13,008 bases of DNA from Spirochaetaceae bacterium (GTDB lineage: Bacteria > Spirochaetota > Spirochaetia > Treponematales > Breznakiellaceae), in NCBI GenBank assembly GCA_031284085.1, contig JAITAM010000073.1, positions 1-13,008 on the forward strand, written 5' to 3'. Of this stretch, positions 1 to 13,008 are shown piece by piece. The position numbers were made by a program, and so were the translations under genes. Positions within the stretch are counted from its first letter, which is position 1. The number at the start of each line of letters is the position of its first letter. The notes below the pieces were generated by a model. That model was given only the letters and a program-made list of their open reading frames with translations, was not told where the DNA came from and did no database searches.

Positions 1-90
1 TCCCGTGCTTTGTAATAATTCGGCAAGGGCGCAGACGCCGGTCCCTTTGATACCAATACAGTATACGTGTTTTGCATTGAATAAATTCAT
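1..90 (-). CDS. Mur ligase (MurC-like), N-terminal fragment
   Basis: Thirty codons are visible from an ATG at 90 reading leftward off the window edge. The peptide begins MNLFNAKHVYCIGIKGTGVC and continues with ALAELL. The G-x-x-G-T-G-V nucleotide-loop followed by ALAELL is the N-terminal Rossmann-like signature of UDP-N-acetylmuramate--L-alanine ligase (MurC) and close relatives, cytoplasmic enzymes that add the first amino acid to the peptidoglycan stem peptide. The ATG has no clear Shine-Dalgarno upstream, so a different start or weak initiation is possible. The gene points away from everything else here and is probably unrelated to the sulfur locus. MurC is favoured over MurD/E/F because of the loop, but 30 residues do not settle it. 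Confidence 0.7.
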   Translation of the reverse strand, partial: MNLFNAKHVYCIGIKGTGVCALAELLQSTG

Positions 91-155
91 ACTAATTGAA
101 TACAACGAAACGGGTTTTCCTGTCTATTGACAGGCCGTGCCTGTTTCACACGCTA

Positions 156-214
156 GCTTTGTTTCAAAGGTTATTGTATCAAGGGTGGACGTACAGCTTT
201 TGCCTGCAGGAAGC
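156..214 (+). repeat. Dispersed intergenic repeat, copy 1
   Basis: This copy runs from a gtttcaaagg-type block through a caagggtggacgt block to agcttttgcctgcagg. The same order of blocks (tttc-aag, caagggcggacgt, gctttttgcctg) recurs at 529-592, 12712-12773 and, inverted, at 3395-3520 and 7570-7836. It directly abuts the left end of the HU-like gene remnant. Confidence 0.55.
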
Positions 215-385
215 AAGCTTTGGGTTTACTAACAAAGCCGGCAATATGCACATCCAAGCCGTCAACGTTACCGCGTTTGCCCAAAACGACATCATCGACC
301 GCATCATGAAAATAGGAGCTGATCTCACCCGTTCCGACGTTGCTTCCATTCTTGAAGCCGAAAAGCAGGTCATCGCAGAGATAAT
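215..385 (+). pseudogene. HU-like DNA-binding domain remnant
   Basis: About 57 in-frame codons, from the residues FTNKAGN to VIAEIIA, resemble the N-terminal HU/IHF-like DNA-binding domain found in Bacteroidetes and spirochaete proteins (DUF4469-type). The recognisable stretch is QAVNV, then DIIDRIM, LTRSDVASILEA and EIIA. In intact members this continues into a D-G-x-x-V-N-T segment and a long C-terminal part. Here the match stops at about 385, where the sequence becomes gtacggcttcttgtctga, a variant of the dispersed repeat core. The left side is also repeat sequence, so neither a natural start nor a natural end survives. I infer a decayed gene fragment. The family call rests on pattern memory, not a search. 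Confidence 0.5.
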
Positions 386-402
386 CGCCGTACGGCTTCT
401 TG
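383..402 (+). repeat. Partial dispersed repeat truncating the HU-like remnant
   Basis: The bases tacggcttcttgtctga closely match the repeat core tacggctttttgcctga seen at 12752-12770 and, inverted, in the 77-bp array. It sits exactly where similarity to the HU-like domain ends, and is followed by an agcctatttcaaagcagg block like the other end of the repeat. Confidence 0.45.
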
Positions 403-528
403 TCTGAAAGCAACCACAGATCAAGCAGGCGAGCCTATTTCAAAGCAGGCATAAGCTGCGCACATAGGTTATTTTCAGAGTTTTGGCATAAGTTGGATCA
501 GCGGAGTGATCCGTCTCGGATCAGGCAC

Positions 529-592
529 AGCCTGTTTCTAAGTTTCGGTATTGCACCAAGGGCGGACGTCCCGCTTTTTGCCTGATAGAAAT
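529..592 (+). repeat. Dispersed intergenic repeat, copy 2
   Basis: This is the cleanest single copy: cctgtttctaag, then a ttcggtattgcacc block, caagggcggacgt, and gctttttgcctgatag. It is separated from the LRR promoter by about 65 bp. Its central ttcggt-tg-acc and aagggcgga blocks match the inverted pair at 3436-3502. Confidence 0.6.
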
Positions 593-657
593 AGGCGCAC
601 CTTTTGCAGAGTCCGCTTCTCTACTAGACTGTTCCCCTGTAAAAGACTATCCTCTCT

Positions 658-663
658 TATAAT
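658..663 (+). promoter_or_regulatory. Candidate sigma-70 -10 box for the LRR gene
   Basis: A perfect TATAAT lies 30 bp upstream of the LRR start codon. No good -35 hexamer is found 16-18 bp upstream. The short leader then carries two Shine-Dalgarno-like blocks (taaggag at 671-677 and aaaggag at 681-687). Confidence 0.45.
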
Positions 664-692
664 TTTCTAGTAAGGAGATTAAAGGAGTTTAT

Positions 693-1928
693 ATGAAAAA
701 GCGTATTGTGGTTTTATGTCTGGTTTTGTCGGCACTGGGCGCAAGCGCCGCCGCACAGGGAAAGGACTTTGTCATTCAAAGCGGCGTGCTGATTTCCTAC
801 AATGGCAGTGCAAGTGCGCTAACTGTCCCCTTACAGGTTACAAGCATAGGGGAAAAGGCATTTTATGAGTGCAGAACTCTCACCTCCATAACCCTTCCTG
901 AAGGTTTAACCAGCATAGGGGTCGGGGCATTTTATGGGTGCGAAAGTCTTGCCTCCGTAACCCTTCCATTAACGTTGAACAGCATAGGCTATGGGGCCTT
1001 TTATGAGTGCGAAAGTCTCGCCTCCATACGTCTTCCTGAAGGTTTAGCGAGCATAGGAGAGAAGGCATTTTACTGGTGCAGTACTCTGAGCGCCGTAAAC
1101 CTTCCCTCAACTCTGGCGAGCATAGGGAAAAGCGCATTTGCCGGCTGTGAGAAACTTAGCGCCATAACCCTTCCTGAAGGTTTGACGAGCATAGAATATG
1201 CGACATTTGCCGAGTGCAAAAGCCTTTCCTCCATAGCCCTTCCCTCAACTCTGAGGAGCATAGGGGATGAGGCATTTTATGGATGCAGCGGTCTCAGCGC
1301 TGTAAACCTCCCTACAGGGTTAAGCAGCATAGGGAATTGGGCGTTTTATGAGTGCAGTCTCAGCGCCGTAACCCTTCCTGAAGGTTTAACCGACATAGGC
1401 GACGGTGCATTTGCTTGGTGCAGGTTTTCCTCCATAATCATTCCATCAAGTTTGACTAAGATAGGGGACGGGGCATTCTCCCAGTGCTACTGGCTCAGCG
1501 CTATAAGTTTTCCTGAAGGTTTGGCGAGCATAGGGGTCGGGGCATTTTACTGGTGCAGTAGTCTTAGCGCCGTAAGTCTTCCTGAAGGTTTGGCGAGCAT
1601 AGGGGAGAAGGCATTTTATGGGTGCTACACTCTGAGCGCCGTAAACCTTCCCTCAACTCTGACGAGCATAGGGAAAAGCGCATTTGCCGGCTGTGAGAAA
1701 CTTAGCACCATAACCCTTCCTGAAGCTTTAACCGGCATAGGGACGAGTGCATTTGCTTATTGCAGTAATCTTAGCTCTGTAACTCTTCTTGCACAAAAGC
1801 CGCCGGCGCTCGGTCAATCGGCGTTCACGTCTGGCACGCGTATCTTTGTGTCTGCCGCCTCTCTAGACACCTACAAAAGCGCCTCCATTTGGAAGAACCA
1901 CAGCGCCCAACTAGCGCCCCTCCCCTAA
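693..1928 (+). CDS. Secreted BspA/TpLRR-type leucine-rich repeat protein
   Basis: This 411-residue protein begins with a signal peptide (residues 1 to about 22, MKKRIVVLC then a hydrophobic core ending ASAAAQG), so it is exported. From about residue 43 to 375 it consists of roughly 15 leucine-rich repeats of 23 residues (two of 22) with the pattern LPxxLxxIGxxAFxxC, the Treponema pallidum-type/BspA LRR_5 family. The C-terminus (IFVSAASLDTYKSASIWK) is the usual capping segment after the last repeat. Such proteins are surface or secreted adhesins and binding proteins; the ligand here is unknown. No lipobox and no anchor are seen. The start is fixed by aaaggag five bases upstream of the ATG. The gene stands alone and converges on the NifH-like gene. 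Confidence 0.92.
   Translation: MKKRIVVLCLVLSALGASAAAQGKDFVIQSGVLISYNGSASALTVPLQVTSIGEKAFYECRTLTSITLPEGLTSIGVGAFYGCESLASVTLPLTLNSIGYGAFYECESLASIRLPEGLASIGEKAFYWCSTLSAVNLPSTLASIGKSAFAGCEKLSAITLPEGLTSIEYATFAECKSLSSIALPSTLRSIGDEAFYGCSGLSAVNLPTGLSSIGNWAFYECSLSAVTLPEGLTDIGDGAFAWCRFSSIIIPSSLTKIGDGAFSQCYWLSAISFPEGLASIGVGAFYWCSSLSAVSLPEGLASIGEKAFYGCYTLSAVNLPSTLTSIGKSAFAGCEKLSTITLPEALTGIGTSAFAYCSNLSSVTLLAQKPPALGQSAFTSGTRIFVSAASLDTYKSASIWKNHSAQLAPLP
1031..1176 (+). repeat. Internal duplication in LRR gene (partner 1577-1722)
   Basis: This stretch is almost identical to 1577-1722 (offset 546 bp, 182 codons), with roughly eight mismatches counted by eye. Neighbouring LRR units elsewhere in the gene diverge much more. 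The offset equals eight repeat units once the two 22-residue units are allowed for, so the copy is in register. Confidence 0.7.
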
Positions 1929-2064
1929 GGCGCCAGCCCACGCTAGCTGCTCTAACTTTCATTGCTGGTATCCCAAGCAGAGTACGTTTTTCTATCTGGC
2001 AGGCACGGCTTCTTTCTAACTTTTGGGCGCTCATATATGCAAGATCGAAAAACCGAGGCGAAGC
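1929..2064. other. Convergent intergenic region
   Basis: This is the space between the stops of the LRR gene and the NifH-like gene. I see no hairpin followed by a T-run on either strand. A ggcacggcttctttctaac block at about 2007-2025 resembles part of the dispersed repeat near 12715. Termination may be Rho-dependent or located elsewhere. Confidence 0.4.
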
Positions 2065-2940
2065 TTAGATATTGGTGGCCAGTTCCTCACGGATGTAGCC
2101 GGTCTCTAAAGCCAAGAGGTATTGCCCCCATTTGCCCGCCCAATCCCGCAATTCCTGAATACCAAGCGGGGAAGGAACCTGCGATTCCGTGTGGGTTGCT
2201 ATCTTCTCCGCAAGGCTTAGGTAAACCTTAGCTTGGGCGGAAGCAGGAGCCGCTTCGATAGTCGTCTTGCCTTGCAGTTCGCATTGAGTAACGGTTACCG
2301 AGCGAGGAATGTATTCGACGACGTGCGTTTTGGTTTTACAGGCGAAATCGTCTATAATCTCTTTGGCGTAGGGGCGGTTGATAGAATTGGCAATGACGCC
2401 GCCCAAGAGCGCCCCGCCTGAATTGGAGTACTTTTGTATGCCTTTGAAGAGATTATTTGCCGCATAGAGCGCCATAAAATCGGCGGAGGACACGGTAAAC
2501 ACGTGTTCTGCGATACCCTCGCGGATCGGCACGGCAAAACCGCCGCACACTACATCCCCTAGAACATCGTAAATGACAAAATCAAGGTCCAAGTCCTCAA
2601 AGATGCGCTGCTGCTTAAAAAGCTCCACCGCCGTGATGATGCCTCTCCCCGCGCAACCCACGCCCGGCGCAGGGCCGCCGGCTTCCACGCAATACACGCC
2701 GTTAAATCCAGTAAAAATGACGTCGCGGGCATTGACCGTGTTTTTTTCCCGCAGGGTGTCAAGCACCGTTGGGATATAAGTTCCATCACGGAGCGTATTG
2801 GTTGAATCGCTTTTTGGATCGCAGCCGAACTGCATTACCTTGAATCCGAGCTGCGAAAGCGCCGCGCTTAAATTGGACGTCGTTGTCGACTTGCCAATAC
2901 CGCCCTTGCCATAAATTGCAATTTGCTTTATTTTCCCCAT
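2065..2940 (-). CDS. NifH-like nitrogenase-family Fe protein (MarH candidate)
   Basis: This homodimeric ATPase of 291 residues carries a shared [4Fe-4S] cluster and passes electrons one at a time to a NifDK-like partner. The P-loop GKGGIGKST is at residues 11-19, the DPKSDST segment at 41-47, and the cluster cysteines are C96 (in GVGCAGRG) and C132 (in [10 protein letters not shown]). These positions are essentially those of classical NifH. The arginine after C96 that is ADP-ribosylated in some NifH proteins is also present (R99). An upstream ATG at 2964 lies inside the preceding gene. The ATG at 2940 is preferred because aaggag (2949-2954) sits eight bases before it, inside the end of the NifX-like gene, one base after whose stop this gene begins. 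It is last in the cluster, so expression is probably coupled. Its context points to methylthio-alkane reduction rather than N2 fixation. Confidence 0.9.
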
Positions 2941-2941
2941 T

Positions 2942-3286
2942 TTATTTTCTCCTTGTCCGTACATAGTACGCCGCTAATTTTTTAAGAGCCTCTTCAATAA
3001 CGGCAGGTCCTTCAAACAGATCAATACCGGCTTCTTCCAAGCGTTTCTGAACGGCAAAGCCGGCCTTTACTGCAAGTACCGCAGTACAATCCTGAAATGT
3101 ATCAAGGGTGAATTCCGGCGGCTTGTGATCTTCACAAGAGGCGCAGAGCGGCTGAAAGAGCCGCCTTTCTACGGTTTCACTCGTACCATCAGGCTCTAAA
3201 TCCCGTATATAAAAATATCTCGACCGTCCAAAATGTTCTGTTACCAGTACATTATCAATGCTTGCCAGCGCTATTCGCCACGACAT
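2942..3286 (-). CDS. Stand-alone NifX-like cofactor-binding domain protein
   Basis: The 114-residue product is a single dinitrogenase iron-molybdenum cofactor biosynthesis domain (NifX/NafY/NifB C-terminal family). The opening RIALAS, then [13 protein letters not shown], is the hallmark strand-loop-strand, and a CASCEDH motif lies at about residues 48-54. In NifB fusions this domain sits at the C-terminus of the radical SAM protein; here the NifB-like protein lacks it and this gene supplies it separately. Such domains bind or carry NifB-type iron-sulfur cofactor precursors, so I infer cofactor shuttling between NifB and the NifDK-like protein. The ATG has a near-ideal aaggagg five bases upstream. 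It lies 237 bp downstream of the NifB-like gene across a repeat-filled gap. Confidence 0.85.
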
Positions 3287-3523
3287 AAAATCCTCCTTAA
3301 ATAAGCGCAGCCTTTCCCAATCCGCCGGCGGGTCTCAAAGTTCCGGCGGTGTATCAGAAACAGCGGACAGCTTTTTACCCACAAGAGTCTGCGCCTGTCC
3401 CTTGTCTTGCTGCTTGTAGGCAAAAAGCCCTGCGTCCGCCTTTGGTGCCAACGCCGAACACTAGAAGCAAGCTGGCCTGCCGCCTTTGATGCCAACACCG
3501 AAGTTTGAAACAGCCTTATGCTG
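3287..3523. repeat. Repeat-filled gap inside the operon
   Basis: Two inverted copies of the dispersed repeat fill the gap between the NifB-like and NifX-like genes. A 23-bp block (3436-3458, beginning ccgcctttggtgcc) recurs at 3480-3502 with two mismatches, period 44. An aggcaaaaagcc core (about 3418-3429) lies next to it. Nearer the NifX-like gene, a 7-bp perfect hairpin (ccgccgg/ccggcgg, 3322-3349) lies about 35 bases upstream of its start. No T-run follows, so it is not an obvious terminator. Confidence 0.6.
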
Positions 3524-4381
3524 CTAACCGTGGGAGAAAGTCTGTTCTGTTTGTGATGAGAACAGATCCTTCTTACCCAAAATACCACAAGCATCGGCAC
3601 GACAGTGTTGACAATGCCTGAACACAGGAAGAAATTCCTCCGCCGCTTTTCGTGCAAGACCTATATCAATACAGTCCGGCGCCTGAAAATCAATGAATTC
3701 GTACTGTGGTATCAATGGAATAATGTTGATAATGCCGGCGCCTAAACCGCTAAGGGTTCGAGCAATCTCTGCTATATGATCGCCGTTTATCGGCGGTATT
3801 AGCACCGTATTTATCTTTATTACCATCCCCAAATCCGCCGCTTTTTGTATGCCCCGCTTTTGCGCTTCAATCAAAAGCGCAGCCCCTTCATACCCTTCAT
3901 ACCGAACCCCATCCACGATGATATAGGCGCAGATTTGTTCTAGAATAGACGGCTCAACCGCATTGACCGTTACAGTTACCGTTTGGACGCCGGCATGAAA
4001 CATATCAAGAGCGCAGCGCTCAAGCAATAGGCCGTTAGTGCTTAAACAGTTAATCATCTCCGGAAAGTTTTGATAAATAAGCCTGAACGTTTGCAGCGCA
4101 TGAGGGCTTGCCAAAGGATCGCCTGGGCCTGCAATACCTACAACGGTGATTTCCGGACATAGTTCAAGCGCATTTTTTATATAGGGAACCGCTTCAAAAG
4201 GCTCAAGAAGGCGGGCGGTAACGCCGGGGCGGTTTTCGGTTTTATTAAAGGTGCGTTTACAGAACCGGCACTGTATGTTACAAACAGGGCTTACCGGCAG
4301 ATGTATACGGCCGCGGTTCATAGAAGCTTGAGTAGAAAAGCAAGGGTGCCTATTGGCAATGTGTAAAAGCTGAGCGTTCAT
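3524..4381 (-). CDS. NifB-like radical SAM cofactor synthase (MarB candidate)
   Basis: NifB uses radical S-adenosylmethionine chemistry to fuse [4Fe-4S] clusters around a carbide, giving the 8Fe core of nitrogenase-type cofactors. This 285-residue protein has the radical SAM motif CNIQCRFC (C34, C38, C41) preceded by HLPVSPV, an HPC at residue 14, the ENRPGVTARLLEP segment at about 49-61, and the NifB-typical C-terminal CQHCRADACG (C257, C260). These are NifB-specific features, not just generic radical SAM ones. It lacks the NifX-like C-terminal domain, which is a separate downstream gene. The start is supported by gaggag nine bases upstream, and the gene lies 21 bp after the NifK-like stop. 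No NifE/NifN is encoded here, so the NifB product may be inserted into the NifDK-like protein with little further maturation, as proposed for Mar enzymes. Confidence 0.9.
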   Translation of the reverse strand: MNAQLLHIANRHPCFSTQASMNRGRIHLPVSPVCNIQCRFCKRTFNKTENRPGVTARLLEPFEAVPYIKNALELCPEITVVGIAGPGDPLASPHALQTFRLIYQNFPEMINCLSTNGLLLERCALDMFHAGVQTVTVTVNAVEPSILEQICAYIIVDGVRYEGYEGAALLIEAQKRGIQKAADLGMVIKINTVLIPPINGDHIAEIARTLSGLGAGIINIIPLIPQYEFIDFQAPDCIDIGLARKAAEEFLPVFRHCQHCRADACGILGKKDLFSSQTEQTFSHG

Positions 4382-4402
4382 AGTCCATATCTCCTCATGG
4401 TA

Positions 4403-5728
4403 TTACCGGTATGTTCCTAAGGCTTGGTTATAAATATCCTCAATAAGGCGCAGACCGCCGCGATAACCGGCGTAACCGCTGGTCATCACAAGCCGGTAAG
4501 GGGAAGGAAGGGCGGCGGATAAGAAATCATAGTGTTTCTTCTGGGCAAGCTCTTTATCCCACCCGCTGCCGATTATTAAGCCGCGGCCTTCATAGTGCGT
4601 GTTAAGGATATGCTCTTGAGCGAGACCTGCATCCGGTTGAAAATAAAGCGGAATAGTCTTCTTTGAAGAAATACCGGCGGCTTCTTGTTCAATAGCCTGC
4701 CGGTACTGTTCCGGCGTCTTATCGGTAATAAACTGCTCTTTCGGTACGATACCAGTCTCATGCAGGAGAAAACGCGCCATTCCTAATACATAACTTGCGT
4801 CATGTATGATATGCACAAAGGCGGGCAGCCCGTAGCGGAATTCCAATAAGAAAGTCGCCAGATTATCAATCTCTTCATAAAACATCCATTCTTCTCCTTG
4901 GATGAACTGTTCCGCATCAGCAACGGAAAGCCCCGCGCCTTTCTCGTTAGCATAAGCGATCAATTCCCGCAGAAAACGGGTCGTCTCATTGCCGCCGATG
5001 GGGATATAAGGGAATTGATAAAAGGGCTGATCGTATTTTTCTTGGAGATGCTGCACAACTGGAAGGCCGAACCACGGGGAAATCACAATATTGAAATTAG
5101 CCTTGGGAATTGTTTTCCATTCTTCAACACCCTGTGCATAAGGCCCGAAAAGGATGTTGACTTTAAGCCCTATTCCCTCGATAAGCCGCTTGTACTCTTC
5201 TAAATTACCCTTCCAAAAAGGGTCTTGGTAGGGAATGGAGGCAAAAAGGTTGACTAACCGAGGATCTTTTTGCGTATCGGAGTTAAACCGGCTGACAAAC
5301 TGATCAATAATTGCATTGACAACCGTGCTGTGAGCCTCATAGTTGGTACCCTTAAACCCGGGAGTATCTACAAATACAATGGGCTTTCCCTCTTCGGCAA
5401 AAAGCTTTGTTACTCGTGCAATATCATCGCCGACAATAGCGGATGTGCAGCCAGTTAAAACTACCTGCACATCACTGTTGAGTATCTTGTATGAATGGCG
5501 GATGATCTTCTCCAGTTTTGCCTCGCCGCCGAATACCACATCCGTTTCAGAAAAGTTGGTGCAGGGAGCCGTATTACCGCCTGAATAACCGGTCGAGCGC
5601 TCAAAAAAGCCCGCTACCATAGTTCCGCAGCCGGGACCGGAATGGAGAATAGGGAGCGCGCGCTTAATCGCTACCACAGTCTGCATTGCGCCAATCGAAC
5701 ACATAAAACGCTGCTGTTCAATCATCAT
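4403..5728 (-). CDS. NifK-like nitrogenase component 1 beta subunit (MarK candidate)
   Basis: The 441-residue protein belongs to the nitrogenase component 1 (oxidoreductase) family. Cysteines for a P-cluster are all present: C10 (RFMCSIGA), C34 (HSGPGCGTM) and C94 (LTGCTSAIVGDD), with spacing close to NifK C70, C95 and C153. The TNFSETDVVFGGEAKLEKII segment (about 57-76) is the family's conserved loop. It lacks the long N-terminal extension of true NifK and is about 80 residues shorter. Its partner is the NifD-like protein encoded 24 bp upstream. There is an aagga before the start, and two adjacent ATGs (5728, 5725) could both be used. NifN or NifE identity is less likely because this is the only beta-type subunit in the cluster. 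Confidence 0.88.
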   Translation of the reverse strand: MMIEQQRFMCSIGAMQTVVAIKRALPILHSGPGCGTMVAGFFERSTGYSGGNTAPCTNFSETDVVFGGEAKLEKIIRHSYKILNSDVQVVLTGCTSAIVGDDIARVTKLFAEEGKPIVFVDTPGFKGTNYEAHSTVVNAIIDQFVSRFNSDTQKDPRLVNLFASIPYQDPFWKGNLEEYKRLIEGIGLKVNILFGPYAQGVEEWKTIPKANFNIVISPWFGLPVVQHLQEKYDQPFYQFPYIPIGGNETTRFLRELIAYANEKGAGLSVADAEQFIQGEEWMFYEEIDNLATFLLEFRYGLPAFVHIIHDASYVLGMARFLLHETGIVPKEQFITDKTPEQYRQAIEQEAAGISSKKTIPLYFQPDAGLAQEHILNTHYEGRGLIIGSGWDKELAQKKHYDFLSAALPSPYRLVMTSGYAGYRGGLRLIEDIYNQALGTYR

Positions 5729-5752
5729 TACTGTATTTCCTTAATAATAGAA

Positions 5753-7219
5753 TTATGATTCTAGAAAGCTGTACGGGTCTTGCGCCAGCCACCATTGAGT
5801 GTATGGATTAACCGCATGTTTCTGGAAATTCTTAACGAATTCATCATTCTCTAATGTTTCTAGAATCCGTTTGCCGTATTGAACAAGCCCTTGATAGCCC
5901 ATGCCGAAATGCTCATCTCCAATCAAGAGCGACGGGATGCCGAACTTTGCCCCCCACAGGGTCATGCCGCCGTGCCTTGCAAGCAGAATATCGGGGCGGG
6001 TTTTGTACAGAACGTTGACCAGCTCAAATTCCTGCTTATTGCAGACCGTGTAGTGGGGAATATCCCCGTAGTCATTAACCACGTTCTGCAAGGTATCCGC
6101 GGCTACAGCCCCATTGTCGTACAAAGGATCATGGTGAAAGATTGCCGCGCCATAAGGCTGCATACCGAGCTCCTTCAGCACGGCAAGCAAAGAGTGTCCA
6201 TGCGAAGCGCCCGCGGTAACGTATGCGCTCTTGCCTGAAAGCTTTTCCCGCAGTTCTTCCAGCGCCGGCGTCCATCGTTCTCGTTCTTTCTGAAGAAAGG
6301 TTTCAACCGCTTGTTCGCGGCCGGTTATCCTGCCCAATTCTCTGAACCACCGTTCCGTCTGCGTAATGCCGTAAGGTGGAGATACTTTTATTTCAGGCAC
6401 GCCAAACCCTTGTTCCAAAGCGGCTCCCAAGTAAGAGCCAAGTGTTGCGCATACCTGCATGGTGGCGGCAGCCTCTGATGAGGAGGCGATCTGGGCGACT
6501 GTGGCAAAGGGGGTGAGGTAATTCGCCCGTAAGCCCAGCTCTTTGAACCATTCGCCGATAGAATCCGCTCCCCAGAAATTGATCACATTAACTAAATCAT
6601 CCTGCTTCTTCTTTGGTTTTTTGATAAGCTTGCGGGCTATTGCATGGTAGCCTGCATCAAAGCCGCTTGTCCAAATCTTTGATCGAAAGCCTTCGCAGAA
6701 AACAGCCACAACCGGGATGCCTATCTCCTCTTCAAGTTCATCCGCTACCCCCTGCACATCGTCTCCAATAATGCCTGATGCGCAGGTTGTGATGATGAAA
6801 ATGGCATTGGGCTTGACCCGCTGGTGGACTTCGCGGATTGCCTGTGCCAATTTCTGGCTTCCACCATAAACTGTGTCCTTCTCTTCCAGATTGGTGCTGA
6901 ATATTCGGCGCTGCGCCGGTTCAAAAACATTGCGATGAACGCCGTTGACTCGATAGGTAAAGGCGAATTCGTGCAGGCAGCCTGCGCAGCCTACGGGGCC
7001 GTGGCTTATCACCGCGGCATCCTGTATTAAGATAAGGGTGCAGGCCGCGTTTGATGTTGAACATCCTAGACATTGGCTGAAAGAACGGTTTTTTTCTTTC
7101 AGAGAGCCTTGTCGGGCGCACGTTACCAAATCGGCTGCGGTGCCGGAATAGCCTGTAATTGATCCGAGCCGTGTTTCTCTAACCGGTACGGTCGAAGACC
7201 GTAAATTGATTTCACTCAT
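5753..7219 (-). CDS. NifD-like nitrogenase component 1 alpha subunit (MarD candidate)
   Basis: This 488-residue catalytic subunit is first in the reductase cluster. P-cluster cysteines are C53 (QCLGCST), C78 (ISHGPVGC) and C146 (TTCASGIIGDD), matching NifD C62, C88 and C154 with one-residue spacing changes; C50, C60 and C81 are extra. C257 (MQVCATLG), placed before GFGVPEIKVSPPYGI, lines up with the NifD cysteine that holds the active-site cofactor, so a cofactor is probably bound. The second NifD ligand, a histidine before the Y-x-G motif, is not in the same column: I see IGDEHFGMGYQG with H437 three residues later. Classical NifD residues around the homocitrate are not recognisable. The start follows aaggag by five bases. 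The combination fits group IV nitrogenase-like enzymes such as methylthio-alkane reductase. Confidence 0.88.
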   Translation of the reverse strand: MSEINLRSSTVPVRETRLGSITGYSGTAADLVTCARQGSLKEKNRSFSQCLGCSTSNAACTLILIQDAAVISHGPVGCAGCLHEFAFTYRVNGVHRNVFEPAQRRIFSTNLEEKDTVYGGSQKLAQAIREVHQRVKPNAIFIITTCASGIIGDDVQGVADELEEEIGIPVVAVFCEGFRSKIWTSGFDAGYHAIARKLIKKPKKKQDDLVNVINFWGADSIGEWFKELGLRANYLTPFATVAQIASSSEAAATMQVCATLGSYLGAALEQGFGVPEIKVSPPYGITQTERWFRELGRITGREQAVETFLQKERERWTPALEELREKLSGKSAYVTAGASHGHSLLAVLKELGMQPYGAAIFHHDPLYDNGAVAADTLQNVVNDYGDIPHYTVCNKQEFELVNVLYKTRPDILLARHGGMTLWGAKFGIPSLLIGDEHFGMGYQGLVQYGKRILETLENDEFVKNFQKHAVNPYTQWWLAQDPYSFLES

Positions 7220-7569
7220 TGTTACTCCTTTTTTTTAAGGCTTAAAGCCTTGTCTTAGGCAGGCGGGAGCCGCCGTTTAACGAGGGCGGACTTGAGACCC
7301 TACCTTTTCTTTCTGTTAATCCGAGTTGGATTACAACCCTGATCCGACTAAACCGCCAAAGCCAAACGGCTTTGACCTGCCCTTGAGGTCTGCCTCTTTT
7401 TGAGCCGCACCTTCAACTATTCTTGCGGAACTGATCTTTCTTTTTATAAAGAAGCATACATTTTTCCGCTCTTATCAAGAATACCATACTCACAAGAGAT
7501 ATTTTCCTCTCTAAGAACACTTCATTTTTAACTAAGAATACTCCATTTTCGGTCTGCATTTGCTGCTTA
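7220..7569 (-). promoter_or_regulatory. Structured leader/control region of the nitrogenase-like genes
   Basis: No gene is seen here. On the minus strand this region should carry the promoter and 5' leader of the NifD-like gene. A 7-bp perfect hairpin (caaagcc/ggctttg, 7357-7374) and a short palindrome (aaggct/agcctt, about 7238-7252) immediately before the ribosome binding site are visible. Two direct repeats starting ctaagaa lie 21 bp apart at 7511-7529 and 7532-7549, with a weaker third at about 7475. I could not identify a convincing -35/-10 pair, a sigma-54 site, or a known riboswitch class. A TTTATAAA block at about 7443-7450 is the best -10-like candidate. Confidence 0.4.
7511..7549. 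repeat. 21-bp-period direct repeat, possible operator
   Basis: The block ctaagaacacttcattttt (7511-7529) is followed by ctaagaatactccatttt (7532-7549), two mismatches, with starts 21 bp apart (two helical turns). It is about 300 bp upstream of the NifD-like start, outside the dispersed repeats. A regulator-binding role is inference. Confidence 0.4.
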
Positions 7570-7838
7570 CAGGCAAGAAGCCGTATGCTGGCCTGAGGTC
7601 TGACCCCTGGTCCCGCTTCCTACAGGCAAAAAGCCGTACGCCTGTCCCGTTACAAGAACCTTAGAAACAGGCTAGCCTGACCCCTTGTCCCGCTTCTTGC
7701 AGGCAAAAAGCCGTACGCCTGTCCCGTTACAAGAACCTTAGAAACAGGCTGGCCTGACCCCTTGCCCCGCTTCCTACAGGCAAAAAGCCGTACGCCTGTC
7801 CCTGTTACAAAAACCTTTGAAACAGGCTAGCCTGCCTG
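7570..7838. repeat. 77-bp tandem repeat array
   Basis: Units begin at 7623, 7700 and 7777, each with caggcaaaaagccgtacgcc, giving an exact 77-bp period. Units 1 and 2 differ at about four positions. Unit 3 diverges in its last third, where it runs into the metQ stop codon. A degenerate 53-bp unit starts at 7570. Each unit contains two short inverted repeats (caggc/gcctg, and cctgt/acagg spanning ccttagaaacagg). The units are contiguous with no unique spacers. The core is the same as that of the dispersed repeats elsewhere, in inverse orientation. Confidence 0.85.
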
Positions 7839-8750
7839 CTAGAAGGCGGGAATAACTGCACCTTTGTATTTCTCCTCGATAAATTGACGCACGTCTTCAC
7901 TGGTCAAAGCTTGGTATAAAGCCTTGATAGCAGGATCGTTTACCCTGCTGGATTTTACTCCAAGAATATTCGCATAAGGAGAATCCTTCCCTTCTCTAAA
8001 AAGGACCGTCCCAGTATCTATTCCAGCCTCAAGCACCTTATTCGTGTTGGTGATGTAGGCGTCAAACTGATCCCGCACCCGAATAATCGCAGCCGAATCC
8101 AACTCCACAAGGGTAATTGGCTTTATATACTCGGCCACGTCCAAAGTGGTGGTGGAATAAACATCCATGTCCTCCTTCAACCTGATAAACCCGTTCTCCG
8201 CCAGTATGGTTAAAGCCCGAAACTCATTAGTCGCATCGTTCGGTATGGCAATCGTTGCATTGTCAGGCAGCTCTTCCTTTGTCCGATGCACCTCAGAATA
8301 AGCGCCTATGGGTTCAACATGTATGTTCCCCGCATTTACCACATCGTAGCCCTGCTCAGCCACCACCGATTTCAAATAGGGTTCATGCTGGAAGAAGTTC
8401 GCGTCGAATTCTCCTACCGATGTCTTTTCGTTTGAAGTGGTGCCGTCAATGACGGTAACAATCTCAAGGTCTATTCCCTGCACCGCAAGCTTGGGAGAGA
8501 CGAATTCAAGCAGCTCCGTGTGAGGCACTAAATCTGCTACCACCACCAGTTTTGTCCGTTCCAAAGCAGCGCCGGCCACCTCAACCGTGGCGCTTGTCTC
8601 AGGAGAAGCGCTCTTGTTTTGCTCATTTTTATTTCGTTCGCAGCTTGCGGTTATGAAAACCATCATAACCATAATCATTTCTAGAGCTCTCGGAACCCTT
8701 TTTAGAGCTTCATGTTTATCCGCCCAAGAAAAACCAACTACCCTTTTCAT
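7839..8750 (-). CDS. metQ: MetQ-like substrate-binding lipoprotein
   Basis: This 303-residue NlpA/MetQ-family protein is the periplasmic-face binding component of a methionine-type ABC importer. A lipobox (FITASC, lipidated Cys37) follows a hydrophobic stretch, IMVMMVF. The n-region is unusually long (about 24 residues), yet aaggag six bases before the ATG at 8750 supports this start over M24. The mature protein shows TKLVVVADLVPHTELL, then GEFDANFFQHEPYL and ITNTNKVLEAG, all typical of MetQ. The segment that normally reads Y-x-x-P-N before the GE-D-A-N motif is GTTSNEKTSVGE here, so the ligand may not be plain methionine; a methylthio compound or methionine derivative is possible. It lies 57 bp after metI across a strong hairpin. 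The stop codon abuts the tandem array. Confidence 0.9.
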   Translation of the reverse strand: MKRVVGFSWADKHEALKRVPRALEMIMVMMVFITASCERNKNEQNKSASPETSATVEVAGAALERTKLVVVADLVPHTELLEFVSPKLAVQGIDLEIVTVIDGTTSNEKTSVGEFDANFFQHEPYLKSVVAEQGYDVVNAGNIHVEPIGAYSEVHRTKEELPDNATIAIPNDATNEFRALTILAENGFIRLKEDMDVYSTTTLDVAEYIKPITLVELDSAAIIRVRDQFDAYITNTNKVLEAGIDTGTVLFREGKDSPYANILGVKSSRVNDPAIKALYQALTSEDVRQFIEEKYKGAVIPAF

Positions 8751-8774
8751 ACAATACTCCTTAATACAATCAAT

Positions 8775-8797
8775 ACAATCAGCCGCCGGCTGATTGT
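8775..8797 (+). terminator. Hairpin with T-run between metI and metQ (plus-strand sense)
   Basis: A 10-bp perfect stem (acaatcagcc/ggctgattgt) with a 3-base loop is followed on the plus strand by six T residues, the layout of an intrinsic terminator for antisense transcription. In the gene-sense (minus) direction the T-run becomes an A-run before the hairpin, so it would not terminate well there. In the mRNA it may instead act as an intercistronic stem that protects or processes the metN-metI and metQ segments. Confidence 0.5.
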
Positions 8798-8807
8798 TTT
8801 TTGCCGC

Positions 8808-9521
8808 CTATATCAAATGGCGTCTTTTCAAGATATACCGTGCGACTCTTTCGCCTAAAAACTGCACCGCGTTTACCAAAACAATAAGCACCAGCACGGA
8901 GGCAATAAGGATATCCGCACGGAAACGGTTATAACCGAAGCGCACCGCTACGTCCCCTAGCCCGCCTGCGCCAAAAGACCCCGCCAATGCGGTAGTGGAG
9001 ATGATCGCTATGATGGCAATGGTGAAGTTGCGCACCAAAGCTGGCAGCGCCTCAGGCAGCATGATCTTAAAAACAATTTCTCTATTCCGTGCGCCCATCG
9101 CTTTTGCCGCCTCCAATTTGCCTTTGGAGACTTCCACTATGCTGCTTTCCACCAAGCGGGCGAACATTGGGATACACGTTATCGCCAAAGCAATAATACA
9201 AGCCTTAGGGCCGTAGGATATGCCGATGATCAGCCGTGAAAGCGGGAGCGTTAAGATGATGATGATCATTGACGGCATGGAACGGAGGGCGTTGATAACC
9301 GCCCCTACCACCGAATTGAAAATCGGCATGGGGTAAAGTCCGTCTTTATCGGTCAGTACTAAGAGTATTCCTAAGATGAGGCCGAAAAAGCCGGTCAGCA
9401 CGGTAGTAAGCAAGACCATATAGAGCGTTTGGCTGATGGAAGGAGTTACAATCCCCCACGTTGATGCGCTAAAAGCGTTCTTTATGGTGGTTAATAATTT
9501 GGTAAGTCCGCCGTTGTTCAT
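8808..9521 (-). CDS. metI: MetI-like ABC transporter permease
   Basis: This 237-residue inner-membrane permease has about five hydrophobic membrane segments. They include the stretches around TLYMVLLTTVLTGFFGLILG, VVGAVINALRSMPSMIIII, ACIIALAITCIPM, IAIIAIISTTALAG and ILIASVLVLIVLV. The coupling-helix region EAAKAMGARNREIVFKIMLPEALP is the EAA motif that contacts the ATPase. SFGAGGLGDVAVRFGYNRF is strongly MetI-like. An upstream TTG at 9542 extends the frame, but the ATG at 9521 overlaps the metN stop as ATGA, the standard arrangement for translational coupling, and is preferred. It works with MetN and MetQ to import methionine or a related sulfur compound. Confidence 0.92.
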   Translation of the reverse strand: MNNGGLTKLLTTIKNAFSASTWGIVTPSISQTLYMVLLTTVLTGFFGLILGILLVLTDKDGLYPMPIFNSVVGAVINALRSMPSMIIIILTLPLSRLIIGISYGPKACIIALAITCIPMFARLVESSIVEVSKGKLEAAKAMGARNREIVFKIMLPEALPALVRNFTIAIIAIISTTALAGSFGAGGLGDVAVRFGYNRFRADILIASVLVLIVLVNAVQFLGERVARYILKRRHLI

Positions 9522-10306
9522 ATACCGCTGCCGTCCTGCCAATCATGGTTTGAAAAATCCCTGTTTATCTTCATAAATAGTTTTGCTGTTTCGCTTTTTG
9601 GATTGCTAAATATGCTTTTTACGCTTCCGGCCTCTACTATAAGCCCTTCTTCAAGAACCGCAACGCGGCTGCACGCATACCGGATTAAATCAAGCTCATG
9701 GGTGATGAGGACAATGGTAAGTCCCAGCTTTTTATTGATGTCCATGAGCAAATCCAGAATGGAAAGGGATGTGAGAGGGTCTAAAGCAGAGGTAGCCTCA
9801 TCACTCAACAAAATATCCGGATGATTTGCCAGCGCCCGTGCGATGCCGACTCTTTGTTTCTGTCCGCCTGAAAGCTGCCCGGGATAAAAATCCCATTTTC
9901 CTGAAAGTCCCACTAAGTCCAGTATCTCCATGACCCGTTTTTTTATAGTATCCCGTTTTTCTCCGGCAACCTCCAAAGGAAAGGAGACATTGCCGAAAAC
10001 GGTGCGGGAGTCTAAGAGGTTGAACTGTTGGAAGATGATACCGATCTTTTGCCGATATTTTTCAAGCTCTCGAAGCGAAAGACCGGTAACTTCTCTGCCG
10101 CCTAAAGTAATGGTTCCGGAATCGGGAGTTTCAAGTCGGTTGATACAGCGGATAAGGGTTGTTTTACCCGCGCCGCTGAACCCCACAATACCAAAAACAT
10201 CACCTTTTTCGATTTCCAGATTGATCCCTTTCAAGACGGCAAAGTTTTTTCCACGGCTTTGGAAAGTTTTCTGTAAACCTTCTATCCGTATAAATGCTTC
10301 AGACAT
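9518..10306 (-). CDS. metN: MetN-like ABC transporter ATPase lacking the regulatory domain
   Basis: The 262-residue ATPase powers the MetNIQ importer. Walker A is GFSGAGKTT (42-50), the Q-loop is near 93, the signature is LSGGQ (145-149), Walker B is ILLSDE (165-170) and the H-loop His is at 203. Classical MetN is about 340 residues and ends in a NIL (ACT-like) domain that binds methionine and shuts the transporter down. Here the protein stops about 20 residues after the end of the nucleotide-binding domain, so that domain is absent with no sign of a frameshift into it. I infer transport that is not feedback-inhibited by internal methionine. The start codon has only a weak Shine-Dalgarno (agaaag) and lies 26 bp after metY; the stop overlaps the metI ATG. 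Confidence 0.93.
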   Translation of the reverse strand: MSEAFIRIEGLQKTFQSRGKNFAVLKGINLEIEKGDVFGIVGFSGAGKTTLIRCINRLETPDSGTITLGGREVTGLSLRELEKYRQKIGIIFQQFNLLDSRTVFGNVSFPLEVAGEKRDTIKKRVMEILDLVGLSGKWDFYPGQLSGGQKQRVGIARALANHPDILLSDEATSALDPLTSLSILDLLMDINKKLGLTIVLITHELDLIRYACSRVAVLEEGLIVEAGSVKSIFSNPKSETAKLFMKINRDFSNHDWQDGSGI

Positions 10307-10332
10307 GGTTAAATCTTTCTAAATTCCTGTAA

Positions 10333-11640
10333 TTAGGATGCGCCAAATACTTTGGCGAAAGCCTGCTCCAGATCGGCTATCAAATCTTCAGGGTCTTCCA
10401 AGCCAAGAGAAAGGCGGATCAGATTTGACTCTATAGCGGCGTACTCTTGTTCTTCCTGAGTCAATTCGCTGTGAGTTGTTTTTGGAGAATTGACAATCAA
10501 TGATCTGGCATCTCCTACATTGACATGGTAGCTCCACAGCTGTATCGCATTAAGGAATGCCTCGCTCTCTTCTATAGTTCCCTTGAACCCAAAGGAAAAG
10601 ATGCCGGGGATGCCCTTAGAGAAGTATTTCTTGCCGCGCTGGTAATACCGGCTCGACTCCAACCCTGAATACTGTATCCATGCGACATGTTTATTTTTCT
10701 CCAAGTAGGCAACTACTTTTTTGGCATTTTCAAGCTGTTTTTGTACCCGTTCAGAGAGCGTTTCAATGCCGATAAGCGTTAGATAGGCATCAAAAGGGCC
10801 AAGGGCAGCGCCAAAGTAGTTAAGGTATGTTAAGCGGATTCGGCTTACAAACGGCGCTTGCGGTACAGCTTCTAAGAAGCTGCGCTTTTTGCCGGTACTT
10901 CGATCACGGAGGACGTACTCTTCTTTCTGCAACTGGGGAAAGTTCCCGTTATCCCAGGGGAATTTGCCGGTTTCTACTATTAAACCGGCGATCAAATTGC
11001 CATGTCCATTGAGGGCTTTTGTTGCAGAATAAATGACGATGTCTGCGCCATACTGGATTGGGTTAAGGAGATATGGAGTTGCAAAGGTATTATCCACTAC
11101 AAGCGGGATACCGTGCCGGTGGGCAAGTGCCGCAAGAGCTTCAAGATCGGCAATAGCGCCGGTTGGATTGCCGATTGATTCAACAAAGATAGCCTTAGTA
11201 TCCGGCTTAATCTCTTTTTCCAGTTCCGAAGGATTATCAATAAGAGCCTTAGACTGATCGAAATGGATACCAAAATTAGGGAAAATCCGCTGAAAAGCAT
11301 CGCTGCTTCCACCGTACAGATAGGGACTTGCCAGTATCCGGCCGCCGCCTTCTGCTAAGGTTAGAAGCGTATAGGAAATTGCCGCCATACCGGAAGCAAG
11401 CGCAAGAGCTGCGCTGCCGCCGTCAAGCTCCGCAACCCGCCGCTCCAGAATATCTACCGTCGGGTTATTTACCCGCGTGTATAAAAACCCCGGTTCAGTC
11501 AATGCAAAAAGCCCGTCGGCGTTTTTGGTATCACGGAATTCATAAGCCGTTGTTTGATAGATCGGCGGCGAAACCGCCTGATTATGTAAAGCCGGATCAT
11601 AGGCGGCTCTGACTTTAAGTGTGTCAAAATGATAAGACAT
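10333..11640 (-). CDS. metY: O-acetylhomoserine sulfhydrylase / aminocarboxypropyltransferase
   Basis: This PLP-dependent Cys/Met-metabolism family enzyme has 435 residues, the usual length for O-acetylhomoserine sulfhydrylase. It swaps the acetyl group of O-acetyl-L-homoserine for sulfide (giving homocysteine) or methanethiol (giving methionine directly). The PLP lysine is K208 in YSATKALNGHG. YTRVNNPTVD (54-63), ALASGMAAI (79-87), VESIGNPTGAI (153-163) and VVDNTFATP (181-189) are the other family landmarks, and SLGLEDPEDLIADLEQAF is at the C-terminus. The long insert around residues 225-255 is typical of MetY rather than cystathionine gamma-synthase. The start follows gaggag. Its position next to a nitrogenase-like reductase and MetNIQ suggests the methanethiol reaction is the relevant one here. 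Confidence 0.93.
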   Translation of the reverse strand: MSYHFDTLKVRAAYDPALHNQAVSPPIYQTTAYEFRDTKNADGLFALTEPGFLYTRVNNPTVDILERRVAELDGGSAALALASGMAAISYTLLTLAEGGGRILASPYLYGGSSDAFQRIFPNFGIHFDQSKALIDNPSELEKEIKPDTKAIFVESIGNPTGAIADLEALAALAHRHGIPLVVDNTFATPYLLNPIQYGADIVIYSATKALNGHGNLIAGLIVETGKFPWDNGNFPQLQKEEYVLRDRSTGKKRSFLEAVPQAPFVSRIRLTYLNYFGAALGPFDAYLTLIGIETLSERVQKQLENAKKVVAYLEKNKHVAWIQYSGLESSRYYQRGKKYFSKGIPGIFSFGFKGTIEESEAFLNAIQLWSYHVNVGDARSLIVNSPKTTHSELTQEEQEYAAIESNLIRLSLGLEDPEDLIADLEQAFAKVFGAS

Positions 11641-11669
11641 ATATTACTCCTCTGTTTATTTGGCTATTT

Positions 11670-11694
11670 CACCCCACGCATTTTCTGTGGGGTG
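11670..11694. promoter_or_regulatory. Perfect 8-bp hairpin before metY
   Basis: caccccac and gtggggtg form a perfect GC-rich stem with a 9-base loop in the 64-bp gap between the cyclase stop and the metY start. Neither side is followed by a T-run, so a terminator is unlikely; an mRNA-stability or processing element is more plausible. Confidence 0.5.
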
Positions 11695-11704
11695 CGGCGC
11701 TCAA

Positions 11705-12520
11705 TTATTTTGGGCTTATAGCCCAAACCCGACTGGTAAAACCCGTTCCATTTTTTAGTTTAGGGAACGTAACAAAAACGATTGCTCCAACCGAAGGTAC
11801 TTGGTCGAGATTTTTTAACAGCTCTACATTTAATCTGCCGTGATCAAGAACGTAATCTTCACCGATAAAACCGACGGTTGAACCGGTGAGTGCAGAATCG
11901 GTGTCCGGTGTTTCATGCCCTACCACCGCCGCATTACGTACCTCAATAAGGTATTTAAGCGCTTCAATATCCCAACCCGGATAATGAGAATTACCGCTCT
12001 CATCTTTATTTTCATATTCAATAGCTGTCCGTTTTGACCAATCGCTACGGAATGCAACAAACGATCCTGAGGGGATTTGTCCGTACTGTGCTTCCCAATC
12101 TAAGATATCCTGTTTGGTGAGGACATAATCCGCATTAGCAGCAACTGCCGCGGATCTATCAATGACTACCAAAGGATAAACTAAGTCCTGCACATTGTAC
12201 TCGTGTGTGAGCCGTCCGTTAGGATCAAAATGCCCGGGAAAATCGGTATGCGTGCCGTACTGTCCGGATAACGTGTATTGATAAGCAAGAAAAACACCAT
12301 CGGTATTTTCAAATGTATAGAGCGGTTTTATCTCAAGCGGATTAAATCCATACCAGTGCGGTGTATCAGGGCTTAGCTCAAAGCTCAAGTCCACCCATTG
12401 GTAATCGGATTTCCATTGTTCAAGTGTATTCCATAAAGTGTATGTACTATCCCTTCTCGCACTTGCAAATGCGAGGAGGGAGTTTACGACTAGCAGTACT
12501 ACTAATAGATTTTTTTTCAT
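11705..12520 (-). CDS. Secreted cyclase-family metal-dependent hydrolase
   Basis: This 271-residue protein belongs to the cyclase / kynurenine-formamidase-like family (isatin hydrolase, Pfam cyclase), which hydrolyses amide or ester bonds using a bound metal. MKKNLLVVLL then NSLLAFASA is a signal peptide (about 1-21) with no lipobox cysteine, so it is probably periplasmic. The metal motif is GQYGTHTDFPGHF (86-98): H91, D93 and H97 are present, but the first histidine of the usual H-x-G-T-H-x-D-x-P-x-H is Gln87, as I recall for a GQWGTH-type subfamily. VGHETPDTDS (200-209) is the second conserved block. An ATG at 12556 extends the frame, but ggagg ten bases before the ATG at 12520 selects the latter. 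It is first in the minus-strand locus, 64 bp from metY. Its substrate is unknown. Confidence 0.82.
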   Translation of the reverse strand: MKKNLLVVLLVVNSLLAFASARRDSTYTLWNTLEQWKSDYQWVDLSFELSPDTPHWYGFNPLEIKPLYTFENTDGVFLAYQYTLSGQYGTHTDFPGHFDPNGRLTHEYNVQDLVYPLVVIDRSAAVAANADYVLTKQDILDWEAQYGQIPSGSFVAFRSDWSKRTAIEYENKDESGNSHYPGWDIEALKYLIEVRNAAVVGHETPDTDSALTGSTVGFIGEDYVLDHGRLNVELLKNLDQVPSVGAIVFVTFPKLKNGTGFTSRVWAISPK

Positions 12521-12559
12521 TTCAAAAATTCCTCCATAAATACTATAAAATTGCATTCT

Positions 12560-12598
12560 TTAATAATATTCCAGTTGACAGATACAGAATTTTATCAT
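12560..12598 (-). CDS. Possible 12-codon leader peptide ORF
   Basis: An ATG at 12598 with gaggagg five bases upstream opens a 12-codon frame, MIKFCICQLEYY, ending in TAA. It lies inside the mRNA leader, about 45 bases after the predicted transcription start and 39 bp before the cyclase gene. Two cysteine codons flank an isoleucine. The ataaaatt at its start is complementary to aattttat downstream, so ribosome position could alter the fold. The Shine-Dalgarno is the strongest in the leader. Its regulatory role is inference; a chance ORF is the alternative. Confidence 0.5.
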   Translation of the reverse strand: MIKFCICQLEYY

Positions 12599-12649
12599 GA
12601 TAACCTCCTCATGGTGAGCAATTCCCTATAAAAATACTAGGTAAAGAGC

Positions 12650-12677
12650 ATTATAGCTATTTATATTTTTTTGTCAA
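12650..12677 (-). promoter_or_regulatory. Strong sigma-70 promoter of the cyclase-met locus
   Basis: On the minus strand TTGACA (12677-12672) and TATAAT (12655-12650) are both perfect consensus, with a 16-bp A/T-rich spacer. Transcription would start near 12643, leaving a leader of about 120 bases before the cyclase ATG. No competing gene is in that direction, so it is the natural promoter for the cyclase, metY and metNIQ genes, and possibly beyond. Confidence 0.85.
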
Positions 12678-12869
12678 GCGTTATTCCTACCAAATACATA
12701 AAGATTACAAGACAGCTTCTTTCTAAGTTTCGCTGTTATATCAGAAGTGGTGTACGGCTTTTTGCCTGATAGGGAGAAGCTGGAGGTCTGTCCCTTGAAG
12801 ATTTATTTTTCAAGATTTTTGCTCCTCTATTGAAGCAAAAAGGCAAGTCTCACCCGTACTAAGTGTACT
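12678..12869. other. Intergenic region with repeat copy and small hairpins
   Basis: This lies between the minus-strand promoter and the plus-strand transposase-like start. Apart from the repeat copy, two AT-rich stems are seen: cttgaa/ttcaag (12794-12814, followed by atttttg) and tttttgc/gcaaaaa (12816-12841). The first is a weak terminator candidate on the plus strand. No promoter for the transposase-like gene is obvious. Confidence 0.4.
12712..12773 (+). repeat. Dispersed intergenic repeat, copy near the transposase-like gene
   Basis: cttctttctaagtttcg, a tatcagaagtggtgtacgg block, and ctttttgcctgatagg follow the order of the copy at 529-592. The gtacggctttttgcct core is identical to the reverse complement of the 77-bp array core. 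Confidence 0.6.
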
Positions 12870-12913
12870 ATGTCAAGGAAACTTAGAGGCTCAACTGACA
12901 AGGGTGAGACTTG
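12844..12913. repeat. 12-bp inverted repeat enclosing the transposase start codon
   Basis: caagtctcaccc (12844-12855) and gggtgagacttg (12902-12913) are perfect reverse complements separated by 46 bases. The ATG at 12870 lies in the loop. In a read-through transcript this stem would hide the translation start, as leader stems do in some IS200-type transposons. Confidence 0.55.
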
Positions 12914-13008
12914 TCATGTGATTTCAACTGTTAATCGAAGAGCCCGCGGATTAAAACGGAAAAAAATGAAAGCTCTCTTTATAAAGGTTGTTCAAGAAGC
13001 AAAAGAAC
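12870..13008 (+). CDS. Probable REP-associated Y1 (IS200-like) transposase, 5' fragment
   Basis: Forty-six codons run from an ATG at 12870 to the window edge. The peptide starts MSRKLRG, continues CHVISTVNRR, and then KKMKALFIKVVQEAKE. This follows the N-terminal pattern of REP-associated tyrosine transposases (Y-H-V-x-S-R-x-N-R, then a lysine-rich link and M-K-x-L-F-x-x-V-x-x-A-K). These are single-strand HUH nucleases that move or cut short palindromic repeats. The catalytic His-x-His and Tyr would lie beyond the window. Cys replaces the usual Tyr before HV, and Thr the usual Arg. There is no Shine-Dalgarno, and the start sits between inverted repeats, so expression may be very low or the gene may be decaying. 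The family call is moderate. Confidence 0.55.
   Translation, partial: MSRKLRGSTDKGETCHVISTVNRRARGLKRKKMKALFIKVVQEAKE

Follow-up and report, generated by a model that had tools for sequence, protein, structure and literature searches.

Described nitrogenase-like reductases

The closest described counterpart of the locus analysed here is the Nfa system (group IV-A) of Endomicrobium proavitum, an organism described in print as N2-fixing and reported to take up 15N2 (PMC9147875, PMC8399215), whose genome holds a single D/K pair, of the Nfa type, in an operon with the order MetY-SsuA-type importer-DK-X-CGL/CGS-CysK-B-X-H. In papers of 2021 to 2024 the Nfa clade has served as the group IV exception able to fix nitrogen (PMC8399215, PMC9147875, PMC11257099), and acetylene reduction is reported for Heliophilum (PMC9147875). 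The methylthio-alkane reductase (MAR) of R. rubrum, MarBHDK, belongs to group IV-C and, according to PMC12552129, reduces acetylene, not N2; a Rhodobacter capsulatus strain with disrupted nitrogenase has served as its host (PMC12552129). Its defining activity is the reduction of methylthio-ethanol, ethyl methyl sulfide or dimethyl sulfide, with methanethiol and a hydrocarbon as products. IsrBHDK of Rhodobacter capsulatus is likewise nitrogenase-like and is proposed to cleave C-S bonds for sulfur assimilation; its IsrD is described as lacking the cofactor ligands and two P-cluster cysteines, with one such cysteine left, and its IsrB as BciD-like (PMC11423573). For the Mo-nitrogenase NifHDK, Gln191 and His195 of NifD are given as essential for N2 reduction (PMC12552129).

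The locus described below comes from an uncultured spirochaete akin to the treponemes of termite guts. It has MetY, D, K, X, B and H in common with E. proavitum, and the two D subunits are 77% identical. Where the spirochaete has MetNIQ, E. proavitum has an SsuA-family importer with a MetQ-like remnant, and the additional CGL/CGS- and CysK/CBS-type genes of E. proavitum differ from the additional cyclase gene of the spirochaete. MarBHDK resembles the locus in its NifB-like maturase, its predicted fold and most of the residues considered below, whereas the D-K-B-X-H order, a separate X gene and the linked metY and importer distinguish the spirochaete locus from it. Likeness to Mo-nitrogenase lies in the fold and the P-cluster cysteines. 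Isr identity was rejected, since the cofactor ligands are retained and B is NifB-like.

Gene content of the spirochaete locus

The window, the whole 13,008-nucleotide stretch analysed, is the entire contig C160 of a 1.78-Mb metagenome-assembled genome (MAG) with a completeness of 67.6%. The NifD-, NifK-, NifB-, NifX- and NifH-like genes, metY and methionine-type importer named in the initial annotation are all present on the minus strand with Pfam or NCBIfam support (Table 1), and the gene coordinates bear out the order D-K-B-X-H. To that description we add the cyclase gene upstream of MetY; relatives of it lie near D in L038, L043, L172 and L174, and in none of the 74 named loci. The X and H genes overlap by 23 nt. 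The NCBIfam scores of MetN, MetI, MetQ and MetY all fall under the curated cut-offs, and these names are therefore family-level only; the ATPase leaves the C-terminal region of the MetN model unmatched.

Table 1. Features of the window (positions count from its first nucleotide)
Feature	Position	Strand	Support or remark
NifH-like reductase, MarH/NfaH type	2065..2964	-	Fer4_NifH 327 bits
NifX-like Nitro_FeMo-Co protein, 114 aa	2942..3286	-	PF02579 55.6 bits
NifB-like radical SAM enzyme	3524..4381	-	nifB model 258 bits, below cut-off of 344
K subunit	4403..5728	-	Oxidored_nitro
D subunit, catalytic, NfaD clade (group IV-A)	5753..7219	-	Oxidored_nitro
Intergenic gap MetQ/D, 619 bp	7220..7838		three 77-nt tandem repeats at 7600-7830
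MetQ-type substrate-binding lipoprotein	7839..8750	-	Lipoprotein_9 218 bits; MetQ/NlpA models below cut-offs
MetI-type permease	8808..9542	-	PRK10782 MetI 154 bits, cut-off 212
MetN-type ATPase	9518..10306	-	ABC_MetN 312 bits, below cut-off; model positions 2-244 of 343
MetY, O-acetylhomoserine sulfhydrylase family	10333..11640	-	TIGR01326 472 bits, cut-off 495
Cyclase-family hydrolase (PF04199)	11705..12556	-	PF04199 127 bits; apparent signal peptide (by eye)

The only other nitrogenase-type D/K pair found in the MAG lies on contig C190, and neither this pair nor that of the window is of the Nif kind. The window H is the sole full NifH-type match in the MAG, the other match being weak (25-27 bits).

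Placement of the D subunit

Two trees of D, a larger quick one and a careful one of 25 rows, place the window D with E. proavitum in group IV-A, with MAR (IV-C) as the sister clade. In the quick tree the Nfa clade has a support of 99, and R. rubrum MarD pairs with L094_9059 at 100. The careful tree unites 14 Arg-His-bearing rows in one clade (98/97), within which the eight Nfa rows form a clade of their own (98/98), and again pairs MarD with L094_9059 (100/100) outside Nfa; L094_9059, like MarD, carries His194. On the same 25 rows, a constraint that joins Nfa and Nif apart from the others was rejected (p-AU 0.003). A canonical Nif identity was rejected on the tree together with the active-site residues. 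The assignment to the MAR family that had been made for the island is unsupported in the strict IV-C sense, membership being disfavoured by both trees, and D falls instead in the Endomicrobium-type group that the initial annotation had listed as an alternative. That annotation had also held that a diazotrophic clade combined with NifE/N elsewhere in the genome would speak against it: the clade does hold a reported diazotroph, but NifE and NifN were not found in this 67.6%-complete MAG.

Structural matches and active-site residues

Among solved structures, the nearest matches of all three reductase proteins are MAR subunits: MarD for D (450 bits; next protein 125), MarK for K (9d9u_C, 384 bits; next 70) and R. 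rubrum MarH for H (9fmg_D, 483 bits; next chain 276). An AlphaFold model of the window D superposes on 9fmg_A with a TM score of 0.90 and an rmsd of 2.4, at a sequence identity to MarD of 43% over aligned columns. H retains the P-loop and Cys104/Cys140. B matches the NifB structures 7bi7, 7jmb and 7jma at 263 bits and contains the motifs HPCF and CNIQCRFC, so that both a NifB-like maturase and a MarH-type reductase are encoded.

All six P-cluster cysteines of MAR are present, Cys53, Cys78 and Cys146 of D corresponding to MarD Cys66, 91 and 158, and Cys10, Cys34 and Cys94 of K to MarK Cys32, 56 and 121, which are kept in all 80 aligned K rows (MarK included). The cofactor ligands (MarD Cys270 and His429) and the hallmark Arg428 are found as Cys257, His416 and Arg415. 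In the MAR pocket (His194, Trp195, Phe199, His375), three of the four residues are kept, as Trp183, Phe187 and His362 of the window; His194 is replaced by Ile. Trp183 and Phe187 stand where nitrogenase NifD has Gln191 and His195. These features hold for the clade, which shares with MarD 12 of 13 checked residues, Arg428-His429 included. Across the 83 D rows with at least 50% identity to the window D (80 distinct sequences), MarD Cys66, 73, 91, 158, Trp195, Phe199, Cys270, His375, His376, Arg428 and His429 are conserved in every row, and the His194 position is hydrophobic throughout (Ile 45, Val 22, Met 14, Leu 2, His 0), which counts against a MAR-like reading and at the same time offers a lead on substrate range. 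MarD His194 lies near the proposed substrate site. A further point against the MAR-like reading comes from the reductases: of 44 D-linked NifH-like proteins in the named loci, 37 score 253-287 bits against the window H, which is comparable to the 260-272 bits reached by five canonical NifH, and seven score at least 482, so that most are by score not of the window's MarH type.

Sulfur genes linked to nfa clusters

A metY of at least 450 bits occurs in 30 of the 74 named loci and a complete MetNIQ in 21, SsuA-type importers not being counted in the latter; 45 loci have either. These 74 include L147, whose D is cut short (44%) and which is outside the 83 rows, and certain pairs of rows represent a single contig (L039/L078, L079/L175, L127/L176). 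Strong metY was found in six of 11 relatives and two of four Endomicrobia, against none of 29 other nitrogenase-like loci and none of seven Nif loci. Counting against a MAR-like reading, 22 of the 74 loci lack both a Cys/Met PLP enzyme and MetQ within 10 kb. Fifteen of these 22 loci are shorter than 15 kb and seven are not.

By sequence, the window MetY is a paralogue linked to nfa clusters. It is closer to nfa-linked MetY proteins from other phyla (67% identity to that of Acetobacterium tundrae) than to the second MetY encoded in the same MAG (43%). Distances of D and MetY correlate over 22 pairs (r 0.74), a value reached in none of 2000 permutations. In the MetY tree, two wrongly extracted rows with very long branches (L180, L181) were disregarded; if they are kept, the tree requires three changes of the "linked" label, and six rows that bear it (L084, L087, L088 and three from Paenibacillus) group with or next to housekeeping MetY.

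Proposed function and alternatives

Taken together, these data argue that the locus probably encodes a nitrogenase-like reductase of the Nfa type (group IV-A), which acts in the manner of methylthio-alkane reductase and feeds methionine synthesis. Cleavage of a C-S bond is the best reading since MAR subunits are the nearest structures, the metal ligands are kept and the linkage to MetY and importers is clade-wide; this part of the initial proposal is supported, the MAR family assignment is not. In the proposed mechanism, NifB-like B would build an Fe8S9C cluster, which X may carry to D, where Cys257 and His416 would hold it. H would pass electrons to this cofactor with ATP, by way of a P-cluster to which D and K both contribute. 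There the C-S bond would be cut in a small sulfur compound taken up by the importer, probably a methyl-bearing thioether, and the dedicated MetY would join the released thiol to O-acylhomoserine to give methionine; in related operons, the CGL/CGS- and CysK/CBS-like genes would move sulfur on to cysteine. That the thiol is methanethiol specifically we favour by a modest degree. The pathway was initially called self-contained, which is too strong, because O-acylhomoserine has to be supplied by an enzyme whose gene lies outside the island; a MetA/HTS-family gene is present on contig C61. MetH/MetE-family domains, present in five of six genomes checked and absent from the window's own, were counted against a C-S reductase.

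The reported 15N2 uptake of E. proavitum also counts against this reading, and the window D could belong to a true group IV-A dinitrogenase, with the sulfur genes adjoining because cluster assembly or growth on N2 raises sulfur demand. The 77% identity to the D of that organism, its lack of any other D/K pair and the NifH-like scores of most D-linked reductases all favour such an enzyme, as do reports of in vivo N2 reduction in E. coli by Fe8S9C-bearing NifEN and even by NifB (PMC13245594), and of a Roseiflexus nitrogenase whose cofactor is made with no need of NifEN (PMC11573651). Given the latter report, we dropped the absence of NifEN as an argument against N2 fixation; the acetylene reduction of Heliophilum was likewise dropped as evidence for it, since MAR also reduces acetylene (PMC12552129) and such tests are therefore undiscriminating. 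Against a dinitrogenase stand the Trp/Phe pair that replaces the essential Gln191/His195 in 83 of 83 rows, the invariance in Nfa rows of Arg428-His429, proposed as the divider between MAR and nitrogenase (PMC12552129), and a genomic context of methionine and cysteine metabolism. Moreover, G014 and G030 carry Nfa and, at another place in the genome, four clustered genes resembling Nif D/K/E/N, a likeness that was checked at residue level in G030 alone. On balance we consider a dinitrogenase improbable.

Somewhat less improbable, although still unlikely, is a C-S reductase with another product, namely sulfide, sulfite or a larger thiol derived from an organosulfur compound such as a sulfonate or an S-alkyl amino acid. 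MetY enzymes also accept sulfide. The importer is sometimes MetNIQ and sometimes SsuA-like, which makes the substrate uncertain: in E. proavitum, G030 and G150 the place of MetQ is taken by SsuA/NMT1-type binding proteins. E. proavitum and G030 also have linked CysK-type genes, and the residue at the His194 position is not that of MarD. For Isr, a related system, sulfite release from isethionate has been proposed (PMC11423573), but IsrD is described there as lacking two P-cluster cysteines and the cofactor ligands, whereas the pocket here is otherwise MarD-like and a complete methionine-type importer recurs in the 21 loci noted above. An ordinary group IV-C MAR, as initially proposed, would account for the structural matches and common ligands, yet it is very improbable given the separate Nfa clade, the pairing of MarD with L094_9059 outside it and the limited identity to MarD.

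If the locus encodes a MAR-like C-S reductase, the supposedly N2-fixing clade of group IV would be a sulfur-salvage enzyme, surveys that count Nfa as diazotrophic would overestimate N2 fixation, and a source of methanethiol, perhaps of ethylene or methane, is predicted in termite guts and rumens. We regard as evenly balanced the broader proposal that Nfa constitutes a widespread family of thioether (C-S) reductases, the second of its kind, supplying methionine and cysteine in anaerobic guts and soils, and that the 15N2 uptake by E. proavitum is no more than a weak side activity of a protein that carries Fe8S9C. The claim of N2 fixation in E. proavitum deserves a direct re-test, as the credited enzyme is a close relative of a probable C-S-cleaving look-alike. 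Cultured carriers (E. proavitum, Acetobacterium tundrae, Ruminococcus albus, Clostridium luticellarii) make the function of Nfa open to decisive test.

Transcription units and regulatory elements

Judged from its layout, the island may be split into two transcription units by the gap between MetQ and D. A scan of this gap gave no promoters (0.5 in shuffles) and two terminators (1.3 in shuffles), and its 77-nt repeat is also scattered across the genome. An Rfam scan of the window gave no match. SAM riboswitches were found in one of 52 related loci scanned, a rarity that counts against the MAR-like reading; of the two in that locus, from Clostridium luticellarii, one lies beside nfa genes and precedes metN-I-Q-D-K, which speaks for that reading. 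The same 52 loci also held a T-box in L100, before genes that by eye look like trpB/trpA, another in L120, two tRNAs and one match to an sRNA family.

Gene order and phylogenetic position of the island

The initial annotation described metY, a methionine-type importer and NifD-, NifK-, NifB-, NifX- and NifH-like genes (D, K, B, X and H) in that order on a single strand. This arrangement is present on the minus strand, with a cyclase gene additionally upstream, so that ten genes run cyclase, metY, metN, metI, metQ, D, K, B, X, H, with a 619-bp gap between metQ and D. The window is one entire contig of a metagenome-assembled genome (MAG) of 1.78 Mb that is 67.6% complete. The repeat in the metQ-D gap (see table) belongs to an interspersed family with at least 69 matches in the MAG (40 of 314 candidates scored). 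In the related genome G002 this gap likewise holds repeat-like sequence, but different from that of the window.

Coordinates of features in the window and of further nitrogenase-like loci
Source	Coordinates	Strand	Feature
Window	693-1928	plus	Leucine-rich-repeat-like protein (by eye), convergent with H
Window	7600-7830		Tandem repeat of 77 nt in the metQ-D gap, three copies
L005 (contig C190, same MAG)	4339-7140		Second nitrogenase-like D-K pair, next to an ABC transporter of polar-amino-acid type (by eye)
L073 (single-contig genome, window's family)	8354-9775		H-D-K cluster
L076 (single-contig genome, window's family)	9391-10800		H-D-K cluster
L094 (Ruminococcus sp. UBA7013)	950-13500		Nfa D-K and MarD-type D-K (with His194) in one locus
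L172	10538-14759		Tandem pair of Nfa D genes, NMT1/SsuA-type binding protein in between, one K
Sporomusa sp. KB1 (G122, genome of L127)	C1:2888189-2971167		Nine nitrogenase-like D genes of several types in ~83 kb

The best database matches to D carry the labels Treponema sp. and Spirochaetaceae; a Treponema primitia protein matches at 83%, and one from the Treponema endosymbiont of Eucomonympha, a termite-gut flagellate, at 81%. The source organism probably belongs to the Breznakiellaceae, a termite-gut family. Among relatives for which a function has been claimed in print, the D protein of E. proavitum (P0020; 77%) is closest, while identity to MarD of the R. rubrum methylthio-alkane reductase (MAR) is 43% over aligned columns. 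A phylogeny of D with MarD and Nif sequences placed it with E. proavitum in the group IV-A clade Nfa (support 99 in a quick tree of 65 rows and 98/98 in a careful tree of 25 rows). The sister set of Nfa contains MarD and had moderate support (91 and 89/88), and the larger clade comprising both was recovered at 99 and 98/97, respectively. Members of this larger clade have Arg-His in common, except L059 (Arg-Gly), a locus included in the 65-row tree only. Constraining Nfa and Nif to one group was rejected in the careful tree (p-AU 0.003).

Likeness to methylthio-alkane reductase

Against the PDB, D scored 450 bits with R. rubrum MarD (next protein, 125), K scored 384 bits with MarK (next, 70) and H scored 483 bits with MarH (next, 276). 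The proposed MAR-like identity of D, K and H is supported by the nearest solved structures, but D itself lies in Nfa, with MarD in the sister set. An AlphaFold model of D built with 30 sequences (mean pLDDT 82.4, pTM 0.85) superposed on MarD (9fmg_A) with a TM score of 0.90 at 2.4 Å; nitrogenase and NifEN chains, at ranks 4 to 50 of the same list, gave 0.64-0.71. By alignment, the six P-cluster cysteines of MAR correspond to Cys53, Cys78 and Cys146 of D and Cys10, Cys34 and Cys94 of K, and its cofactor ligands Cys270 and His429 to Cys257 and His416 of D. Arg428, which the structure paper puts forward as a MAR hallmark (PMC12552129), aligns with Arg415. Nitrogenase Gln191 and His195 are replaced by Trp183 and Phe187, and MAR likewise has Trp/Phe. 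The single mismatch to MAR among 13 checked sites is MarD His194, which is Ile182 in the window. The MAR residue set was retained in all 83 D rows at ≥50% identity (80 distinct sequences), in which MarD position 194 was Ile (45), Val (22), Met (14) or Leu (2) and position 377 was Asp (82) or Glu (1).

Sulfur genes around Nfa loci

From a scan of genome contigs, the best 80 of 570 matching stretches yielded 79 loci, 74 treated as Nfa (L078-L151) and 5 as canonical Nif. Within 10 kb of D, these 74 Nfa loci from the best 80 stretches held a strong metY (≥450 bits) in 30 cases, any Cys/Met PLP enzyme (≥150 bits) in 44, a complete MetNIQ in 21, one or both of strong metY and complete MetNIQ in 45, and a PLP enzyme or MetQ in 52 (38/45 at loci of at least 15 kb). 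At the same thresholds, strong metY was found beside D in 2/4 Endomicrobia and in none of the smaller control sets of 29 other nitrogenase-like and 7 canonical Nif loci; all 29 came from the window's own family, and 3 had a weaker PLP match. Among relatives of the window's organism, 6 of 11 (the window included) had strong metY near D.

A MetY match occurred in 25 of 39 relatives searched, mostly as a single copy (maximum three). The linked type (≥77%) occurred in four of the 39, all with D. Compared with the linked MetY proteins of Acetobacterium tundrae and E. proavitum, the window's MetY shows 67% and 59% identity, respectively, against 43% for the second MetY of its own genome. Pairwise distances of D and MetY correlated across 22 linked pairs (r = 0.74; 0/2000 permutations as high), with species relatedness not removed. 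The MAG encodes a MetA/HTS-family enzyme, which would supply MetY. None was found in the E. proavitum genome, whose O-acylhomoserine would therefore need another enzyme. The 67.6%-complete MAG yielded no MetH- or MetE-family domain, and the remaining five genomes checked had one or the other.

Importer genes are of MetNIQ type in the window, G002, G015 and G070 (metI and metQ only), whereas E. proavitum, G150 and G030 have linked SsuA/NMT1-type binding proteins instead; the ABC genes linked in G038 and G048 show weak matches to MetN and MetI. The exchange of importer type suggests that the cargo may be a sulfur substrate and not methionine. In the window, G002, G038 and two Endomicrobia, the island has a cyclase-family hydrolase beside it. 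In Clostridium luticellarii, a SAM riboswitch and then a terminator-like element (by eye) precede metN-metI-metQ-D-K, in which metQ and D are 15 bp apart; this riboswitch is the sole such case among 52 loci scanned.

Carbon-sulfur reduction or nitrogen fixation

Residues, clade and context agree on a predicted C-S reduction for amino-acid sulfur. However, the one experimental claim encountered for a close relative, E. proavitum, is of N2 fixation. In the genome taken as E. proavitum (G147, where P0020 is found at 100%), the only D/K proteins are the one Nfa pair. Its operon comprises metY, an SsuA-family binding protein, permease, ATPase, D, K, a MetQ-like remnant, X, a CGL/CGS-type PLP enzyme, a CysK/CBS-type enzyme, B, X and H. 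Judged from sequence, this sulfur operon and the MAR-type pocket argue for a role other than N2 fixation. Genomes G014 and G030 carry, besides Nfa, a four-gene cluster of the Nif D/K/E/N kind (residues and tree checked in G030). Fe8S9C-bearing NifEN and NifB gave some 15N2 uptake in E. coli (PMC13245594), so a low level of uptake is no sure sign of the main function, and C-S reduction and the N2-fixation claim can be reconciled.

The reductase partner may be counted in favor of N2 fixation. Although the window's H is itself MarH-like, only 7 of 44 linked H-type proteins (≥250 residues; 74 Nfa loci from the best 80 of 570 stretches) scored at least 482 bits with it; the other 37 scored 253-287 bits, about the same as five canonical NifH (260-272 bits). 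The Nfa D-K pair apparently functions with, or is encoded beside, differing reductase types, which is neither a consequence of C-S reduction nor excludes it.

In literature on Nfa, MAR and Treponema, we found no recognized Nfa-metY link or rereading of E. proavitum; the founding papers lie outside this coverage. The nearest prior work describes group IV nifD/K next to genes for leucine-rich-repeat proteins and cysteine synthase in large termite spirochaetes (Pillotina) and suggests sulfur metabolism for them (2026, PMC13067680).

Other nitrogenase-like loci

The second D of the MAG (L005) retains the P-cluster cysteines and Cys270, without Arg-His and Trp. Contig C190 has no H or B, and the pair may share those of the window; relatives have comparable pairs (L060-L064, L066). 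The D proteins of L073 and L076 lack Cys66, Cys158 and Cys270 and are close to isethionate reductase IsrD by description. In two more D groups (L048-L054 and L055-L058), perhaps other C-S reductases, Trp195, Phe199 and Arg-His are retained and Cys73 is absent. The nine Sporomusa D genes are 31-60% identical to E. proavitum D, and the Ruminococcus locus also holds two Cys/Met PLP enzymes, B and H.
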